A DNA stretch of 64,000 nt from positions 186,001 through 250,000 of the forward strand of contig JAUIAH010000003.1 in assembly GCA_030425385.1 (NCBI GenBank), in the 5' to 3' direction. Below, piece after piece: positions 1-64,000 of the stretch; position 1 is the first letter of the stretch, and each line of letters begins with the position of its first letter. Origin of the DNA: Verrucomicrobiia bacterium. Lineage in GTDB: Bacteria; Verrucomicrobiota; Verrucomicrobiia; Verrucomicrobiales; DEV007. The translations under genes were made by a program, and so were the position numbers. Below the pieces are notes generated by a model. It saw nothing but the letters and a program-made list of their open reading frames with translations. It had not been told where the DNA came from and searched no databases.

Positions 1-1374
1 GGGCGGCCCATTGGCGTCTTGGGGGATTTGTCAGGACCCAAGGTGCGTGTGGGAGAAGTGGAAGAAGGTGGGGTGAAGCTAGAGAAGGGGCAACACGTGC
101 GATTCGTCAAGCCGACGACGCGGACGACCGCGCAGACGCCGGTGACATTCTCAACCACTTGTCCGGAAGTGCTGGACGAAATCCAGCCGGATGAGCCCAT
201 CTTGTTAGACGATGGCAGCGTTCGCTTGCGGTGCGTGTCCCGCGCGGGTGAGGGCGAGGATACCATTGTCACCGCAGTGGTGAATGTGGGCGGCGTGGTG
301 ACCTCGTCTAAGGGCATGAATCTGCCCAAGACCAACCTGACCTTGCCTGCCCTGACGGAATACGACCAGACCTGTCTTGAGTTTGCGGTGGAGAAGGGGT
401 TCGACTTTGTATCGCTCAGTTTCGTCCGCCATGCGGAAGATGTTCGAGCGATCAAGCAACGGCTGCGCGAGTTGGGAGCCCGGCCCCAGCCGGCACCGCC
501 GACATCCAAGGGTTCGCCTAGCGCTTTTGCTAGTTATGGATCCCAGAAGTTTATCCCGGTGGTGTCGAAGATAGAGAAGCCTCAGGCCATCGATGCTTTG
601 GAAGAGATAGTCTTTGAGACAGATGTGGTCATGGTGGCGCGGGGAGACCTTGGCGTTGAGATGGATCTGGCACAAGTGCCAGTGATTCAGAAAGAGATCA
701 TTGCTGAATGCAATAATCAAGGAAAGCCTGTCATTGTGGCCACACAGATGCTCCAGAGCATGATCGAATCTCCAACGGCGACGCGTGCGGAGGTGAGCGA
801 TGTTGCCAATGCTATTCTCGATGGTGCGGATGCCGTCATGCTGTCGGGAGAGACGGCCGTGGGCAAATATCCGGTCGAGGCGGTGAAGACACTGCGGGAA
901 GTCGGGCTCTACACGCATCAGAAGCGGCGCGAAGATCCCAATTTGCCGTGGTTGCCAGGCAAGCCGCGTGCTTCGAAATATCGGACGGCTGCATTAGCGC
1001 GCGGGGTGGGGGTTGTGTTGCAAGAGTTGGAGGCTCCGTTAGTAGCTTGCTGGTCGTCCTATGGAGGAGGCGCGAGTTACCTCTCTCAATTGCGTCTCCC
1101 GCTGCCGGTAGTCGCATTCAGTGCGGACCGCGCCGCCTTGCGTCGCATGTCTATCATGTTTGGTGTGTGGCCGGAGTGGCGGGAACTCCCGGATCAGACG
1201 ACGGATTTCATTCGAGAGACCGATGGATTTCTCTTGGAGAAAGGTTGGGTCGAGAAGGGTGACCCCATTGTGGTGGTGCTAGGTGTGCCCATCGGTCGCC
1301 CCGGCCTGACCAACGATTTGCGCATTCACTATGTCGGCGATGACGTTGACACCGCCCCCTATCATGAGGCCTAA
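1..1374 (+). CDS. pyk: pyruvate kinase, 5' end outside the window
   Basis: Pyruvate kinase transfers phosphate from phosphoenolpyruvate to ADP in the last step of glycolysis. The reading frame is open to the first base and already encodes the conserved block [14 protein letters not shown], so the true start lies upstream and the TTG at 19 is not a start. The substrate and Mg-binding stretch is complete: [15 protein letters not shown], then [12 protein letters not shown], then the [21 protein letters not shown] block and [15 protein letters not shown]. The C-terminal allosteric domain follows to the stop. Between the barrel strands near 480-540 there is an extra Pro/Ser-rich stretch of about 20 residues ([17 protein letters not shown]) that ordinary family members lack. 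Identity is seen directly; normal activity is inferred. A sulfatase gene starts 13 bases after the stop. Confidence 0.95.
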
Positions 1375-1387
1375 TCCACACGATGCT

Positions 1388-2800
1388 ATGAAACTCACAT
1401 GCGCGCTTTCCTTTCTCTTGCTAGGCCTGTTCTCAGCGCTGGCGGATGATCATGAACCGGCCAAGCCCAACGTCATCTTCATCATGGCGGATGATCTTGG
1501 CTATGGGGATCTAGGGTGTTTCGGTCAGACGAAGATCAAGACGCCGCGCTTGGATCAGATGGCGGCGGAAGGCATGAAGCTGACACAGTTCTATGCGGGA
1601 GCCACGGTGTGCGCGCCGTCTCGTTGTGTGCTCATGACAGGGCAGCACACGGGGCGCTGCTGGGTGCGTGGGAATGCAGGAGCAGGCAACATTGAAAGTC
1701 AGGCCCTCCGAGATGAGGACAAGACGATCGCCGAAGTGTTCAAGGACGCAGGTTATGCGACGGCGCTCTTTGGGAAATGGGGGTTGGGAGAAAGCACCTC
1801 TCCAGGACATCCCAATAATCAAGGTTTCGATGTGTGTTATGGCTATCTTAATCAACACCACGCCCACAATTACTATCCTAGTTTCCTCTATCGGAACAAG
1901 GAACGGGTAGCCTTGCGAAACGTCCCCCAGTGGGAGAATGCCGAGCGTGGAGAAGGCTGGAGCATGGAGCGGGTCGACTACACGCACGACCTCATTCATG
2001 CAGAGGCGATGCAGTGGCTGTCTGAGAATCACGAGAAGCCTTTCTTTCTCTACCTTCCCTACACGATTCCCCACGCCAATAACGAGGGCACACGTGGCAC
2101 CGGTGATGGCCAAGAGGTGCCAGAGTATGGCATCTATGCCGACAAGCCTTGGCCGCGCCCAGATAAAGGTCAGGCCGCCATGATCACTCGGATGGATCGC
2201 GATATCGGTGTCTTGTTAGACCGGTTGAAGGAATACAAGATCGATGAGAAGACCCTCGTGATCTTCACTTCGGACAATGGTCCCCATCGTGAGGGGAACA
2301 ATGATCCAGAGTTCTTCGATGCCAATGGCCCGCTGCGGGGATTGAAACGGGCCCTCTTTGAAGGCGGGATTCGCGTGCCGACGATCGCGCGCTGGCCGGG
2401 ACGGATCGAGGCAGGTGCGGTTTCTGAGCACCAAGGGTATTTCGGCGACGTCATGGCCACTGTGTGCGCCCTCACAAAGCAACTGATGCCCAAGGATATC
2501 CAATCGATTAGCTTTCTTCCCACACTCCTTGGACAAGCGACTGAGCAGGAGCAGCATCCCTATCTCTATTGGGAATTCTACGAACAAGGAAGTCGGCAAG
2601 CCGTCCGCTTTGGGGATTGGAAGGCCATCCGCGAGCCGATGCACGATGGCAAGATGCAGCTCTATCACTTGGGCAAGGATATTGGCGAGGAGACGGACGT
2701 GGCCTCAGAACATCCTGACCTCGTCAAGAAAGCAGCGGCCTTCATGGACGAAGCGCACCGCCCTGATCCCAAGTGGCAGATTCGTGGGCGTCGTCGCTAA
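1388..2800 (+). CDS. exported type I sulfatase
   Basis: An arylsulfatase-type hydrolase that removes sulfate esters, probably from sulfated polysaccharide in the periplasm or outside the cell. The metal-binding start [17 protein letters not shown] is intact and the sulfatase signature [11 protein letters not shown] follows, with the cysteine that is converted to formylglycine at about residue 75 (codon at 1610). Second-half motifs [11 protein letters not shown] and the [21 protein letters not shown] block complete the alkaline-phosphatase-like fold. The start at 1388 is chosen because it places a signal peptide ([19 protein letters not shown]) at the N-terminus; longer frames begin inside pyk. 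No sulfatase-maturing enzyme lies in the window, so modification must come from elsewhere. The substrate cannot be read from the sequence. Confidence 0.9.
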
Positions 2801-2825
2801 GAATGAATCGGTAAGGAAGGAATCG

Positions 2826-5372
2826 TTAGTCCAGTCCTGCAGGAGCGAGGCGAAAGAATCGCTGATCGGCATCGCGCAAATCCTCGGCGGGAATACGCCA
2901 TTGAGTGCCTGTCCTCACCGGACCTGGTGTTGTCCAGCGCTCCCAGTGGACAAGATCTTGGGAGGATTCTACATGCCAAGATCCCTGAAAGGGTAATTGG
3001 TCTGGGAGGGTGAGCATGAGGTCTCCTCGCGTTGTCGCCGAGACGTGCAGATGTTCTCTCCTCGACATGTGGTGACTTGGTAAGTCATCGGACCGCTGCA
3101 GCTGCTGGGTGGCGCCGCTGCCATCATAGTCGAACGAGAGGTCGCCAAGGGAGAAGGACCAGGTCTGTTGACCACTTTGAAAGGACGTTGGGATAGGATG
3201 TGCGGCCCGATTCACCAGATTGAGGACGACCTTGTCTATCGTCTCTTGGAAGCGCACCCGGACGGAACCGGCATCGCTCACGTGCTGGCCTCCGTAGACG
3301 CCACTGATCTGATTGGTGAAATCGCCAGTGAACGTGTTGCCCACGCGAATGAAGGCATTCCCTTCCTGAGAATAAGTGGGTGCCCCTTGAGGGGTACTCC
3401 CGAGAAAGGAGGTGAGTGTGAGGATGTCGAACGAATTGAATCCGTCAACTTCCTTGATGAGAGCATTGATCCCATTGAGTGCGAAGTTGAGGTTGCGGAC
3501 CGGTTGATCAAAAGTGATCGCCAATTGGTACTCTGTCTGATCGCCGATGGCGAGGGGGCTGTCACCTCCCCAGTAGCCCCACAATCCTAACACGATGTCA
3601 TTGGAGCCATTGCTCACCGTTTGCCAGGAGCCAAGAGGCAATGCGAGGGATTGGGGATCGCCCCAGCGATGAATTTCCCATTGGGAATACGAGAACCTAT
3701 CATTGCTCGTGGCAACATGGGTGAGGTCGAAGGTCGCGGTGACGCCGCCCTCGGTGGATCCCGCTTGATAGGTTGCCGGGCCATTGTTGAAGCCCGGCTT
3801 GATCAGCTGTCCTTGCCGAGGTGCCCACACGATTTCCGTCGCTACTCCCGGAAGAAATGATAGATCACCAATGGAGAAGGACCAATTCTGCAGACCTCCC
3901 TGAAACTGGGCCGGTTGCGGATGATCGGCTTCGCAGATGAATGTCAGGACCACTTTATCGAGCGCATCTGGGAAGCGTACCTCGACGGATCCGTCATCGG
4001 TCACATTGGGAAAACCGCCCCCAATCTGAACGGCGAAGTCTCCGGTCAACACGTTGCCCGTTTGGACGAAGCCCGTGCCTGCATCAGTGAACGTGGGCGC
4101 GACAGATCCAGCGGATCCTAACGAGCCGCTAACCGTCATGGTGTCGAAGGCATTGAAGCCGCCACTTAAGAGAGCGTTGATGGCATTCAGTTGGAAGCGC
4201 AGATCACTCACCGGCTGATCGAAGTTCATGGTGAGCCGGTAACTTGTCTGATCACCGATGGCCACAGGGGGAGCACCTGCTTCGCCCGTGGTGCCCCAGT
4301 ATCCCCAGAGGCCTAACACCACATCATTAAAGCCATTGGAAACGAGTTGCCAGGAACCGGGAGGATCCGTCACCAGCCCCGTCGGGTCTCCCCAGCGATC
4401 GATTTCCCACTGCGAATAACTGAACTTGTCGTCCGTCGTTCCCAAGCCCTCGAGGGTGAACTGAACCGTCACTTCGTCATCGTCGGAAGCGGCTTGGAAA
4501 GTTGCCGTGCTCTCGTCATAGCCAGGCTTCGTGAGCGTGCCTCGCTTCGATTCCCAACTGAGGGTGCTGCGGTTCTGAGCCGCAAGCGGTTCGAAGTTGA
4601 GGTCGCCCAAAGAGAAGGACCAGTTCTGCACGGCATCCTGGAAACTTCCCGCCTGAGGATGTTGGGCCTCACAGACGAACGAAAGGACGACGCGATCGAT
4701 GACCTGAGGGAAACTCACCAGGACGGACCCTTCATCGGAAGTACTCGTGATCCCCGTGTCATCGCCGATGGGTGCCGCGAAATCGCCCGTCAAGGTATCG
4801 CCCGAGCGGATGAATCCGTCTCCAGCATTGGCGTAAACGGGTGATGGTTGCCCCACGCCATCAAGAAAGGAGGAGAGCGTGACGCGGTCGAAGGCGTTGT
4901 TTCCGCCGTCCGTCACCAAGGCGTTGATCGCGTTCAGCTGGAACGTTAGGTCCTCGACCGGGCGTTCAAAGGCGATCTCGATTTCATAGGCAGTCTGTGC
5001 GCCAGCCGTCAGGGGAGAGCCCCCATTGCCCCAGTAGCCCCAGAAATCTAGGGACACCGCATTGGCAGCATTGCCTACCGATTGCCACGAGCCCGCTGGC
5101 GAACTCACGACGCCTTCCGGGTCACCCCAGCGATCGATCGACCACTTCGAGTAGGTGAAGAGCCCAGGTGAAGTCGCCACATGCGTCATCTTGAACGTCA
5201 GTTCCACGTCCTCCGCACTCATCACGCGGTAGACTGAGGGCCCATTGGTGAACCCTGCCTTGTCCAGGGAGCCTCGCTTGGGCGTCCACGCAACAGTGTC
5301 CCCCATTGCCGACCACATTCCGCCAGCGAGCGCCAGAACGGCTAGGATCAGGCTGGCAGAGGTTCTCGACAT
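2826..5372 (-). CDS. exported protein with three copies of an unrecognised ~240-residue domain
   Basis: I do not recognise the repeated domain. The start at 5372 gives a clear signal peptide (MSRTSASLILAVLALAGGMWSAMG). Three consecutive modules of about 240 residues follow. Each opens with a W-x-x-(K/R)-(R/Q)-G-x-L-x-K-x-G-(F/Y) block, continues with W-x-(I)-x-RWGDP, then GSWQ, LxxWGYWG, a strongly conserved NA(I)NAL motif, GDF, and closes with QxWSFSLGDL(N/S)F. The alternation of short hydrophobic strands suggests beta-sandwich folds. The last 80 residues form a separate tail with VESSQDLVHWERW and FFRLAP, resembling tails of three other exported proteins here. No catalytic motif is visible, so a structural or adhesive surface role is possible but unproven. 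It is convergent with the sulfatase, 25 bases away, and divergent from the phosphate transporter. Confidence 0.8.
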   Translation of the reverse strand: MSRTSASLILAVLALAGGMWSAMGDTVAWTPKRGSLDKAGFTNGPSVYRVMSAEDVELTFKMTHVATSPGLFTYSKWSIDRWGDPEGVVSSPAGSWQSVGNAANAVSLDFWGYWGNGGSPLTAGAQTAYEIEIAFERPVEDLTFQLNAINALVTDGGNNAFDRVTLSSFLDGVGQPSPVYANAGDGFIRSGDTLTGDFAAPIGDDTGITSTSDEGSVLVSFPQVIDRVVLSFVCEAQHPQAGSFQDAVQNWSFSLGDLNFEPLAAQNRSTLSWESKRGTLTKPGYDESTATFQAASDDDEVTVQFTLEGLGTTDDKFSYSQWEIDRWGDPTGLVTDPPGSWQLVSNGFNDVVLGLWGYWGTTGEAGAPPVAIGDQTSYRLTMNFDQPVSDLRFQLNAINALLSGGFNAFDTMTVSGSLGSAGSVAPTFTDAGTGFVQTGNVLTGDFAVQIGGGFPNVTDDGSVEVRFPDALDKVVLTFICEADHPQPAQFQGGLQNWSFSIGDLSFLPGVATEIVWAPRQGQLIKPGFNNGPATYQAGSTEGGVTATFDLTHVATSNDRFSYSQWEIHRWGDPQSLALPLGSWQTVSNGSNDIVLGLWGYWGGDSPLAIGDQTEYQLAITFDQPVRNLNFALNGINALIKEVDGFNSFDILTLTSFLGSTPQGAPTYSQEGNAFIRVGNTFTGDFTNQISGVYGGQHVSDAGSVRVRFQETIDKVVLNLVNRAAHPIPTSFQSGQQTWSFSLGDLSFDYDGSGATQQLQRSDDLPSHHMSRREHLHVSATTRGDLMLTLPDQLPFQGSWHVESSQDLVHWERWTTPGPVRTGTQWRIPAEDLRDADQRFFRLAPAGLD

Positions 5373-5430
5373 CGTGACGCACTGTTCCCCTGGTTTTCGG
5401 AATGGCAATCATCGTTAGGAATACGAGTTA

Positions 5431-5450
5431 GAATTATTATTATAATTGCT
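5431..5450. promoter_or_regulatory. AT-rich core of a divergent intergenic region
   Basis: The 241 bases between two divergent starts (5372 on minus, 5614 on plus) contain an AT-rich block unlike its surroundings. It includes TATAAT on the plus strand at 5441-5446 and the same hexamer on the minus strand at 5444-5439. A minus-strand -10 here would give the triplicated-domain gene a leader of about 60 bases. No convincing -35 boxes were found, so this is a weak promoter prediction based on composition and position. Confidence 0.3.
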
Positions 5451-5613
5451 AATATTTCGAGAGTTATTCAGAAGGCGAGTGAGGCAATTCCCTGGAATGT
5501 ACCGATACTGACAGGTTGGAGCTCTCCTAATGTCACGAAAACGTGACAAAGCATCACCCCGATCTGTGTCGAAATGCAGTATCCAACGACCAACCGATTC
5601 CTCGGTCGTACCT

Positions 5614-7338
5614 ATGAGCACTCTCTTCGCGATTCTCGAGATCCTTGGATGCCTTGGCGTCTTCCTCTTCGGCATGAAGGTCCTCAGTGAGGGGATCCAG
5701 CGGTCTGCTGGCGAGCGGATGCGGCAGATCATGGCGACGATGACGACGAATCGGGCTACAGGGGTATTCACGGGCTTCATCACCACCTGCCTCCTCCAGT
5801 CGTCCTCGGCTACGACCGTAATCGTGGTGAGTTTCGTCAATGCGAGTCTGTTGACGTTGGTGGAGTCGATCAGTGTGATCATGGGGGCGAATCTGGGAAC
5901 GACGATCACCGCATGGATCATTGCCGCGGTCGGAAAGTTCAGCCTTTCGAAGATTGCCATCCCTATCATCGGGATTGGCATGCCCATGATCTTCATTGGC
6001 AAGAACCGGACGAAAAGCATTGGGGAGATCCTCATTGGCTTTGGCCTCCTATTCTATGGACTCGGCCTTCTCAAAGGGGCTGTGCCCGATGTGAAGGGGA
6101 TGCTTGCCAGCAGCGATCCCGTCGTGAAAGCGCAAGCCGAGCAGTGGTTGAGCACGATCAAGAGCCTGAGCAACTACGGCTACGGGTCCATTCTGATCTT
6201 CCTCGCCATCGGTGTCGTCCTCACCTTGGTCGTCCAGTCTTCCTCTGCTGCCATGGCGATCACCGTGACCCTTGCGGTGCAGGGCTGGATTGGTTTCAAT
6301 GAATCATGCGCCATTGTGTTAGGAGAGAATATTGGAACGACCGTGACGGCGTGGTTGGCATCGCTCGGGGCCAATACGAATGCGAAACGTGCCGCTCGTG
6401 CCCATTTCCTCTTCAATATCATTGGGGTGATCTGGATGCTCGTCGTCTTCTACCTCTTCACCAAGGGGGTGCAGGCACTCGGGGAAAGCCTCCCCGAATC
6501 TTTCCGGACAGACAATCACACCTCCGATATCGGCTTCAATCTCGCCATCTTCCACACGAGCTTCAACTTGCTGAACATTGCGCTACTGGTCGGCTTTATC
6601 CCTTTGATCGCCAAGGTGGTGACCAAGTGGGTGAAGGATAAAGAGCCTACCGGTGACGGCCCACAACGTCTGCGGTATATCACGCAGCACATGATCGATG
6701 TGGGAGAATTGAACCTGCCCGAGGCAGAGAAATCGGTGAGGGAAATGGCTCATCTCAATCATGACATGCTTCGTGGTTTTAGACAGATGCTAGATGATCC
6801 AGGGGCTGATATCGCTGCCATCGTGGAGAATGGGCAGAAGCAGGAGGATGAAGCGGACCTCATGATGCATGACATCACGGACTATCTGGTTCGCTGCTCG
6901 ATTAACGAACTGAGCGACTCTCATTCAACCAAGATCACGGGGATGCTGCGGGTGGTTGCTGAGTTTGAAGAGATCTCTGATTGCGGATTCCGTCTCATGA
7001 AGCTTCTTCAGCGGAAATACAAGAAACAACATCCGATGCCAGCCGAGGTGGTCGATGGATTGAAGGCGCACACGGAAGCCGTTTATGAATTGATCGAATT
7101 CTGTGAACAGCACCTTTCCAAGCCGATCACGGCAGAGGACTTGAAGAAGGCTAAGGCGCTGGAAGACGCCATTGATGATCAGCGGCATCAGTTCAATCGC
7201 GCCGCGATGGTGCGTATGCAGGATGGAGGCGACATTCGCGCTGAGATGCTGAACATCGACCTATCAAATCAACTAGAGAAGATCGGGAATCATGCTCTCA
7301 ATGTCGTGGAAACGGCTCACGAAATGGCGATGGCCTGA
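5614..7338 (+). CDS. Na/phosphate cotransporter family protein with PhoU-like C-terminus
   Basis: An inner-membrane sodium/phosphate cotransporter-type protein of the NptA/YjbB kind. The two inverted PF02690-like halves are marked by the hallmark QSSSA motifs, LLQSSSATTVIVVS in the first and VVQSSSAAMAITVT in the second, each followed by a GxN(I/L)GTT block (GANLGTTITAW and GENIGTTVTAW). About eight hydrophobic segments precede a soluble tail of about 200 helical residues (from about 365) that resembles PhoU, typical of this subfamily. The start at 5614 is preferred because the longer frame adds a hydrophilic stretch ahead of the first membrane helix; no strong ribosome site decides it. Such proteins can import or export phosphate, and the direction cannot be decided here. 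No pst or phoB genes are nearby. Confidence 0.9.
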   Translation: MSTLFAILEILGCLGVFLFGMKVLSEGIQRSAGERMRQIMATMTTNRATGVFTGFITTCLLQSSSATTVIVVSFVNASLLTLVESISVIMGANLGTTITAWIIAAVGKFSLSKIAIPIIGIGMPMIFIGKNRTKSIGEILIGFGLLFYGLGLLKGAVPDVKGMLASSDPVVKAQAEQWLSTIKSLSNYGYGSILIFLAIGVVLTLVVQSSSAAMAITVTLAVQGWIGFNESCAIVLGENIGTTVTAWLASLGANTNAKRAARAHFLFNIIGVIWMLVVFYLFTKGVQALGESLPESFRTDNHTSDIGFNLAIFHTSFNLLNIALLVGFIPLIAKVVTKWVKDKEPTGDGPQRLRYITQHMIDVGELNLPEAEKSVREMAHLNHDMLRGFRQMLDDPGADIAAIVENGQKQEDEADLMMHDITDYLVRCSINELSDSHSTKITGMLRVVAEFEEISDCGFRLMKLLQRKYKKQHPMPAEVVDGLKAHTEAVYELIEFCEQHLSKPITAEDLKKAKALEDAIDDQRHQFNRAAMVRMQDGGDIRAEMLNIDLSNQLEKIGNHALNVVETAHEMAMA

Positions 7339-7344
7339 GGGGCT

Positions 7345-8925
7345 TCAATCCCCTGATGCTTGCTGTTGGAATTGCTTCCAGCGTGTTTCCCAGGCCTGTT
7401 GCAGTTCGGAGGCTTTGTTAGGAAAAGCGTCGGCGAGATTGTTTGTTTCCGAGCGATCTTTCGATAGGTCGTAGAGCTCCCAAGGATCGCCCTTGGCTGC
7501 CACCAGTTTCCATTGATCTGCGCGGTAGGCGCGATTGCCTTCGTGCAACCACCAGAGGGTGCGAGGCGCTGCCTCGGCCCCTCGGAGGCTTGGGAGGAGA
7601 CTTTGGCCTGGGCGTGGCGGTACGCTTTCGCCCTCTTCTTGGGTAATGTTAGCGAGCTCCAGGATGGTGGGAACGAGATCAATGACATGGCCGACTTGGT
7701 CGACGACTTGATGGGTCTTCTTAAGACCGGCAGGCCATGAGAGCAGGAAAGGAGTGGCAATGCCCCCTTCATGCACCCAGGTCTTGTGACGCCGAAAGGG
7801 GGTGTTGCACGCGGTGGACCAGCCGGGCCCAAGGCAAAGGTAGGAAGAGGCGGAACCAGGCGGGGCCTGAGGGTCATGCCCATCACTGCGGACCATGATC
7901 TCGGCGCTGGCACCATTGTCAGAAAGAAAGACAATCAACGTATCATCATAGGCACCCATCACCTTCAACTGATCCACAACGCGGCCAATCTCCCGATCCA
8001 TGCGATCGATCATGGCAGCGTGGAGCACCATCTTCGTTGATTGGAAAACTTGTTGGCGATCTGTCAGGTTTTCCCAAGGGAGTGGGCGGTTGACCTCGCT
8101 CGGACCGAGAATTTGTAGCGCTGTGGGGAAATGATAGGGTGGGCCGAGATCGCGTTCCACAGGGGATAGGGGAGTATTGGGAAAGAGGCCGTGGTGATGT
8201 TGCCGCGCACGTCGTTCGCGCCTGATCACTTCCCAACCCTTGTCATAGCGATTCTGATAGCGAGCGATGTCTTCCGGCAACGCGTGCAAGGGGAAGTGCG
8301 GGGCGGTGAAAGCGAGATAATGGAAGAAAGGTTGGTCGCGGTGAACTCTTGCGTGCTCTTGCAAGCAGGCCAAGGCGTGATCCGCAATGACGGTGGTGCC
8401 GTAGAAGTCGGTTCCCGGCTCGATCGGAGGGAGCTTCTTGTCATCGCGGTGGTGCACCTGTGGATGAAAGAAACGGCCTTGGTCCTTGAGGTAATAGGAC
8501 CGGTCAAACCCTTCAGCGATCGGCATGCCATCAAGGTGCCATTTGCCGGAATGATAGGATCGGTAGCCTGCTTCCTTGAGGAGGGTGGGCAGCAAGGGGG
8601 CCCAAGACGGACGCGTGCCGCTGCCTCCGCTGCGTACACCTGGAACGGTGTCGCGACGGATTTGCTGAGGGTAGTATCCTGTTAGGAGAGCTGCCCGAGT
8701 GGGCCAGCATCGGGCGGTGTTGTAGAACTGGGAAAAGCGCACCCCTTCCATGGCGAGGGCATCGAGGTGCGGGGTCGCAATTTCCCCTCCGTAGCAGCCG
8801 AGGTCAGAGAATCCCAGGTCATCCGCGAGAATGAGAAGGATGTTTGGTTTCTCTTGAGCCCCTGCCATCAGCAGGGTGAGAAGGAGGAAGAAGACGACGC
8901 GCATAAGGAGGTGGTTATGGAGCAT
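7345..8925 (-). CDS. exported type I sulfatase coupled to GH9
   Basis: A second formylglycine-type sulfatase, distinct from the one at 1388. The opening NILLILADDLGFSDLGCYGG binds metal, and the signature CWPTRAALLTGYYPQQ carries the cysteine at about residue 71 that becomes formylglycine. LIVFLSDNGASAE and the HEGGIATPFLLSWPAGL block follow. I chose the ATG at 8925 because it overlaps the upstream stop as TGATG, which implies translational coupling; an alternative ATG at 8904 gives a tidier signal peptide (MRVVFFLLLTLLMAGA). The product should be exported. Co-expression with a GH9 glycanase suggests joint attack on a sulfated or sulfate-decorated polysaccharide. The substrate is not determinable by eye. 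It is convergent with the phosphate transporter, six bases apart. Confidence 0.88.
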   Translation of the reverse strand: MLHNHLLMRVVFFLLLTLLMAGAQEKPNILLILADDLGFSDLGCYGGEIATPHLDALAMEGVRFSQFYNTARCWPTRAALLTGYYPQQIRRDTVPGVRSGGSGTRPSWAPLLPTLLKEAGYRSYHSGKWHLDGMPIAEGFDRSYYLKDQGRFFHPQVHHRDDKKLPPIEPGTDFYGTTVIADHALACLQEHARVHRDQPFFHYLAFTAPHFPLHALPEDIARYQNRYDKGWEVIRRERRARQHHHGLFPNTPLSPVERDLGPPYHFPTALQILGPSEVNRPLPWENLTDRQQVFQSTKMVLHAAMIDRMDREIGRVVDQLKVMGAYDDTLIVFLSDNGASAEIMVRSDGHDPQAPPGSASSYLCLGPGWSTACNTPFRRHKTWVHEGGIATPFLLSWPAGLKKTHQVVDQVGHVIDLVPTILELANITQEEGESVPPRPGQSLLPSLRGAEAAPRTLWWLHEGNRAYRADQWKLVAAKGDPWELYDLSKDRSETNNLADAFPNKASELQQAWETRWKQFQQQASGD

Positions 8926-11714
8926 CAGTGGTCGCAATCAGGGACTGGCGGAAAGCCGGGATAGGATTCGGGTCCCGGGTTGCGCTCCACGTGGGATGCC
9001 CGTAGCGCACGACGCACCCGGGCCAGGGCGCTCTCGGAATAGGCGTCTCTGTCAGGTAGCAGCATGGCCATGGTCATGAGCGCGGGAAGGCAGGTCTCGT
9101 TGATCGTGAACTCTGATGAAGGAATCAGCGGCCAGACGTCTGCGAACATCCTGTCTTCCGGAAGCGAAGCGAATGGCGGGACGTGCTTGTCAGTGACTTC
9201 TCGAATGCGATCGTGGTTGGATTTCGAAGCTGAGCTCGGGCCGTAGGACACCAATCCTGGCACTTGTTCATGACCGAAGCGATCGACCCAGGCGAGACTG
9301 TCCATATCGAGCAGTTGCTGCGGGTGATGCTCTCCGAGACCAGTGATCCAGCAGTAGCCAAGAGCGTTGCACCCTTGGAAATAGTCAGCGTTGAGAGAGA
9401 GGGCGTCCGCATAGCGTTTGGCTCGCCCAGCCTTGGCCTGATCCCCATCGCTAGCATAGCGGTTCGCCACTGCTGCGCAGAGAACGTGGAGAGCGCTCGA
9501 TGGCGAGGAAGCTTGACCCCACGGAATGTGTGACTTGGCGCGTCCGCACGAGCGATAGGGCTCAAGCGCGGCGTCGTCCAAGGCATTGCGGACGGCATGT
9601 TCTTCTGACTTTGATAGGATCCAATCAACCACTTGATCCCGTAGACGCCGATCTGCATGGGGTGAACTGATGTAGCTCAGAAGGGGTTCAGCGACCCAGC
9701 GCTGCTGGTAGCGCTCTTCGTTGCCGAGGAGCCAGAAGAAATGGAGGAGGCCATTGCTTGGAAACTGCGAGTAGGATGGAAGCTTGTTGAGGTAACCGTG
9801 AGGTCCTTCGAGAAGCGCTCGATAGGGGGCGCGTTCTTCATCTGTCGTGGCGGCTGCAAACAATTGCGCGGCGCCCATCATGAGAGAGGGTTCGGCGGCA
9901 CCGTTTGCCTTGGCCCAGGCGAAGGCCGCCTGGGCGCGGGAGCGATACTGTGCCGGGGTGGGGCGATCCTTGATCGGTCCGAAGCGCGAGGCGTGTGCCA
10001 TCAGGCCCGCGATGTAGGCGGAGACGTTGGGATCAGGGCGAGGCGTCCAGTAGGTGAGGTAGTCTTCATCCGCGAAGAAGAGATTCTCCGCATCGGGGTG
10101 AGAAGAGGCTTCAATGCCCGGTCGAATAGCTCCTTTGTGAGGTCCTTCAGTGATTTGGAGATCCAACCAGACCTGCAGCTGATGGAGGGCTTCATCCAAG
10201 AGATCAGGGGTGCCGTTTCCACTCTCGGGAATGTCGAAATCCCCGTCGCGAAATTTCTCCGGCCAGAACTCTACCAAAGTCATCAACGCAGAGGCGATCT
10301 GGGCGTGCTGCGGGCGAACGTCGAAATCGCCCGCGTCATGGTGTCCACCACGGATGGTGAGCGGCTGGTCGGTGGGGCCACCCTCGGGAAATTGACCTGT
10401 CGAATAGGTTTGCTCTTCCCACACATAGGCGACCGTATGATCCGCTTTCTCGCGTGGCCAACTGGTATAGGCGGCGGGCTTGGCGGCGGCGAACCGTTGG
10501 TGAAAGAATCCACGCCCTAACACATAGTAAGTGCTGAACGTCTTCAGGTCCGAGATCTCAAATCGGTGTGAGCGCCCGACCCCTGGCAAGACAAGGTAGT
10601 AGCCGAAGCCTTCTGGCAAAAGGCTGAGATCGATCTGAGCCACGTGCTCGCCGCTCTGATCGTGGGTGCCATCGGGACCGCGTGCTTCGGGCCGGAGGGG
10701 CATGGGTTCAATGGGAAGTTCGCGCGTGAATGCCGGCCTCCCTTCTTGGCGCACCAGCATCGTGGGATGCTCGGAGAAGTCGATGGCTCCCAGGGTTCCT
10801 GCCCAATAGCCCAGGTAGGCGTAGCGTCGTGTCCCGGCCAGGGCATAGCCTTCCTGGTTCACTTTGATCGCCGGAGTCTTCCTAACAAGGGGATCAAAGT
10901 GGAAGGTCAGCGCCTGAGGGTCGAGGGATTCGGATCCCTTGAAGCGGACTCCGTACGTCTCTCCAGGAAGAAGTGCTTCTTTCAATGGGAGATAGAAGGT
11001 GAATTCCTCGCGGGTGCGACCGTGTCCAAACCACTTGGGGACGAACCAACGTTCTAAGTCTGCCATGGGAACAGGCTTGCCCTGGCGGAGAAGTGTTAGG
11101 GAGTCACCTAGCGCTTTCGCGTCGGCGGCATCGGGGAAGACCACCGCCAGCACATCCGTATCGACCGCGAAGATCGCGGTGGGGGGCACTGGCTTTGAGG
11201 TCGCCGTTAGGGTCATCTTGCGGACGGTGAGCGTGTAGCGGTCTGCCGCGACGGACTTGCAATAGTCTTCTGTTTCCTCGCCAGCGAAATTGATGCGGCC
11301 GAACTTGTTGACGAATCGCTTCACAGGATCATCGCCGTCGTTGGAGGGCGATGGCGGCAAGGAGCGGAAGGCATTGATGGGGACACGCACCGTTTGGAAG
11401 GTGCCCAGTTGCCATCCGTCTTTCACGTAGGGACTGACATTTAACCAATCGGTGAGGCGATCAAAGGGCACGCCGTGATTGGTCTGGAGGCGGAGGAGGA
11501 CGTTGGGAGCTTCCGCGGACGTCTTGTCTAAGCGGGCTTCGATCTCAAGGAAATCGTAGCCATCGAGGGTCGCATGGGCCGTGTAGATCGTGCCTGCGTA
11601 CTGATTATCAATCGTCTCTGGCGGCTTCTCCCAGATGACATGAGGCGCAGGACGTGCGAATGCAACTAACAGAGAGGCGAACCAAATTCCAATGGCGAAG
11701 GTGCGTGTGCCCAT
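8925..11714 (-). CDS. exported glycoside hydrolase family 9 enzyme
   Basis: A secreted endo-type glucanase of family GH9. Order of parts: signal peptide (MGTRTFAIGIWFASLLVAFA); an N-terminal beta-rich domain of about 160 residues that may bind carbohydrate; the Ig-like CelD_N domain starting at IKVNQEGYALAGTRRYAYL near residue 285; then the (alpha/alpha)6 catalytic domain. GGHHDAGDFD near residue 455 holds the two aspartates of the inverting mechanism, DIPESGNGTPDLLDEAL follows, and SEFTINETC near residue 870 supplies the acid glutamate. All catalytic residues appear intact. The stop overlaps the start of a sulfatase gene. Family members act on cellulose, mixed-linkage glucan or related beta-glucans; which one applies here cannot be told. 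Confidence 0.9.
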   Translation of the reverse strand: MGTRTFAIGIWFASLLVAFARPAPHVIWEKPPETIDNQYAGTIYTAHATLDGYDFLEIEARLDKTSAEAPNVLLRLQTNHGVPFDRLTDWLNVSPYVKDGWQLGTFQTVRVPINAFRSLPPSPSNDGDDPVKRFVNKFGRINFAGEETEDYCKSVAADRYTLTVRKMTLTATSKPVPPTAIFAVDTDVLAVVFPDAADAKALGDSLTLLRQGKPVPMADLERWFVPKWFGHGRTREEFTFYLPLKEALLPGETYGVRFKGSESLDPQALTFHFDPLVRKTPAIKVNQEGYALAGTRRYAYLGYWAGTLGAIDFSEHPTMLVRQEGRPAFTRELPIEPMPLRPEARGPDGTHDQSGEHVAQIDLSLLPEGFGYYLVLPGVGRSHRFEISDLKTFSTYYVLGRGFFHQRFAAAKPAAYTSWPREKADHTVAYVWEEQTYSTGQFPEGGPTDQPLTIRGGHHDAGDFDVRPQHAQIASALMTLVEFWPEKFRDGDFDIPESGNGTPDLLDEALHQLQVWLDLQITEGPHKGAIRPGIEASSHPDAENLFFADEDYLTYWTPRPDPNVSAYIAGLMAHASRFGPIKDRPTPAQYRSRAQAAFAWAKANGAAEPSLMMGAAQLFAAATTDEERAPYRALLEGPHGYLNKLPSYSQFPSNGLLHFFWLLGNEERYQQRWVAEPLLSYISSPHADRRLRDQVVDWILSKSEEHAVRNALDDAALEPYRSCGRAKSHIPWGQASSPSSALHVLCAAVANRYASDGDQAKAGRAKRYADALSLNADYFQGCNALGYCWITGLGEHHPQQLLDMDSLAWVDRFGHEQVPGLVSYGPSSASKSNHDRIREVTDKHVPPFASLPEDRMFADVWPLIPSSEFTINETCLPALMTMAMLLPDRDAYSESALARVRRALRASHVERNPGPESYPGFPPVPDCDH

Positions 11715-11752
11715 GCGCGAACGTCAGGGCGCGCCTTCGACCGGTCAACCGG

Positions 11753-13210
11753 CTAGTCGCGCTTTCGCATGTGTGGGAAGAGGATCACGTCGCGAATATT
11801 CTCCACGCCAGTCAGCATCATGATCAGCCGATCAATGCCGATGCCAATCCCACCGGCGGGCGGCATGCCGTGTTCCAGTGCGGTAATGAAGGCCTCATCA
11901 ATATCTTGAGTTTCTTCACCAGCTTGGGCTTCCAGCCGCTCCCTCTGCACGATGGGGTCGTTCAACTCGGAATAGCCGGGAGAAATTTCCTGTCCATTGA
12001 TGATCAACTCGTAAACGTCGACTACCCGATCATCCTCGGGATTCTGTTTGGCGAGTGGCACGAGTTCCTTGGGCACATGCGTGACATAACATGGATCGAA
12101 GGTCTTCTCCTCGATGAGTTTCTCGAAGACTTGCTGCGTCACTTCGTAGTCTTCCATGGCGTCGGAAATCTCGACGCCGAGCTCGGCACAACGCTCGCGT
12201 CGCTTCTCTGGCGTGTAGTCGAACCAATTGGCGTCAATCTCGCAGATGAGGTCTTTGTAAGACACACGTTTCCACGGGCGTGTGAGATTGATGGTGCGCG
12301 TGACGTCACCCGCGTCGTTCTTGTGCTCTATTTGCAATCCGCCACAGAATGTCTCCGCCAGATGACAGATCATCTCTTCAACCATGTCAGCCATGGTTTC
12401 GAAATCGGCGTAGGCCCAGTAGGCCTCTAACATTGTGAACTCCGGATTGTGACGCCGGGAAATTCCCTCGTTGCGGAAATTGCGATTCAATTCATAGACC
12501 TTGGTGAACCCGCCAACTAACAAACGCTTCAGGAAGAGCTCGGGAGCGATGCGCATGTAGAGAGGCATGTCCAAGGCGTTGTGATGCGTCTTGAATGGTT
12601 GCGCAGCGGCGCCGCCAGCCACGGGTTGAAGCATGGGAGTCTCCACTTCGAGAAAGCCGCGCGCTTCCAAGAACCGACGGATCTCGGCGACCATGCCGAT
12701 GCGTTTCAAGAATACGTCGCGGCTCGACTCATTCGACATGAGATCGAGATAGCGCTGGCGATAGCGGGTTTCCTTATCGGCCAAACCATGGAATTTGTCG
12801 GGCATGGGGCGCAGGGCTTTTGATAGGACGGTCAACCCACTCAGACGCACGGACGGTTCACCTTTCTTGGTGGTGAAGGTTTCTCCCTCGACTCCGATCC
12901 AATCACCGAGATCTAACAGTTGGAAGATCTCAAAGGCTTCCTCGCCGACGCCCTTCGCGTTGAGGAAACATTGGATGCGGCCCTGCGCGTCTGCAATGTC
13001 GAAGAATTGGCTCTTCCCCATGTCGCGATGGGCCACGATGCGTCCCGCAAGTTTCACCGAGAGACCGTCTTCGAAGGCTGCCTTCAACGGGCCCGGCTCA
13101 TGGGAGACGGGATACTTGCCGCCAAAGGGATTCACTCCGAGCTTGCGAAGTGCTTCAAGCTTGTCCTGCCGGATCTGCAGGAGCTGTTGTTCGGTCACGC
13201 CTTCTTCCAT
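11753..13210 (-). CDS. lysS: lysyl-tRNA synthetase, class II
   Basis: Charges tRNA-Lys with lysine in the cytoplasm. At 485 residues it matches the bacterial class II enzyme. The N-terminal OB-fold anticodon-binding domain contains GRIVAHRDMGKSQFFDIAD and IGVEGETFTTKKGE. Motif 1 is FLEARGFLEVETPMLQPVAGGAAA, motif 2 is FRNEGISRRHNPEFTMLEAYWAY, and motif 3 is GGIGIGIDRLIMMLTG, followed by the usual end IRDVILFPHMRKRD. The ATG at 13210 gives MEEGVTEQQLLQIRQDKLEALRKLG, the usual type of start, though no ribosome site is obvious. A 91-residue coiled-coil gene lies 52 bases upstream on the same strand and may be co-transcribed. Confidence 0.97.
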   Translation of the reverse strand: MEEGVTEQQLLQIRQDKLEALRKLGVNPFGGKYPVSHEPGPLKAAFEDGLSVKLAGRIVAHRDMGKSQFFDIADAQGRIQCFLNAKGVGEEAFEIFQLLDLGDWIGVEGETFTTKKGEPSVRLSGLTVLSKALRPMPDKFHGLADKETRYRQRYLDLMSNESSRDVFLKRIGMVAEIRRFLEARGFLEVETPMLQPVAGGAAAQPFKTHHNALDMPLYMRIAPELFLKRLLVGGFTKVYELNRNFRNEGISRRHNPEFTMLEAYWAYADFETMADMVEEMICHLAETFCGGLQIEHKNDAGDVTRTINLTRPWKRVSYKDLICEIDANWFDYTPEKRRERCAELGVEISDAMEDYEVTQQVFEKLIEEKTFDPCYVTHVPKELVPLAKQNPEDDRVVDVYELIINGQEISPGYSELNDPIVQRERLEAQAGEETQDIDEAFITALEHGMPPAGGIGIGIDRLIMMLTGVENIRDVILFPHMRKRD

Positions 13211-13262
13211 AGTGGCGTCACATCAAGCACCTCTGAGCGTGCTTACCAAGTAGAAAGTCGCA

Positions 13263-13538
13263 TCACCCTTTGCGAACCTTCTCCTTCTCTTCCTCACACT
13301 TCTCCCGGAGTCGTGCCAGTTCACGGCGTTGCTGCTCCTCCAGTTGAGCCACTTCGGCAAAGTCCTGCGCGGCCATGGCTTTGCCGATGAGGTCACGGAG
13401 AAACACTTCTTTCTCAGCGATCTTCGACTGATAGAGCGTATCGATCTCGCCCAATTTGGCCTTCTGCTCATCTGTCAGGGTGACGGTAGGGCCTTCGGCG
13501 GCGGCCCGTTCCATGGCGAGTTCGTAGGCGGATTTCAT
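13263..13538 (-). CDS. small charged coiled-coil protein upstream of lysS
   Basis: A 91-residue protein that I do not recognise. It starts MKSAYELAMERAAAEG and is almost entirely helix-forming and rich in Glu, Lys, Arg and Gln, so a coiled coil or helical hairpin is likely. The segment MAAQDFAEVAQLEEQQRREL faintly recalls the UVR interaction motif of UvrB/UvrC, but the match is too weak to assign. It has no signal peptide and no membrane segment, so it should be cytoplasmic. The same-strand position 52 bases ahead of lysS suggests one transcript. Normal codon use and a compact frame support it as a real gene. Confidence 0.65.
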   Translation of the reverse strand: MKSAYELAMERAAAEGPTVTLTDEQKAKLGEIDTLYQSKIAEKEVFLRDLIGKAMAAQDFAEVAQLEEQQRRELARLREKCEEEKEKVRKG

Positions 13539-13579
13539 GCGTTGCGGATGGATTCGCGGGGTTTTATTCGTTTGTGAAC

Positions 13580-14452
13580 ATGATGGTGACCATTCTTCAG
13601 AAATTCAAGTGGTGCTTCTTGGGGCTAGGTTTGCTCTCCGTGGCGCCGAGTCAGGCTGGGGAGGTGTCCGCTCCCCCTTTGACGCTCACGCTGGTGTCGG
13701 AGTTGCAGCAGATTCAGGCGGGTGAACCCTTCACCGTTGGCCTATTGTTGCGACACGCGCCGCACCACCACAGCTACTATAAGTTTCCCGGAATCGTGGG
13801 CCTCCCCACAAGCATCGAATGGACGCTGCCAGAGGGCTTTCAAGCGGGACCAATTCAGTGGGCCACACCTGAACAGGTCGACATGCGTGGGCATGGTGCC
13901 TACGGATATCACGATGATACGCTGTTGTTGGTGGAAATGACCCCACCCAAAGAGCTAAGCCAGAAGGCGATCACGCTCAAGGGGCGGGTGGGCTACATGT
14001 GTTGCAGTCAAGAACGGTGCACGCCGGGGTTCGGTGACGTTTCCCTGACACTCAAGGTGGGTGAGAAGCCCATGGGTGACCCTGACAAAGAAACGCTTTT
14101 CGGGGAGGCACGGCTAAAGCTTCCCCAGGTCGTCACGGGTTGGAAAGCGGGTGTGTCCCAGACGGAATCGCATTTCACCCTCACAGTGACGCCACCGAAG
14201 GGTTTGGATGAAGCGAAGCTTCCCAAGGCCAACGACCTCTATTTCTTCAGTTGGAACGGTTGGACGGCCTCAAATGAACCGCACCGTGGCTCCTGGGAAG
14301 ACGGGTCCTATCATTTCATCATGCCCAAGCATCCCTATCCGGACGATGAAGCAAGCACCGTTTTCCAAGGCACGTTACGGAGCGAAACCGGTTGGCCAGG
14401 CCTTGAAGCATCGAGCCTTGGTCTGTGGGTGGATGCGCGCATTCAGGAATAA
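13580..14452 (+). CDS. exported DsbD N-terminal-domain-like protein
   Basis: Resembles the periplasmic immunoglobulin-like N-terminal domain of the thiol transporter DsbD (PF11412 type): QAGEPFTVGLLLRHAPHHHSYYKFPG, then GHGAYGYHDDTLLLVEMTPP and LKGRVGYMCCSQERCTPG. A signal peptide ending near SVAPSQA precedes it. The membrane CcdA part and the thioredoxin part of full DsbD are absent, and no such gene lies next door, so it is a stand-alone version. The three cysteines in CCSQERC near residues 135-142 could be redox-active. The second half (about 175-290) contains LYFFSWNGWTASNEPHRGSW and is less familiar. Start candidates are GTG at 13574 and ATG at 13580 or 13583. It probably binds or reduces exported proteins, but this is inference. 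Confidence 0.7.
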   Translation: MMVTILQKFKWCFLGLGLLSVAPSQAGEVSAPPLTLTLVSELQQIQAGEPFTVGLLLRHAPHHHSYYKFPGIVGLPTSIEWTLPEGFQAGPIQWATPEQVDMRGHGAYGYHDDTLLLVEMTPPKELSQKAITLKGRVGYMCCSQERCTPGFGDVSLTLKVGEKPMGDPDKETLFGEARLKLPQVVTGWKAGVSQTESHFTLTVTPPKGLDEAKLPKANDLYFFSWNGWTASNEPHRGSWEDGSYHFIMPKHPYPDDEASTVFQGTLRSETGWPGLEASSLGLWVDARIQE

Positions 14453-14455
14453 GAA

Positions 14456-14479
14456 AGGGGCGACACGAATGTCGCCCCT
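14456..14479. terminator. hairpin between convergent genes
   Basis: AGGGGCGACA, loop CGAA, then TGTCGCCCCT: a perfect ten-pair stem with a tetraloop, placed between the stops of two convergent genes (14452 and 14513). No T-run follows on either side, so it may act as a bidirectional terminator of the non-canonical kind or simply as a 3' end stabiliser. Confidence 0.7.
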
Positions 14480-14512
14480 CCCGGTGTAAGTTCTGTTACC
14501 AATCCTAACAGG

Positions 14513-17500
14513 CTATTCACGGATGCGATAGTAACCCGCGGGCTTCCCGAGGCGTGTGGCGTCCGTGTCTTCGAAGTCACCCGTGAGGTCATTGCCAATG
14601 ACTTCCCAACTGGTGAGGTCTTCCGAATACTCGACTTGGTAAGTCACCGTTGCAGAGCCAGGCGACAGCCGGAATTGTGCGCCCGACTTGGATACTTCAG
14701 CGATGACTCCCGGGAAATCGGGATTGGGTTCAGGATCGGGTTCCGCATCCCCACCCAGCTTCGTCCCCGGATTTGCCTGCAGCTCTGACACTTCATCAGA
14801 AGAGAGGGTTCGGCCATAGATTTGCAGGTCATCGATCAAGCCGCTGAAGCCGAAAGCGCCGTTGACGGCTCCAATCTGAAGCGCCGCGCGGACGTCGACA
14901 ATTTCAGAAGCGCCATCCAGGGATTCCGTGGCCTGGCCATCGACGAAGATGGTGACCAAAGGTCCTGCCGGATCGTAGGTGACAGCGACATGTTGGGTTT
15001 GTCCCGAGATTAAAGCGCTGGTCTCACCTCCCGCGATGTCAGGCACGCCTTCACCAAACCAGTTGAGACGCCCTTCTGCAGAGGCGATGGCAAATGGGCG
15101 ACCGTTGGCGTCAGGTCCATCGTTCTTGGAGAGGAGTCCAGCGACCGCGCCGAGCCCGTCGTCTGCTTGCACCCACATGCTGATGGTGAAGGCACCTCCC
15201 TCGATGACGGGGAAGGCAGGCACTTCTGCATAAGCGGCGGTTTCACCAGCAGGAGCGAGCCGGAGGGCGGTTCCACCGGCTAAACCAGCTTCTCCCAATG
15301 TGAGTGTGGCTCCGTTAGCGAGATAGGTGCCATTGTTGCCGTTCCCTGAAGAGTCATTCAGAGTCGTGCCTTCGGTTTCATCGAACTTGTACCAGGCGAT
15401 GAGTTTGTTCCGATCTGGGATGTTGGCGTTGAGGGAAAGTACCCGCGAAGCTTGATTCTCATCATTGCTGACAAGCTCTAGCGAAGCCACGAAACCGCCG
15501 TCTTTCCCTTGAGGATCAAAGGTGACGAGTAGCTCTGTCGATTCCTCTGGAGCGAGGGTGATGGGGAGGTCCAGTGCGTAACTGAAATGATCAGCATCGG
15601 CACCGGTGAGGGTGGCTCCGCTGATGGTAAGGTCCTGGGTGGTCCCCGCATTCCTCAAGGTGACAGTCCGCTGCACGGCGCCAGTGGTATCTCCGAGGTC
15701 ACCGAAAGGACTGCGCCGAGTAAAGCTCAAACTGGGATCGCCGAGCACCACGGGTTCAAAGGTGGAGCCGTCAGGTTGGAGCGGATTGTCAGGAATGAGG
15801 GTGCTGATGATCATGTGTTGGACAGAGCCATCGCAACCATCTGCATTGGTGCCATTGCCATCGGCATCCTCACCATAAGGCGAATTGATGAGATCAATGG
15901 CATCGCCCGGTTCCACATTGGCGTAGACGATGCGCTCTTCCGAGTCGTTCTCATCAAAGGGCACGAGGTAGCTATCGATGCGCACGCCATTGTGATGGAT
16001 GGCACCCGTGACGCCGTTGCCGCAACTGACGTTCTGCTTGGTCGTGAGCCAACGGATCTCGATGGCCGTGGGATCATCGACGTTGGCTTCCCATCGGCGC
16101 ACGGACCATTGCACTTCATTGTTATTGTCTCCGTTAGGATGCGTTCCATTGGGGCTATGGGTGGTCCAGGGGACGTCACCATCTGGGAAGTCCCAGGTGG
16201 CACCATTCCACCAATCGTCGGTGTAAGGGATGAAGTCCGCCACGGGATCGTAATCGATCTTCTCCACGTCACCCTCAGCGGTGAGATTGCGATAGCCGTA
16301 GAACCAGCTGTTCTCGCCCTGTAGGCCGTCCCTCGACCAGTCGTCTTCGGAGAAAGCGATCACGCCTACGAAGGGATTGTCGGCCGGGTCCGTTGGATCG
16401 TGGCCAGCATCGATCTCTACGTTGTCATTGAAGCCATCCCCATCGGTATCAGCTTTGGTGGGATCGGTTGCCGGGTCAGACACCATTTCCACGTTGTCGG
16501 CGAGGCCATCGGCATCGGTATCGGTCTTGAGTGGGCTCGTGCCTGTGTCAGAGGCACTGACAAATTCTCCCGTGTTGGTTTCGACACCGTCCATCAAGGT
16601 ATCACCGTCAGAGTCGGCATTGGTCGGATCAGTGTCCCGATCCAGCTCCGCTTCGTCCAAGGATCCGTCAGCATCGAAATCGCCTCCACTCATGAGCTTG
16701 GTGAGATCACCTGGGAAGAATACCTCCTCCCATGGGTCCGGTAGGCCATCGCCATCGGAGTCATCCGCGGTGGCAGGAATGAAGATGGTACCATCAGGTT
16801 GGATGGGCACTGCGGGTACGCCTCGACTGACTTTGAGAAGGCTTTGACTGCCATCGCATCCATCGGCGTTGGTGCCGTCCATGCCCAGAGGGCTGAGGGC
16901 AAGGTCAATGAGATCGCCCGGCTTCACATTGGCAAAGTAGGTTCGTGTCTCGCCTTCGCCATCGCTCCCCGCAATGGTGAGGAAATCGACGCGTTGCCCG
17001 TTGATGTGTAAGGAACCGGTGACTCCATTGCCGCAGTTCGTGTTTGATTTGCGAATCTCCCAGATCAGGGCGAGAGGAGTCACTTCCTCCACTTGAGGCG
17101 CCCATCGGCGGATGGTCCACTGGACAGCGCCGTTGTTGTCTCCGTTAGGGTGAGTTTCTAGAGGGGCTAACATCGTCCATGGGACATTGCCGTCAGCCCA
17201 GTCCCAGGCATTTCCATTCCACACCCAGCCATCGTCTTCATTGAAGAGAATGAAGTCGTCCGTGGGATGGTAGTCATCAGTCCCGCCGTCCGCCGTCAGG
17301 TCGCGGTAGCCTGCCGACCACCCCGTGGGATCGTGTTCGCCGTCGAGACTCCAGTCCTCGGAAGAATCAGCAATGATGCCAGGATTATTCGCCGGATTGC
17401 GAGGGTCCGTGCCCTCGGCCACTTCCTCACCATCACTAAATCCGTCTGAGTCGCTGTCCGATTCCGTTGGGTTCGTGCCGCCTTCAAACTCCGCTATGTC

Positions 17501-18292
17501 TAACAAACCGTCACCATCGGTATCCGTCTCAGCCGACATCACCGTGAGATCTCCTGGAAAGAAGGCCTCCTCATAGCTGTCGGGGAGTCCGTCGCCATCG
17601 CTATCAGTGAATCCGGCGGGCACAAAGGGTGTGCCGTCCGGTTGCTGGGCATCTCCAGGGATGGTATCGTCCCCGCTGATCCAGAAAGAGGAACCATCTG
17701 CACCGTCTGCAGGATCGCCATCCTCGCCCTCTGGCAGCAATGCGAAGTCAATGAAGTCGCCTGGACTGACATTGACGTAGACCGTGCGGTCAATGCCGAC
17801 GCCATCATTGCCTGCTACGGAGGCGAAGTCCACGCGATCGCCATTCACGTGCACGGATCCACTCACGCCATTGCCACCATTGGTATTATTCTTATGCAAG
17901 TGCCAGGTCAGGGCCAGTGCTTGCTCGCTGAGGACATTGGCCTCCCAGCGACGGATCACCCAGTGCTCTTCGCCGTTATTGGAGCCGTTCGGATGACCTG
18001 CGGCGACGGCTACTTCCGTCCAAGGGACATCGCCATCGCCCCAGTCCCATTTCGTGCCATCCCAAATCCAGCCGTCATCTTCGTTGAATAGGAGGAAATC
18101 TTCTTCGGGATCATAGTTCTCACGGTCGTCATCGGGCTCCACCAAGCGATAACCGTAGGACCAGCCGTCCGTTCCTTGGGCACCGTTGGGGTCGAAATCT
18201 GCCTGGGAATCCATCACGATCTCTGCCCCGAGAGGGGAGGAAAGCTGAAGGATCACCCAAGCAAGGGAAGCTAAGAGGAGATGGGGTTTCAT
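14513..18292 (-). CDS. giant exported protein with triplicated N-domain, thrombospondin type 3 repeats and LamG
   Basis: A 1259-residue exported protein. After a signal peptide (to about residue 23) comes a domain of about 200 residues marked by W(S/F)YGYR, D(F)xxxxDD(G)W(I/V)W(D/N)G, GD(V)PWT, HPNG(D)NN, RRWxxxV and VxPGDxID; near-identical copies begin near residues 24, 300 and 640. Between them lie calcium-binding thrombospondin type 3 repeats (DSDGDGLPDxxE, DTDGDGLLDxxE, DTDGDGFNDNVE). Then come a choice-of-anchor-D-like Ig domain (FDPQGKDGGFVASLELVSND), a LamG/concanavalin-like domain (LIAWYKFDETEGTTLNDSSGNGNNG to GLIDDLQIYGRTLSSDEV) and a tail VEYSEDLTSWEVIG ending YYRIRE. The architecture suggests a calcium-stiffened surface or secreted adhesin or sugar-binding protein. 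No enzyme motif is visible. Convergent with the DsbD-N-like gene. Confidence 0.85.
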   Translation of the reverse strand: MKPHLLLASLAWVILQLSSPLGAEIVMDSQADFDPNGAQGTDGWSYGYRLVEPDDDRENYDPEEDFLLFNEDDGWIWDGTKWDWGDGDVPWTEVAVAAGHPNGSNNGEEHWVIRRWEANVLSEQALALTWHLHKNNTNGGNGVSGSVHVNGDRVDFASVAGNDGVGIDRTVYVNVSPGDFIDFALLPEGEDGDPADGADGSSFWISGDDTIPGDAQQPDGTPFVPAGFTDSDGDGLPDSYEEAFFPGDLTVMSAETDTDGDGLLDIAEFEGGTNPTESDSDSDGFSDGEEVAEGTDPRNPANNPGIIADSSEDWSLDGEHDPTGWSAGYRDLTADGGTDDYHPTDDFILFNEDDGWVWNGNAWDWADGNVPWTMLAPLETHPNGDNNGAVQWTIRRWAPQVEEVTPLALIWEIRKSNTNCGNGVTGSLHINGQRVDFLTIAGSDGEGETRTYFANVKPGDLIDLALSPLGMDGTNADGCDGSQSLLKVSRGVPAVPIQPDGTIFIPATADDSDGDGLPDPWEEVFFPGDLTKLMSGGDFDADGSLDEAELDRDTDPTNADSDGDTLMDGVETNTGEFVSASDTGTSPLKTDTDADGLADNVEMVSDPATDPTKADTDGDGFNDNVEIDAGHDPTDPADNPFVGVIAFSEDDWSRDGLQGENSWFYGYRNLTAEGDVEKIDYDPVADFIPYTDDWWNGATWDFPDGDVPWTTHSPNGTHPNGDNNNEVQWSVRRWEANVDDPTAIEIRWLTTKQNVSCGNGVTGAIHHNGVRIDSYLVPFDENDSEERIVYANVEPGDAIDLINSPYGEDADGNGTNADGCDGSVQHMIISTLIPDNPLQPDGSTFEPVVLGDPSLSFTRRSPFGDLGDTTGAVQRTVTLRNAGTTQDLTISGATLTGADADHFSYALDLPITLAPEESTELLVTFDPQGKDGGFVASLELVSNDENQASRVLSLNANIPDRNKLIAWYKFDETEGTTLNDSSGNGNNGTYLANGATLTLGEAGLAGGTALRLAPAGETAAYAEVPAFPVIEGGAFTISMWVQADDGLGAVAGLLSKNDGPDANGRPFAIASAEGRLNWFGEGVPDIAGGETSALISGQTQHVAVTYDPAGPLVTIFVDGQATESLDGASEIVDVRAALQIGAVNGAFGFSGLIDDLQIYGRTLSSDEVSELQANPGTKLGGDAEPDPEPNPDFPGVIAEVSKSGAQFRLSPGSATVTYQVEYSEDLTSWEVIGNDLTGDFEDTDATRLGKPAGYYRIRE

Positions 18293-18431
18293 AGAGGAGT
18301 CTTTTGGGGTGTGTTGGTTGGTTGGCGGATCGTAGGCGAACCGAAGTGCCCGTGTAAAGCCTCTGAGTGGATCAAGCGTGTGGAAGCTCGACAGCCTTTG
18401 TAGGAGACGCGAGGGTCAATGCGCACCCTTG

Positions 18432-19059
18432 ATGCGCACGGACAAACAGGTATATCAGTTCTTCAAATACTGCCCCGAGATGGCGTTTGAGTTCGCCGAA
18501 CTGGAGGCGCAAGGACCGCATCATCTGGAATCCGTCTCTGTCAAAGCGCCTGTCGGATGATCCCATCGTCGCGGTGTTCAAACCCGTGCTTGAGGAGGAC
18601 GCCAAAACGCTTGAAAGCGATGCTGCCAAGCACTACCGTTGCATTCAATCGAGCGGATTGACAGACAAGCAGATTGACGCGTTGTCGGAAGTATTCGTCA
18701 GTTGGCTCCTCGAACGGTTGCAAGACAAGAATGCCCAAGACCTCGCCATGATCCTTGACCTTCCCAGCATCAAAGACACCCGTGCCGGTAAGGAGATTTA
18801 TGAAGAAGGCATCGGCAAAGGGCGCGAAGTTGGCCGTGAGGAAGGGCGCGAAGTTGGTCGGGACGAAGGGCTCGAAGAAGCGGTGATCACGATACTTGAG
18901 TCACGTTTTGAGGGACCTTTGGAGAGACCGTTGGTGGCCGCAATCAAAGCGCTTCCATTAGCGGAGCTTCGCGTGTTGCTACGAGAAAGCCTAACCATGC
19001 CGTCCTTGGCGGAGGTCGCTTCCCGTGTGCAGGTGCTCCGTGGGAACGAAGAGGCCTAA
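18432..19059 (+). pseudogene. decayed DUF2887/Rpn-type nuclease gene
   Basis: Two pieces of one gene lie in different frames. The first, from the ATG at 18432, reads MRTDKQVYQFFKYCPEMAF and on to LESVSVKAP, the usual start of DUF2887 proteins (PD-(D/E)XK nuclease-fold relatives of the RpnA group), and stops at 18560. The second, in the +1 frame from about 18540, reads DDPIVAVFKPVLEEDAK, then ALSEVFVSWLLERL, the typical rear half, followed by GKGREVGREEGREVGRDEG and a C-terminal helical part. The central portion that should carry the DG and EVQ residues is missing, so this is deletion plus frameshift rather than one sequencing slip. Intact members promote recombination or act as transposon-linked nucleases. 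Its 3' end overlaps the response-regulator stop on the other strand by four bases. Confidence 0.75.
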
Positions 19060-19739
19060 CTTGGCGGATTGAGACGGTAGCCGACTTTCGGTACCGTGAT
19101 GATCCATTGAGGAGCATTGGGATCGTCCTCGATCTTGGCGCGAAGTTTGGCGATGTGATTGTCCACGGTGCGGGTGGATGGAAAGGCCGTGTATCCCCAC
19201 ACTTCATCAAGGAACCGATCTCGGGAGATGGCCTCGCCCATATGCTGAATGAGTAGCTGGAGGACTCCAAATTCCTTTGCTGTAAGGGGAACGCGGATGC
19301 CCTCGCGCAAACATTGACGTTCTTTCAGACGAACGGTGATCTCGCCTAACTGAATCTCCGCTGGACCTGCTTTCTGGGCGTCGATCCGACGGAGGAGCGC
19401 GCGGATGCGGGCGTGCAATTCGACCAAGCTGAAGGGCTTGACGAGATAGTCGTCTGCTCCTGCGTCTAAACCAGCGACGCGGTCGTCTACCAAGCCTTTG
19501 GCAGTGAGCATGAGCACGGGAACCTGCCGCCCTTGGCGACGGAGTTCCTGACACAAAGCGAACCCGTCGAGCTTGGGCAACATGACATCCAAGAGAATGA
19601 GATCGGGCGATTGCTCTAGCGCTGTACGCAATCCATGGGCGCCATCCGCGGCTTGCAGCACGCGGTAGCCCTCATCCTTCAAGGAATCGGCCACGGCGAC
19701 GCGTAAAGGGGCTTCGTCCTCGATGATGAGTATCCTCAT
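19056..19739 (-). CDS. OmpR-family response regulator
   Basis: A cytoplasmic two-component regulator of 227 residues. The receiver domain has the acidic pair E7/D8, the phosphoacceptor Asp51 in LILLDVMLP, and the conserved lysine in DDYLVKPFS. The winged-helix output domain covers about 130-225 and includes LTAKEFGVLQLLIQHMGE, TRTVDNHIAKLRAKIEDDP and a closing VPKVGYRL. Its ATG overlaps the stop of the histidine kinase gene as ATGA, so the two are translationally coupled, and both follow the ankyrin-protein gene on the same strand. The target genes are unknown; the cognate kinase is almost certainly its neighbour. Confidence 0.95.
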   Translation of the reverse strand: MRILIIEDEAPLRVAVADSLKDEGYRVLQAADGAHGLRTALEQSPDLILLDVMLPKLDGFALCQELRRQGRQVPVLMLTAKGLVDDRVAGLDAGADDYLVKPFSLVELHARIRALLRRIDAQKAGPAEIQLGEITVRLKERQCLREGIRVPLTAKEFGVLQLLIQHMGEAISRDRFLDEVWGYTAFPSTRTVDNHIAKLRAKIEDDPNAPQWIITVPKVGYRLNPPS

Positions 19740-21328
19740 GGGCGGATGTAAGGGAGGTGAAGCGTAAAGGTGGTGCCTTTGGCAGGCTGGCTCTGGACGG
19801 TCACGTGGCCGCCGTGTCCTTGGGCGATGTGTTGGACCACGCTCAGGCCAATGCCCGCGCCCCGTGTTTCGCGGCGCAGCCCGCGTTCGACACGGTAGAA
19901 ACGATCAAAGATCTTGGCCTGTTCGGCCGGGGCGATGCCAACTCCCTGGTCTTTCACTGAAAGGATCAGGGCTTCCGGCTCGTGATCGAGCACCACGTCC
20001 ACTTGGCCTATCGCATCTGAGAACTTGATAGCGTTGTCGAGGAGATTGACCAACGCCTGACGAATGGCCAGGGCATCGACCTCGATACTGGCTTGGTCGT
20101 CTGTGAGTGTGTTGTGAATATGTAAGGTGATCCCGCGTTCTTCCGCGCGCGGCTGGAGAAGACGGACCGTTTCCTCGACAAGGCGTTTCATGTCGGCAGG
20201 TTCGCGGCGATAGTCTTTGCGTCCCTGCTCAATGCGAGAGAAATCGAGGATGTTGTCGACGAGAGCAGCCAGGCGCTTGGTCTCGCGGGCAATGAAATGA
20301 TGATATTGTGAGATCTGTGCAGCGGTGCTGCGATCACTCTCCAAACGTTCAGCGAGCACACCGATGCTGGCGACGGGCGTGCGCAATTCGTGAGAGACGC
20401 TGGCAATGAAATCGCTTTGCAGCGCGGCGAGCGTCATTTGGCGGTGAAGCGCACGCCAGGTGGCCCAAAGAGCACCTGCGGTCACCATCGTCGCCAGGAC
20501 TAACAGGCCCATCATCTGCCATAGAGCCTGGCGTTGCTCGCGTTGCCATTGGATTGGTGAGGCCAGACCGATGGCAATTTGATAGGGAGCGGCCTGGCTT
20601 TCGGCCAGCCGTTCGGAAAGGGCAGGGGTAATGCGCTTGCCATCCCAAGCGATCTCCCAGGCGAGGTGATCGGGGAGGGAAAGCGAGACTTGCTGAGCGA
20701 TCCAGTCCTTGAGAAATGGCAGGGATGTGAGGTGAATGGCTTCATCGGCGACGTGCGCGTGCCACGAGACGCCGCGCCAGCTCCGCCAAGGTTCACTCGG
20801 GCTCCAGGAAGGTCCCAGAGCCTCATAGACAGCCACCGCGTCCGTCGTCAGGAGTGCCTTGGCAAACTGCTGATGCATCCGTGTGCTATGAGGAGTGACG
20901 TCGAAGGCCAATCGGGTGGTGACGGGAGAAGGATGCTGCAGGCATGCTTGAAGGACGGCGTCCGCCCGTGAGGTTGAGGGTTCGCAGCGATACAGGGCGT
21001 GGTGAACGAGAGGCTCTAACGGAAGCCCCGCCGGGGTGTACGCTGTGGCGAGATCGGGTGAGGCAAGGAGGGTCTCTAAGGCGTCGACGGATGCGCGCGC
21101 TTGGTCGAACTGTTGGAAGAGCGCGGTATTGGGTTCTCTTGGGGAAAGAGATAGAGTGATGGTTGGGGTGGCTTCCTTGGCTAACAAATCGGCAATGACG
21201 CGCGCCCAAGAGCGCGCCTCCACCTGCAAGGCGGCCATGCGCCGCTCGCGTTCGCCCATCAGCGCCCAGGTCCCCACTCCGAGGAGGAGGACCAAGGGCA
21301 GCAGGAGGGCGAAGGGAATCCAGCGCAT
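19736..21328 (-). CDS. membrane sensor histidine kinase
   Basis: A 530-residue sensor kinase. An N-terminal membrane helix (about 6-26) and a second (about 285-310, MMGLLVLATMVTAGALWATW) enclose a periplasmic sensor region of roughly 255 residues that I do not recognise. HisKA contains the phosphorylated histidine in FIASVSHELRTPVASIG, with LVDNILDFSRIEQGRK as the second helix. The HATPase domain has the N box LVNLLDNAIKF, the G1 box VKDQGVGI, the F box IFDRFYRV and the G2 box GAGIGLSVV. No HAMP domain is evident between membrane and kinase. The gene begins three bases after the ankyrin-protein stop and overlaps the regulator start by four bases, forming a three-gene operon. Confidence 0.93.
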   Translation of the reverse strand: MRWIPFALLLPLVLLLGVGTWALMGERERRMAALQVEARSWARVIADLLAKEATPTITLSLSPREPNTALFQQFDQARASVDALETLLASPDLATAYTPAGLPLEPLVHHALYRCEPSTSRADAVLQACLQHPSPVTTRLAFDVTPHSTRMHQQFAKALLTTDAVAVYEALGPSWSPSEPWRSWRGVSWHAHVADEAIHLTSLPFLKDWIAQQVSLSLPDHLAWEIAWDGKRITPALSERLAESQAAPYQIAIGLASPIQWQREQRQALWQMMGLLVLATMVTAGALWATWRALHRQMTLAALQSDFIASVSHELRTPVASIGVLAERLESDRSTAAQISQYHHFIARETKRLAALVDNILDFSRIEQGRKDYRREPADMKRLVEETVRLLQPRAEERGITLHIHNTLTDDQASIEVDALAIRQALVNLLDNAIKFSDAIGQVDVVLDHEPEALILSVKDQGVGIAPAEQAKIFDRFYRVERGLRRETRGAGIGLSVVQHIAQGHGGHVTVQSQPAKGTTFTLHLPYIRP

Positions 21329-21331
21329 CTG

Positions 21332-24124
21332 TTAGCGAGGAAGACCCGGAGGCATAATGACGCGGCGTTTGCCTGGAGTCGGAGTCGGCCTGCGGATTGT
21401 GGGGACTCGTCCCCGCGGGATCGTTGTGATCTGCAACTCGCGCATGAAATCCTCACCTTTGTTGAAACTTAGATTTGTGCTATCGTTGGTAATAATTGCC
21501 GCGAATTCCGTGCCCAGGGGAAAGAACGCTTTGGGTCCCTCTTCCTCGCGGTGCCACTGCCATTGGCCGTCAAGCTTCTTAGCACTCACAAAGGTCGGCG
21601 TGTACTCGTGGATGGTGACGGGTTCCTTGTCGAGTCTCAGGCGCCATGGGAAGGAGAGTTGATCGAGAACGCGTTGTTTCAGAGTCGGGTCTGGTTGATA
21701 GCTTTCTCCCTCCGTGGGTGGGAGCACGAGCATGGTTCCTCCATCCCACGGGATCAAGTTGTCTTCATCGAGGATGCGTTTCTCTTCCCAAGCGCCTTCG
21801 ACCCATCGGCGAACCAGGGCTTTCTCCCAGTCGATGGGGAGCAGGGGCAAGCCATGGGGCGTCATCAGACCCAGTTCGATGCCTAGGCGGCCGTCCGTCC
21901 ATGTCTGCACCGGTTTCACGGGCCAGAAAGGACCATCCAACGTCTGACACACGTAGAATCCCTCCTGCTTGGCGACTTCGCTGAGGTCTTCTTCGGCCTC
22001 CACCGTCGTGAATCTCACCGTATCCCCGTGGAGCAGGTTGTGCCGATCTGTCTTGGTGGTGGAGCCGTCTGGAGCGCTGCATTCGACCACGTGGTTCTCT
22101 CGGTTTAGAAAGTAGGGAGAGACGCATAACGTTCTGGTGTCGATGTGGGCATGATAGAGAGAGGTGTCCGCAAAGACGAAGGTGCCTCTGTCATTATTCG
22201 TCACGAGCTGGTCGCCGACGACTACCTTGATCTCCATGGTATTCTCGCCGTTGATCCACTCGTTGATTTCCGGCGGGATCGGTTGGGTGGAAGGATAGGG
22301 TAACTGGATGACATCGCCCCACTGTAGAGGAATGTCAGGGAAATCATGGAGATCTATTTCTGTCGCGTCACTGGAAAGATGGATGATCGTGACTGCCGAA
22401 AGAGGTTCCTTTAAAGAGGCCCGTTTGAGGCATTGGCGTAGCGTGCCGGGTTGAGGGATGCCGTGCCTGTTGAGGATCGCGGTGAACGACGGCTGGCTAC
22501 TGTCGCTGATCCACACGGCATCAGGTCGCTGCGGATTGTGCTTCAGATAGTAGGCATCCCAAAGTTCTTCATAAAGGCTGGCGTCAGGGGTCTTGCTTGA
22601 ATTCTGTTGCAGGAAATCTTTCTGAGGAATGGCACCGTGTTGCAACAGGATCCGAGCGCCTTCGATCCATGGGTTGTCCCAATGGTTGATGCAAAGCGTT
22701 AGGGGCGTGCTGTTGGAATGTTCCTTGGCATCGATGGTCGCTCCTTTCTCCAAAAGCCGGATCAGAGCGGGCACGGCCTTTCTCGGTTCCCTTCGTCCCC
22801 ATTGCGCGACATAGTGAAGAGCTGTCTGCCCATGCTGGTCTCGGTAGTCAATGGGCGTTCCGTGTGCGAGGAGGAGATCGAGCGATTCCGGCGATGATTG
22901 CCAAGCAGCGGCGTGCATGGCGGGATAGCTGGTTTCACCGTCGCCGTCTGTGGGATCCAAACCCGCTTCGAGAGCGAGCTTCAGCCATCGCGGATGCTTG
23001 GCGGCGGCAGACAAGGTGATTTGGGGATCGCCCTGCGTCCACTTGGCGCCGGCTTCTAGCAGTGGCTGAATCACGGACTCCTCTCCTTTGCCGAGCGCCA
23101 GTTGAAGGATGGTTTTGTGGGGGTGATAACTTTCAATCTTGGCCGTGCTGTTCGGGTTTTCTCCCGCGGCGAGGAGCAGCGCCACCTTGTCCGGCTGTGG
23201 GTAATAGACCGCGTAGCTGAGGGCGGTGTGGGTGACTTCTCCGCTGTTAGTGAGCGCGGAGATCCGTCGGCCGGTCTCGGCTCCGGCTTTGAGAAGCGCT
23301 TCTAGCACAGTGGTCGAACTCTTGAAGGTGCTTGCGATGTGGATGGGGGAAACATCGGCGTAGTTCTTGTTTTGAAATTTCCAAGTGTCAGTCTCTCCAT
23401 TCGGATCCGCGCCGCGCTCCAACAAGAGCAGGGCGACGGCTTCGCGACCATGCTCCAAGGCGGCCAGGAGGGCCTTGTTCTCAGCGCCACGATCAAGGAG
23501 CAGCGCACACATGGCTTTGTGTCCCGCACGAGCGGCGTGCTGCAAGGGGGTGCCACTGGAGAAGAGGTCAATGCGGGCGCCTTGGTCTAACAGAAAGGTG
23601 GCCACGTGAATCTGCCCTTTGCTGGCAGCTTGATGCAGGGGCGGTGGAGTCTGGCCTTCGCTGGCGTTGAGGAGATCGGGGCTGTTGGCGACGATCCGCT
23701 CCAGGCGAGCGATCTCTTGTCGTTCTGCTTCTGGAATGGTGGGCACCTCGGAGGCGGGGGCCGGGGGCGTCACGCCTAACGAAACCATCTGCTCGCGCGT
23801 GAGGCGTTCGAGCGTTGGATGATTGGGGTATTGTGAGAGGAGCGTTTGATAGTGAGCGATGGCTTCTTCATCGCGCTCGAGCTTGCGAAGCACGGCTGCT
23901 CGCCGGAAGAGCGCTTTCGCTCCAAGGTCGCTGAGGCGCATGACGCGCGCATGAATCTCTTCATAGACCTTGAGGGCTGATTGAAGATCGCCAGCGACTT
24001 CTTCTTGGTAGAGGCCATCGCGAAAGGCGTCTTCAATGGACTCATCCTGGGCGCGTGCCGCTGGGGTCCAGGCTACGAGGGAGAGAGTGAGGGTGAGGCC
24101 GATCCAAACAGACGTGATTCTCAT
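21332..24124 (-). CDS. exported ankyrin-repeat protein, first gene of a two-component operon
   Basis: A 930-residue exported protein. A signal peptide ends near WTPAARA (about 25). Residues about 30-120 look like two or three TPR helices (LQSALKVYEEIHARV, EAIAHYQTLLSQYPNHPTLERL). From about 160 to 540 there are roughly ten ankyrin repeats, for example PPLHQAASKGQIHVATFLLDQGA and TPLQHAARAGHKAMCALLLDRGA. The remaining 390 residues are beta-rich; one portion (LRQCLKRASLKEPLSAVTIIHLSSD, then WGDVIQLPYP) resembles SLBB/polysaccharide-export-type beta-grasp segments, but this is only suggestive. Being exported and directly coupled to a sensor kinase (stop three bases before its start), it may present a signal or protein state to the kinase; that is inference. 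Confidence 0.8.
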   Translation of the reverse strand: MRITSVWIGLTLTLSLVAWTPAARAQDESIEDAFRDGLYQEEVAGDLQSALKVYEEIHARVMRLSDLGAKALFRRAAVLRKLERDEEAIAHYQTLLSQYPNHPTLERLTREQMVSLGVTPPAPASEVPTIPEAERQEIARLERIVANSPDLLNASEGQTPPPLHQAASKGQIHVATFLLDQGARIDLFSSGTPLQHAARAGHKAMCALLLDRGAENKALLAALEHGREAVALLLLERGADPNGETDTWKFQNKNYADVSPIHIASTFKSSTTVLEALLKAGAETGRRISALTNSGEVTHTALSYAVYYPQPDKVALLLAAGENPNSTAKIESYHPHKTILQLALGKGEESVIQPLLEAGAKWTQGDPQITLSAAAKHPRWLKLALEAGLDPTDGDGETSYPAMHAAAWQSSPESLDLLLAHGTPIDYRDQHGQTALHYVAQWGRREPRKAVPALIRLLEKGATIDAKEHSNSTPLTLCINHWDNPWIEGARILLQHGAIPQKDFLQQNSSKTPDASLYEELWDAYYLKHNPQRPDAVWISDSSQPSFTAILNRHGIPQPGTLRQCLKRASLKEPLSAVTIIHLSSDATEIDLHDFPDIPLQWGDVIQLPYPSTQPIPPEINEWINGENTMEIKVVVGDQLVTNNDRGTFVFADTSLYHAHIDTRTLCVSPYFLNRENHVVECSAPDGSTTKTDRHNLLHGDTVRFTTVEAEEDLSEVAKQEGFYVCQTLDGPFWPVKPVQTWTDGRLGIELGLMTPHGLPLLPIDWEKALVRRWVEGAWEEKRILDEDNLIPWDGGTMLVLPPTEGESYQPDPTLKQRVLDQLSFPWRLRLDKEPVTIHEYTPTFVSAKKLDGQWQWHREEEGPKAFFPLGTEFAAIITNDSTNLSFNKGEDFMRELQITTIPRGRVPTIRRPTPTPGKRRVIMPPGLPR

Positions 24125-24192
24125 GACGCTCCCACCATAGCGGGCAGCGGAGGGCGTGTTGTCTCCAAATCGTAACTTCTGAGGCCTATTGC

Positions 24193-24540
24193 CTAGCCAC
24201 CATTGAAGATACGATCGAGCTTTTCGGGGGAGAGTGATCTGAGCGTTGTGGCCAAGCGGGTCGCGTAGCTTTCAACCGCATTGGCATTCACATGCTGTCC
24301 CTCGGATGCCGCAGAGGTCACAATCTCATTCACCACTGATTCTACCTCTTCCTCGGTGGGTGGTCCGTGCCCTTGCGCCCAAGGGGGTGGACCTTGCCCC
24401 GCCCAAGGTGGGGGGCCTTGACCGGCCCATGGGGGAGGGCCACCTGAACCGGGGGAGTCTCCTGCCCAGGGAGGCCCTGCCCCAACCGGGGCAGCTGCCA
24501 CCAGGTAGAGAGAGAGAATCATAGGGAGGACTCGTTTCAT
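24193..24540 (-). CDS. small exported protein with Pro-Trp-rich repeats (paralogue A)
   Basis: A 115-residue exported protein from the ATG at 24540 (MKRVLPMILSLYLVAAAPVGA signal peptide; the longer frame only adds an unlikely leader). The mature N-terminus is low-complexity, with three tandem PPPWAGQG-type units. The last 55 residues (PTEEEVESVVNEIVTSA to LSPEKLDRIFNGG) are helical and closely match the end of the neighbouring gene at 24608, so the two arose by tandem duplication and then diverged only in the linker. I recognise no family. A helical C-terminal cap on a flexible proline-rich stalk suggests a small binding or surface protein. Confidence 0.7.
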   Translation of the reverse strand: MKRVLPMILSLYLVAAAPVGAGPPWAGDSPGSGGPPPWAGQGPPPWAGQGPPPWAQGHGPPTEEEVESVVNEIVTSAASEGQHVNANAVESYATRLATTLRSLSPEKLDRIFNGG

Positions 24541-24607
24541 ATGCAGTGAAGCTATCTGCTGATTATGAAAAATGCAAATAATTATTGTGAATATTTGCTG
24601 AGAGGGA

Positions 24608-24955
24608 TTAGGTGCCATTGAGAACCCGTTCGCGCTGCTCTGGTGAGAGCGTCTTGAGGGTCATGGCCAATCGAGTCGCATAGTCTTCGATGGCTTCCGA
24701 GTTGACCTGTTGTCCGTTGGAGGATGCCGAAGTGACAATTTCATCAACCACAGCTTCTACTTCTTCCTCAGTGGGCGGGGGAGGTGGGGGCGGGGATTCC
24801 GTGCTCCCTGAAGTTCCTTCGTCTCCGCCAGAGTCGCTTTCACCACTTGATCCTCCAAGCCCCGATAGCCAGTCCCAGAAATCACCCCAATTGGCCTGCG
24901 CTGGGGCCGCAGCCGCCAGGTGGCACAAGGTGATTGCGAGGAGAATCCGTTTCAT
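24608..24955 (-). CDS. small exported protein with Ser/Gly-Pro linker (paralogue B)
   Basis: A 115-residue exported protein: signal peptide MKRILLAITLCHLAAAAPAQA, then NWGDFWDWLSGLGG, an acidic Ser/Gly/Asp linker, seven prolines, and a helical C-terminus (PTEEEVEAVVDEIVTSA to LSPEQRERVLNGT) nearly the same as that of the downstream paralogue. The conserved core is TEEEVExVVxEIVTSA, GQxVN, YATRLAxTL and LSPExxxRxxNG. No known family recognised. The two genes are 67 bases apart on the same strand; the spacer is AT-rich and could hold its own promoter for the second copy. The gene diverges from the DUF1549/1553 gene at 25045. Confidence 0.7.
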   Translation of the reverse strand: MKRILLAITLCHLAAAAPAQANWGDFWDWLSGLGGSSGESDSGGDEGTSGSTESPPPPPPPTEEEVEAVVDEIVTSASSNGQQVNSEAIEDYATRLAMTLKTLSPEQRERVLNGT

Positions 24956-25044
24956 TTCAAGAAACCTATCTAAAGACTATGGAAATTACAAGATCTTTCC
25001 GAGTTTTCCTGGTGTTCAGTTGGAGAAATCATCATTCTTGAGAC

Positions 25045-27864
25045 ATGCGCTCCTTGATTCTCATGCTCTTCGCTGGGTTGAGCCTCGTTCATGCGGTGGA
25101 CTTTGCGGAGGAGATTCAGCCCTTTCTCGAACAGAAGTGCCTCCGCTGCCACAATCCAAACCAGTCGGAGGGAGATCTTTCCTTAGCGACGGCTGATGCG
25201 GTCTTGGATCCGAAGAAAGGCTGGGTCACACCCGGGAATGGTGCGGCGAGTCGCCTGCATGCGGTCACGATTCCAGACGCACCAGGAAAGCAGCCTGAGA
25301 TGCCCGACGATGATGGCGAGCCGCTCACCGCTGAAGAGGCGCTCCTTCTCAGGCAATGGATCGATGAGGGAGCGGCATGGCCCGAGGGATTGGTCCTGCA
25401 TGAGGCTGCGAAGACTGACAAACAGTGGTGGGCGTACCAGAAACTGCGCCATCCCGAGAAGGACTCTATCGATGCCTATATCGATGAGGCACTCGCCGCC
25501 CAAGGCCTTCAGCGTAATCCGCCCGCCTCCCCGCGGACCTTGATTCGGCGAGCGACTTACGATCTGGTCGGTCTTCCGCCCACGCCTGAGGAGGTGCACA
25601 CCTTTGTGGCGGCTCATCGCGAGGATCCCACGCGGGCCTATGAGGCATTGATCGATCGCCTGCTGGATTCACCCCATTATGGAGAGAGTTGGGGGCGTCA
25701 TTGGCTGGATGTGGTTCGCTTTGGCGAGAGCAATGGCTTTGAGCGCAATGTGATCATCAACTCGCTGTGGCCGTTTCGTGATTATGTGATTCGCTCGATC
25801 AATGGAGACAAACCTTTCGATCAATTCATCCGTGAACACTTGGCGGGTGATGTGTTTGGAATGGATGATCCCGAGGTGGCCATCGGGAGTGCCTTCTTGG
25901 TCGCCGGTCCCTTTGATGACGTGGGGAATCAAGACCCGGTGGCTCAGGCACAGATCCGGGCGAACACGCTCGATGAGATCATCAACGCGACGGGCGAAGC
26001 ATTCTTAGGAATGACGTTAGGTTGTGCGCGTTGCCATGACCACAAATTTGATCCCATTGCGCAGCGAGATTACTACCAGCTCTACGCCACTTTCGCAGGC
26101 ATTCGCCACGGGGAGAGCACCCTAGCGACGCCTGATGAACGGAAGGCGCACGCAGCAGCGATGCATCCGTTGACGGAAAAGAGAGCCACCTTGCAGGCGG
26201 AAATGGCTGCTTTGACCGATGGGATCTTGGACAGGGCGAGGGAGCGGAAAGGGCATTACGAGAGCCAATGGACGCGACCACCAGTCGATCGTCGGTTCAC
26301 GGAAGAGCGCTTTGCGCCCGTCGATGCGCGTTTCGTGAGGCTCGTGTGCGAAGCCCAAGATAGTAACCCTGGAGCGCGACGATTCAACATCGATGAATTT
26401 GAGATCTGGTCTGCTGACAAAGAGCCAAAGAATGTGGCTTTGGCAGCGAATGGAGGGCGGGCCGAGGGAGAGGCGCGGCGGATCGAAGACTTTCGCGATG
26501 CCTACAGCGCAGGCTTGGCGATCGATGGCCAGTTTGGCGCACGCTTCATTTCTGCCTCGGACACCTTGATGATCGAGTTGGCAACGCCCACAGAGATCGA
26601 TCGGGTGGTCTTCTCAAGTGCGCGCGGATCGGAAGTGCCGCATCAAGGCAAGTTCACCTTTGTGGCGGACTATCGGATCGAGACGTCTCTCGATGGCGAG
26701 CGCTGGCAGGAGGTGGCGCATGGTCGGGATCGTCAGCCGGTGAATGATGCGCATCGACATCATCGGATGCTCTTCCAAGAGCGCACGCCGGAGGAGGAGC
26801 AAGAGCAGCAGCGATTGGCGCGCGCTCTGAATAAAGTGAATCGTGCGATTGATAGGGTGCCTCCGTTGCGGCGCGTCTTTCTGGGACATCGTCACGAGGA
26901 TGACGTGCGCGGGCCCTTCCATCTCTTCCTCGGGGGCGATCCTCAGCGTCGGGGGGAACGGGTGACGCCGGCAAGCCTCTCCACTTTGAGTGAGGTCCTC
27001 CCCAGCTATGTCCTGGACGAGGACGCCTCCGAGGCGGCGCGGCGTGTGGCCTTGGCGGATTGGGTGACGCATCCTCAGAATCCCCTGACCTGGCGTGTGC
27101 TGGTCAATCGCCTCTGGCACTATCACTTCGGCGTGGGGATCGTGACCACGCCCAATGACTTCGGCTACATGGGTGGCCGTCCGTCGCATCCCGAGTTGTT
27201 AGACTTTCTCGCCTCAAAACTGCGGGAGAGCGGCTGGCGTCTGAAACCCATACACCGACTCATCATGCTCTCGCAAACGTATCAGCAGGCATCGACGTGG
27301 CATGCGGAGGCGGCGCGGATTGATAGTGAGGCACGCCTGTTGTGGCGATTCCCAACCAGACGGCTTTCCGCGGAAGAGATTCGAGATTCCATGCTAGTGG
27401 TGGCAGGCAAACTGGATCGGACGGCAGGTGGACCTGGTTTCCGCCTCTACCGCTTTCTGCAGGACAATGTGTCCACCTACGTGCCCCTGGATCATCACGG
27501 GCCGGAGACTTACCGGCGAGCGGTCTATCATCAGAATGTTCGCGCGGCCGTGGTGGACCTCATGACGGAATATGATCAGCCGGATTGTGCCTTCTCGGCG
27601 CCTCGGCGTTCGGTGACGACCACGCCCTTGCAAGCGCTCACCTCGCTCAATCACACGTTTACCATCGACATGGCGGAGGCCCTGGCGGCACGTTTGTCCG
27701 CGCCTGATGAGCCTGCCTCCATTCATGAACTCTACAAGATCATCTATCAGCGATCGCCCACGTCTGAAGAGCGCGCATGGCTGGCGCAGACGGCAGCCGC
27801 CGCGGGATGGCGAGCGGTGTGTCGAGCGCTTCTCAACTCTAGCGAGTTTCTCTACCTGGATTGA
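25045..27864 (+). CDS. DUF1549/DUF1553 cytochrome-type exported protein
   Basis: A member of the PSCyt1-DUF1549-DUF1553 group abundant in planctomycetes and Verrucomicrobiota, thought to act in extracellular or periplasmic breakdown of complex carbohydrates; the exact reaction is unknown. A signal peptide (MRSLILMLFAGLSLVHA) leads to the first heme motif QKCLRCHNPNQ near residue 32. DUF1549 runs from about 140 to 360 (PRTLIRRATYDLVGLPPTPEEV; HYGESWGRHWLDVVRFGESNG) and ends with a second CxxCH in GCARCHDHKFDPIAQRDYY. A discoidin-like domain is inserted at about 430-560 (RLVCEAQDSNPGARRFNIDEFEIWS). DUF1553 follows from about 660 (RVALADWVTHPQNPLTWRVLVNRLWHYHFG) with RRSVTTTPLQALTSLN. The usual DUF1501 partner is absent; a sodium symporter follows instead, two bases after the stop. 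Confidence 0.9.
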   Translation: MRSLILMLFAGLSLVHAVDFAEEIQPFLEQKCLRCHNPNQSEGDLSLATADAVLDPKKGWVTPGNGAASRLHAVTIPDAPGKQPEMPDDDGEPLTAEEALLLRQWIDEGAAWPEGLVLHEAAKTDKQWWAYQKLRHPEKDSIDAYIDEALAAQGLQRNPPASPRTLIRRATYDLVGLPPTPEEVHTFVAAHREDPTRAYEALIDRLLDSPHYGESWGRHWLDVVRFGESNGFERNVIINSLWPFRDYVIRSINGDKPFDQFIREHLAGDVFGMDDPEVAIGSAFLVAGPFDDVGNQDPVAQAQIRANTLDEIINATGEAFLGMTLGCARCHDHKFDPIAQRDYYQLYATFAGIRHGESTLATPDERKAHAAAMHPLTEKRATLQAEMAALTDGILDRARERKGHYESQWTRPPVDRRFTEERFAPVDARFVRLVCEAQDSNPGARRFNIDEFEIWSADKEPKNVALAANGGRAEGEARRIEDFRDAYSAGLAIDGQFGARFISASDTLMIELATPTEIDRVVFSSARGSEVPHQGKFTFVADYRIETSLDGERWQEVAHGRDRQPVNDAHRHHRMLFQERTPEEEQEQQRLARALNKVNRAIDRVPPLRRVFLGHRHEDDVRGPFHLFLGGDPQRRGERVTPASLSTLSEVLPSYVLDEDASEAARRVALADWVTHPQNPLTWRVLVNRLWHYHFGVGIVTTPNDFGYMGGRPSHPELLDFLASKLRESGWRLKPIHRLIMLSQTYQQASTWHAEAARIDSEARLLWRFPTRRLSAEEIRDSMLVVAGKLDRTAGGPGFRLYRFLQDNVSTYVPLDHHGPETYRRAVYHQNVRAAVVDLMTEYDQPDCAFSAPRRSVTTTPLQALTSLNHTFTIDMAEALAARLSAPDEPASIHELYKIIYQRSPTSEERAWLAQTAAAAGWRAVCRALLNSSEFLYLD

Positions 27865-27866
27865 TC

Positions 27867-29312
27867 ATGCCTGGTGAATTGCGCTCAGCGGATTTGCTCG
27901 TTCTCCTCGTGTATCTGATCGGGGTCTTTGGCATGGGGTGTTGGTTTGCGCGGAAGCAGAAGACTTCGAGGGACTTCATGGCCGCAGGTGGCAACCTCGC
28001 GGGATGGACGGTGGGACTGTCCATCTTTGGTACCTATGTGAGTAGCATCGGGTTTCTTGGAAACACGGGAAAAGCCTTTGGTGCTGATTGGAGTTCCTGG
28101 GTCTTCGGGCTGTCATTGCCCATCGGTGCGTGGATCGCTGTGCGCGCCTTTGTGCCGATGTATCGTGCGAATGGAGACATTTCCGCTTACGCGCATCTAG
28201 AGCGGCGATTCGGACCGTGGGCACGGATGCTCGCCGTGGCGTTCTACTTGCTGCTGCAATTGGGCCGGATCGGTGTGATTCTATACCTGGTCGCCCTGGC
28301 ATTGGCACCTCTCACAGGGTGGGACCTGCGAACGATCATTGTCGTGATGGGCGTGATGGTGACCATCTACACGTTGTTAGGCGGGATCGAGGCGGTCATT
28401 TGGACAGACGTGGTGCAAAGCGTGGTGCTGACGTTAGGCGCTGCCCTGTGCTTGGGAGTGCTCCTGATGCGCATGCCTGAAGGACCCGGTCAGGTGTGGG
28501 AGATCGCGCAGGCGGCAGATAAGTTCGACCTAGGAGGCTTTCGGCTGGTGCTGCATGAACCCAGTTTCTGGCTCGTGCTCGTGTATGGGATCTTCATCAA
28601 CCTTCAGAACTTTGGGGTCGATCAAGGATTTGTGCAGCGGTACGCCACCGCGCGTTCGGAGGCTGCTGCCAAACGAAGTGTTTGGTTAGGCGCGTGGCTG
28701 TTTCTGCCAGCCTCAACACTGTTCTTTCTCATCGGCACGAGTCTCTATGCGTTCTACCAAGCGCAGCCTGATCTCTTACCCGCGGACGTAGCCGCGGAGC
28801 CAGACCGCGTGTATCCCTACTTCATGGTGACGCAACTTCCAGATGGCGTCACGGGGGTGTTGATCGCGGCGATCTTTGCCGCGGCCATGAGCAGTGTGGA
28901 CACGAGCTTGAATAGCTCCGCCACGCTCGTGCATAGCGACTTCTTCAAACGCCTTCGCCCGGACATGAGCGAACGTCAGTCGATGCGAGTCCTGCGTGGG
29001 GCGACCCTGGGATGGGGACTGGTGGGCACTGCGGCGGCCATGGCTATTATCGGTCAGAAGAGCGCCCTGGATGCCTGGTGGAATCTGCAAGGTATCTTTG
29101 GTGGGGGATTGTTAGGGCTGTTCTTGTTAGGGCTAATCGTCAAGAAGGCAGGTAATCCCGTGGCCATGGTGTCCGTGGGACTGGGCACTGCTGTGATTGC
29201 TTATTTGGCCCTATCAGGGCAGACGGCTTTGCACAAACACTTCACGATCATTCTGGGAACGAGCACGATGGTAATCGTCGGGTTCCTCTTGAGTGCGTGG
29301 CGGCGTGCGTAG
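27867..29312 (+). CDS. sodium/solute symporter (SSS family)
   Basis: An inner-membrane Na+-coupled transporter of the SSS family with about 13 hydrophobic helices. Family marks include LVYLIGVFGMGCWFARKQKTSRDFMAAGG at the start, GWTVGLSIFGTYVSSIGFLGNTGKAF in the first binding-site helices, and FAAAMSSVDTSLNSSATL in the Na+-site region. I chose ATG 27867, two bases after the preceding stop; a TTG at 27861 is possible but would overlap it. Adjacency to the DUF1549/1553 gene implies uptake of a product of that enzyme system, probably a sugar or sugar acid; the substrate is inferred only in general terms. Its stop is nine bases from that of the convergent OmpA-like gene. Confidence 0.92.
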   Translation: MPGELRSADLLVLLVYLIGVFGMGCWFARKQKTSRDFMAAGGNLAGWTVGLSIFGTYVSSIGFLGNTGKAFGADWSSWVFGLSLPIGAWIAVRAFVPMYRANGDISAYAHLERRFGPWARMLAVAFYLLLQLGRIGVILYLVALALAPLTGWDLRTIIVVMGVMVTIYTLLGGIEAVIWTDVVQSVVLTLGAALCLGVLLMRMPEGPGQVWEIAQAADKFDLGGFRLVLHEPSFWLVLVYGIFINLQNFGVDQGFVQRYATARSEAAAKRSVWLGAWLFLPASTLFFLIGTSLYAFYQAQPDLLPADVAAEPDRVYPYFMVTQLPDGVTGVLIAAIFAAAMSSVDTSLNSSATLVHSDFFKRLRPDMSERQSMRVLRGATLGWGLVGTAAAMAIIGQKSALDAWWNLQGIFGGGLLGLFLLGLIVKKAGNPVAMVSVGLGTAVIAYLALSGQTALHKHFTIILGTSTMVIVGFLLSAWRRA

Positions 29313-29321
29313 AGTCTTCCT

Positions 29322-32135
29322 TTATCGCTCGACCTCGGCACGAGACTGACCCTCGGTGTCGAGGAGCGTTGTGCCATCGGCAGAGGTGACGCGAATTTCC
29401 ACGCGCCGATTCCGTCGGCGCCCTTCGTCGTTGGCATTGCTGGCCACGGGACGATCCTCTCCGTAACCGGTGGCGGAGAGATTCGAGCGTTGGATACCCG
29501 CCTCGACGAGGTATTCGAGAAGCCGGTCGGCCCGGCGTTGACTCAGCGTACGATTCTTTGAAGCAGTGCCGATGGTGCAGGTGTGCCCACTGATTTCAAA
29601 GCGAGCGTTGGGATACACGGAGACGATCTTCTGGACCTGACGAAGGACCCGTGCCTGCTCATCGCCAATCTGTGAGGAACTAAGTTCGTAGCGAATGGGG
29701 TCGATGGCTAACAGTTCTTTCTCGATGGGAGGTTGGGCCGGAGGTGCGGGTTCAGGCTTCTGCGCATTGGCAACTTGCGCTTGGAGAGCGTCGCGCTCGG
29801 CCTTCAGGTTATCGTAGTCTGCTTGAAAGGTGATGCGGGTCTGCTCCCAGGCGCGTTCTTTCTCGGTGAGTCCTTGTTTGGCCGTGGCGAGCTGGCGATC
29901 GCGATCCGCGAGTTGCTGCTGGAGGCGAGCGAGGGCAGCCTGAGTTTCAGCCGCGGAGGTGCCTTCCTCAGCTTGGGCCGCTTTGAGAGCTTCGGCTTCT
30001 TCGCGTGCTTTGGCCGCGTCTGCTTTTAATTGTGCGAGGACCTGAGCATCTTGAGCGGCTTTGTCTTTGAGCTGGCGTAGCTCGGCAGCGAGCCTTTCTT
30101 GGTCCGTCGATTGCACCCGGAGGTCGGCGACCTCTTGTTTCAGAGCATCCTGCTCTTGCAGCGCGGCTTCCAGTTGGGAGATGCGTTGTTCCAACTGCCG
30201 TTGCTGAGCGCTCTTGGTGCGGAGCTCATCTTCCTTCTCGGTTAGCTCTGCTTGCAAGGTGTCTGCGCGGCCGTCGTCGGGCTTGATGGTTGCCAGTTGC
30301 TCTTGCAAGCGGCTGGCTTCGCTGCGCCATTTCTGAGCATCCTCTCTGGCTTTGGCGAGGGCATCGGCCTTGGCTTGCTCAGCCTCCGCGAGCCGCTCTG
30401 ATTCTGAGCGTGCGGATTGCAAGGCCGCTTCGGCGGCGGCGAGTTTGAGCTTGGCCTCATCGAGGAGGCCGCTGCGTTGTTGCAGGCCCACTTGGCTGGT
30501 ATCCAGTTGCCCTTGAATGCCGTCTAGCTGCTGCTTGATGGTCTGTTTGGCAACAGCCTCTTCAGCGATCGCGCGGGTGAGTTCTTGCTCAATCAAGTCC
30601 CACTGGGTCTTGGCAAGCTCAAGTTCCTGCTGGGCTTCAGCGTGTGCATTCTGAGCGTTCTCGACTTCTGATAGAGCCCTGTCGCGGTCTTGGATCGCTT
30701 GCTGAAGGCGCTCATCCAAAGCGAGCCTTTCAGTCGCCATCTCTTCAACCGTTGTCCCCAGGGTGTCGAGCTGAGCTTGCAAGTCTTCACGCGCTTGTTG
30801 GAAGGCGAGCCGCTGAGACTCTTTCTCGGCGGCTTCCGCTTGCAACTCTTGGAGGCGCGCTTGCAGAGCGGTGATCTGGGCGACCTGTTGCTCCTGTTCT
30901 GTTTGGGATTCTGTCAGAGCATCTTCGAGAGCCTTCGTCTTGGCTTGGGCTTCAGACAGCTGAGCGAGCTCTTTCTCTAACAGAGCGACGTTCTCGTCCG
31001 TACGCGCCTTCTCTTCTTGCAGTTGTTGCAGCGTCTCCTGCTCCTTGGTGAGGCGAGTGGCTTGCGCAATGGTTTCTTCCTCAAGCGAGGCGAGCTTGTC
31101 TTGCACCTCGCTGAGTTCGCTTTCGAGGTCGCTATTGGCTTTCTGCGCTTCTGATAGAGCCTCTTTGCCTTTCTGGAGTTCCTCCACCTGGGCGTCGTTG
31201 TCCTTGCGCAGGGCAATTAGCTGAACGGAGAGCTCTGATTTCTGTCGAGTGACGTTGCGGAGTGCATCGTCTGCGGTTGCGAGGCTTTGCTGAAAGGTCT
31301 GAAGTTCTTTCTGGAGCCCTTCCGCATCGGTGCGCTCCTTCTCAGTGGTCGCTAACTGAGTCTTCAACGCATCGCGCTCTTTCTCGACCCCTGACAGCAG
31401 TTGCTTGAGCGCTTCAACATCTCCAGCTTGCTGTTGTTGATCTGCTAGAAGGCCTTCGATGGTGGACTTCTGGCGGGTGACCTTGGAAAGAGCATCCTCG
31501 AGGAGAGTGATCTTGGATTCGTGGCGTTGATAGTCTGTCCGCAGCCGCTCCGCTTCTTCACGATAAGCTTCTTGCGTGCGCTGAGCTTCGGCGAATGCTT
31601 GCTCGTAGGTTTCTGTGCTGGCGAGTTCTTGCCGTTTCTCCGCGAGATGCCCTTCGAACAGCGACTTCTGGCGCGTGACCTTGCTAAGGGCATCCTCAAG
31701 GAGACGAATGGTCGCTTGGCTATGCTGATGATCTTGTCGTAGCCGCTCCGTCTCCTGGCGATAGGCGTTCTGAGTTCGCTGTGCTTCTGCTAGAAGATGG
31801 TGCAGCTGTCGCCCCTCACTGGAGTTCTTGTCAGAAGCTTGGGCGAGAGCCGTTTGCAATTCGGCTTTCGTCTCTGTCGCTTTCGCCAAAGCCACTTCCA
31901 ATTCTTGCAGACGTTCCCCTTGAACGCGAAACTGCCGAAGCCGTTCCGAAATCTGAGCGACCTGAGCGTCCGCTTTCGTGAGGCATTCCGCAATGGTGGC
32001 ATTGGCATCTTGGTGAGGCTGTAGAGAGGCCGCTGTCACCGTGGCGTCCTGGGCCCAAGCCATAGGGGAACAAGGACTGAAGGAGAGGAGGAGCGCGGTG
32101 GTGGCAGGAAGGGTGGCTTTCTTGATCACTGACAT
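29322..32135 (-). CDS. exported long coiled-coil protein with C-terminal OmpA-like domain
   Basis: A 937-residue envelope protein. A signal peptide ends near SPMAWA (about 28). Residues about 50-780 form an almost unbroken coiled coil rich in Gln, Glu, Ala, Lys and Leu. An internal repeat near 110-230 reads LLEDALSKVTRQKS twice, preceded both times by an AEAQRTQ-(N/E)-AYR segment, and a third related copy is DDALRNVTRQKS. The C-terminus (about 800-925) is an OmpA/peptidoglycan-association domain: FEISGHTCTIG, LSQRRADRLLEYLVEAGI, SATGYGEDRPVASN and GRRRNRRVEI. The usual GHTD aspartate, which helps bind diaminopimelate, is Cys here. It could span the periplasm as a tether. A second coiled-coil gene lies 46 bases upstream on the same strand. 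Confidence 0.85.
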   Translation of the reverse strand: MSVIKKATLPATTALLLSFSPCSPMAWAQDATVTAASLQPHQDANATIAECLTKADAQVAQISERLRQFRVQGERLQELEVALAKATETKAELQTALAQASDKNSSEGRQLHHLLAEAQRTQNAYRQETERLRQDHQHSQATIRLLEDALSKVTRQKSLFEGHLAEKRQELASTETYEQAFAEAQRTQEAYREEAERLRTDYQRHESKITLLEDALSKVTRQKSTIEGLLADQQQQAGDVEALKQLLSGVEKERDALKTQLATTEKERTDAEGLQKELQTFQQSLATADDALRNVTRQKSELSVQLIALRKDNDAQVEELQKGKEALSEAQKANSDLESELSEVQDKLASLEEETIAQATRLTKEQETLQQLQEEKARTDENVALLEKELAQLSEAQAKTKALEDALTESQTEQEQQVAQITALQARLQELQAEAAEKESQRLAFQQAREDLQAQLDTLGTTVEEMATERLALDERLQQAIQDRDRALSEVENAQNAHAEAQQELELAKTQWDLIEQELTRAIAEEAVAKQTIKQQLDGIQGQLDTSQVGLQQRSGLLDEAKLKLAAAEAALQSARSESERLAEAEQAKADALAKAREDAQKWRSEASRLQEQLATIKPDDGRADTLQAELTEKEDELRTKSAQQRQLEQRISQLEAALQEQDALKQEVADLRVQSTDQERLAAELRQLKDKAAQDAQVLAQLKADAAKAREEAEALKAAQAEEGTSAAETQAALARLQQQLADRDRQLATAKQGLTEKERAWEQTRITFQADYDNLKAERDALQAQVANAQKPEPAPPAQPPIEKELLAIDPIRYELSSSQIGDEQARVLRQVQKIVSVYPNARFEISGHTCTIGTASKNRTLSQRRADRLLEYLVEAGIQRSNLSATGYGEDRPVASNANDEGRRRNRRVEIRVTSADGTTLLDTEGQSRAEVER

Positions 32136-32181
32136 GGAGACGGCGGATTGGGGGAAAGGTGAGTGGTCCGTGGATGGGGTT

Positions 32182-33897
32182 CTATTCCAGCCCGATCTTT
32201 TGGAGTTCGTCGAGTTGCTCGCGCAGGGCGCAGGCTTTCTTCTCAGATTCTTCGAGATCGTTGCGAAGCTTCTCCAAGGCCTCTGTTAGGGCCACCCGCG
32301 CTTTGGCTTCTTCCTCGCGGGCTTTCTCTGAAGAACCGGCTTTGGAAGCGGAGTCCTTTTCGCGTTTGTAAGAGGCTTGCAGGGCTTCCTCCTTGGCTTT
32401 GAGCGAGCGCTCAAGTTCGGCGAGGCGTCGGTCGCGCAAGGCCAGCGCTTCCTTGTGCGTGTGCTTCTCGCGAGCGATGGACGCTTGGAGTTGGTTGACG
32501 GCGGTTTGGGCGCTCTGGTCGTGCTGCTTCTTGGCAGTGACTCGATACTGCGCGAACTCATTGCGGAGAAGGGTCAGCTGATCGTGGAGTTTCTCGCGTT
32601 CGGTGAGGATCTCGTTGAGGCGACCTTTGAGCTTGTTAGAAGAATCGGTGAGGCGCTGGGTTTCTTTGGCGCGTTGGGCTTCCGCTTGGCTGTTCTTGGC
32701 CACGGTGGCTTCTAATGAGGCGATCTGCTTGTGGAGGGCTGGTACTTTCGCAGCGGTTGTCTTCGTGGCTTGAAGTTCTTTGCGTAGCTGAGCGAGCTGT
32801 TTCTCGCCTGCCGATTTGCTTTGCTTCAGAGCGTCACGCTCCTTCTCAGTCTTCTTGAGAGCGGCCGTGGTCGCTTCAAACCGTTTGGTCTGCTGGTCTA
32901 ACTCCGCCTTCAGTTCATTGACGCGTGCCTGGCATTCGATGGCATGTTTCTCAGATTTCTTGAGTGATGTGAGGGTCGCGGCGAGCGCGGAATCTTTTTC
33001 GACCAACTGATTCGCGCTAAGTGTGAGCTTGTCTTGAAATTGGTTGCCGAGCGCTTTGGCTTCATTGGCCACTTTGATAGACGTTTGCATCGCCTCTTTC
33101 GTCCGCTTGAGATCGTCTTCTGCGCGCTTGGCGCGTTTCTCCCAGGCGGCGAGATCGTTCGCGGCGGCGATGAGCTTCTTGGATTCGTCCTCGGATCTCT
33201 TGGCGGACTCGCTGAGCTTGGTCTGCAGAGATTTCAAATCTTCGCGATGCTTGGTGTCCCGATCTTTCATTTGCGCAAGCTCCTTCACCACGCGGTCCAT
33301 CTCACTGCGGACGGCGGCCAATTCCTTTGAGGCGTCCTCGGCTTTCTTCACCGCCGCCACTTTCTCACTGTGTGCGTTGCGAATGACCTCTGCCAGCTCC
33401 TTGGCTTTCGTGTTGGCCTTGGTCAGGCAGGCATCAATTTCTTTGATCGCCTTTTCGTGATCGGCGAGGGTCGCCACGGATTTGGCTTTCGATCCAGATT
33501 CTGCGGATGAAGCTTCTTTCTTCTCAGGACTGCTGTTGATAGAGGCGAGAGCGGCTTCCGCTTTGGCCTTCTGCTTGCGAAGCTCCTGGACTTCAGTTTC
33601 CAGTGCCTTCACTTTGCCAGCGATCTTAGCGCTGCTGGCCGCCTGCTTCTTGGCCTGGGCGAGGGCAGATTCGGCTTTCTTCTTGGCTACTTGGGCCTTC
33701 TTGAGGTCTTCCTGGCACTCTTGGAGCTTCTTGGATTGGGCCGTTTGGCGTTTCTTGCGCTTAGCGGCACGCTCTTTCGCATCCGCCGACGCTTCAGCGC
33801 ATTCGGCGGTGGTCGAGGTGTTAGGCTCTTCGTTGGCGGCGAGGGGTGCCACGCTGGCGAGGCTAGCCGCGAGGAGGATTCCAGACAGTTTTTTCAT
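32182..33897 (-). CDS. exported coiled-coil protein
   Basis: A 571-residue protein with a signal peptide (MKKLSGILLAASLASVAPLAA) and then coiled coil from about 30 to the end, very rich in Lys, Ala, Glu and Ser. An Ala/Lys-rich tract (RAAKRKKRQTAQSKKLQ) lies near residue 45. Pieces such as DACLTKANTKAKELAEVIRNAHS resemble the head of the neighbouring OmpA-coiled-coil protein (ECLTKADAQVAQISERLRQ), so the two are probably distant paralogues, this one without the peptidoglycan-binding end. It precedes that gene by 46 bases on the same strand, which suggests co-expression and possibly hetero-oligomers. Precise function unknown. Confidence 0.8.
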   Translation of the reverse strand: MKKLSGILLAASLASVAPLAANEEPNTSTTAECAEASADAKERAAKRKKRQTAQSKKLQECQEDLKKAQVAKKKAESALAQAKKQAASSAKIAGKVKALETEVQELRKQKAKAEAALASINSSPEKKEASSAESGSKAKSVATLADHEKAIKEIDACLTKANTKAKELAEVIRNAHSEKVAAVKKAEDASKELAAVRSEMDRVVKELAQMKDRDTKHREDLKSLQTKLSESAKRSEDESKKLIAAANDLAAWEKRAKRAEDDLKRTKEAMQTSIKVANEAKALGNQFQDKLTLSANQLVEKDSALAATLTSLKKSEKHAIECQARVNELKAELDQQTKRFEATTAALKKTEKERDALKQSKSAGEKQLAQLRKELQATKTTAAKVPALHKQIASLEATVAKNSQAEAQRAKETQRLTDSSNKLKGRLNEILTEREKLHDQLTLLRNEFAQYRVTAKKQHDQSAQTAVNQLQASIAREKHTHKEALALRDRRLAELERSLKAKEEALQASYKREKDSASKAGSSEKAREEEAKARVALTEALEKLRNDLEESEKKACALREQLDELQKIGLE

Positions 33898-34217
33898 CGA
33901 TGGAGTTGGAGTGTTGTCGTGTTGTGGAGAATGAGTCTTGCGACAGTGTTTGTAGTCCTTTTAGGCGGTATTGGCAATGGTTAGATGCCCTGGGAGACGT
34001 TCAAGTCACGCTGTTCCTAGTGGAAATGGGTGAGATGGGGTGGCGCCGTGATGAAGCGTCACCTGGCAGGAGGTCCTCGGACGGCGCAACAGCCGCTGTG
34101 CGGACCCAATGAATGCCTCCGGCGGCCCTGGTAGCGCCCCTGGAGGCGCATTGGCTCACGAAATTGTTACTGAACGGAAGCCGTTGCCTCATTCGGATGT
34201 TACCCGAGTGAGCGACG

Positions 34218-34367
34218 ATGAAATCAGTAAGCAAGCGAACAAGAACGGAGCTAGTGGCGGCACTTCGTGACCGCTATCAGCAAGCATCACGACAACAGAA
34301 GAGCCAGATACTCGATGAATTCACCTCCATCTCAGGATTCCACCGTAAGCCGTCAGCATCAGACTAG
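34218..34367 (+). pseudogene. N-terminal remnant of an integrase-type transposase
   Basis: A 49-codon frame from the ATG at 34218 reads MKSVSKRTRTELVAALRDRY, then QQASRQQKSQILDEF and GFHRK before a stop. This matches the N-terminal helix-turn-helix segment of transposases with an rve integrase core, in which RYxxASRxxKxxILDEFxxxTGYHRK is a typical opening. The rest of the gene, including all catalytic residues, is absent. The stop codon TAG at 34365 already lies in the first repeat motif (GACTAGGAAAG), so the repeat island directly truncates the gene. The likeness is judged from remembered family patterns, not an alignment. Confidence 0.65.
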
Positions 34368-34941
34368 GAAAGGACTAGGAAAGGGACAGGGAGATTATAG
34401 CATTGGCCTTGACGACCTCACCCGCCTCTAAGCCTATTTCTATTTCTAGCAGACTACAAAAAGGGACAGGGAGATTATAGCATTGGCTTTGACGACCTCA
34501 CCCGCCTCTAAGCCTATTTCTATTTCTAGGGGCTCGTATCGGCCTATGTGAGTGCGACTCCAGTTCGCCGAAGCAGATGGTGATTCGTAGAACCGCACTT
34601 CTACCTCCCACTTCCGATCAGGCTTCAGACTACAAAAAGGGACAGGGAGATTATAGCATTGGCCTTGACGACCTCACCCGCCTCTCAGACTACAAAAAGG
34701 GACAGGGAGATTATAGCATTGGCCTTGACGACCTCACCCGCCTCTCAGACTATTTCTATTTCTAGCAGACTACAAAAAGGGACAGGGAGATTATAGCATT
34801 GGCCTTGACGACCTCACCCGCCTCTAAGCCTATTTCTATTTCTAGGGGCTCGTATCGGCCTATGTGAGTGCGACTCCAGTTCGCCGAAGCAGATGGTGAT
34901 TCGTAGAACCGCACTTCTACCTCCCACTTCCGATCAGGCTT
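34362..34941. repeat. repeat island: five copies of a 50-bp core plus a 176-bp duplication
   Basis: A 50-base core beginning AAAGGGACAGGGAGATTATA and ending CACCCGCCTCT occurs at 34380-34429, 34460-34509, 34636-34685, 34696-34745 and 34776-34825; only the second copy has a base change. Copies 2 to 5 are preceded by CAGACTACAA; copy 1 is preceded by a doubled GACTAGGAAAG. Copies 1, 2 and 5 are followed by the 20-mer AAGCCTATTTCTATTTCTAG; copy 4 is followed by a hybrid starting CAGAC. A 96-base segment that is not part of the core follows copies 2 and 5, so 34450-34625 and 34766-34941 form a 176-base direct duplication at an offset of 316. The core begins with the octamer AGGGACAG that also punctuates the repeats next to the RAYT gene at 51.1 kb. 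Confidence 0.95.
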
Positions 34942-35001
34942 CTATCCGAGTAGATCGCTTGCGGCACACCATGATGGTTTCTACCGAAAGGTGAGCGAGT
35001 C

Positions 35002-36369
35002 GTGGTCCGCGTGTGGTTGCAGCCGGACGGCCCTGGACTATCGTCCGGGGTGAATCCTCTTATTCGGAAAGTGATATTGCTGAGTTGCCTGGCCTGGGGG
35101 GCAGGGGTGCCTTGTTGGGCGGATGCGGACGAGGCGAAGGCGCGAGAGATCTTGAATCGCTTGACGGCGTTCTACCGTGGTCTGGAGGCTTTCGAGGTGG
35201 AGTCAGTGATGACGACGTCCATGAAGAACCCGCAGCTGGTGGAGCCATTGACCCAGGAATTGCGCCAGACCTACAAGGTGAAACGGCCTGGACAGTTTGT
35301 GTTAGAATCCCGTGGGGATGGCATGCTCTTCAGTGCGCCGAATGCCTACTTGGATGATTGGCAGGGCGTTCTTCTCCTGGAGGGACAGGGACGAATCGAA
35401 GCAAGTGGGGTCGCGACCCCAGCAGCCTTCCTGCGCAACCCTGCCTTTGGATTCAATCCCAATGCCGGAGGGAACATTGTGTTTGATCAGAACATCGGGC
35501 TTTCGTTCTTGAACAAGTTGCTGTTCGCCGATGTGGGCCAAGGGTGGGAGCGCGATCTTAAATCGGTGACCCTTGTTGGGGAAAGTGTGATTAATGACGT
35601 GAAGGTGGATCAGTTAGCCCTCACGACAGAGACCCACCAGTTCGGCGAGGCGGCGACGATGGTCCTGAACATCTGGGTGCAGCAAGGGAAAGAACCGTTC
35701 CTCTTGCGATTGAAACCCGATCTCTCGAATCTCTTCTCTCAAGGGGACGGCGCACCAGAGATGGAGGTGGGCATGTTAGGAGAATGGCATTCCTGGAATA
35801 CGAAGCCGAGTTTTAAGGAGGATACCTTCAAAGCGCCAAAGGCGGATGATGAAATGCCGGTGTTTCCAAGCTTTGAGGCGATGATGCAAGCCCAGACGGC
35901 GGCGCAGAATCCGGCCTTGGCACTGACGAGCACGGAAGCGAAGGCGTTCACGTTGAAGGATCTTGACGGAGAGGAATTCCAACTTTCCAAGCATCGCGGC
36001 AAAGAGGTGGTCGTGTTAGCCTTCTGGGGATCTTGGCTGAGCCCCGAGGCTGAGGTGTTGACCGCCCTAGCTTCCATCGAGAAGCAATTGAAAGACGCGC
36101 CGGTCGAGATCGTGGCGGTGAATGTGGGTGAGGAGGAAGCTCGCGTGCGGGCCTATTTGGACGAGAAGAAATTGGGGCTACGCGTGGTGATTGATGCAGA
36201 GCAGAAGGTGGCGCCTCTTTACGAGGTGCGGGCGGTGCCGCAGACCGTGGTGATTGGGAAAGATGGAGAGATCTTCCAGGTCCACATCGGCTCAGATGAG
36301 GCCTTTGAGGAGGAGTTGCTGCGCGAATTGCGTCTCATTCTGGAGGCTCCCGCTGAGAACACACCGTGA
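35002..36369 (+). CDS. LolA-like (DUF2092) protein fused to a cysteine-less thioredoxin-fold domain
   Basis: An exported 455-residue protein. Residues about 45-285 look like the DUF2092/LolA-type lipid-binding half-barrel: ILNRLTAFYRGLEAFEVESVM, then YKVKRPGQFVLESRGDGML. Residues about 310-450 form an AhpC/TSA-thioredoxin fold: FTLKDLDGEEFQLSKHRGKEVVVLAFWGSW, and later VRAVPQTVVIGKDGEI with the cis-proline. Where active relatives have WCxxC this protein reads WGSWLSPEAE, so both redox cysteines are missing near residue 345. GTG 35002 is preceded by AAAGGTGAG at a suitable distance; GTG 35050 would give a shorter signal peptide. It lies 78 bases before two HtrA-type genes on the same strand. 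Role inferred as envelope binding or chaperoning, not disulfide reduction. Confidence 0.75.
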   Translation: MVRVWLQPDGPGLSSGVNPLIRKVILLSCLAWGAGVPCWADADEAKAREILNRLTAFYRGLEAFEVESVMTTSMKNPQLVEPLTQELRQTYKVKRPGQFVLESRGDGMLFSAPNAYLDDWQGVLLLEGQGRIEASGVATPAAFLRNPAFGFNPNAGGNIVFDQNIGLSFLNKLLFADVGQGWERDLKSVTLVGESVINDVKVDQLALTTETHQFGEAATMVLNIWVQQGKEPFLLRLKPDLSNLFSQGDGAPEMEVGMLGEWHSWNTKPSFKEDTFKAPKADDEMPVFPSFEAMMQAQTAAQNPALALTSTEAKAFTLKDLDGEEFQLSKHRGKEVVVLAFWGSWLSPEAEVLTALASIEKQLKDAPVEIVAVNVGEEEARVRAYLDEKKLGLRVVIDAEQKVAPLYEVRAVPQTVVIGKDGEIFQVHIGSDEAFEEELLRELRLILEAPAENTP

Positions 36370-36447
36370 CGCGATCACAAGAAGCATTCTCGGCGAGGTT
36401 TCGCTTTCCCTGGGGAAGGTGCGCTTCTAGTTTGTAATACTCGTGTT

Positions 36448-37548
36448 ATGAGGACTTTATTCCAATTCCGATTGTGTTGGCTGGGAGTGGCTTGGTGCTT
36501 GGGAGGGCTGTCGTGGGCGCAAGATGTGGTCGCCGAGGTCGAGCGCTCCGAGGCGATTCCGATTGATGAAGAATTGATCGATTTGCCGGAACCCGATCCC
36601 ATTCAGATCTTGCGGGACCGCGAGGCTGCCGTGGAGGCGGTGTTCCAACGCGTCTCCCCAAGTGTCGTCGCGCTGGGGCCGTCAGATCCAAGCATCGATG
36701 GATGGGGAAGTGGTGTCATTGTGAGTGAGGATGGCTTGATTCTCACTGCCGGCCACGTGACGGAGGCGACAGGTGAAGACATCTTTGTCTATTTGGCGGA
36801 TGGACGTCGGTTTCCTGGGAAACGGTTAGGGGCCAACATGAATCGAGATGCTTCCATGGCCAAGATCGTTTCTGATGGTGAGACCTTTCCCTATGTGGAC
36901 GTGGCAGAACCAGACACGGCATCATTGGGTGATTGGGTCGTCGCGATGGGGCACCCAGGGGGCTATGATCCCGAGCGGCCTGCTCCCCTGCGGATCGGGC
37001 GAGTCTTACAGAAGCAAAGTGAGAAATTGCTCGTGACGGATTGCACGCTTTCCGGTGGCGATTCGGGCGGGGCTTTGTTCGATTTGGAGGGGCGTTTGAT
37101 CGGCATCCACTCATCGATTGCCCAGAGTTACTCACATAACATCCATGTGGCCATGGCGGTCTATCACAAGTTCTGGGATCGCATGGAGGCGGGGGAGCAT
37201 TGGGGCAAACTGAAGAATTTGTTCGAGGAGGCCTTGCCTGGGTATGAGTCCCAGGTGGACCGGAGCCAGAATCGTGCTCTGTTAGGGGCGAATCTTGACA
37301 AACGCTCGCGCAATGGCGTCCTCGTGCGGGAAGTGCCCTCCGGGTATCCTGCTGCTGAGGGTGGGATGCGGCCGGGCGATGTCATCGTGGGCTTTGATGG
37401 GCAAGAAGTGAGTGAGTACGTCGAGTTGTTTCCCCTGCTCTCCTCGTTGGATCCTGGTGACCCGGTGGAGATCGTGGTGGATCGAAGGGGAAAGAAAGTG
37501 ACCTTGGAAGTGCGCATGGGGGATCGAGCTGATTTCTTAAAGGAGTAG
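36448..37548 (+). CDS. exported HtrA/DegP-type serine protease with one PDZ domain
   Basis: A periplasmic S1C-family protease of 366 residues. The signal peptide ends near GGLSWAQ. The trypsin fold carries a full catalytic triad: His in GLILTAGHVTEA (about 103), Asp in MNRDASMAKI (about 132) and Ser in LSGGDSGGALFD (about 205). A C-terminal PDZ domain (about 275-360) contains LVREVPSGYPAAEGGMRPGDVIVGFDGQ. The sequence TAATAC at 36435-36440, eight bases before the ATG, could be a -10 box serving a leaderless transcript; no ribosome site is visible. The next gene, a related protein with a broken triad, starts two bases after the stop, so the two are almost certainly co-translated. Confidence 0.9.
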   Translation: MRTLFQFRLCWLGVAWCLGGLSWAQDVVAEVERSEAIPIDEELIDLPEPDPIQILRDREAAVEAVFQRVSPSVVALGPSDPSIDGWGSGVIVSEDGLILTAGHVTEATGEDIFVYLADGRRFPGKRLGANMNRDASMAKIVSDGETFPYVDVAEPDTASLGDWVVAMGHPGGYDPERPAPLRIGRVLQKQSEKLLVTDCTLSGGDSGGALFDLEGRLIGIHSSIAQSYSHNIHVAMAVYHKFWDRMEAGEHWGKLKNLFEEALPGYESQVDRSQNRALLGANLDKRSRNGVLVREVPSGYPAAEGGMRPGDVIVGFDGQEVSEYVELFPLLSSLDPGDPVEIVVDRRGKKVTLEVRMGDRADFLKE

Positions 37549-37550
37549 CC

Positions 37551-38909
37551 ATGAATTCACGAATCATTTGGAAATTAGGTGTGTTGGCGGTGTGCGTCAG
37601 CCCATTGTCAGCGCAGGAGTTCGCGGATGACGAGCGTCGCGGCCGGGATCGTGGATCCATCTACGAACAGGCCATGGGCCGCTACTTCGAGGACCTGGAT
37701 CGGCGACGAGTAAAGGTGCCCTTCGAGAAAGGGCATCGCAGCACATTGTTAGAGTATGCGCCCGTGGTGGAGAAGGCGCGGGCGAGCACGGCCAAGGTCT
37801 ACAAGGGAGATGAGGTGCGTGCTTTGGGAACGGTGGTGGCCAAGGAAGGCTTGATCGTGACCAAGGCGAGCGAGATTGGTGATGATGAGGAGTTGGCGGT
37901 GGAGTTGTTAGGCAAAGATAAGATGGTGGCCGAGCTGGTGGAGGTGAATGAAGAGAATGACCTCGCGCTGCTGTGGGTGCACGATTTCGACCTGACACCG
38001 ATCACCTGGGCACCAGGGAGTTCGTTGCCGGTTGGGAAGATGGTGGCGGCGGTCGGAACACTGAACATGCCGCTGGCCGTGGGGGCGGTGAGCTTGCCGA
38101 TACGGAATCTGTCAGAGGCGAGTAAGGGATTTCTCGGTGTGAGCATGCGTCCAGCGGACGAGGGCACAGGCCTCCTTGTGACCGAAGTTTTGCGGAACTC
38201 TGGAGCCGAGAAGGCAGAGATCGAGCCAGGTGATGTGATCTTGGCTGTCGATGGCAATGCGATGGAGACATCCCCGGATCTCATCAACACCATTGCCCAG
38301 GCAGAGCCAGGGGATGTGGTGCTGCTCCAGATCCTTCGAGAAGGAGAGGAGATGATGGTAGAAGTGACGCTCGGGGATAAAGATTCCGGCTCGGGCTTCC
38401 AAATGCCGCAGCATGAGATGATGGACAATACGGCGCGGATGGGTGGCTTGATGAGCCGCAATCGCTCAGGATACCGCGCGGCCATTCAGACGGATATGCA
38501 GATCCGGCCGAATCATTGTGGAGGGGCGATGGTGAATCTCGATGGGGAAGCCGTGGGCCTCAACATCGCGCGGGCCAGTCGAGTCAAAAGCTACGCCATC
38601 CCATCAGAGGTCGTGCTCGAGTGGTTAGGCGATCCCGATGAACTGGTTGCAGATGTGTTAGAAAAGCGCGTCGCGAATGCCCAGGCCGCGCGGAAAGCGG
38701 CCGAAGAGGTTCTGGAACGCGCGATCGCCACTGAATCCGATGTGACGCGTGTGTTAGAAGAGTTAAAGCAACGTCGAGAAGAGGCGCGTCAGCGCGTGGA
38801 AGTGGTGCCAGCCGAAGTGATCCAGCCAGCAAGTGCCGGTGTGGACGAAGTGGAAGGAGAGCCTAGCGAGCCGGTTACGCTTGAGGATGAGGAAATGCCC
38901 GATGCCTGA
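37551..38909 (+). CDS. HtrA-fold pseudoprotease with an internal PDZ domain
   Basis: An exported 452-residue protein with the S1C fold but no catalytic His or Ser. After a signal peptide (to about LSAQ) the trypsin-like part has LGTVVAKEGLIVTKASEIGD, where the family has LTNNHVV, so His is replaced by Ser; NEENDLALLWV keeps the Asp; and IRPNHCGGAMVNLDGEAVGLN replaces the nucleophile Ser of GNSGGP with Cys (about residue 323). A PDZ domain (KGFLGVSMRPADEGTGLLVTEV to GDVVLLQILREGEE, about 185-285) is inserted between the two halves of the beta-barrel rather than at the end. The C-terminus is a charged helical tail. It likely regulates or delivers substrates to the intact protease encoded two bases upstream. 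It overlaps the next gene by eight bases. Confidence 0.85.
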   Translation: MNSRIIWKLGVLAVCVSPLSAQEFADDERRGRDRGSIYEQAMGRYFEDLDRRRVKVPFEKGHRSTLLEYAPVVEKARASTAKVYKGDEVRALGTVVAKEGLIVTKASEIGDDEELAVELLGKDKMVAELVEVNEENDLALLWVHDFDLTPITWAPGSSLPVGKMVAAVGTLNMPLAVGAVSLPIRNLSEASKGFLGVSMRPADEGTGLLVTEVLRNSGAEKAEIEPGDVILAVDGNAMETSPDLINTIAQAEPGDVVLLQILREGEEMMVEVTLGDKDSGSGFQMPQHEMMDNTARMGGLMSRNRSGYRAAIQTDMQIRPNHCGGAMVNLDGEAVGLNIARASRVKSYAIPSEVVLEWLGDPDELVADVLEKRVANAQAARKAAEEVLERAIATESDVTRVLEELKQRREEARQRVEVVPAEVIQPASAGVDEVEGEPSEPVTLEDEEMPDA

Positions 38910-39717
38910 GAAGATCGCGTTAGAAGATTTCTGTGAGGACATCGTGGGCAAGGCGATGCGTGGTTTGGGAATCTCGGATGATGTCCTGGCCGAGAGCGCG
39001 CAGGTGACGCCTCAAGCCGTGCAGGCGCTGCGGCGAGGGAAGGGAGAGGAAGCTGTCGTGCGTGCAGTGGCTCCATGTCTGAATTTGAATCCTGACAAGC
39101 TCGTTGAGAGTTTCCACGGAAGCTGGTATCCGCAAGTGCCGCCCCTGGAAGGATTTCGCATGGAGAACACCCCGTACCGCGACATGTTCGTTAATGCGTA
39201 TCTGTTATGGGATGCGGAGACTCGGGAGGCAATGCTCGTTGACACCGGAGCCGATGCCAGCGCCCTGATCGCTGAAGCGAACGCACGCGCCCTCACCATA
39301 TCTCAGATCTTTCTGACCCACACCCATCGCGATCACATCATGGATCTCGACCGCGTCAAAGAGGCGTTTCCCAAAGCAATCGTCTACGTGGGAGCGAAGG
39401 AACTCTTTGCAGGCGCGACACCCGTCGAACCGGGGGACCGCTTTCAATGTGGAGGCCTTTCAGTGGAGGCTCGCCTCACCTGGGGCCACGCGGTGGGTGG
39501 GATCACCTATGTGGTGCAGGGGCTCGCGAAACCTTTAGCCATCGTCGGTGACGCCGTGTTCGCGGGCTCGATGGGAGGGGGCATGGTCTCCTATGCGGAT
39601 GCCTTACGTACCAATCGGGAAGCAATTCTCAGTCTTCCCGACGAGACGGTTCTTTGTCCTGGGCACGGTCCATTGACCACCGTGGGAGAAGAGAAGGCGC
39701 ACAATCCGTTCTTCTAG
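38902..39717 (+). CDS. metallo-beta-lactamase-fold hydrolase with an XRE-like N-terminal domain
   Basis: A cytoplasmic protein of 271 residues from the ATG at 38902, which overlaps the preceding stop by eight bases. Residues about 13-70 look like an XRE-type helix-turn-helix (AMRGLGISDDVLAESAQVTPQAVQALRRGKG, then CLNLNPDKL). Residues about 85-270 form a metallo-beta-lactamase fold with the metal ligands of the glyoxalase II group: FLTHTHRDHIMD, a later GHAVGG histidine, GDAVFAGSMGG and CPGHGPLTT. Both metal sites seem intact. Glyoxalase-like relatives cleave thioesters such as S-lactoylglutathione. The fused head might bind DNA or only act as a helical interface. The operon context is envelope proteolysis, which makes the combination unusual. 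Confidence 0.85.
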   Translation: MPEKIALEDFCEDIVGKAMRGLGISDDVLAESAQVTPQAVQALRRGKGEEAVVRAVAPCLNLNPDKLVESFHGSWYPQVPPLEGFRMENTPYRDMFVNAYLLWDAETREAMLVDTGADASALIAEANARALTISQIFLTHTHRDHIMDLDRVKEAFPKAIVYVGAKELFAGATPVEPGDRFQCGGLSVEARLTWGHAVGGITYVVQGLAKPLAIVGDAVFAGSMGGGMVSYADALRTNREAILSLPDETVLCPGHGPLTTVGEEKAHNPFF

Positions 39718-39732
39718 AAAGGTGATCGCTGT

Positions 39733-40602
39733 TCACTCATCGGCCGCCCACACAATCTGTAGCCGAAAGTAGCCGCGCTCTTCGTCTAACGGAACGGTCA
39801 ACCCCTTCGTTTTGTCATACGGAGACGTGGGTTTCCACAACTCAAGATCCTTTGAGTGCTCGATGATGACACGAATGGAACCGAGGTCTTCGCGCGGAGT
39901 CAGCGGCCACGTCAGGGATCGGGCTATCAGGTCGAAGGTGGGCGAGGGAATGGGATCCGCAACATAGGGATCGTGCCCCAGCGCGAACTCGGCGTGCCAA
40001 TTGAGACCATCGCCGTCGAGATCGTCCGCGTCATTGATGGCTGCAATCTGTCTGAGCGTGTGGTGGTCGAATAACCATGTGCGATAGGGCTCTAACTCTT
40101 TCGTGGCGGCTTCATTGGGAGGTGCCGACAGGAAGACGTAATAGTGCTGGTATTTCGAATCGGGGACATAGGCATATCCGACGCCGTAATGGGTATGGCT
40201 TCCGAAGAAATCGCCTTCTCCGAAGACGTGGCGTTTGTGCGCAGCGGAGCCGTACCATTCGCGGACCACCGTCGCCACACTGTAGCCAAATCCGAGAGAC
40301 TCGGTATGATTGTCATCCTTGTTGTCCGGCCACCAATCGGGAAGGCCATAGCCCGCGAGCCGGATCGCCCGATTGGGGCCAAATCCGTCAGGCCCGATAT
40401 GAGCGGTGAAATCCCGCGTCGCCATGGAGCGTGCCTTGTGGCGGGCGACCATGTCGAGGATGGGATCACGCACCATTTCTGCGCGTTGCTGAGCGGAATG
40501 ATAGGCAATTTCGCGGGCGAGCTGGTCCTCAATGGCTTCGTTGCCGAGGCCGGTCGATGCAAGCATCGCAAACACCATCGTGGGAAGAAACAGAGAGCGC
40601 AT
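39733..40602 (-). CDS. exported CAP/SCP-domain protein
   Basis: A 289-residue exported protein with a signal peptide (MRSLFLPTMVFAMLASTGLG). The CAP (SCP/PR-1) domain spans about 20-165: ARHKARSMATRDFTAHIGPDG with the first conserved His, ESLGFGYSVATVVREWYGSAAHKRHV with the second, and HTHYGVGYAYVPDSKYQHYYVFL as the closing strand. Next comes a calcium-loop-like spacer DADDLDGDGLNWHAEFALGHDP, then a tail IIEHSKDLELWKP ending in YFRLQIVWAADE that resembles the ends of other exported proteins in this window. CAP proteins act in adhesion, lipid binding or proteolysis; bacterial roles are poorly known. The ATG at 40602 is preferred over the GTG one codon earlier. Confidence 0.85.
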   Translation of the reverse strand: MRSLFLPTMVFAMLASTGLGNEAIEDQLAREIAYHSAQQRAEMVRDPILDMVARHKARSMATRDFTAHIGPDGFGPNRAIRLAGYGLPDWWPDNKDDNHTESLGFGYSVATVVREWYGSAAHKRHVFGEGDFFGSHTHYGVGYAYVPDSKYQHYYVFLSAPPNEAATKELEPYRTWLFDHHTLRQIAAINDADDLDGDGLNWHAEFALGHDPYVADPIPSPTFDLIARSLTWPLTPREDLGSIRVIIEHSKDLELWKPTSPYDKTKGLTVPLDEERGYFRLQIVWAADE

Positions 40603-40743
40603 CACCCATAGAATACACCCTTTTCATACAAACATTACATAGAAATCAGAAAGCTTGAAATCGTGAGTGAAGATCCGATCAGAACGACGGTAATGTCAGA
40701 GTGTCCTGATCTCTCGCATTCCTAAAGGATTGGCGGGCCGCAC

Positions 40744-41010
40744 CTACTGAAAGAGGGCGCCGATGAACCACCAAAGCATGCCGATGAGTGCAAGGATGCC
40801 CATGATCTTCCAGATCAGCGGCACGTGATCCGGTGATCGGATGGAAGTGTCTTCTTCCTCGCCCCAGGCATGATCGGGGAGGTCCAAGCCATCGTAGAGA
40901 AGGGCGTCCTCATTCCATCCCGAGCGTTCATCCGCACCGCACTCGGGACATGCCTTGGCATGGCGCGGTACTTCTTCTTGGCAAACAGGGCAGACCTCCG
41001 GAGGAATCAT
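40744..41010 (-). CDS. small zinc-ribbon membrane protein
   Basis: An 88-residue protein. CPVCQEEVPRHAKACPECGADE is a four-cysteine zinc ribbon (two CxxC knuckles), and IWKIMGILALIGMLWWFIGALF is a single C-terminal membrane helix, so the ribbon faces the cytoplasm if the tail is inserted in the usual way. Such proteins are common and mostly uncharacterised. It lies 26 bases downstream of the rhomboid gene on the same strand and probably ends the operon. The 138 bases on its other side, up to the CAP gene stop-to-start interval, contain no gene that I can see. Confidence 0.8.
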   Translation of the reverse strand: MIPPEVCPVCQEEVPRHAKACPECGADERSGWNEDALLYDGLDLPDHAWGEEEDTSIRSPDHVPLIWKIMGILALIGMLWWFIGALFQ

Positions 41011-41036
41011 AGGGTAATGCGAGGATGAATGCGTTG

Positions 41037-41678
41037 TTAGAACGATTCCCGATTGGGAATGCCAAGCACTGTCGGTTGCCGCGTAGGTTTCGCCAGGATG
41101 TAAGAAGCGAGGATGCCGCTGAGGAATCCGAAGAAATGAGACTCCCAGGAAACATCTTGTTTGCTCGGGAGCATGCTGAACATCACCCCACTATAGAGGA
41201 AGCCAAGGACGATGGAGACCGCAATCCATCGGGCGCGTTTCTCCAGAAATCCTTTCACCAAGAGAAAGCCGAGATAGCCAAAGACGATTCCACTGGCTCC
41301 GAGATGGATCGCTTCCTTGCGTCCAAAGAGCCACACGGCCACGCCCGTGACGAGAACGATGATCACGGTGGCGGCGAGAAATCTGCGCATGCCTGTGAAA
41401 GCAAGGATGAGGCTGAGTCCCAACAGCGGCAAGGTGTTGCCTGACAGATGCCCAAAGTCGCGATGGAGGAAAGGCGCCAGGATGATACCGGGCAAGCCAG
41501 CCAACTGCCTGGGACGAATGCCAAAGGCGTCGAGGATGCTGAAAGGTTTGCCTTCGCTCGCGAAGAGGAAAGTGAGGAACCAGTCCCACACTTCCACCGA
41601 CCACATGAGCGCGATCAGGATGAATGGGATCATCAAGGTCCTGGTCAGCTCTTTGGGTATGACTTTGCGGGCATCCAT
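41037..41678 (-). CDS. rhomboid-family intramembrane serine protease
   Basis: A 213-residue membrane protein with six hydrophobic helices. The nucleophile lies in HLGASGIVFGYLGFLL (GxSG) in helix 4 and the catalytic His in SWESHFFGFLSGILA in helix 6, so the Ser-His dyad is present. HRDFGHLSGNTLPLLGLSLI corresponds to the HL-NxxxL region of helix 2, with Asn retained. Rhomboids cut membrane-embedded substrates; the target here is unknown. It is in a minus-strand run: beta-propeller, mogA, rhomboid, zinc ribbon, with gaps of 9, 10 and 26 bases, so the genes are probably co-transcribed. Confidence 0.9.
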   Translation of the reverse strand: MDARKVIPKELTRTLMIPFILIALMWSVEVWDWFLTFLFASEGKPFSILDAFGIRPRQLAGLPGIILAPFLHRDFGHLSGNTLPLLGLSLILAFTGMRRFLAATVIIVLVTGVAVWLFGRKEAIHLGASGIVFGYLGFLLVKGFLEKRARWIAVSIVLGFLYSGVMFSMLPSKQDVSWESHFFGFLSGILASYILAKPTRQPTVLGIPNRESF

Positions 41679-41688
41679 GAATCCAAGT

Positions 41689-42165
41689 CTAACAAGAAGT
41701 CGGGACGCGTTGCGCCAGTTTGACGCCGTGAGCCAGCGCGCCCTCTACAAATCCCAAGCAGTCCACCGCCCCTTGCGGCTTGCCAGGGAGGGCAATGACC
41801 AAGGAACGCTCGACCACAGCGGCCAAGCCACGCGAAAGGATTGCATTGGGGGTGATCGTCATCGAGCGCGCACGCATGACTTCCCCAAAGCCCGGAATCT
41901 CCACTCGCATGATGGCCCGAATGGCCTCGGGCGTCACATCGCGCTCGGCGATTCCTGTGCCACCCGTGGTGAGAATGAGGGCGCATCCTTGCTTGGAGAA
42001 CGACCGAATCGCGGCCTGAATTGCCTCCACCTCGTCCGGAACGATGATCTCGCAGAGTACCGTCCACTCGCGATTCTGCGCCACCTTCTTCAAGGCAGGG
42101 CCGCCGTGATCTTCGTATTCACCCGCCGCCGCGCGGTCGGAAACCGTGATGATGCCTACGTCCAT
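41689..42165 (-). CDS. mogA: molybdopterin adenylyltransferase-type protein (MogA/MoaB)
   Basis: A 158-residue cytoplasmic enzyme of molybdenum cofactor synthesis that activates molybdopterin by adenylylation before metal insertion. Family motifs are VGIITVSDRAAAGEYEDHGGPAL, LILTTGGTGIAERDVTPEA and, at the end, LVIALPGKPQGAVDCLGF, which gives the MPT-binding fold. Single-domain length matches MogA/MoaB and not MoeA. No other molybdenum genes are in the window. It lies nine bases after the beta-propeller gene and ten before the rhomboid gene. Confidence 0.88.
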   Translation of the reverse strand: MDVGIITVSDRAAAGEYEDHGGPALKKVAQNREWTVLCEIIVPDEVEAIQAAIRSFSKQGCALILTTGGTGIAERDVTPEAIRAIMRVEIPGFGEVMRARSMTITPNAILSRGLAAVVERSLVIALPGKPQGAVDCLGFVEGALAHGVKLAQRVPTSC

Positions 42166-42174
42166 AGCGCTGCT

Positions 42175-43107
42175 CTAACGGATGGACTCTCCCGCGAAGT
42201 CTAACAGTTGTGTGTTGGGAACGGAGTTTCCAAAGGTATCGAAATGGTCGAAGGTCCAGACCACTTTCTTGGTCTTGGGCTCAATCTCAACGAGCAGGGG
42301 ATTACCGGGGCCTGCGTGGCAGTTGCCAATCACATAGTTGCCATTGGGAAGAACCTCCAAAGTGGTGACCCAGGCAAAGCGGATACCTTCAAGGTCATCC
42401 TGACGCAATGCCCAAACGATCTCTTTCTCTGGAGTCACTTCAATCACACTGTGCCCATTACCCGTGCCGATCAGGGTATTTCCATTCTTGAGACGAATGG
42501 CAGAGAAGAGCCGATTGCCGAAGGCATCCAATCCGTGGCCGCCTTGCTCCTTCTTTCCAAAGAGAGGCACGGTGTATTCCCACACTACCTTACCATCGGC
42601 GTCATACTCTCGCGCTTTGCCATCGGCTTCGTGACACACGAGATAGTGGCCATTGTCTAGCTTTCGTGCCAAACGTGTATCCGTGTGAGGATGTGGGCGA
42701 TCAACCTCGAGAGCAATCTCGTGGTGGATCTTGCCTTCGCGATCAATCTCAATGATGCGTGCCGGACCGCTCTCAGCGATCATGAGGTGTCCGTTGGGCA
42801 ATGGTTGGAAGGCATGCACTTCCACTTTCTTTCCGTCGTTGCCATTGCTAGTCGAGGAATCGTAGCTCCAGACCACTTGCTTGGTCTTGGGATCGATCTC
42901 GACCACCTTCCGCATCTTCTCCTGAACCAGGATATTTCCAGAGGGTAGCACATGAATATCGTGGATGCCGTCCCAGGGCATTTCCCAAGTGATGACGCCA
43001 TCCGTGGCGACTCGAGCAAGCTTGCCGTTTCCTTGCACGAGAACCTCATGAGCTGAAGATAATGTCAGGGTAAGTAGGAGCGCTAAGGCTGGGAGACGGA
43101 TGGTCAT
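42175..43107 (-). CDS. exported beta-propeller protein
   Basis: A 310-residue exported protein (signal peptide MTIRLPALALLLTLTLSSA). It contains about six propeller blades with the recurring pattern hydrophobic-LPNGN-hydrophobic-(I/V)-x(2)-x, for example LPSGNILVQEKMRKVVEIDPKTKQVVW, LPNGHLMIAESGPARIIEIDREG and LPNGNYVIGNCHAGPGNPLLVEIEPKTKKVVW. Blades like these occur in PQQ-like and arylsulfotransferase-like propellers; no catalytic His of the sulfotransferases is evident. It is the first gene of the run that continues with mogA and rhomboid, and it diverges from the ThuA gene. Function cannot be specified beyond binding or scaffolding. Confidence 0.75.
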   Translation of the reverse strand: MTIRLPALALLLTLTLSSAHEVLVQGNGKLARVATDGVITWEMPWDGIHDIHVLPSGNILVQEKMRKVVEIDPKTKQVVWSYDSSTSNGNDGKKVEVHAFQPLPNGHLMIAESGPARIIEIDREGKIHHEIALEVDRPHPHTDTRLARKLDNGHYLVCHEADGKAREYDADGKVVWEYTVPLFGKKEQGGHGLDAFGNRLFSAIRLKNGNTLIGTGNGHSVIEVTPEKEIVWALRQDDLEGIRFAWVTTLEVLPNGNYVIGNCHAGPGNPLLVEIEPKTKKVVWTFDHFDTFGNSVPNTQLLDFAGESIR

Positions 43108-43187
43108 CGCCTGCCAGCGTAACGTTCGGTCGGTGCTAGGTCAAATGAGCATGGACGAAGATTCGGTGACGGGTTAGCGTATTTCCC

Positions 43188-44090
43188 ATGAAACACCTTC
43201 CTATTTATATCCTTTGGAGTCTTCTATGCAGCGGGATCGTGGCCACGGCAGAGGAGAAGAAGCTCATTCTGATCGCAGGCAAGCCCAGTCACCCGCCCTT
43301 GATGCATGAGTTTCGCGCCGGATGCTTGCTGCTGCAGAAATGCTTGAGTGACGTGGAAGGCCTCAAAGTGGAAGTGCATGACCAGGGTTGGGTGACAGAA
43401 ACGGCGGATTTCGAAGGGGCTGATGCGGTCGTCATCTTTGCCGATGGCGGCGGTCGCCATCCCGCGATCCAGGATGATCACTTGAGCATTCTGGATGGGC
43501 TCATTCAGAAAGGGACAGGGTTTGGCTGCATGCACTACGGCGTGGAAGTTCCCCCTGACAAAGGTGCGAAAGAGATGGTCGCCTGGATCGGTGGTCGCTA
43601 TGAGCACATGTTCTCCTGCAATCCTATTTGGGAACCCAAGTTTGAGAAATTGCCAGAGCATCCCGTCACCCAGGGCGTGGCCCCTTTCGAGATCAAGGAT
43701 GAATGGTACTTCAACATGCGCTTCATCGGAGGAATCACTGGTAACGCGCCTGCCAAGGAAGGAGGCATGACATTCACTCCCATCCTGATCGGGAAGCCGT
43801 CGGACGATGTGCGTGATGGTCCTTACGTTTATCCCAAAGGTCCCTACGACCATATCATGTCATCGAAAGGGAGGACCGAGAGCATGATGTGGGTGGTCGA
43901 GCGGGAAGATGGTGGGCGCGGCTTCGGATTCACCGGCGGTCATTTCCATCTCAATTGGGGCAACGAGAGTTTCCGCAAAGTTATCCTGAATACACTCGTC
44001 TGGTTGACGAAGATGGAAGTGCCTACGGAGGGGATCGTTTCTCAGGTGACTGAAGACGATCTGAAGCAGAATCTCGATAAGAAAGGCTAG
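43188..44090 (+). CDS. exported ThuA-like protein
   Basis: A 300-residue protein with a signal peptide (to about VATAEE). The ThuA fold, related to class I glutamine amidotransferases, is marked by LILIAGKPSHPPLMHEFRAGCLLLQKCL, FEGADAVVIFADGGGRHPAIQDDHL, GTGFGCMHYGVEVP, and a late GRGFGFTGGHFHLNWGNESFRKVILNTLVWL. In rhizobia ThuA oxidises trehalose-type sugars to 3-keto forms; in Verrucomicrobiota the family is expanded and tied to carbohydrate breakdown. Its substrate here is unknown. The stop shares a CTAG with the trpD stop on the other strand. Confidence 0.88.
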   Translation: MKHLPIYILWSLLCSGIVATAEEKKLILIAGKPSHPPLMHEFRAGCLLLQKCLSDVEGLKVEVHDQGWVTETADFEGADAVVIFADGGGRHPAIQDDHLSILDGLIQKGTGFGCMHYGVEVPPDKGAKEMVAWIGGRYEHMFSCNPIWEPKFEKLPEHPVTQGVAPFEIKDEWYFNMRFIGGITGNAPAKEGGMTFTPILIGKPSDDVRDGPYVYPKGPYDHIMSSKGRTESMMWVVEREDGGRGFGFTGGHFHLNWGNESFRKVILNTLVWLTKMEVPTEGIVSQVTEDDLKQNLDKKG

Positions 44091-45127
44091 GCGCTCGTCG
44101 CCTGCAGCGCTCGCAGTTTCTCTAGCGCTTTGCCATTGTTGAGGCATTCTTCTGCCAGGGCGATGCCGTCTAGCAAAGTGCTGGTGATGCCAGCGATGGT
44201 GAATCCGGCCGCAGCATTGGCAGCGACCATTTGCCGTTTGGCGTCGCGGATCTCGCCAGAGAGGATTCCCTCAAGGATGCCAGCGTTGGTCTTGGCATCG
44301 CCTCCTTGGAGTGTCTCCAGGGCTGCGGGTTCCATGCCTAGTGAAGCCGGAGTGATGGTCCAGGAATCTGAGTCTTCTCCTGCGCGGCACCGATGGATTG
44401 CGGTGGGACCCATGATGGAAATTTCATCCACCCCGCGACCATCGGCGGTCTCGCCGTGCACGGCCCAAGCCTCTTGCCGCCCGAGACGCTTGAGAATGTC
44501 GGCGTAGATGGGAGGCAAGGCGCCGTCGAAGACGCCAATGAGCTGATAGGCAGGGCTGACGGGATTGAGCAACGGCCCCAATAGGTTAAAGATCGTCTTC
44601 TGACCCTCCTTCGCGAGGGTGGCGCGCACGGGCGCGACGGCTTTGAAGGCCGGGTGATACCGCTGCGCGAAGAGAAATCCCACGCCATGGGCTTTCACCA
44701 CCTCCGAAAAGGCTTCGGGGCCAAGATCAATGGGCACCCCCAGCGCTTCCAGCACATCCGCGCCACCGCTCTTGGACGTGATCCCACGATTCCCGTGCTT
44801 CACCACGGTGAGGCCGCCCGCCGCGAGGACGAAGATGCTCGTCGTCGACACGTTGAAGAGATCGAGCTTGTCTCCGCCTGTCCCACACACATCGATCATA
44901 GGCCCAGAAACATCGCCTGCCTGAAGTGGTGGGATGATGGCGTGCTGAAGGAAGGCATCCACAAAGAGGGCGATCTCGGCTGGGGTTTCCCCGCGGGTGT
45001 GCAAGGCCTTGAGAAAGGCCACCTTGGGAGCCTCTGGCTGGTCGGCATCTAGCAAGGCATTGGCAGCGGATTGGACCTGGTCAGCGTCGAGTGGACTGCT
45101 TTGGGCGTGGGCAATGAGGGCTTCCAT
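44087..45127 (-). CDS. trpD: anthranilate phosphoribosyltransferase
   Basis: Joins anthranilate and PRPP in tryptophan synthesis, in the cytoplasm. The start at 45127 (MEALIAHAQSSPLDADQ) fits the family; the longer frame adds an unlikely 50-residue leader antisense to lpxI. Motifs: DVCGTGGDKLDLFNVSTTSIFVLAAGG (PRPP loop), VVKHGNRGITSKSGGADVLEALG, and FNLLGPLLNPVSPAYQLIGVF, then AWAVHGETADGRGVDEISIMGP. The length of 346 residues is normal. No other trp genes are adjacent. It diverges from lpxI across 59 bases that must contain both promoters. Confidence 0.96.
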   Translation of the reverse strand: MEALIAHAQSSPLDADQVQSAANALLDADQPEAPKVAFLKALHTRGETPAEIALFVDAFLQHAIIPPLQAGDVSGPMIDVCGTGGDKLDLFNVSTTSIFVLAAGGLTVVKHGNRGITSKSGGADVLEALGVPIDLGPEAFSEVVKAHGVGFLFAQRYHPAFKAVAPVRATLAKEGQKTIFNLLGPLLNPVSPAYQLIGVFDGALPPIYADILKRLGRQEAWAVHGETADGRGVDEISIMGPTAIHRCRAGEDSDSWTITPASLGMEPAALETLQGGDAKTNAGILEGILSGEIRDAKRQMVAANAAAGFTIAGITSTLLDGIALAEECLNNGKALEKLRALQATSA

Positions 45128-45186
45128 GGCGAGGACTGAATCACGGAATCCCCACCCAGACGAGTCCAGAATCCAGCTCTTGTGAG

Positions 45187-46047
45187 TTGACGAGAAAAGC
45201 GTTTCCGGGTCTGGTGGCGACCTTGAGACCCGTGTTAGAAACCGTAGGCGTGATCGCTGGGAATGGGGTTTACCCACGCACGTTCGTGGAGGCAGCCAAG
45301 CGCGCTGGGGTTGCTCGATTGGTCGTGGCGGCTTTCAAGGGTGAGACGGTGCCCAGCTTGGAATCAGACGCGGATGCCTGGGCGTGGTTCCGCGTGGGCC
45401 AACTGAGCAAGATGATCAAGTTCTTTAAGAGTGAGGCGGTCGCGCATGCTGTCATGGTGGGACAGATCGCGCCCAAGAATCTCTTCGATCTCCGTCCAGA
45501 CTTACGGATCGTGCGGATGTTAGGACGATTGAAGCGAAGGAATGCAGAGACGATCTTTGGAGCCATCGCAGACGAGTTGGCCAAGGACGGGATCGATCTG
45601 TTACCGGCGACAACCTATTTGGAAGAGCATTTGCCAGGGGAGGGCGTGGTCTGTGGACCCAAGCCGAGCGAGGCATTGTTAGACGATGCGCGCTATGGCT
45701 TTGAGATCGCCAAGGAAACGAGTCGCCTGGACATCGGTCAGACGGTCGTGGTGAAGCATGGGACCGTCTTGGCAGTGGAAGCCTTCGAAGGGACGAACGC
45801 CGCCATGGAGCGTGGCGGTGCCCTTGGCAAAGGGAAAGCCGTCATGGCCAAGGTTTCGAAACCGAATCAGGATTTCCGTTTCGATGTGCCTGTGATAGGG
45901 CCTGCGACAGTGGAGACGGCACATCGAGCAGGAATCATGGCTCTCGTGATTGAGGCTGACAAGACGCTTTTGTTAGAAAGAGATGAGGTGATGAAACGCT
46001 GTCAGGATTGGGGAATCACCATCGTGGCAAGGAAAGGAGACATATGA
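45187..46047 (+). CDS. lpxI: UDP-2,3-diacylglucosamine pyrophosphatase
   Basis: LpxI hydrolyses UDP-2,3-diacylglucosamine to lipid X in lipid A synthesis, replacing LpxH. Motifs: ETVGVIAGNGVYPRTFVEAAKRAG at the start, WFRVGQLSKMIKFFKSEAVAHAVMVGQI, LKRRNAETIFGAIADELAKDGI, and the C-terminal VEAFEGTNAAMERGG, VSKPNQDFRFDVPVIGPATVE and AGIMALVIEADKTLLLERDE. The start is uncertain: TTG 45187, GTG 45214 and GTG 45232 are possible, and the family usually starts only a few residues before GVIAGNG. The stop overlaps the next start as ATGA. The LpxI-oxidoreductase-LpxB order supports the assignment. Confidence 0.92.
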   Translation: MTRKAFPGLVATLRPVLETVGVIAGNGVYPRTFVEAAKRAGVARLVVAAFKGETVPSLESDADAWAWFRVGQLSKMIKFFKSEAVAHAVMVGQIAPKNLFDLRPDLRIVRMLGRLKRRNAETIFGAIADELAKDGIDLLPATTYLEEHLPGEGVVCGPKPSEALLDDARYGFEIAKETSRLDIGQTVVVKHGTVLAVEAFEGTNAAMERGGALGKGKAVMAKVSKPNQDFRFDVPVIGPATVETAHRAGIMALVIEADKTLLLERDEVMKRCQDWGITIVARKGDI

Positions 46048-46985
46048 CGACACCATTACGAATTGGCGTGGCAGGCGTGGGCGCCATCGGGCAGAATCAC
46101 GCTCGCGTCCTCGCAGAATTGCCACAAGCAGACCTCGTGGCCATCTTTGATTCGGATCCTCATCGGGCAGCCGCGATCGGCGAGCGCTATGGCGCGACAG
46201 TTACGGATGATCTTGAGAGCTTTGCGAGGATGATCGATGCGGCCACGGTGGCGACCCCGACGGTGACCCACGCAGACATCGGAGAGCGCCTCCTGACACA
46301 TGGCAAGCACGTGCTCGTGGAGAAACCGATCAGTGATCGGGTAGAAGACGCGCGCCGCCTGGTCGATCTCGCCCGGGAAAAGCAGCGGATCCTGCAAGTG
46401 GGACACATCGAGCGCTTCAATCCCGTGATGGAGAAGTTGGAGGCTCAATTGGGAAACCCGCGCTTCATCGAGGTGCATCGACTCTCACCCTTTCCTCAAC
46501 GAAGCATGGATATCGGAGTCGTCCTGGATGTGATGATCCACGATTTGGAAATCCTCCTGCACCTTGTGAAAGCGCCCTTGGAGAAAGTGGAAGCCGTTGG
46601 CGTGCCGGTGCTCACCCACCGCGAAGACATCGCCAACGCGCGCCTTTCCTTCGCCAATGGGTGCGTGGCCAATGTGACCGCCAGTCGCGTCAGTCCTGAC
46701 AAATTGCGCAAGATTCGCGTCTTTCAGGAAGACTGTTATGTCTCGCTCGACTATCAGGCACAAGAGGGCAAACTTTATCGCAAACAGGGTCTCGAGATCG
46801 TGACAGAGCCTGTGCAGGTCGAGAAAGAGGAGCCACTCAAGTTGGAACTGGCATCCTTCGTTGATTGCGCCCTGCGAGGCGAGGAGCCCAAGGTTTCAGG
46901 CCAAGCAGGAGCGGCCGCCTTGGATGTGGCGTTGGAGATCACGCACTTGATTGAGGCAGCACAAACGGCACAGCGAAAGAGTTAG
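46044..46985 (+). CDS. Gfo/Idh/MocA-family oxidoreductase between lpxI and lpxB
   Basis: An NAD(P)-dependent sugar dehydrogenase of 313 residues. The Rossmann start is PLRIGVAGVGAIGQNHARVL, followed by IDAATVATPTVTHADI and the signature HGKHVLVEKPISD with the conserved EKP lysine. The C-terminal alpha/beta domain includes DVMIHDLEILLHL, where the His is a usual active-site residue. ATG 46044 has a good ribosome site (AAAGGAG six bases before) and overlaps the lpxI stop. In some bacteria a member of this family, GnnA, oxidises UDP-GlcNAc at C3 so that GnnB can make 3-amino lipid A; no GnnB aminotransferase lies next to it here, so that role is only a possibility. Confidence 0.88.
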   Translation: MTTPLRIGVAGVGAIGQNHARVLAELPQADLVAIFDSDPHRAAAIGERYGATVTDDLESFARMIDAATVATPTVTHADIGERLLTHGKHVLVEKPISDRVEDARRLVDLAREKQRILQVGHIERFNPVMEKLEAQLGNPRFIEVHRLSPFPQRSMDIGVVLDVMIHDLEILLHLVKAPLEKVEAVGVPVLTHREDIANARLSFANGCVANVTASRVSPDKLRKIRVFQEDCYVSLDYQAQEGKLYRKQGLEIVTEPVQVEKEEPLKLELASFVDCALRGEEPKVSGQAGAAALDVALEITHLIEAAQTAQRKS

Positions 46986-46987
46986 GC

Positions 46988-48106
46988 ATGGCCACGCGCT
47001 GTTATCTCGTGGCAGGGGAACTCAGTGGCGATACCCACGGAGCCGAGTTGATGGCGAGTCTCCGCGAGTTGTGCGGCGAGGGGCTTTCCTTCGCAGGGCT
47101 GGGAGGAAATCAGATGCGGACGGTGGGAGGCGAACGCATGGACGATTGGATCGAGGATGCGGCGGTGGTGGGCTTGTGGGAAGTGCTGAAGAACTATGGC
47201 TATTTCAAGAAGCGCTTCGCCGCCTGCTTACAAGAAATCGATTCATGGAGCCCCAATGTCGTCGTCTTGATCGATTACCCCGGCTTCAACTTGCGCCTGG
47301 CTCGGGCTTTGCGCGATCAGGGATTCGAAGGCAAGATCGTCTATTACATCAGCCCACAAGTCTGGGCGTGGAATCGGAAGCGGATACCCAAGATGGCCGC
47401 GATGTTAGACTTGATGATCTGCATCTTTCCCTTTGAGAAACCGCTCTACGAAGCTTCGGGATTACCAACCGTCTTTGCGGGACATCCGTTAGTCGATGAA
47501 TTGAGTGACGTGCCGCCGAGAGAGCGTGAGAAGAAGTTGTTAGGGCTTTTCCCGGGCAGCCGCCAGCGGGAAGTGCGCAAGCTGTTTCCCATGATGGTGG
47601 AGGCTGCCCAGGAATTCGTGGAGAAACGGCCTGATTGGCGGGTGGCTACCGCAGCGGCGAATCCACGGCTCGCCGAACGCATGAAGGCGATGGCGAGCGA
47701 GGCTGGTTTGAACGTGGAAGTGTCGGTGGGAGATGCCCACGCCCTCATGCAGCGGGCGCAGTTAGGAGCCGTCGCGTCGGGGACGGCGACCTTGGAAGCC
47801 GCTTGGTTCGGATTGCCCTATTGCCTTGTGTATCGCGTGGCTTGGCCAACCTATGTCATTGGCAAACGCCTCGTCCACATTCCCTATTTGGGTATCGTGA
47901 ATGTTCTCGCCGAACGCGAAGTGGTGCGAGAACTCATCCAGGGGGAGGCCACTCCGGAGGCACTTCAGAGGGAATGGGAGCGGTTGCTCGTCCCCGAGCA
48001 TGCGGAAGCTCTGCAACGCGATCTTGCCTCGGTAGTGGCGCAGTTAGGAGGGGCAGGAACGCATGGCCGCGCCGCGGAAGCGATCGCTAACGTTCTTCCC
48101 GTATGA
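46988..48106 (+). CDS. lpxB: lipid-A-disaccharide synthase
   Basis: LpxB, a GT19 glycosyltransferase, joins lipid X to UDP-diacylglucosamine to make the lipid A disaccharide at the inner membrane face. Motifs: CYLVAGELSGDTHGAELMASL at the start, VVVLIDYPGFNLRLARALR, IVYYISPQVWAWNRKRI, GHPLVDEL, LGLFPGSRQREV and VASGTATLEAAWFGLPYCLVYR near the end. At 372 residues it has standard length and all blocks. It begins two bases after the oxidoreductase stop and its own stop overlaps the truA start as ATGA. Confidence 0.96.
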   Translation: MATRCYLVAGELSGDTHGAELMASLRELCGEGLSFAGLGGNQMRTVGGERMDDWIEDAAVVGLWEVLKNYGYFKKRFAACLQEIDSWSPNVVVLIDYPGFNLRLARALRDQGFEGKIVYYISPQVWAWNRKRIPKMAAMLDLMICIFPFEKPLYEASGLPTVFAGHPLVDELSDVPPREREKKLLGLFPGSRQREVRKLFPMMVEAAQEFVEKRPDWRVATAAANPRLAERMKAMASEAGLNVEVSVGDAHALMQRAQLGAVASGTATLEAAWFGLPYCLVYRVAWPTYVIGKRLVHIPYLGIVNVLAEREVVRELIQGEATPEALQREWERLLVPEHAEALQRDLASVVAQLGGAGTHGRAAEAIANVLPV

Positions 48107-48882
48107 CACTGCAGCGATGGAAATGGACCATCGCTTATGATGGCGCGCCCTATGGTGGCTGGCAGAGCCAACCGGGAGGGAACACGATCCAAGACCATCT
48201 GGAGGCGGCCCTGAGTGAGATTCGAGGCCTTCCGTCTGGTACTCGCGTGCACGGGTCGGGGCGAACAGACGCCGGAGTGCATGCGTATGGCCAGGTCGCT
48301 CACATTGATGCGCCCATCGACCTGTCGCTCGATGCCAAAGCGTGGCCGCATGCACTCAACGCACGCTTGCCGGGGAGCATTCGCGTGTTGGATGCCGAGG
48401 CCGTCCCTCAGGATTTCCACGCGCGCTTCTCCGCATCTGAGAAGACCTACGTCTATCGACTCTACCTCGGAAAGATACTTCCACCTATGCTCTGGAACCG
48501 CGTGTGGCACATACATAATTCCTTGGATGTTGGCGCGCTCAGACACGCCGGCCAGTGCCTCCGGGGGCGGCATGATTTCAAAGCATTCGCAGCCAACCGT
48601 GGCAAGAATAGCCCTCCTCCAGCGACTACTGTAAGGAATTTAACCAAAGTGGAAATCCTCGAAGAGCCTGATAATCAGCTTGTTCTGTCATTCACGGCAG
48701 ACGGATTTCTTTATCGGATGGTGCGAATGTTGACGGGCACCATGGTCCGATTTGCACAAGGCAAGTTGTCAGAAAGCGATCTCTTAAGTCTCCTTGATGA
48801 TCGTGAACTTTTGAAAACATCCGCTTGCGCCCCCGCTGGAGGACTTTACCTTCGTGACGTCGCCTATCACCCCCGTGGGTGA
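48103..48882 (+). CDS. truA: tRNA pseudouridine synthase A
   Basis: TruA makes pseudouridine at positions 38-40 of the tRNA anticodon stem. The catalytic aspartate lies in HGSGRTDAGVHAYGQVAHI. Other family blocks are IAYDGAPYGGWQSQPGGNTIQDHLE, ARFSASEKTYVYRL, RGRHDFKAFAA and the C-terminal DGFLYRMVRMLTGTMV. Length, 259 residues, is normal. The start overlaps the lpxB stop by four bases, so it ends the lpxI operon. The last third of the gene, from about 48600, is visibly richer in A and T than the rest of the operon. Confidence 0.96.
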   Translation: MTLQRWKWTIAYDGAPYGGWQSQPGGNTIQDHLEAALSEIRGLPSGTRVHGSGRTDAGVHAYGQVAHIDAPIDLSLDAKAWPHALNARLPGSIRVLDAEAVPQDFHARFSASEKTYVYRLYLGKILPPMLWNRVWHIHNSLDVGALRHAGQCLRGRHDFKAFAANRGKNSPPPATTVRNLTKVEILEEPDNQLVLSFTADGFLYRMVRMLTGTMVRFAQGKLSESDLLSLLDDRELLKTSACAPAGGLYLRDVAYHPRG

Positions 48883-48895
48883 CTTCTTCTATATA

Positions 48896-48911
48896 ACAAC
48901 CATTTGGTTGT
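48896..48911. promoter_or_regulatory. palindrome ahead of the AraC-type regulator
   Basis: ACAACCA-TT-TGGTTGT is a perfect inverted repeat with seven-base arms, in an AT-rich spacer 14 bases after the truA stop and 68 bases before the AraC-type start. It could be an operator for that regulator or a short terminator hairpin for the lpx operon; no T-run follows, which slightly favours the operator reading. Confidence 0.4.
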
Positions 48912-48978
48912 ATGAAGAATATGATTCGTATTAAATTTCCATTGCGAAATTATACCCATCTACTATTATCTGCCCGTC

Positions 48979-49896
48979 ATGTCAGCAGTTGCATTCAGTA
49001 ATACGGAAGTAAGAGACAATCACGTGGATAGCATCGATGGCTGGCCGCTCCTCTACAAAGAATTTGAGTTGAGTCATGACCTGGACCTCACGGCGCGCGA
49101 GCAGCCTGAAGTGTTCATCGTTCTGAGCGGCACCTTCCTCCACGAACACGGCCAAAGCCTGCAGTCCATGCGTGCTGGCTCGGTCATCGTGTCCCAGCCG
49201 GGACAGACCCATTTCGTCCGCCAACCCACGGATGTTCGCCTTATCCGGCTACGCTACCTTCCTGAGTGGATGGTGAATGACATCCACATGATCTTGGACA
49301 GCCCAGATCTCCTCAGCCTGTTCTTCGCGCCGATCCTCTTTGACTACACCATCGAGCACCCGATCAGCGTCATCTCTCTCAAGCGTGAGCCCTTTGACTG
49401 TGTGCAGTCGGATCTCACCGTGCTCAAAGATCAGCTGCAGCAGGAGCAAATTGACGAAACCCTGACTCGGCTGACCGTGCTCAAGATCTTCCTTCACATC
49501 AGCGAAGAATACGGCTTCTACTGGCGCCGGCGCAATCGCATTGCCCTCCGACCAGAGATCATGCATGCGATGCGCGCGATTGAAGGGGGCATCAACTTCA
49601 GCGGAGCCGTCCGCCTCTCGACCTTAGAGCCCCTCATGGGCATGTCGCTCGATCACTTAGGCCGCCTCTTCAAGAAAGCAACCGGCACCACCTTGGTAGA
49701 CTACACCCAGCGCCGTCGCGTGCAGCACGCCGCCCGTCAGTTGCTTTTCACTGACAAAACGGCGACAGCCATCGCCCAAGATCTCCATTTCACGGACTCC
49801 GCTCACTTCACGAAAAGTTTCCAGCGTTACTTCGGAAGGAGCCCGAACGAATACCGCTCACACTTTGCGTTCAACCCCGCGTGGTTGCGCATTTGA
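48979..49896 (+). CDS. AraC-family transcriptional regulator
   Basis: A 305-residue cytoplasmic regulator. The N-terminal cupin-like sensor has PEVFIVLSGTFLHEHGQSLQSMRAGSVIVSQPGQTHFV. The C-terminal double helix-turn-helix spans about 205-300: LEPLMGMSLDHLGRLFKKATGTTLVDYTQRRRV and then ATAIAQDLHFTDSAHFTKSFQRYFGRSPNEYR, the classic AraC signature. No target is adjacent that is obviously regulated. The palindrome upstream may allow autoregulation. The AraC architecture suggests response to a small molecule, perhaps a sugar, but this is inference. Confidence 0.93.
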   Translation: MSAVAFSNTEVRDNHVDSIDGWPLLYKEFELSHDLDLTAREQPEVFIVLSGTFLHEHGQSLQSMRAGSVIVSQPGQTHFVRQPTDVRLIRLRYLPEWMVNDIHMILDSPDLLSLFFAPILFDYTIEHPISVISLKREPFDCVQSDLTVLKDQLQQEQIDETLTRLTVLKIFLHISEEYGFYWRRRNRIALRPEIMHAMRAIEGGINFSGAVRLSTLEPLMGMSLDHLGRLFKKATGTTLVDYTQRRRVQHAARQLLFTDKTATAIAQDLHFTDSAHFTKSFQRYFGRSPNEYRSHFAFNPAWLRI

Positions 49897-49958
49897 TCGC
49901 CTGTTTGAGCCGCGCTGTTTCCAACTTGTGAGCGGCCACTTGGTGGGCACGTTAGGCC

Positions 49959-50666
49959 ATGGGGACTTCCATGGACGACCTCCTAGCGACGCTTGACAGC
50001 TCCCGGAAGGGACAGGTAGAGGCCATTCTCGCGAGGTCCTTCGAACCAACGACGGAGGGGCGTCACCTTGAACAAGCGCTCGCTCTCGTTGCCGTGCGTG
50101 CTCAGGGAGCAGTCGCGTGTCTGTTAGAAATTCTAGAGCGGAGCGTGGTGCGGATCCTTCTCCGTGACCCGGACGACTGGACCTCCGTCATGCTCCTCGA
50201 TGGCGATCGGGGTTCTCACGTTGGCGTCTTCACATCGGACGAACAAGCCACGATCGCCTCAAAGGCTTATCGGGCCGGTGAAACGGTCCGAGCAATTGAC
50301 ATGGTATTACTCTGCCGGTGCCTGCAGGGAAACGTGGGCATGGCAGTGAACCCCCATGACGAAGTGCTATCGTTTCTGTTAGAGCCGATCATGTTTGCCC
50401 AATTCCGACAGGCAGTCGCTCATGACGGTGAGCTATGTGAGGGCGAATACTACTCGATTCTGAGCGGAGAAGGCTACCAATGCCTCCGCGTGGATCGTTT
50501 GATGGACGATCGCGTTGCCGTTTCGCGCTACGAAACCAAGTGGCCAAACCGACCACAAACGGTATCCGCCTCCGCGTGCGAGCAACAGCCAAGGAGTTCT
50601 TGCGAAGAGAGAGCGAGCGAACTGAACCGGTGGTTGCCGCTCAAGATCGCAAAGGTGGACGACTAA
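49959..50666 (+). CDS. SseB-like protein of unknown function
   Basis: A 235-residue protein without signal peptide or membrane helix. The central part, MLLDGDRGSHVGVFTSDEQATIASKAYRAGE and then GNVGMAVNPHDEVLSFLLEP, resembles the SseB N-terminal domain (PF07179), in which a value-check motif VFTS and a late NP-hydrophobic block are typical. The N-terminal helical part and the C-terminal Cys/Arg-rich part (CEQQPRSSCEERASELNRWL) are not recognised. SseB-type proteins are mostly uncharacterised in environmental bacteria. Start may be 49959 or ATG 49971. It stands between the AraC gene and a convergent Dabb-domain gene. Confidence 0.6.
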   Translation: MGTSMDDLLATLDSSRKGQVEAILARSFEPTTEGRHLEQALALVAVRAQGAVACLLEILERSVVRILLRDPDDWTSVMLLDGDRGSHVGVFTSDEQATIASKAYRAGETVRAIDMVLLCRCLQGNVGMAVNPHDEVLSFLLEPIMFAQFRQAVAHDGELCEGEYYSILSGEGYQCLRVDRLMDDRVAVSRYETKWPNRPQTVSASACEQQPRSSCEERASELNRWLPLKIAKVDD

Positions 50667-50745
50667 GAAAGTGATTCTGTCAGGGATAGCAAGCCCCAAA
50701 GGGATCCTCCCCTCTAACCGTAAATGCAGACGGCCTGCTATCTAT

Positions 50746-51048
50746 CTAGAGAAGCTCGGAATCATAAACGACCACCTTCGCCCAGAGATCCTTACACCCA
50801 TCGACAAAGACATCGTGATCGGGATGCACCTGATAAGCATCGTGAGCCTCTTTCGAGGCAAACGTAAGGATCAGAGAGTAATCAAAGGAATGATCGGTCA
50901 CCGGGCGTTCTGCCGTCGGCGCCGGCTTACCGAAATGCCCTAGCTGGATCTCGGGGATCTTCACAAGAGCCCGGAGAGCTTCCTCAAAGCGGCCGCACTC
51001 GTCCTTCTTCTCATCCTTCAACCAGAAATAAACGCTATGAATCATCAT
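50746..51048 (-). CDS. Dabb-domain (stress-responsive alpha/beta barrel) protein
   Basis: A 100-residue cytoplasmic protein of the Dabb family: IHSVYFWLKDEKKDECGRFEEALRAL, then FDYSLILTFASKEAHDAYQVHPDHDVFVDGC, matching the ferredoxin-like dimeric alpha/beta barrel with the typical YxxHPxH motif. Such proteins have varied, often unknown roles. It is convergent with the SseB-like gene, and its 5' side borders the repeat cluster that precedes the RAYT gene. Confidence 0.88.
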   Translation of the reverse strand: MMIHSVYFWLKDEKKDECGRFEEALRALVKIPEIQLGHFGKPAPTAERPVTDHSFDYSLILTFASKEAHDAYQVHPDHDVFVDGCKDLWAKVVVYDSELL

Positions 51049-51119
51049 CGTGGCCCCATCCTAGCCGCATACGGCAAGCACACCAGTCAAGAAACAAACC
51101 AAGCCCGCACTCGTACATT

Positions 51120-51268
51120 AGGGACAGACCCTAATTTGATTGCGCTTCGGCATCTGCATCATTCTCACTATAAGGGACAGTATACTAGGGACGAGGGACA
51201 GTATACTAGGGACGGACCCTGATTTGATTGCGCTTCGGCATCAGCATCATTCTCATTATAAGGGACAG
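51120..51268. repeat. RAYT-associated repeat cluster with AGGGACAG punctuation
   Basis: Four AGGGACAG octamers stand at 51120-51127, 51173-51180, 51194-51201 and 51261-51268. Two 54-base direct repeats, 51127-51180 and 51215-51268, differ at three positions and both end in the octamer. Between them are two exact tandem copies of a 21-mer (AGGGACAGTATACTAGGGACG) at 51173-51193 and 51194-51214. The cluster ends 49 bases before the transposase start, in the place where REP-type sequences usually flank RAYT genes. The octamer is the same as in the five-copy island at 34.4-34.9 kb. Confidence 0.9.
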
Positions 51269-51317
51269 GTTATAATTCTATTGCGCGTAGGCGCGTTGCT
51301 GGTATCATCGGAGTGTT

Positions 51318-52352
51318 ATGAGAACTGCTAGAATCAAAGGAGAGCCAGGGGCTGCCGCCAATTGTTACCATGTGATGTCTCGGATCATTGAGGGCCGCTT
51401 CGTGCTTGAAGGGCCGGTGAAGGAGAAGTTTCGGGAACTCTTGGAACTCCAGTGCGCCTTCGCTGGCGTGGAGTTGATCACCTTCTGCATCATGTCGAAT
51501 CATGTCCACATACTGATCGAGGTGCCAAACGCAGAGGCGTATCGGGCGGGGATTGACGATAATGAGATCTTGCGTCGCTTGACTTTGGTGACCAATTCGG
51601 AGGAGCGCTTGGTGGAGGTGCGGCAGATGTTGGCGAGAATGAAGGAGCAGTGTCTTGAGAAGGGGTATCCCGAGTATCGGCAACGCTTTCTGAATCGGAT
51701 GGCGGATGTGTCGATGTTTATGAAAGAGCTGAAGCAGCGCTTCACGCAGTGGTATAACAAACAAGTTCAGCGCAAGGGGCCGTTGTGGGAAGATCGGTTT
51801 AAGAGTGTGTTGTTAGAAAACGACGAGACGGTGTTGTTGACGATGGCGGCCTACATCGACCTGAATCCGGTGCGTGCGGGGATCGTGGAGGATCCGAAGG
51901 ATTATCGGTGGAGCGGGTATGGGGAGGCGGTGGCGGGGAATAAGGCGCAGCGGCGTGGGTTAATGCGGATGTTAGGAATCGAGAATGGGGACGGGAACCA
52001 GTGGCGATCCTGTCAGGCGCAGTATCGCTGTTACCTTTACGGGGTGGGGGAAGAGAAAGAGGTCGTGCCTGGAGAAGAAAGAAAGCGGCGTGCTGGGGTG
52101 AGTACAAAAGCGGTCTCGAAGGTGGAGCGTCAAGGTGGGCAATTGAGTTTGGCTCAGGTGGTGCGGGTGCGAGTGCGTTATTTCAGTGATAGTATAGCGT
52201 TAGGGAGTGAGGCGTTTGTGGAAGAGGTTTTCGCAAGGCACCGAAAGGAGATGCGGGTGAAGCGGGAGCAGGGCGCGCGCCCGTTGAAATCGCCTGGGAT
52301 GGAGCGTTGGCGGGGATTGGTGGACCTTCGAAAGAGTCGAGCGGTTTCGTAA
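51318..52352 (+). mobile_element. Y1 transposase of the REP-associated (RAYT) type
   Basis: A 344-residue single-strand DNA transposase of the IS200/IS605 Y1 superfamily. The HUH motif lies in MSNHVHILIEVP (about residues 59-70), and the helix carrying the nucleophile tyrosine is MKELKQRFTQWYNKQ (about 134-148). FKSVLLENDETVLLTMAAYIDLNPVRAG is the typical RAYT core. The C-terminal part (VRVRVRYFSDSIALGSEAFVEEVFARHRKEM) is an extension found in RAYTs rather than in plain TnpA. The frame is intact, and no terminal repeats or TnpB are seen, so this is a domesticated-type transposase that acts on nearby repeats. TTA codon context matches the host genes, which suggests long residence. Confidence 0.9.
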
Positions 52353-52369
52353 CGGTGGCGATTGAGTCG

Positions 52370-53191
52370 CTATCGCTTCGGTGGAAATGCGGCGAATCTG
52401 TTAAGTGAGGCGATTCCGAAGAGAGCCTCGGTATTCTGCCGCGTTTGGGCAATGAAGGTGGCGAGGTTTTGACCTAACATCTGTGCGATTTGTTCGTGAA
52501 TCACCCGAAGATTTGCGGGATGATTGATCTCCGATTTCCCGTGGGCATTCAAATCGTCGGGAAGGGCCATGTCAGGGGCATCTGTTTCAAGGAGTAGCCG
52601 GTCGGCCGGCAGTTCGGCGAGCACGATTTCCAAATGCGTGCGTTTGCGAGGATGTAGAGAATGGCCGGAAACTGAGAAATACGCTCCGAGCTCGACGAAA
52701 GGGGGGATCATCTCCGCTGGTCCTCCGTATGAGTGGAGGAGGAAGCGTCCATGAATGGCTGGGGTGCTTTCAAGGATTTCTAGCAGATGCCCCCATGCTT
52801 GTAGACAATGCAAGGTGACAGGAAGAGTGTGTGCGATGGCGAGATCGAGCTGTGCCCGGAGCGCCTCCTTCTGCTTGGGGAGATCGTGATCGCGGATCCA
52901 TTTGTCGAGGCCGATTTCCCCTATGCCCACAACGGCTGGGTGAGAAATGAGGTCAGTGAGGGTGGTATGCCAATCAGAGGGAGCCTCATTGACCCGCCAG
53001 GGATGAAGGCCTAACGACGGAGAAATGAAATCAGGATAGCGCTCTGCGAGGGTGAGCACGGTTGGCCAATCATCGGGAGACGTTCCATTCACGATGTGCC
53101 GTGAAATCCCGAGTTCTTGACAGGTGGCGACGATGGCATCTGCGTCTGAGAAAAGGCGCGGATCTTGCAGGTGCAAGTGTGCATCGATCAT
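52370..53191 (-). CDS. TatD-family metal-dependent hydrolase
   Basis: A 273-residue cytoplasmic TIM-barrel hydrolase of the TatD nuclease family. Metal ligands are visible: MIDAHLHLQDPRLF at the start, VVGIGEIGLDKW with the Glu, LPVTLHCLQAW with a His, GRFLLHSYGGPAEM with another, and LLLETDAPDM with the Asp. Relatives degrade DNA 3' ends or remove D-amino acids from tRNA, and the precise role varies. It starts inside the end of sufE (four-base overlap) and is convergent with the RAYT gene 17 bases away. Confidence 0.9.
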   Translation of the reverse strand: MIDAHLHLQDPRLFSDADAIVATCQELGISRHIVNGTSPDDWPTVLTLAERYPDFISPSLGLHPWRVNEAPSDWHTTLTDLISHPAVVGIGEIGLDKWIRDHDLPKQKEALRAQLDLAIAHTLPVTLHCLQAWGHLLEILESTPAIHGRFLLHSYGGPAEMIPPFVELGAYFSVSGHSLHPRKRTHLEIVLAELPADRLLLETDAPDMALPDDLNAHGKSEINHPANLRVIHEQIAQMLGQNLATFIAQTRQNTEALFGIASLNRFAAFPPKR

Positions 53192-53607
53192 GCAGCGGAC
53201 TCTGGCGATTGGGCAAAGGACCGGATCGCTTGATGAATCTGATAGAGACCATTGACCCGCGTGGGCGATAATTGGCGGGGTAGCTGCAAGGCCTCAATCA
53301 GTTCCAAGTCGGTGGCAAGAATCTCCTCGGCTGGATGCCCAGAAAAGAGTTCGCACAGAATTCCTGCGAGGCCGGCAACCAGGGAGGATTGTCCTGCGCA
53401 ATGATAGTGACAGAGCGTTTCCGCGCGCTGACCACGCACCCACACGGTGGAAACACAGCCGGGAACGATGCGCGGCTCCGTGCATTCGGATTCTGGCAAG
53501 GTAGCGTGCCGCTGACCGCGATCCACCATGGCGGCGAGCCGTTCTTGCGGGTGTTCGATGAGACGGAAATCGGCAACCCACTGCGCTTGTTTCTCGCGCA
53601 GGGTCAT
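53188..53607 (-). CDS. sufE: SufE-family sulfur acceptor
   Basis: A 139-residue cytoplasmic protein of the SufE group, which accepts sulfane sulfur from the cysteine desulfurase SufS for Fe-S cluster assembly. The acceptor cysteine lies in RIVPGCVSTVWVRG (about residue 51). Other blocks are the N-terminal KQAQWVADFRLIEHPQERLAAMVDRG and the end LSPTRVNGLYQIHQAIRSFA, which is typical. No sufS/sufBCD genes are here. It begins directly after the stop of the beta-propeller gene and overlaps tatD by four bases. Confidence 0.9.
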   Translation of the reverse strand: MTLREKQAQWVADFRLIEHPQERLAAMVDRGQRHATLPESECTEPRIVPGCVSTVWVRGQRAETLCHYHCAGQSSLVAGLAGILCELFSGHPAEEILATDLELIEALQLPRQLSPTRVNGLYQIHQAIRSFAQSPESAA

Positions 53608-54816
53608 CTAGGGCAGCTTCACAGCGACGAGATCGCCTTTGGCATTTCGAGCGTAAAGGTGGCCATCGGCGATGGCTGGAGGTGTCCAGCATTTGCCACC
53701 GAGGATCTGCGTGCGGTAGACGGGTTGGAAACGCTTGGGAGAGGCGGGCGCGAAGACGAGTTCCCCGCGGTCACTGAGAACGATGAGCAAGTCTTTGGTG
53801 GCAATGATAGATCCCATGCCCATACCTTTCTCTTCCCAGAGGGTTTCGCCAGTCTGCCAGGAGAGGCATTTCAACATGCACTTGTCCGCGGTGGTGCCTG
53901 AAATGCCGTAGAGGTGATCACCTAACAAAACGCAGGAATTGAAGTGGTTCTCCATGGCCTTGTTGCGCCAGATCTCCTTGGCCCCCTGAGTATTGATAGA
54001 GAATAGCGCACAGCCGAAGCCATACGCTGAGGAGAGAAACATCTTCCCATCGCGAATGATTGGTTGCGCGGCATTGACCTTATATTTGGTCTTCCAGGGC
54101 GTTTCCCAAAGAAGTTTGCCATCACTCGAGCGCACGGCTGAACAGGATTCCGGTCCAAAGATGATGAGCGCCCCAATATCACCGAACTGGACGGGCTCTG
54201 GAGTAGGATAGGCCGCATCCCCGGAACCCGAGGTCCAGACGACGTTGCCGGTGGCTTTCTCCAGAGCGAGGCCGCGTGTGCCAGCGTTGAGATAGAGTGT
54301 CTCTCCGAGCACTAACGGAGCGCTTGTGAATCCCCAGGATGGCTTCTCCAACTTGAGTCCCTGGTGAAGATTCACTTCCCATACTTTCTTCCCGTCGGCG
54401 GCTTGGAAACAGAAACATTCACCATGCCGTCCTAACACATAAACGTGATCGCCATCAATGGTAGCGGTCGCATTGGGGCCACCATCGTAGAGATACGGCC
54501 AGAGTTCGCTGTCATAACGATGCTTCCAAATCGACTTCCCAGTCTTCACATCGATGCAATAAAACGTGTCGCGATCATGCTGATTGCCGGAGACAAAGAG
54601 GCGTCCTTCTTGAATCACGGGGCTAGAGAATCCGGTGCCGACATTGGTTTTCCAGAGACGTGGGAGATCCGCTTCTGGCCATGATCCCGATCCCGGGAGG
54701 GCTTCGGGGCTGAGACCGTCCGCATTGGGGCCGCGCCAGCGATGCCAGGCGTCGGCGAGGGCGGTCATCGGAAGGGTGAGAAGGAGGATGCCTGAGAGAA
54801 ACGTGCGCGCGTGCAT
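53608..54816 (-). CDS. exported PQQ-like beta-propeller protein
   Basis: A 402-residue exported protein from the ATG at 54816 (signal peptide MHARTFLSGILLLTLPMTALA). Opening HRWRGPNADGLSPEALP is characteristic of the verrucomicrobial and planctomycetal PQQ-like propeller group. Blades carry the repeat (A/G)-x-D-G-x-x-hydrophobic, for example GRLFVSGNQHDRDTFYCIDVKTGKSIWKHRY, DHVYVLGRHGECFCFQAADGKKVWEVNL and GALIIFGPESCSAVRSSDGKLLWETPW; about seven or eight blades in all. No cofactor-binding dehydrogenase residues can be claimed. It heads the minus-strand run with sufE and tatD and diverges from the Hsp70-like gene. Confidence 0.85.
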   Translation of the reverse strand: MHARTFLSGILLLTLPMTALADAWHRWRGPNADGLSPEALPGSGSWPEADLPRLWKTNVGTGFSSPVIQEGRLFVSGNQHDRDTFYCIDVKTGKSIWKHRYDSELWPYLYDGGPNATATIDGDHVYVLGRHGECFCFQAADGKKVWEVNLHQGLKLEKPSWGFTSAPLVLGETLYLNAGTRGLALEKATGNVVWTSGSGDAAYPTPEPVQFGDIGALIIFGPESCSAVRSSDGKLLWETPWKTKYKVNAAQPIIRDGKMFLSSAYGFGCALFSINTQGAKEIWRNKAMENHFNSCVLLGDHLYGISGTTADKCMLKCLSWQTGETLWEEKGMGMGSIIATKDLLIVLSDRGELVFAPASPKRFQPVYRTQILGGKCWTPPAIADGHLYARNAKGDLVAVKLP

Positions 54817-54942
54817 GATCAGGAAGATGTCGCGTGCCCTCTGGGAGTCAACTGACTGGACGGGGGAAAAGCGGTTGTTGCCAGAGGGCTTCGAGCTAGA
54901 TTGGCCCATGCCCGCCTGCTTTGTATCGTTCATTCTGAGGGT

Positions 54943-57282
54943 ATGTTAGCGCCGATACTCATGCTCTTACTGCTCGGTGGGATAGCCGTCTTGATACGAC
55001 TTTCCAGTGCGCGCAGGCTGCGCTTGGAATGGCGCCCTCCCTTCGATAGTTACGAAATGTTCGATGCGAAGCTCGGTCGTCTACGAAGACCTTACCTCAC
55101 CACGGATCCCGAGGTGGCGAGTGGGGACTACGAAGCGGTGCTCCACCTTTCCGTCTCGGCCGAGTTTGCTTGGCCGATGTTGCGAGTGTGTTCTAGCAAA
55201 TTTCGACGAATGGCCGTTCAGTTAGTGAATGTCGATGCTCCCCAAGGGTTGCAGATCACCCTGGCAGAAGCGCGAGATGACTGGCGAGAGTTCGGCCCTG
55301 ACCAAGAGGCGATGGAGATGGAGGTAGAGCCTCATGTGCCCTTCGTCCTTCGGTTGAATGGAGCCCTAGCAGAACCCTCCCTGATCGAGGCCACGGTCAC
55401 GGTGGAGACGGTGGAAGGGGATTGGCCATTCGCCTTCTTGGCGCGGCATCTGAAATCAAGGACCCGATTGCGATTCTTTGCCGGCCCAGAATTGGGGCAC
55501 ACATGGGTCGGCTTTGACCCTGGCACGTCGGGCAGTTGCATCGCGGCTGGGGCGCAGGGAGACACCATCATCGTGGAGCAGGACCGGCAACGGCATGACA
55601 AGATCACCCCGTCGCTCGTCGTCTTCGGCCCTTTCTGGGAGCGGGGCAAGCCTCCCGCATTTGAGCCTGCTACCATTCCCAGCAGTTGCCGTTTGGTGGG
55701 AGCATCGGCTCTGGCTGACTTCGGCATGCCAGGGACGGCGTCCTTTCAGTCTTTTAAGCGATTCCTGGGCTATCGCGAACCTCTTCGCCTCCGGTTCGAA
55801 CACGGAGAGCTTGCTTTCGAAGGGCAGGATTTGAGTCGCTTGCTTGTGCAGCATGTTTACGAGAACTTCGAGACCTTCCTGAGTGAGCGGCATCCTGACA
55901 TTCCGCTAGGAAAGCGAGATGCCCGCTGTGTGGTGGCGATTCCCAATACCTTTACCCTCACACAGGCTCAAGCGATGCGCGACTCGGTCGTGGCTTTGGG
56001 GCAGTTTTCGGAAGTGCGTTGCCTGACAGAGGCAGAAGCCGTCTTCTTCTATCATTTGAGCCGCTTGCGCGAGGTGCCCAAGGATCGCCCACGGACCGTC
56101 ATGGTGTTCGACATGGGTGGGTCTACGATGAATGCCACCATCCTGCGCTTCATGGCGTTGGATATCGAAGGACAGCGTCGCTACAAGGTGGAGATCCTCG
56201 GGCGCATGGGTTACGGCATTGGTGGGGATGCGATCGATTATTATTTGGTGAGGGCGCTTTGCCGGGCATTGCGGAGTGACTTTGGGGAAGCGTTTCGTCC
56301 ATTTGACCCGTTTGTGAAACGGAAGGATGAGAAAGCGCAAGCAGCCTTGAAGCAGCGGTGGAATCGCGCGGCAACGGAGATCAAGGTGCGTCATGGCGCG
56401 ACCATGGCCAAGAAGGAACGACTTTCGGCGAATGAGGCCTTGTTAGACATCATCAATGATGCGGTGTTTGAAGGGAAATGGGAGGGGTTGGAGGCGGGCG
56501 TTCATTTCAAGCGTCTCTTTGAAACCAGTGCGCCTTGGCCGGAGCACCCACTGCATTCTCAGCCGGAATTGCTTCAAGGCGTCTTTGTTCCCATGGATGA
56601 ATTGGTCCGTGAGGTGGTTGCAGGCGCGGGTGAGATTCAAGTAGATGCGGTCATCTATTCGGGACGAAGCTGTCGCTTTCCCTCCATCACGGAGCGGGTG
56701 CGTGACGCTTTGCGTAAGACTCGCCAGGCTCCGCGGGAGATCCTGTTGCCTGACAAAGACCTCAAATCGGCGGTGGCCCGCGGGTGTTGCTGGTATGGAT
56801 TGCACCATGCTGGCATCATGGTGAGTGCGCCGACGACAAGCGCCACCTATGGGTTCCGTCACACGCCAGAGTTGGGATGTCCTCATCTGCAACCACTGAT
56901 CCCGGCGGGGGCGGCGTTTCCACCGGCTCATGCAGATGAATCCGCGCCGGGTATTCGCGGCGAGAAAGAACTCGCGCCGCCACAGGACTTTGCTTTCGAT
57001 AACCGTCAGGTGGTCTTCTATCAGGTGATGGGCGGTACCAAAGAGGTGTTCGCACCAGGGCAACGCCATCGTGTCACTCCTCTAATCGGCATTCCAGTGC
57101 GCGATCGGGTCACGCGTGTGGGGATGCGCTTGTGGGAGACCGATACGAGCGCACACGACCTGACATTTGTGCACGAGCCGGAGCTCACCCGCCCGGGCGA
57201 TTTGCGCAATCTGTCTCTCCGTGAGCACGTGGACGAGCATTTCTACTGGTTCCTGGGCCGAGCCCAGCAGGATTTGAGGTGA
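54943..57282 (+). CDS. membrane-anchored divergent Hsp70-family ATPase
   Basis: A 779-residue protein with an N-terminal membrane helix (MLAPILMLLLLGGIAVLIRL) followed at once by RLSSARRLRLEWR, which by the positive-inside rule puts the bulk in the cytoplasm. Residues about 30-180 are a beta-rich domain I do not recognise. The Hsp70 nucleotide domain begins at about 186: GFDPGTSGSC stands where DnaK has GIDLGTTNSC, VFDMGGSTMNATIL is phosphate motif 2 (about 388) and YSGRSCRFPSITERVRDAL the adenosine motif (about 571). The end (YGFRHTP to REHVDEHFYWFLGRAQQDLR) is a short beta-type substrate domain. No grpE or dnaJ is near. The start at 54943 is chosen for the membrane helix; the frame opens at 54901. 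Confidence 0.85.
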   Translation: MLAPILMLLLLGGIAVLIRLSSARRLRLEWRPPFDSYEMFDAKLGRLRRPYLTTDPEVASGDYEAVLHLSVSAEFAWPMLRVCSSKFRRMAVQLVNVDAPQGLQITLAEARDDWREFGPDQEAMEMEVEPHVPFVLRLNGALAEPSLIEATVTVETVEGDWPFAFLARHLKSRTRLRFFAGPELGHTWVGFDPGTSGSCIAAGAQGDTIIVEQDRQRHDKITPSLVVFGPFWERGKPPAFEPATIPSSCRLVGASALADFGMPGTASFQSFKRFLGYREPLRLRFEHGELAFEGQDLSRLLVQHVYENFETFLSERHPDIPLGKRDARCVVAIPNTFTLTQAQAMRDSVVALGQFSEVRCLTEAEAVFFYHLSRLREVPKDRPRTVMVFDMGGSTMNATILRFMALDIEGQRRYKVEILGRMGYGIGGDAIDYYLVRALCRALRSDFGEAFRPFDPFVKRKDEKAQAALKQRWNRAATEIKVRHGATMAKKERLSANEALLDIINDAVFEGKWEGLEAGVHFKRLFETSAPWPEHPLHSQPELLQGVFVPMDELVREVVAGAGEIQVDAVIYSGRSCRFPSITERVRDALRKTRQAPREILLPDKDLKSAVARGCCWYGLHHAGIMVSAPTTSATYGFRHTPELGCPHLQPLIPAGAAFPPAHADESAPGIRGEKELAPPQDFAFDNRQVVFYQVMGGTKEVFAPGQRHRVTPLIGIPVRDRVTRVGMRLWETDTSAHDLTFVHEPELTRPGDLRNLSLREHVDEHFYWFLGRAQQDLR

Positions 57283-57356
57283 TTGGTGTTTCTAAAAATT
57301 ACGACAATATGAAATTTCGTTGTGGAAAGTAGGGATTTCATAATCATGTTGGGCGG

Positions 57357-58259
57357 ATGCGCTGGCCTTCCCTCCTCCTCGCGAGTGCCCTCTTCCTTCA
57401 CGATGGGGTGGCTGGCACTGTGATGTGGGAGCTTCCCGTCGGCGACCATCGGACGAGTCTTGGGGCGGCCTTGGATGGGCATTTCCTCTTTGAAATTGGG
57501 AGCTTTGAGGTCGGTTTCGAACCGACAGTAACCAATCGAGGATCCTGGGCTGACGCGTGGACGCCGGTGAGTCGGGAAGTCTATCAGATCAACATGCCCA
57601 CGGGAGGGATCGCGCGACTGCACACCGAGACAGCGGCTCTCGCGGGCCGTCGTGCGTATGTGTGGGGATTCAATGTGGATCAACCGACGCGTGAGTGGAT
57701 CTTGTTGACGGAAGAGACGTGGACGTGGCCCGCGGAGGAATCCTCCGACGGTGTCAACTGGGTCATCGATGCGGAATCGATGGCGGTGGTAGGCGAATCT
57801 ACCTCTAACGGAGTGGTGACGTCTGCGGCTGGGCTGTTCGCGGATCCCGTCATCACGGCTGCGGAGTGGCGAGCGGCAAATTTCGTCGCTCCTATCTTGC
57901 GAGACAATCCTGCCATCAGTGGTTGGGAAGCAGATCCCGATGCGGATGGATTGACCAATCTGATCGAAATGGTGCTCGGATCCCATCCGTTGATCGTGAA
58001 CGCTCGGCATGAGGGATTGCCCATTGGAGTGAGTGCGCCCGGGGCAAACGGTGTCCATGCACACGTCGCTCTCGCAAAGCGTCCCAATCTCCTCCTCGCC
58101 TATCGTCTGGAACTTTCCAATGATCAGGATCTGTGGCTAAGCAATCAGATCGAGATCGAACGTGATGATCTCTATCAGGTATCCGGGAAGAGCATGGTGC
58201 GTCTGGCCCCGCTTGAAACGCAGTTTGTTCGCGTGTTAGTGAGCATTCCCCAACTCTAG
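57357..58259 (+). CDS. exported protein of unknown function with calcium-loop spacer
   Basis: A 300-residue exported protein (signal peptide MRWPSLLLASALFLHDGVAG). The first 140 residues look like an all-beta domain (VGDHRTSLGAALDGHFLFEIGSFEVGFEPT; VYVWGFNVD-type strands) that I cannot name. Near 195 an EF-like loop DPDADGLTNLIEMVLGSHP precedes a tail LAYRLELSNDQDLWLSNQI ending in FVRVLVSIPQL. The same loop-plus-tail pattern closes the CAP protein and, in part, two giant exported proteins. The gene follows the Hsp70-like gene after 74 AT-rich bases, and its stop overlaps that of the next gene on the other strand by 24 bases. Confidence 0.75.
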   Translation: MRWPSLLLASALFLHDGVAGTVMWELPVGDHRTSLGAALDGHFLFEIGSFEVGFEPTVTNRGSWADAWTPVSREVYQINMPTGGIARLHTETAALAGRRAYVWGFNVDQPTREWILLTEETWTWPAEESSDGVNWVIDAESMAVVGESTSNGVVTSAAGLFADPVITAAEWRAANFVAPILRDNPAISGWEADPDADGLTNLIEMVLGSHPLIVNARHEGLPIGVSAPGANGVHAHVALAKRPNLLLAYRLELSNDQDLWLSNQIEIERDDLYQVSGKSMVRLAPLETQFVRVLVSIPQL

Positions 58260-59102
58260 CGTTGAGAAATAGCGATCACGAAAGAGGCTTTCCTCTTCCA
58301 GGCGGAGATGCAAATGATGATCATCTCCGAGATACGAGGGACTGCCCTTTTCGCGGAAGCGATCTTGGAATGAATGCCAGTCAAGTTTGAAGGCGTTCCC
58401 GTCTCGTTGCATGATGATCGTACTTGCCCAGGGCTTGGATCCTTCCAAACGCACATGTACGCGTTCCAAGCGGCCACGAGTGATTTCGCGATCCACCACT
58501 CGCAGCTCGGGGTCATGGAAAGGCGCGTAGCTCCACAAGGTGTAGTGGTCGCGCACCATGGGAAGTAGTTGGCGCCCTTGATGAATGTAAGAAAGTAGGT
58601 CCGTCCATCGAGGTTGGGTGAGGGCGAGCCGAGCCGTCGACAGGGCGGTGCGCTCATCGCGCTGCAATTGCTGCTGACGCTCCGCCTGCGCCGCGCCGAT
58701 CTTGCGCTCCGCAGCCTCGCGATTGGAGGCCATCGAATCCTCAAGTTGGACAAAGACAAAGGCGCCAATGATGAGCGCAGAGGCCACGTAGATGGCTGCA
58801 TTCAGCATCACCCGTTCGGCACGACGGTGGCGGCGACGCTCCAACCAGCGATTCTCCAGAGCACCCATACGGAAACGGCTCGTGCGACTCGTGTCGAGTT
58901 CGGCCAAGCTCTGCAGCGCGGTCATGCTCAACGGCGAGGTTTCCGCCTCTGGGCCCTGCTTGCGCCGCCGCCGACTGAGGGGCACAGGAGGGAGGGAAGG
59001 GCTGAGAACCGGAGAGGGCTCAGCCTCCTCGTAGAAATACGCCAACAACGCGGCTTCGTCTGAAGCCTCTACCGATGGGGGATGCGGTGGATTTGTTGGC
59101 AT
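58236..59102 (-). CDS. single-pass membrane protein of unknown function
   Basis: A 288-residue protein. Residues 1-90 are Pro/Ser/Glu-rich and then very basic (SRRRRKQG, LERRRHRRAERV), so they face the cytoplasm. One membrane helix lies at about 98-120 (LNAAIYVASALIIGAFVFVQL). The outer part begins with a helical region (REAAERKIGAAQAERQQQLQRDE) and continues with VRDHYTLWSYAPFHDPELRVVDREITRGRLERVHVRLEGS, a beta-rich stretch I do not recognise. Location beside the membrane-anchored Hsp70 is suggestive but the genes are on opposite strands. The 85 bases on its 5' side contain only an AT-rich presumed promoter. Confidence 0.75.
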   Translation of the reverse strand: MPTNPPHPPSVEASDEAALLAYFYEEAEPSPVLSPSLPPVPLSRRRRKQGPEAETSPLSMTALQSLAELDTSRTSRFRMGALENRWLERRRHRRAERVMLNAAIYVASALIIGAFVFVQLEDSMASNREAAERKIGAAQAERQQQLQRDERTALSTARLALTQPRWTDLLSYIHQGRQLLPMVRDHYTLWSYAPFHDPELRVVDREITRGRLERVHVRLEGSKPWASTIIMQRDGNAFKLDWHSFQDRFREKGSPSYLGDDHHLHLRLEEESLFRDRYFSTLELGNAH

Positions 59103-59187
59103 TTATTAAATATTTCATAATAGCAATATCAGCAAGGCTCAACTTCTTTATGGGTTTTCTCTCATCTTTGGGGCGGAAATCTACCGC

Positions 59188-60201
59188 CTAAGACGCGATC
59201 TGAGTCGTCCAGGTGATCAGGGCCTGGATCACTTCGGGGTCCAAAGGGGCACGTGCTGCGCAGCGTTCCGCGGAGAGATCTTGTCGATGAGCGACGGTTG
59301 AGCCTTTCAAAACCCACGATTCCGAGGAGTAGGGACCTACCTTGCGGGGATCGGACCAAGTGTGGATGCTGAGCGTGCGGGCGGGTTGCAGGGCGGCGGC
59401 GAGGTGCATGGGGCCACTATCGACGCTGATAACGCCCGTCGCGCGTCGAAGACAGGTGATCAGCTGTGGTATGGAGGTGGAATTGAGAAGATCGAGGCAG
59501 TGCTCCGGCAAGCGGAGTTGCGCCCGAGTGAGGGGATCCACCCGTCCCAAGACGACGACGGGGAGCGGCGCCTGAGCGCAGTAGGCGTTCACATGGTCCG
59601 AAGTGAGCGATTTGCCCTCGCCTCGCGAGAAGGGATGGAGGGCAATGAACCCATCCGGGAGTGGGCGATCGATCGGGGTGCCTTTGGGGAGAGTGAAGAC
59701 GGGTTCGCTCGCGAGCGGGGCTCCGAGGACGCGCGGCACCTCTCGATATCGATCCACCGCGTGCGCCGTCGGATCGACGGGAACCTGGAAGTGATGGAAC
59801 CAGGAAGAGCCCTCGCGCGCGTCACTGAGTCCCACGCGTTTCGTGCCTCGGCTGAACCAGCTGATGATTCCACTGCGCAGAAGCCCCTGCAGATCGAGAA
59901 CAAGATCCGGGCGGAAATCACGGTGTAGGTGCTGCAGCCATCGCCAGGCTTTCCATCCGCCGATCACGCCGCGGAAGGCGCTTCGGGGGAAGGCAATGAT
60001 GCCGTTCAGATGCGGATTGCCCTCCAAGATGGGTGTCCATTCGGTATTCGCCAGCCAGCGGATCTCAAGGTGCGGGAAATGAGTCTTCAGATCATGGATT
60101 GCCGGGAGCGCGTGGATAATGTCGCCGAGCGAACTTGGTTTCACCACAAGGACGCGCCGCAGGGAGCGGAGGTCGATCGACGCCTCGGCCACGGCCGTCA
60201 C
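59188..60201 (-). CDS. glycosyltransferase family 9 (heptosyltransferase-like)
   Basis: A 337-residue cytoplasmic, membrane-associated GT-B glycosyltransferase of family GT9, which adds ADP-heptose or related sugars to lipopolysaccharide core. Motifs: LRRVLVVKPSSLGDIIHALPAIHDL at the start, LVLDLQGLLRSGIISWFSRGTKRVGL, FIALHPFSRGEGKSL, and ATGVISVDSGPMHLAAAL in the donor-binding half. The start is GTG 60201, which overlaps the upstream stop as GTGA; the longer frame is only a shadow of the phosphoesterase gene. The nearby waaA fragment and lpx genes fit an LPS role. The exact sugar acceptor is unknown. Confidence 0.9.
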   Translation of the reverse strand: MTAVAEASIDLRSLRRVLVVKPSSLGDIIHALPAIHDLKTHFPHLEIRWLANTEWTPILEGNPHLNGIIAFPRSAFRGVIGGWKAWRWLQHLHRDFRPDLVLDLQGLLRSGIISWFSRGTKRVGLSDAREGSSWFHHFQVPVDPTAHAVDRYREVPRVLGAPLASEPVFTLPKGTPIDRPLPDGFIALHPFSRGEGKSLTSDHVNAYCAQAPLPVVVLGRVDPLTRAQLRLPEHCLDLLNSTSIPQLITCLRRATGVISVDSGPMHLAAALQPARTLSIHTWSDPRKVGPYSSESWVLKGSTVAHRQDLSAERCAARAPLDPEVIQALITWTTQIAS

Positions 60202-60920
60202 TTCCCGAGAGTCAGGCGGTTGGCAAGCATCTCGGGCAAGCCCGCCCGCAGGATCTTCTCTTGGGCCTTCTTGATGTCGTATTCGAGACGCCGCAAGGTG
60301 ACCATCTGGTTGTCCACGTCGTAGACAGCGTAGGAGGCCTTCCAATTGCCATCGCGTGGCTGGCCCACACTGCCCACGTTGATGAAATATTTCTTTCCCT
60401 CCTCAAAGCGCATCACCTCGCAGAGTTCCAATTGCACGCTCGTGTCTTTCACGTAGAAGCGCGGCGTGTGGGTGTGGCCGAAGAAGCACACCGGCGTGAA
60501 TTGGTAGGCGAAGCTCGCCATGGCATCGAACTTGTTCGTGACGTAATTCCAGCCGGAAGGACTGTCCAAGGTCGCGTGGACAATGGTGAAATCGCGGACC
60601 TGTCGAACGAAACGCAGATCTTGTAGCCATTCTTTGTCGGATTCCGAAAGGGCCTCACGCGTCCATTCCAAAGCACGTTGGGCCAGTGGATTCAGCCCAA
60701 CGATCTCCGTGTCCATGGAGGCCTCTTCGTCGTGATTCCCCTTCACCACCGGACAATCCAACTGCTGGACCACTCGCAGGCATTCTCTCGGGTTGGCGTT
60801 GTAGCCAACGATGTCGCCAATGCAGGTGAAATGCGTACAATCTTGATCGGCCGCGTCGAGGAGGACTGCTTCAAGAGCCTCAAGATTCGCGTGGATGTCG
60901 CCGAAGATCGCAAATTTCAT
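60198..60920 (-). CDS. metallophosphoesterase
   Basis: A 240-residue calcineurin-like phosphoesterase. The two-metal site is complete: MKFAIFGDIHANLEAL (DxH), THFTCIGDIVGYNANPREC (GD), VVKGNHDEEAS (GNHD), DFTIVHATLD (H) and VCFFGHTHTPRFYV (GHTH). The protein matches the single-domain cytoplasmic YfcE-like/diadenosine-type group rather than larger nucleotidases; substrate not assignable. ATG 60920 is used; a TTG one codon earlier is possible. It is co-transcribed with the downstream glycosyltransferase, whose start overlaps its stop. The 151 bases upstream, up to the TPR-like gene, hold no further gene that I can see. Confidence 0.9.
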   Translation of the reverse strand: MKFAIFGDIHANLEALEAVLLDAADQDCTHFTCIGDIVGYNANPRECLRVVQQLDCPVVKGNHDEEASMDTEIVGLNPLAQRALEWTREALSESDKEWLQDLRFVRQVRDFTIVHATLDSPSGWNYVTNKFDAMASFAYQFTPVCFFGHTHTPRFYVKDTSVQLELCEVMRFEEGKKYFINVGSVGQPRDGNWKASYAVYDVDNQMVTLRRLEYDIKKAQEKILRAGLPEMLANRLTLGK

Positions 60921-61071
60921 CAAACGAGACGGCCGAGTGACCGTGCTGAGGGGGACTGTCCTGTAACACCACCTCTCCGGCGGCGCAAGAAGGCTCTAGA
61001 ATCGAATCCGCTCTCCTGTAGGAATCTCTGAGACTTCCTTCGCGCGTCTATATTTCTAGATAGCTGTGCGC

Positions 61072-62007
61072 TCAGAAACGTATCCGATCACCCTCGGGAA
61101 TGGCTAACACGTCTTCCAATCGTCGCAGCACGTGCGCATGCCGTTCATCGGTATTGGTCGCAGGGTCAAACCCCGGACGGAGACGCGCGTAGAGCCGTCT
61201 GAGCACGTCGAGGTTGATGGGGAAACGATCGTCCTCCGCAATCTTAAGATACTCCTCAAGGTAGCGCATGTGGAGGATCAAGGAAGCGGGAATCTGATCG
61301 AGCGGGATGGGGTAATCACCCCGCACCAACCGCTCCGCGATGGCGCGAAGCTTGACGTAAGCCTCGCGCTCGTGCCCTGGACAAAGCGCTAAGTTGAGCG
61401 CGTGATGGCGTGTCGGTAGGGTGGCGTCGTCCCGCGCCTCAATGGCCTTGGCAAACGCTTCCGCCGCGCCACAGAAATCCGCTGGCCGCTGCCTTTCGAC
61501 CAAGTGATTCCCCAGGGCAATCTGAAGCTTGTAGTCTCCAGGATGATAACGCAGCCCATCATCAAGGAAGCGTCGCCCACGTTCGACCGCGCGTTGCGCC
61601 AGGAGGCCGCGCTTTCCCTGCGCTTTCACATCGACCTCATTGTCCATGCCGAGATAGAATCGGCGTGCGTTCGAATCCATCATCCATGCCGCGGTTTCCC
61701 AGTAACCCGATTCGCTCGGCTGAAGCTGAGTGACCAACTGATACCGCGTTTCCACGTTGGCATAGTCAGATTCGCGATAGGCAGCGATGGCGTTCAATTC
61801 AAACATGGTGGCCAGGAAGGAGCGAAACCCTCCCAAGGCCGCAGCGGCTCCCAGTTGGCCTAACTGCTCACGCATGGAGCCATCAGGAATCGTCATTTCA
61901 TGAAATTGATGCGCCTTGAGATCGGCTGCCAAGCGATCCTCAATCGGTATACGAATGACTCCAAACGCGACGAGCACGGCACAGGCGATCCAACGGGCTT
62001 TCGTCAT
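61072..62007 (-). CDS. TPR-like protein following an ABC transporter
   Basis: A 311-residue protein with an N-terminal hydrophobic stretch (ARWIACAVLVAFGVIRIPI), likely an uncleaved anchor or signal sequence. The rest is helical with TPR-like periodicity: VETRYQLVTQLQPSESGYWETAAWMM, FLDDGLRYHPGDYKLQIALGNHLVERQRPADFCGAAEAFAKAIEA. It is likely on the outside face of the inner membrane. Its start is three bases after the permease stop, so it belongs to the waaA-ABC operon and may help the exporter. No specific family recognised. Confidence 0.75.
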   Translation of the reverse strand: MTKARWIACAVLVAFGVIRIPIEDRLAADLKAHQFHEMTIPDGSMREQLGQLGAAAALGGFRSFLATMFELNAIAAYRESDYANVETRYQLVTQLQPSESGYWETAAWMMDSNARRFYLGMDNEVDVKAQGKRGLLAQRAVERGRRFLDDGLRYHPGDYKLQIALGNHLVERQRPADFCGAAEAFAKAIEARDDATLPTRHHALNLALCPGHEREAYVKLRAIAERLVRGDYPIPLDQIPASLILHMRYLEEYLKIAEDDRFPINLDVLRRLYARLRPGFDPATNTDERHAHVLRRLEDVLAIPEGDRIRF

Positions 62008-62010
62008 GGT

Positions 62011-62916
62011 CTAAAGTTCCTTGTCGGCGAAGATGAAATAGGCGGCGAGCAAATACACGACCACGTAGCTGAGGCCCATGCCCAAGATCTTGAAGAACAG
62101 TGATAGAGGGAGCGTCTTGCCCGAGACCACGTCGTCGACCAGATTGAAGCTCTGGAAGTTCGGGAAGATGAGTTCGACCACGTGGATGCACGCATTGGCA
62201 AAGCTACCGAGGGACTCCATCGATCCTCTCCAGTAATCCACCACCACGGGCTCGATATAGCCGACGAAGAAGAGCATGAAGGCGACCACAACCGTGAACA
62301 GCCCTGAGGACGCAAAGGTCGACACGAAGAGCGTGACCGCTCCTAACACCATCGCCTGGAGGCAAATGGCTGCGGCGGCTGTGATCAGAGAGGTGCTGGG
62401 GCCATCGGCCTTGAGTTCATCGATCACCACCGCAATCTCCTCTGCGTGAGGAGCCCCAGCGTCGAGCAAAGCCTGTTGTTCTGTCAGTAATGCTTGTTGT
62501 CGCAAGTAGAGGACCACGCACAGCATGAGCATCATGACTGCCATGCTGAGCACGATGACAAGCATCGCTCCCAGATACTTGCCTAGCAAGTATTCAAAGC
62601 GAGGAACAGGCTTGGCCAGGATGGTGTAAAGGGTTCGATCTTCCACATCCTTGGGAATCAGATTGGCAGTCGCGACGATGGCGAAGATGGTGCCAAACAT
62701 CGACATGGCAAAGAACGACATGTCCTTCATGATCTTGAGTTGGCGTGCGGGATCGAACGTGAAGTTCTGAATCAGCAAGGCTGAAACGAGCACAATCACC
62801 GAGAAGATGAGAAGGAAGTAGAACGCCCGCATCCTCACGAGCTGTGTTAGGGTATTTCTTGCGAGCACACCTACTCGCGCGGGGGAGAAATGGCGATAAA
62901 CGGCCAGGTTATGCAT
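62011..62916 (-). CDS. ABC-2-type permease subunit
   Basis: A 301-residue integral membrane protein with about six helices in the ABC-2 arrangement: VRMRAFYFLLIFSVIVLVSALLI after a cytoplasmic lead, then a long outside loop, then MFGTIFAIVATANLIPKDVEDRTLYTILAKPVPRFEYLLGKYLGAMLVIVLSMAVMMLMLCVVL, the hallmark ABC-2 region that contacts the ATPase. A short helical loop containing LTEQQALLDAGAPHAEEIAV separates the second half. The ATG 62916 overlaps the ATPase stop by eight bases. The substrate is unknown; the operon link to a Kdo transferase suggests an envelope cargo. Confidence 0.9.
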   Translation of the reverse strand: MHNLAVYRHFSPARVGVLARNTLTQLVRMRAFYFLLIFSVIVLVSALLIQNFTFDPARQLKIMKDMSFFAMSMFGTIFAIVATANLIPKDVEDRTLYTILAKPVPRFEYLLGKYLGAMLVIVLSMAVMMLMLCVVLYLRQQALLTEQQALLDAGAPHAEEIAVVIDELKADGPSTSLITAAAAICLQAMVLGAVTLFVSTFASSGLFTVVVAFMLFFVGYIEPVVVDYWRGSMESLGSFANACIHVVELIFPNFQSFNLVDDVVSGKTLPLSLFFKILGMGLSYVVVYLLAAYFIFADKEL

Positions 62917-63790
62917 CCTGAGATCCTCCTCGAGTATCAGGACTTTCTCCGGAAGTTTCCTCCAGGAACAGGCGTTCCAAGGTCGTGCGCGGATGGCCCG
63001 CACGCAGGAGCGAGGCTTGCGCATCCTCGTCAACGAGAGCTTTCACGCGTGCGATCAGTTCTGGACTGGCACGTTCTAACAAGATCTCTGTCTGGTCTTC
63101 GATCGCCATCAGTGCTTCCATGGGGCCTTCTCGGCAGAGCTTTCCTTGAAAGATGATGCCGACGCGGTCACAGACCTCTTGTACTTGTTCTAATAGATGG
63201 GAAGAGAGGATCACAGAGATGCCATCCTCGCGGAACTTCAGGATGAGGTCGCGAATCTTGCGTGATCCCGCCGGATCGACTCCCGCGGTGGGTTCGTCCA
63301 AGACGACGAGGCGCGGGCGCTGGATCAGGGCTTGGGCCAGGCCGATGCGTTGCAACATGCCTTTTGAGTAACCGCTCAGTCGCCGATCGCGCGCGTGCTC
63401 CAGTCCAACCAAGGCCAGCAATTCCTTGCTCCGTTCGCGGATCGCTCGTTTGCGTAAGCCTCCCAGACGTCCGTAGAAATGCAGGGTCTCTTCTGCGGTG
63501 AGAAATTTATAGAAATAGGGATTCTCTGGCAGAAATCCCACGTCCACCCGGCTCCGCACCTTGCGGCTATCTTGCCCAAAGACTGCGGTGGTGCCCTTCG
63601 TCGGAGCGATGAGGCCTAACAGAACCTTCATCGTGGTGGACTTGCCAGAGCCATTGGGGCCGATGAGGCCATAGATCTCGCCCGGCGCCACCTGAAGAGA
63701 CAAGTCGCTCACGGCCGTGACGCGTTGCCCTTTCAAACTGGGGACTTTGAAGACCTTGGTGAGATGATCGATGCGGACCGCGGGTTCCAT
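62909..63790 (-). CDS. ABC transporter ATP-binding subunit
   Basis: A 293-residue cytoplasmic ATPase of the ABC-2 exporter type. Walker A is GLIGPNGSGKSTT, the Q-loop precedes VGFLPENPYFYKFLT, the signature is LSGYSKGMLQRIGLAQAL and Walker B is RLVVLDEPTAGVDPAG, with the H-loop in VILSSHLLEQ. The C-terminal 70 residues form the usual accessory segment (IEDQTEILLERASPELIARVKALV). The ATG 63790 is preferred over a TTG at 63823. It overlaps the permease gene and follows waaA after 37 bases. Confidence 0.93.
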   Translation of the reverse strand: MEPAVRIDHLTKVFKVPSLKGQRVTAVSDLSLQVAPGEIYGLIGPNGSGKSTTMKVLLGLIAPTKGTTAVFGQDSRKVRSRVDVGFLPENPYFYKFLTAEETLHFYGRLGGLRKRAIRERSKELLALVGLEHARDRRLSGYSKGMLQRIGLAQALIQRPRLVVLDEPTAGVDPAGSRKIRDLILKFREDGISVILSSHLLEQVQEVCDRVGIIFQGKLCREGPMEALMAIEDQTEILLERASPELIARVKALVDEDAQASLLRAGHPRTTLERLFLEETSGESPDTRGGSQDA

Positions 63791-63827
63791 GAGGCGACAA
63801 GACTCGGCGCTTTGTTCTATCAATCAA

Positions 63828-64000
63828 TCAATGCTTGCCCACGATTTCCAACAGTTTCTCAACCGTCCGGTCCGTCGCTCCCGCATGTTGTTCTAAGGCA
63901 GCGAGGCCCCGTTGAGCCATTGGGACGGCCACGCTTGGGGCCGCGAGCCAGGCACGCAGGGTGGTTTCTAAATGATCGAGCCCCGTCATTTGCGCAATGC
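63828..64000 (-). CDS. waaA: 3' end of Kdo transferase
   Basis: The last 57 codons of a gene that continues beyond the window. The end reads TTLRAWLAAPSVAVPMAQRG, then LAALEQHAGATDRTVEKLLE, which is typical of the C-terminus of 3-deoxy-D-manno-octulosonic acid transferase (family GT30), where ALxxHxGATDRTxxLL closes the protein. WaaA adds Kdo to lipid IVA at the inner membrane, so it fits the lpxI/lpxB genes in this window. It precedes an ABC exporter on the same strand. The call depends on this short but characteristic tail. Confidence 0.8.
   Translation of the reverse strand, partial: IAQMTGLDHLETTLRAWLAAPSVAVPMAQRGLAALEQHAGATDRTVEKLLEIVGKH

Follow-up and report, generated by a model that had tools for sequence, protein, structure and literature searches.

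A dead HtrA-like protease with a PDZ domain inside its barrel, paired or fused with an intact HtrA-like protease in Verrucomicrobiota and Planctomycetota

Two adjacent HtrA-like genes lie in the window (the whole stretch of 64,000 nucleotides that was analysed). The upstream gene encodes an intact HtrA-like protease, referred to here as the partner, and the downstream gene encodes an HtrA-like protein without a catalytic triad, referred to as the pseudoprotease. The genes and their principal features are as follows.

36448-37548, + strand: intact partner HtrA-like protease with one C-terminal PDZ, 366 aa (Trypsin_2, E 9.5e-25; PDZ_2)
36754-36756, + strand: partner catalytic His103 (TAGHV; alignment, family survey)
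36847-36849, + strand: partner catalytic Asp134 (NRDAS; alignment, family survey)
37063-37065, + strand: partner catalytic Ser206 (GGDSGG; alignment, family survey)
37282-37512, + strand: partner C-terminal PDZ, residues 279-355 (PF13180)
37539-37545, + strand: AAAGGAG, putative ribosome-binding sequence 5 nt before the pseudoprotease ATG (read from the sequence)
37551-38909, + strand: nested-PDZ HtrA pseudoprotease, 452 aa, ATG start (ORF, Pfam, AlphaFold2, fold match)
37764-38120, + strand: N-terminal part of the trypsin-like barrel, approximately residues 72-190 (Pfam, AlphaFold2, profile alignment)
37863-37871, + strand: K105-A-S107 motif at the catalytic-His position (KxS with the Asp kept in 146/149 homologues)
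37959-37961, + strand: retained Asp137 (ND137LAL; alignment, family survey)
38127-38372, + strand: nested PDZ, residues 193-274 (PF13180, E 3.6e-16)
38511-38525, + strand: NHC323GG at the catalytic-Ser position (family column)
38562-38582, + strand: NIARASR (Arg341, Arg344), 3' of the dead Ser site and near-invariant (both Arg in 145/151)

The partner has the intact triad, the HtrA fold and the C-terminal PDZ of an HtrA/Deg protease. Its AlphaFold2 model had a mean pLDDT of 82.5, and the 50 VIA fold matches listed for that model were HtrA/Deg structures only (Z 25.0 to 23.3). The partner stop codon ends at 37548 and the pseudoprotease ATG begins at 37551, so that two bases lie between the genes, and the Shine-Dalgarno-like AAAGGAG sits within the last codons of the partner. 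Downstream is a gene for an MBL-fold (GloB-like) protein at 38902-39717; it begins, probably at the ATG at 38902, with an 8-nt overlap of the pseudoprotease stop. Given this overlap and an AAAGGAG that is internal to the partner gene, translation of the partner, pseudoprotease and MBL-fold genes is probably coupled. A promoter and terminator scan gave fewer matches than in shuffled sequence. The MBL-fold gene adjoins the pair in three same-genus relatives too. Both the MBL-fold gene and a redoxin-like gene on the other side of the pair are kept in same-genus loci; outside those loci there was one weak match to each.

The pseudoprotease has the two-barrel trypsin-like fold of the HtrA/Deg family in its predicted structure, lacks the His-Asp-Ser triad of that family and carries its PDZ between the parts of the barrel rather than C-terminal to it. 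Alignment placed Ser, Asp and Cys at the triad positions (KAS107EI, ND137LAL and NHC323GGA). NHC323GGA stands where HtrA has GNSGG, and KAS107EI stands at the place of the HtrA motif NAH. Pfam recognized Trypsin_2 as two stretches with PDZ_2 (residues 193-274) between them. AlphaFold2, run with the pseudoprotease and eight relatives, gave a mean pLDDT of 73.3 and a pTM of 0.52 overall; most of the barrel and PDZ blocks had a pLDDT of 75 to 93, the ends and the linker were of low confidence, and the C terminus was modelled as a long helix plus low-confidence ends. The 50 VIA matches listed for this model were again HtrA/Deg structures only (Z 24.6 to 23.2), with aligned ranges that come from both flanks of the PDZ. 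DegS without its PDZ (2rce_I, 198 residues) aligned with model residues 34-344 over 180 residues at 2.9 Å (Z 24.1). Both proteins fell below the cut-off of 416.2 bits for TIGR02037 (NCBIfam, Do family serine endopeptidase), the pseudoprotease with 122.5 bits and the partner with 147.2. The N terminus of the pseudoprotease looks by eye like a signal peptide, and from the signal-like N termini we infer a cell-envelope location for the pair.

These results bear out the anatomy that an earlier note, made from the letters of this DNA, had described: a His-to-Ser and a Ser-to-Cys replacement with the Asp kept (KAS107, NHC323 and D137), a PDZ that interrupts the barrel (seen in Pfam, in alignments to solved HtrA chains and in the model), and a position two bases past an intact one-PDZ protease. 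Structure prediction, which the note had proposed as a check, was run on each protein and placed a trypsin fold in both.

The same module recurs. The genome of the window has two further copies (L002 and L003), both with a pseudoprotease reading S/D/M at the triad positions; the partner has two PDZs in L002 and none in L003. The homologue set, drawn from Verrucomicrobiota and Planctomycetota, comprised 154 ORFs, which were reduced to 151 by removal of identical or contained sequences; the loci used (L001-L210) are a subset of all match places. Only ORFs with an A3 domain of 100 bits entered the pseudoprotease count, and one 127-bit row (L068) was left out as below the limit of 140 bits. The 151 ORFs include close relatives, and counts over them are therefore not independent. 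With two more copies in the same genome and 151 non-redundant homologous ORFs, the module is more than chance. A three-row profile matched 40 of 57 relatives at 1e-15, three of which (G008, G018 and G022) were PDZ-only by coordinates. At 1e-20 the phylum sample, in which at most four candidates were scored per genome, gave 37 matching genomes out of 387; except for two (G135 and G279), they belong to the order of the window. In the phylum of a Pirellulaceae genome, 50 of 294 genomes had a match at 1e-35 (six candidates scored per genome). Named records from Verrucomicrobiales, Luteolibacter, Pirellulaceae and Planctomycetaceae MAGs were found with two short patterns, which distant relatives would escape. 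Seven plasmid records, from other genera, were matched by the L014 pseudoprotease, each over part of the query (23 to 29%); the two of them that are annotated are Do-family proteases.

Loss of the triad is a property of the family. The His column could be read in 149 homologues and held Ser in 147, Glu in 2 and His in none. The Asp column held D in 147 and N in 2, and the Lys, His-site and Asp-site residues together read KSD in 146, with LSN, KED and SEN once each. At the nucleophile column the 151 homologues had C (74), M (39), A (13), Q (12), V (7), I (3), S (1), T (1) and L (1). Catalytic Ser was thus absent in 150 of 151, and the sole Ser, in L128, is without a His. The spread of residues in this column removes Cys as a replacement nucleophile for the family. 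On a tree of 148 tips built from the barrel only, the column changed 23 times or more. Lys105 was kept in 147 of 149 homologues, and a 24-row alignment had K105, S107, D137, G162, R185, D228, G324, G332, G336 and R344 as invariant positions. The dN/dS values (NG86) of ten pseudoprotease pairs were 0.012 to 0.183, with dS above 1 in five of them. The family survey that the earlier note had called for thus found both triad losses and the PDZ insertion conserved, and homologues with an intact triad, beside which this copy would be an isolated decay, were absent among the 149 that could be read.

The PDZ was nested in the barrel in all 149 homologues of full span; the other 2 of the 151 rows were cut. 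One nested copy was present in 131, two in 16 and four in 2. When the profile was aligned to DegQ (4a8a), the match to the barrel ended at chain position R164 (GIVSALGR) and resumed at 171, which places the PDZ insertion within loop L3, directly after its Arg. Loop L3 of HtrA3 comprises residues 280-293 and the catalytic Ser is residue 305, i.e., the loop lies 12 to 25 residues before the Ser, according to the available text of PMC4172569. The stretch that follows the PDZ in the pseudoprotease, approximately residues 298-311, lies 12 to 25 residues before Cys323. Planctomycete fused proteins of about 900 to 1150 aa (L174, L176, L171 and similar) have two or four PDZs inside the dead barrel. 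Pfam found four PDZ_2 stretches in the fused L171, two of them before the dead barrel, and five in the fused L174, one of them before it.

Pairing of the pseudoprotease with the partner is well supported. For 101 of the 151 pseudoproteases, the frame directly upstream on the same strand matched the partner profile and contained GDSGG, and another 38 were fused to the partner. Five of the remaining 12 reach the end of their contig (L016, L019, L026, L028 and L040), and seven, from seven genomes, are unlinked (L048, L153, L155, L160, L161, L163 and L166; the upstream sequence covered for L155, L160, L163 and L166 was about 1.1 to 1.4 kb). Each of these seven genomes has one strong partner elsewhere (254 to 341 bits, against no more than 170.5 for the runner-up), with the loop spacing and the [TS]A[AG]HV and GDSGG motifs of partners when judged by eye, and no pseudoprotease was found within their flanks of about 1.5 kb. 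Solitary pseudoproteases as a sign of independence were consequently rejected, since a partner is encoded elsewhere in all seven genomes. Among paired partners the triad read H-D-S in 134 of 139; the other five were cut or frameshifted, four with the His outside the available stretch and L055 by a frameshift. In L055 (G001:C618) the partner gene is split by this apparent frameshift, which may be an assembly error, and the pseudoprotease frame is open.

The converse was also seen. The partner profile was run on 17 chosen genomes, 3 with a pseudoprotease and 14 without a match in the relative and phylum searches. Scores were 222 to 424 bits in the 3 genomes with a pseudoprotease, and at most 168.2 bits in all 14 genomes without one, three of which gave no match at all; some of the genomes were incomplete, down to 81%. 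In genus g19, 13 genomes (2.7 to 3.5 Mb) have two pseudoproteases each and 10 others (2.2 to 2.7 Mb) have none, and the partner-profile search of three of the latter gave no match; pairs in this genus seem to have been lost or gained together.

On the tree, 11 or more changes between the fused and the separate state are needed, a count made without a shuffle control. Natural fusions of the L036 type have 747 aa. L128 (G279), the homologue with the only Ser at the nucleophile column, is a reversed fusion with the pseudoprotease first and the active protease second. Separate partners had 0, 1 or 2 PDZs of their own, and 88 of the 101 had at least one. Planctomycete partners (L014 at 3450-4874; L017 and L018) carry long acidic-rich insertions after the catalytic Asp.

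Barrel distances of partners and pseudoproteases were correlated (r = 0.615, 130 pairs; maximum of 500 permutations, 0.065). When pairs were re-paired within genomes (22 genomes, 49 pairs), the true r of 0.678 compared with a mean of 0.302 and a maximum of 0.593, and none of 2000 re-pairings was as high. Re-pairing within a genome lowers r, and the pseudoprotease is thus tied to its own partner and not merely to its species. The correlation shows duplication and descent as a pair, that is, joint inheritance, not contact. The proposal in the earlier note that a non-proteolytic HtrA partner has been selected for gains support from the family-wide loss of the triad, the dN/dS values, the near-universal pairing or fusion and the matched distances.

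Chains of the pair also differ in two loops, LD and L3, for which the features are as follows.

36928-36999, + strand: partner LD-loop segment G161-G184, lengthened and Arg-bearing (R177, R182; spacing count)
36997-37065, + strand: partner L3 segment, truncated (G184 to Ser206; spacing count)
38103-38105, + strand: pseudoprotease Arg185 at the L3 sensor-Arg position (profile R155 against R164 of DegQ 4a8a, GIVSALGR)

In DegS and DegP, binding of a ligand to the PDZ frees L3, and Arg178 (DegS) or Arg187 (DegP) contacts LD' of the adjacent subunit; the L3 Arg docked on LD' builds the active site together with Thr167 and Gln191 of DegS (Thr176, Ser183 and Gln200 of DegP), as set out in the available parts of PMC11642142. 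Activation of DegS and DegP through PDZ ligand and L3 also appears in the portion of PMC3808539 at hand. Canonical HtrAs, most of them from genomes that lack a pseudoprotease and the others from G043 and the genome of the window, had an LD spacing of 19 and an L3 spacing of 28 to 32 in 21 of 21 pattern-matched cases (16 distinct stretches); 25 GNSGG frames were examined, and three with GMVS (the pattern being GI, GV or GY) and one unrelated frame were left out. In a second canonical set, from genomes with an unlinked pair (n = 13), LD was 19 in 8, 23 in 4 and 27 in 1, and L3 was 29 to 36. Partners had an LD spacing of 23 in 137 of 138, with one of its two Arg in 137 of 138 and the other in all 138, and an L3 spacing of 20 to 23 in 133 of 138 (24 to 31 in the other five). 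The sensor position of partners is without a conserved Arg, and a Gln 10 residues before the Ser was present in 31 of 138. LD length alone is not diagnostic, since an LD of 23 also occurs in canonical-like HtrAs with a long L3 (4 of 13). Pseudoproteases had an LD spacing of 15 to 17 in 138 of 150; their L3 sensor Arg was present in 125 of 151 and absent in 26 (Tyr in 16 of these), the activation-cluster Gln was present in 138 of 151, and a Ser equivalent to Ser183 in 118 of 151. From the aligned motif and the DegS and DegP sequences, we take R164 of DegQ to be R178 of DegS and R187 of DegP. The positions of DegS Tyr162 and Thr167 do not look kept in the pseudoprotease when compared by eye with the DegS sequence. 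As read from these spacings, the loops are complementary: the partner has a long LD and a truncated L3, and the pseudoprotease has a short LD with the sensor Arg mostly kept.

The earlier note had put forward, as a possibility, that the pseudoprotease is an adaptor or an inhibitor; its loop anatomy favours a role as an allosteric activator or sensor subunit. The presence of the pair in two phyla, sometimes fused, points to a protease whose sensing and cutting halves have been separated. The reading we would back, if only just, is a split HtrA in which the dead subunit senses peptides and switches on the partner. The intact gene would supply the cutting subunit, and 37551-38909 a dedicated non-proteolytic HtrA subunit with a PDZ inside L3 of its dead barrel. 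Signalling would fall to the pseudoprotease, in which the L3 Arg is mostly kept, a PDZ has been gained there and LD has been shortened; reception and catalysis would fall to the partner, with its truncated L3 without the sensor Arg and its lengthened LD with two near-invariant Args. The two products would most likely assemble as a hetero-oligomer, the simplest reading of near-obligate pairing, joint inheritance and loop complementarity, and binding of a peptide or an exposed C terminus by the pseudoprotease would then switch the partner on. We infer the physical complex, its activating direction and the ligand alike. The broader proposal is held more tentatively, as one that may well prove too strong: that Verrucomicrobiota and Planctomycetota have a two-component HtrA, an obligate hetero-oligomer with sensing and catalysis split between pseudoenzyme and enzyme. 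On that proposal, trans-subunit allostery in HtrA would here be strictly directional and separately mutable. If the split reading is true, which subunit signals to which would be addressable chain by chain, and there would be a mechanism for a protease class that is widespread in two bacterial phyla. What recommends the system is that the pair recurs, at times as a natural fusion, and that its sensor and catalytic loops appear to have been sorted onto different chains.

An inhibitor, or an adaptor for delivery, would lead one to expect fusion and pairing as well. As a substrate-delivery adaptor or chaperone, the pseudoprotease would bind exposed C termini with its nested PDZ and tether substrate beside the active site of the partner, whose conformation would stay unchanged. 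A PDZ that is present in every uncut copy, and at times multiplied to two or four, fits such a role, as does the constant association with the partner. The 88 of 101 separate partners with their own PDZ could sense for themselves, which makes an adaptor, or a switchable inhibitor, the more possible. We nevertheless consider the adaptor unlikely, because it leaves the insertion of the PDZ at L3, the kept L3 Arg and Gln and the reciprocal loop lengths without explanation.

Less probable still is an inhibitor or antagonist that fills subunit positions and so silences the partner. Fixed pairing and joint inheritance would suit it, and in DegS the unliganded PDZ keeps L3 inactive, as the accessible text of PMC11642142 describes. 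However, the permanent 1:1 fusion in 38 of 151 suits a regulator better than a pure inhibitor, and a switchable form of inhibitor merges with the split HtrA. The cluster of K105, S107, D137, R341 and R344 in the dead site may be a structural lock or a binding site. Its constancy, while the nucleophile position drifts, could also mean a site repurposed for new ligand binding or catalysis independently of the partner, but the near-obligate link to one partner subfamily speaks against this, and with the Cys not conserved there is no shared nucleophile there; we give this account marginally less weight than the inhibitor. Isolated decay of a duplicated HtrA gene would account for an HtrA fold with a lost triad, yet with the signature shared family-wide, low dN/dS and conserved pairing its likelihood is negligible, and the family survey together with the dN/dS range takes chance or decay out of consideration.

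The split-HtrA reading has a precedent of a kind. To our knowledge, the one well-studied case of a pseudoprotease that regulates an HtrA is MamO, and by analogy MamO would be the nearest functional precedent for the pseudoprotease. MamO, of magnetotactic bacteria, is a catalytically dead HtrA-like protein that is needed non-catalytically for proteolysis by MamE, and the likeness lies in a dead HtrA-like protein beside an active one (PMC4794232, in the part available). The differences given in the same part of that paper are that MamO keeps the predicted His and Asp of the triad, with Thr at the nucleophile; that activation needs its TauE domain and its barrel binds metal; and that no physical interaction was detected. 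Neither a nested PDZ nor a fusion to the partner is described for MamO in those passages of PMC4794232. A TauE-like C-terminal transporter domain is absent from the pseudoprotease, in which the only Pfam families above the cut-off were Trypsin_2 and PDZ families.

DegS, DegP and AlgW, in which the PDZ comes after the barrel and the subunits are active, share with the pair the barrel fold, the PDZ and the L3 Arg and Gln activation-cluster positions. Unlike in these proteases, sensor-loop and LD-loop features are here on two separate polypeptides. CtpB (S41, C-terminal processing proteases) is similar in that PDZ occupancy switches an active site, but it is not a pseudoprotease: its family of proteases is a different one, and its Ser-Lys-Gln site is active (PMC3808539). 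A prokaryotic survey counted 42 putative inactive serine protease homologues among 966 proteins from 91 genomes and, in its available text, names neither a nested-PDZ architecture nor a partner (PMC2605481). A literature search aimed at the nested-PDZ pair gave no description of one among the matches listed (titles and abstract starts, with few subscription journals covered).

Two contigs of the genome of the window (L007 and L008; G000:C14 and C69) start with HtrA frames that are identical in size (479 aa) and in coordinates, and a repeat may have interrupted the assembly there. The redoxin-like gene (AhpC-TSA) lies upstream of the protease at 35002-36369 and is without CxxC (FWGSWLSPEAE). 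Its counterparts in L012, L051 and L052 are also without CxxC, and the more distant L101 has WCGPC. Judged from this motif, the redoxin-like gene may encode another dead enzyme in the cluster.
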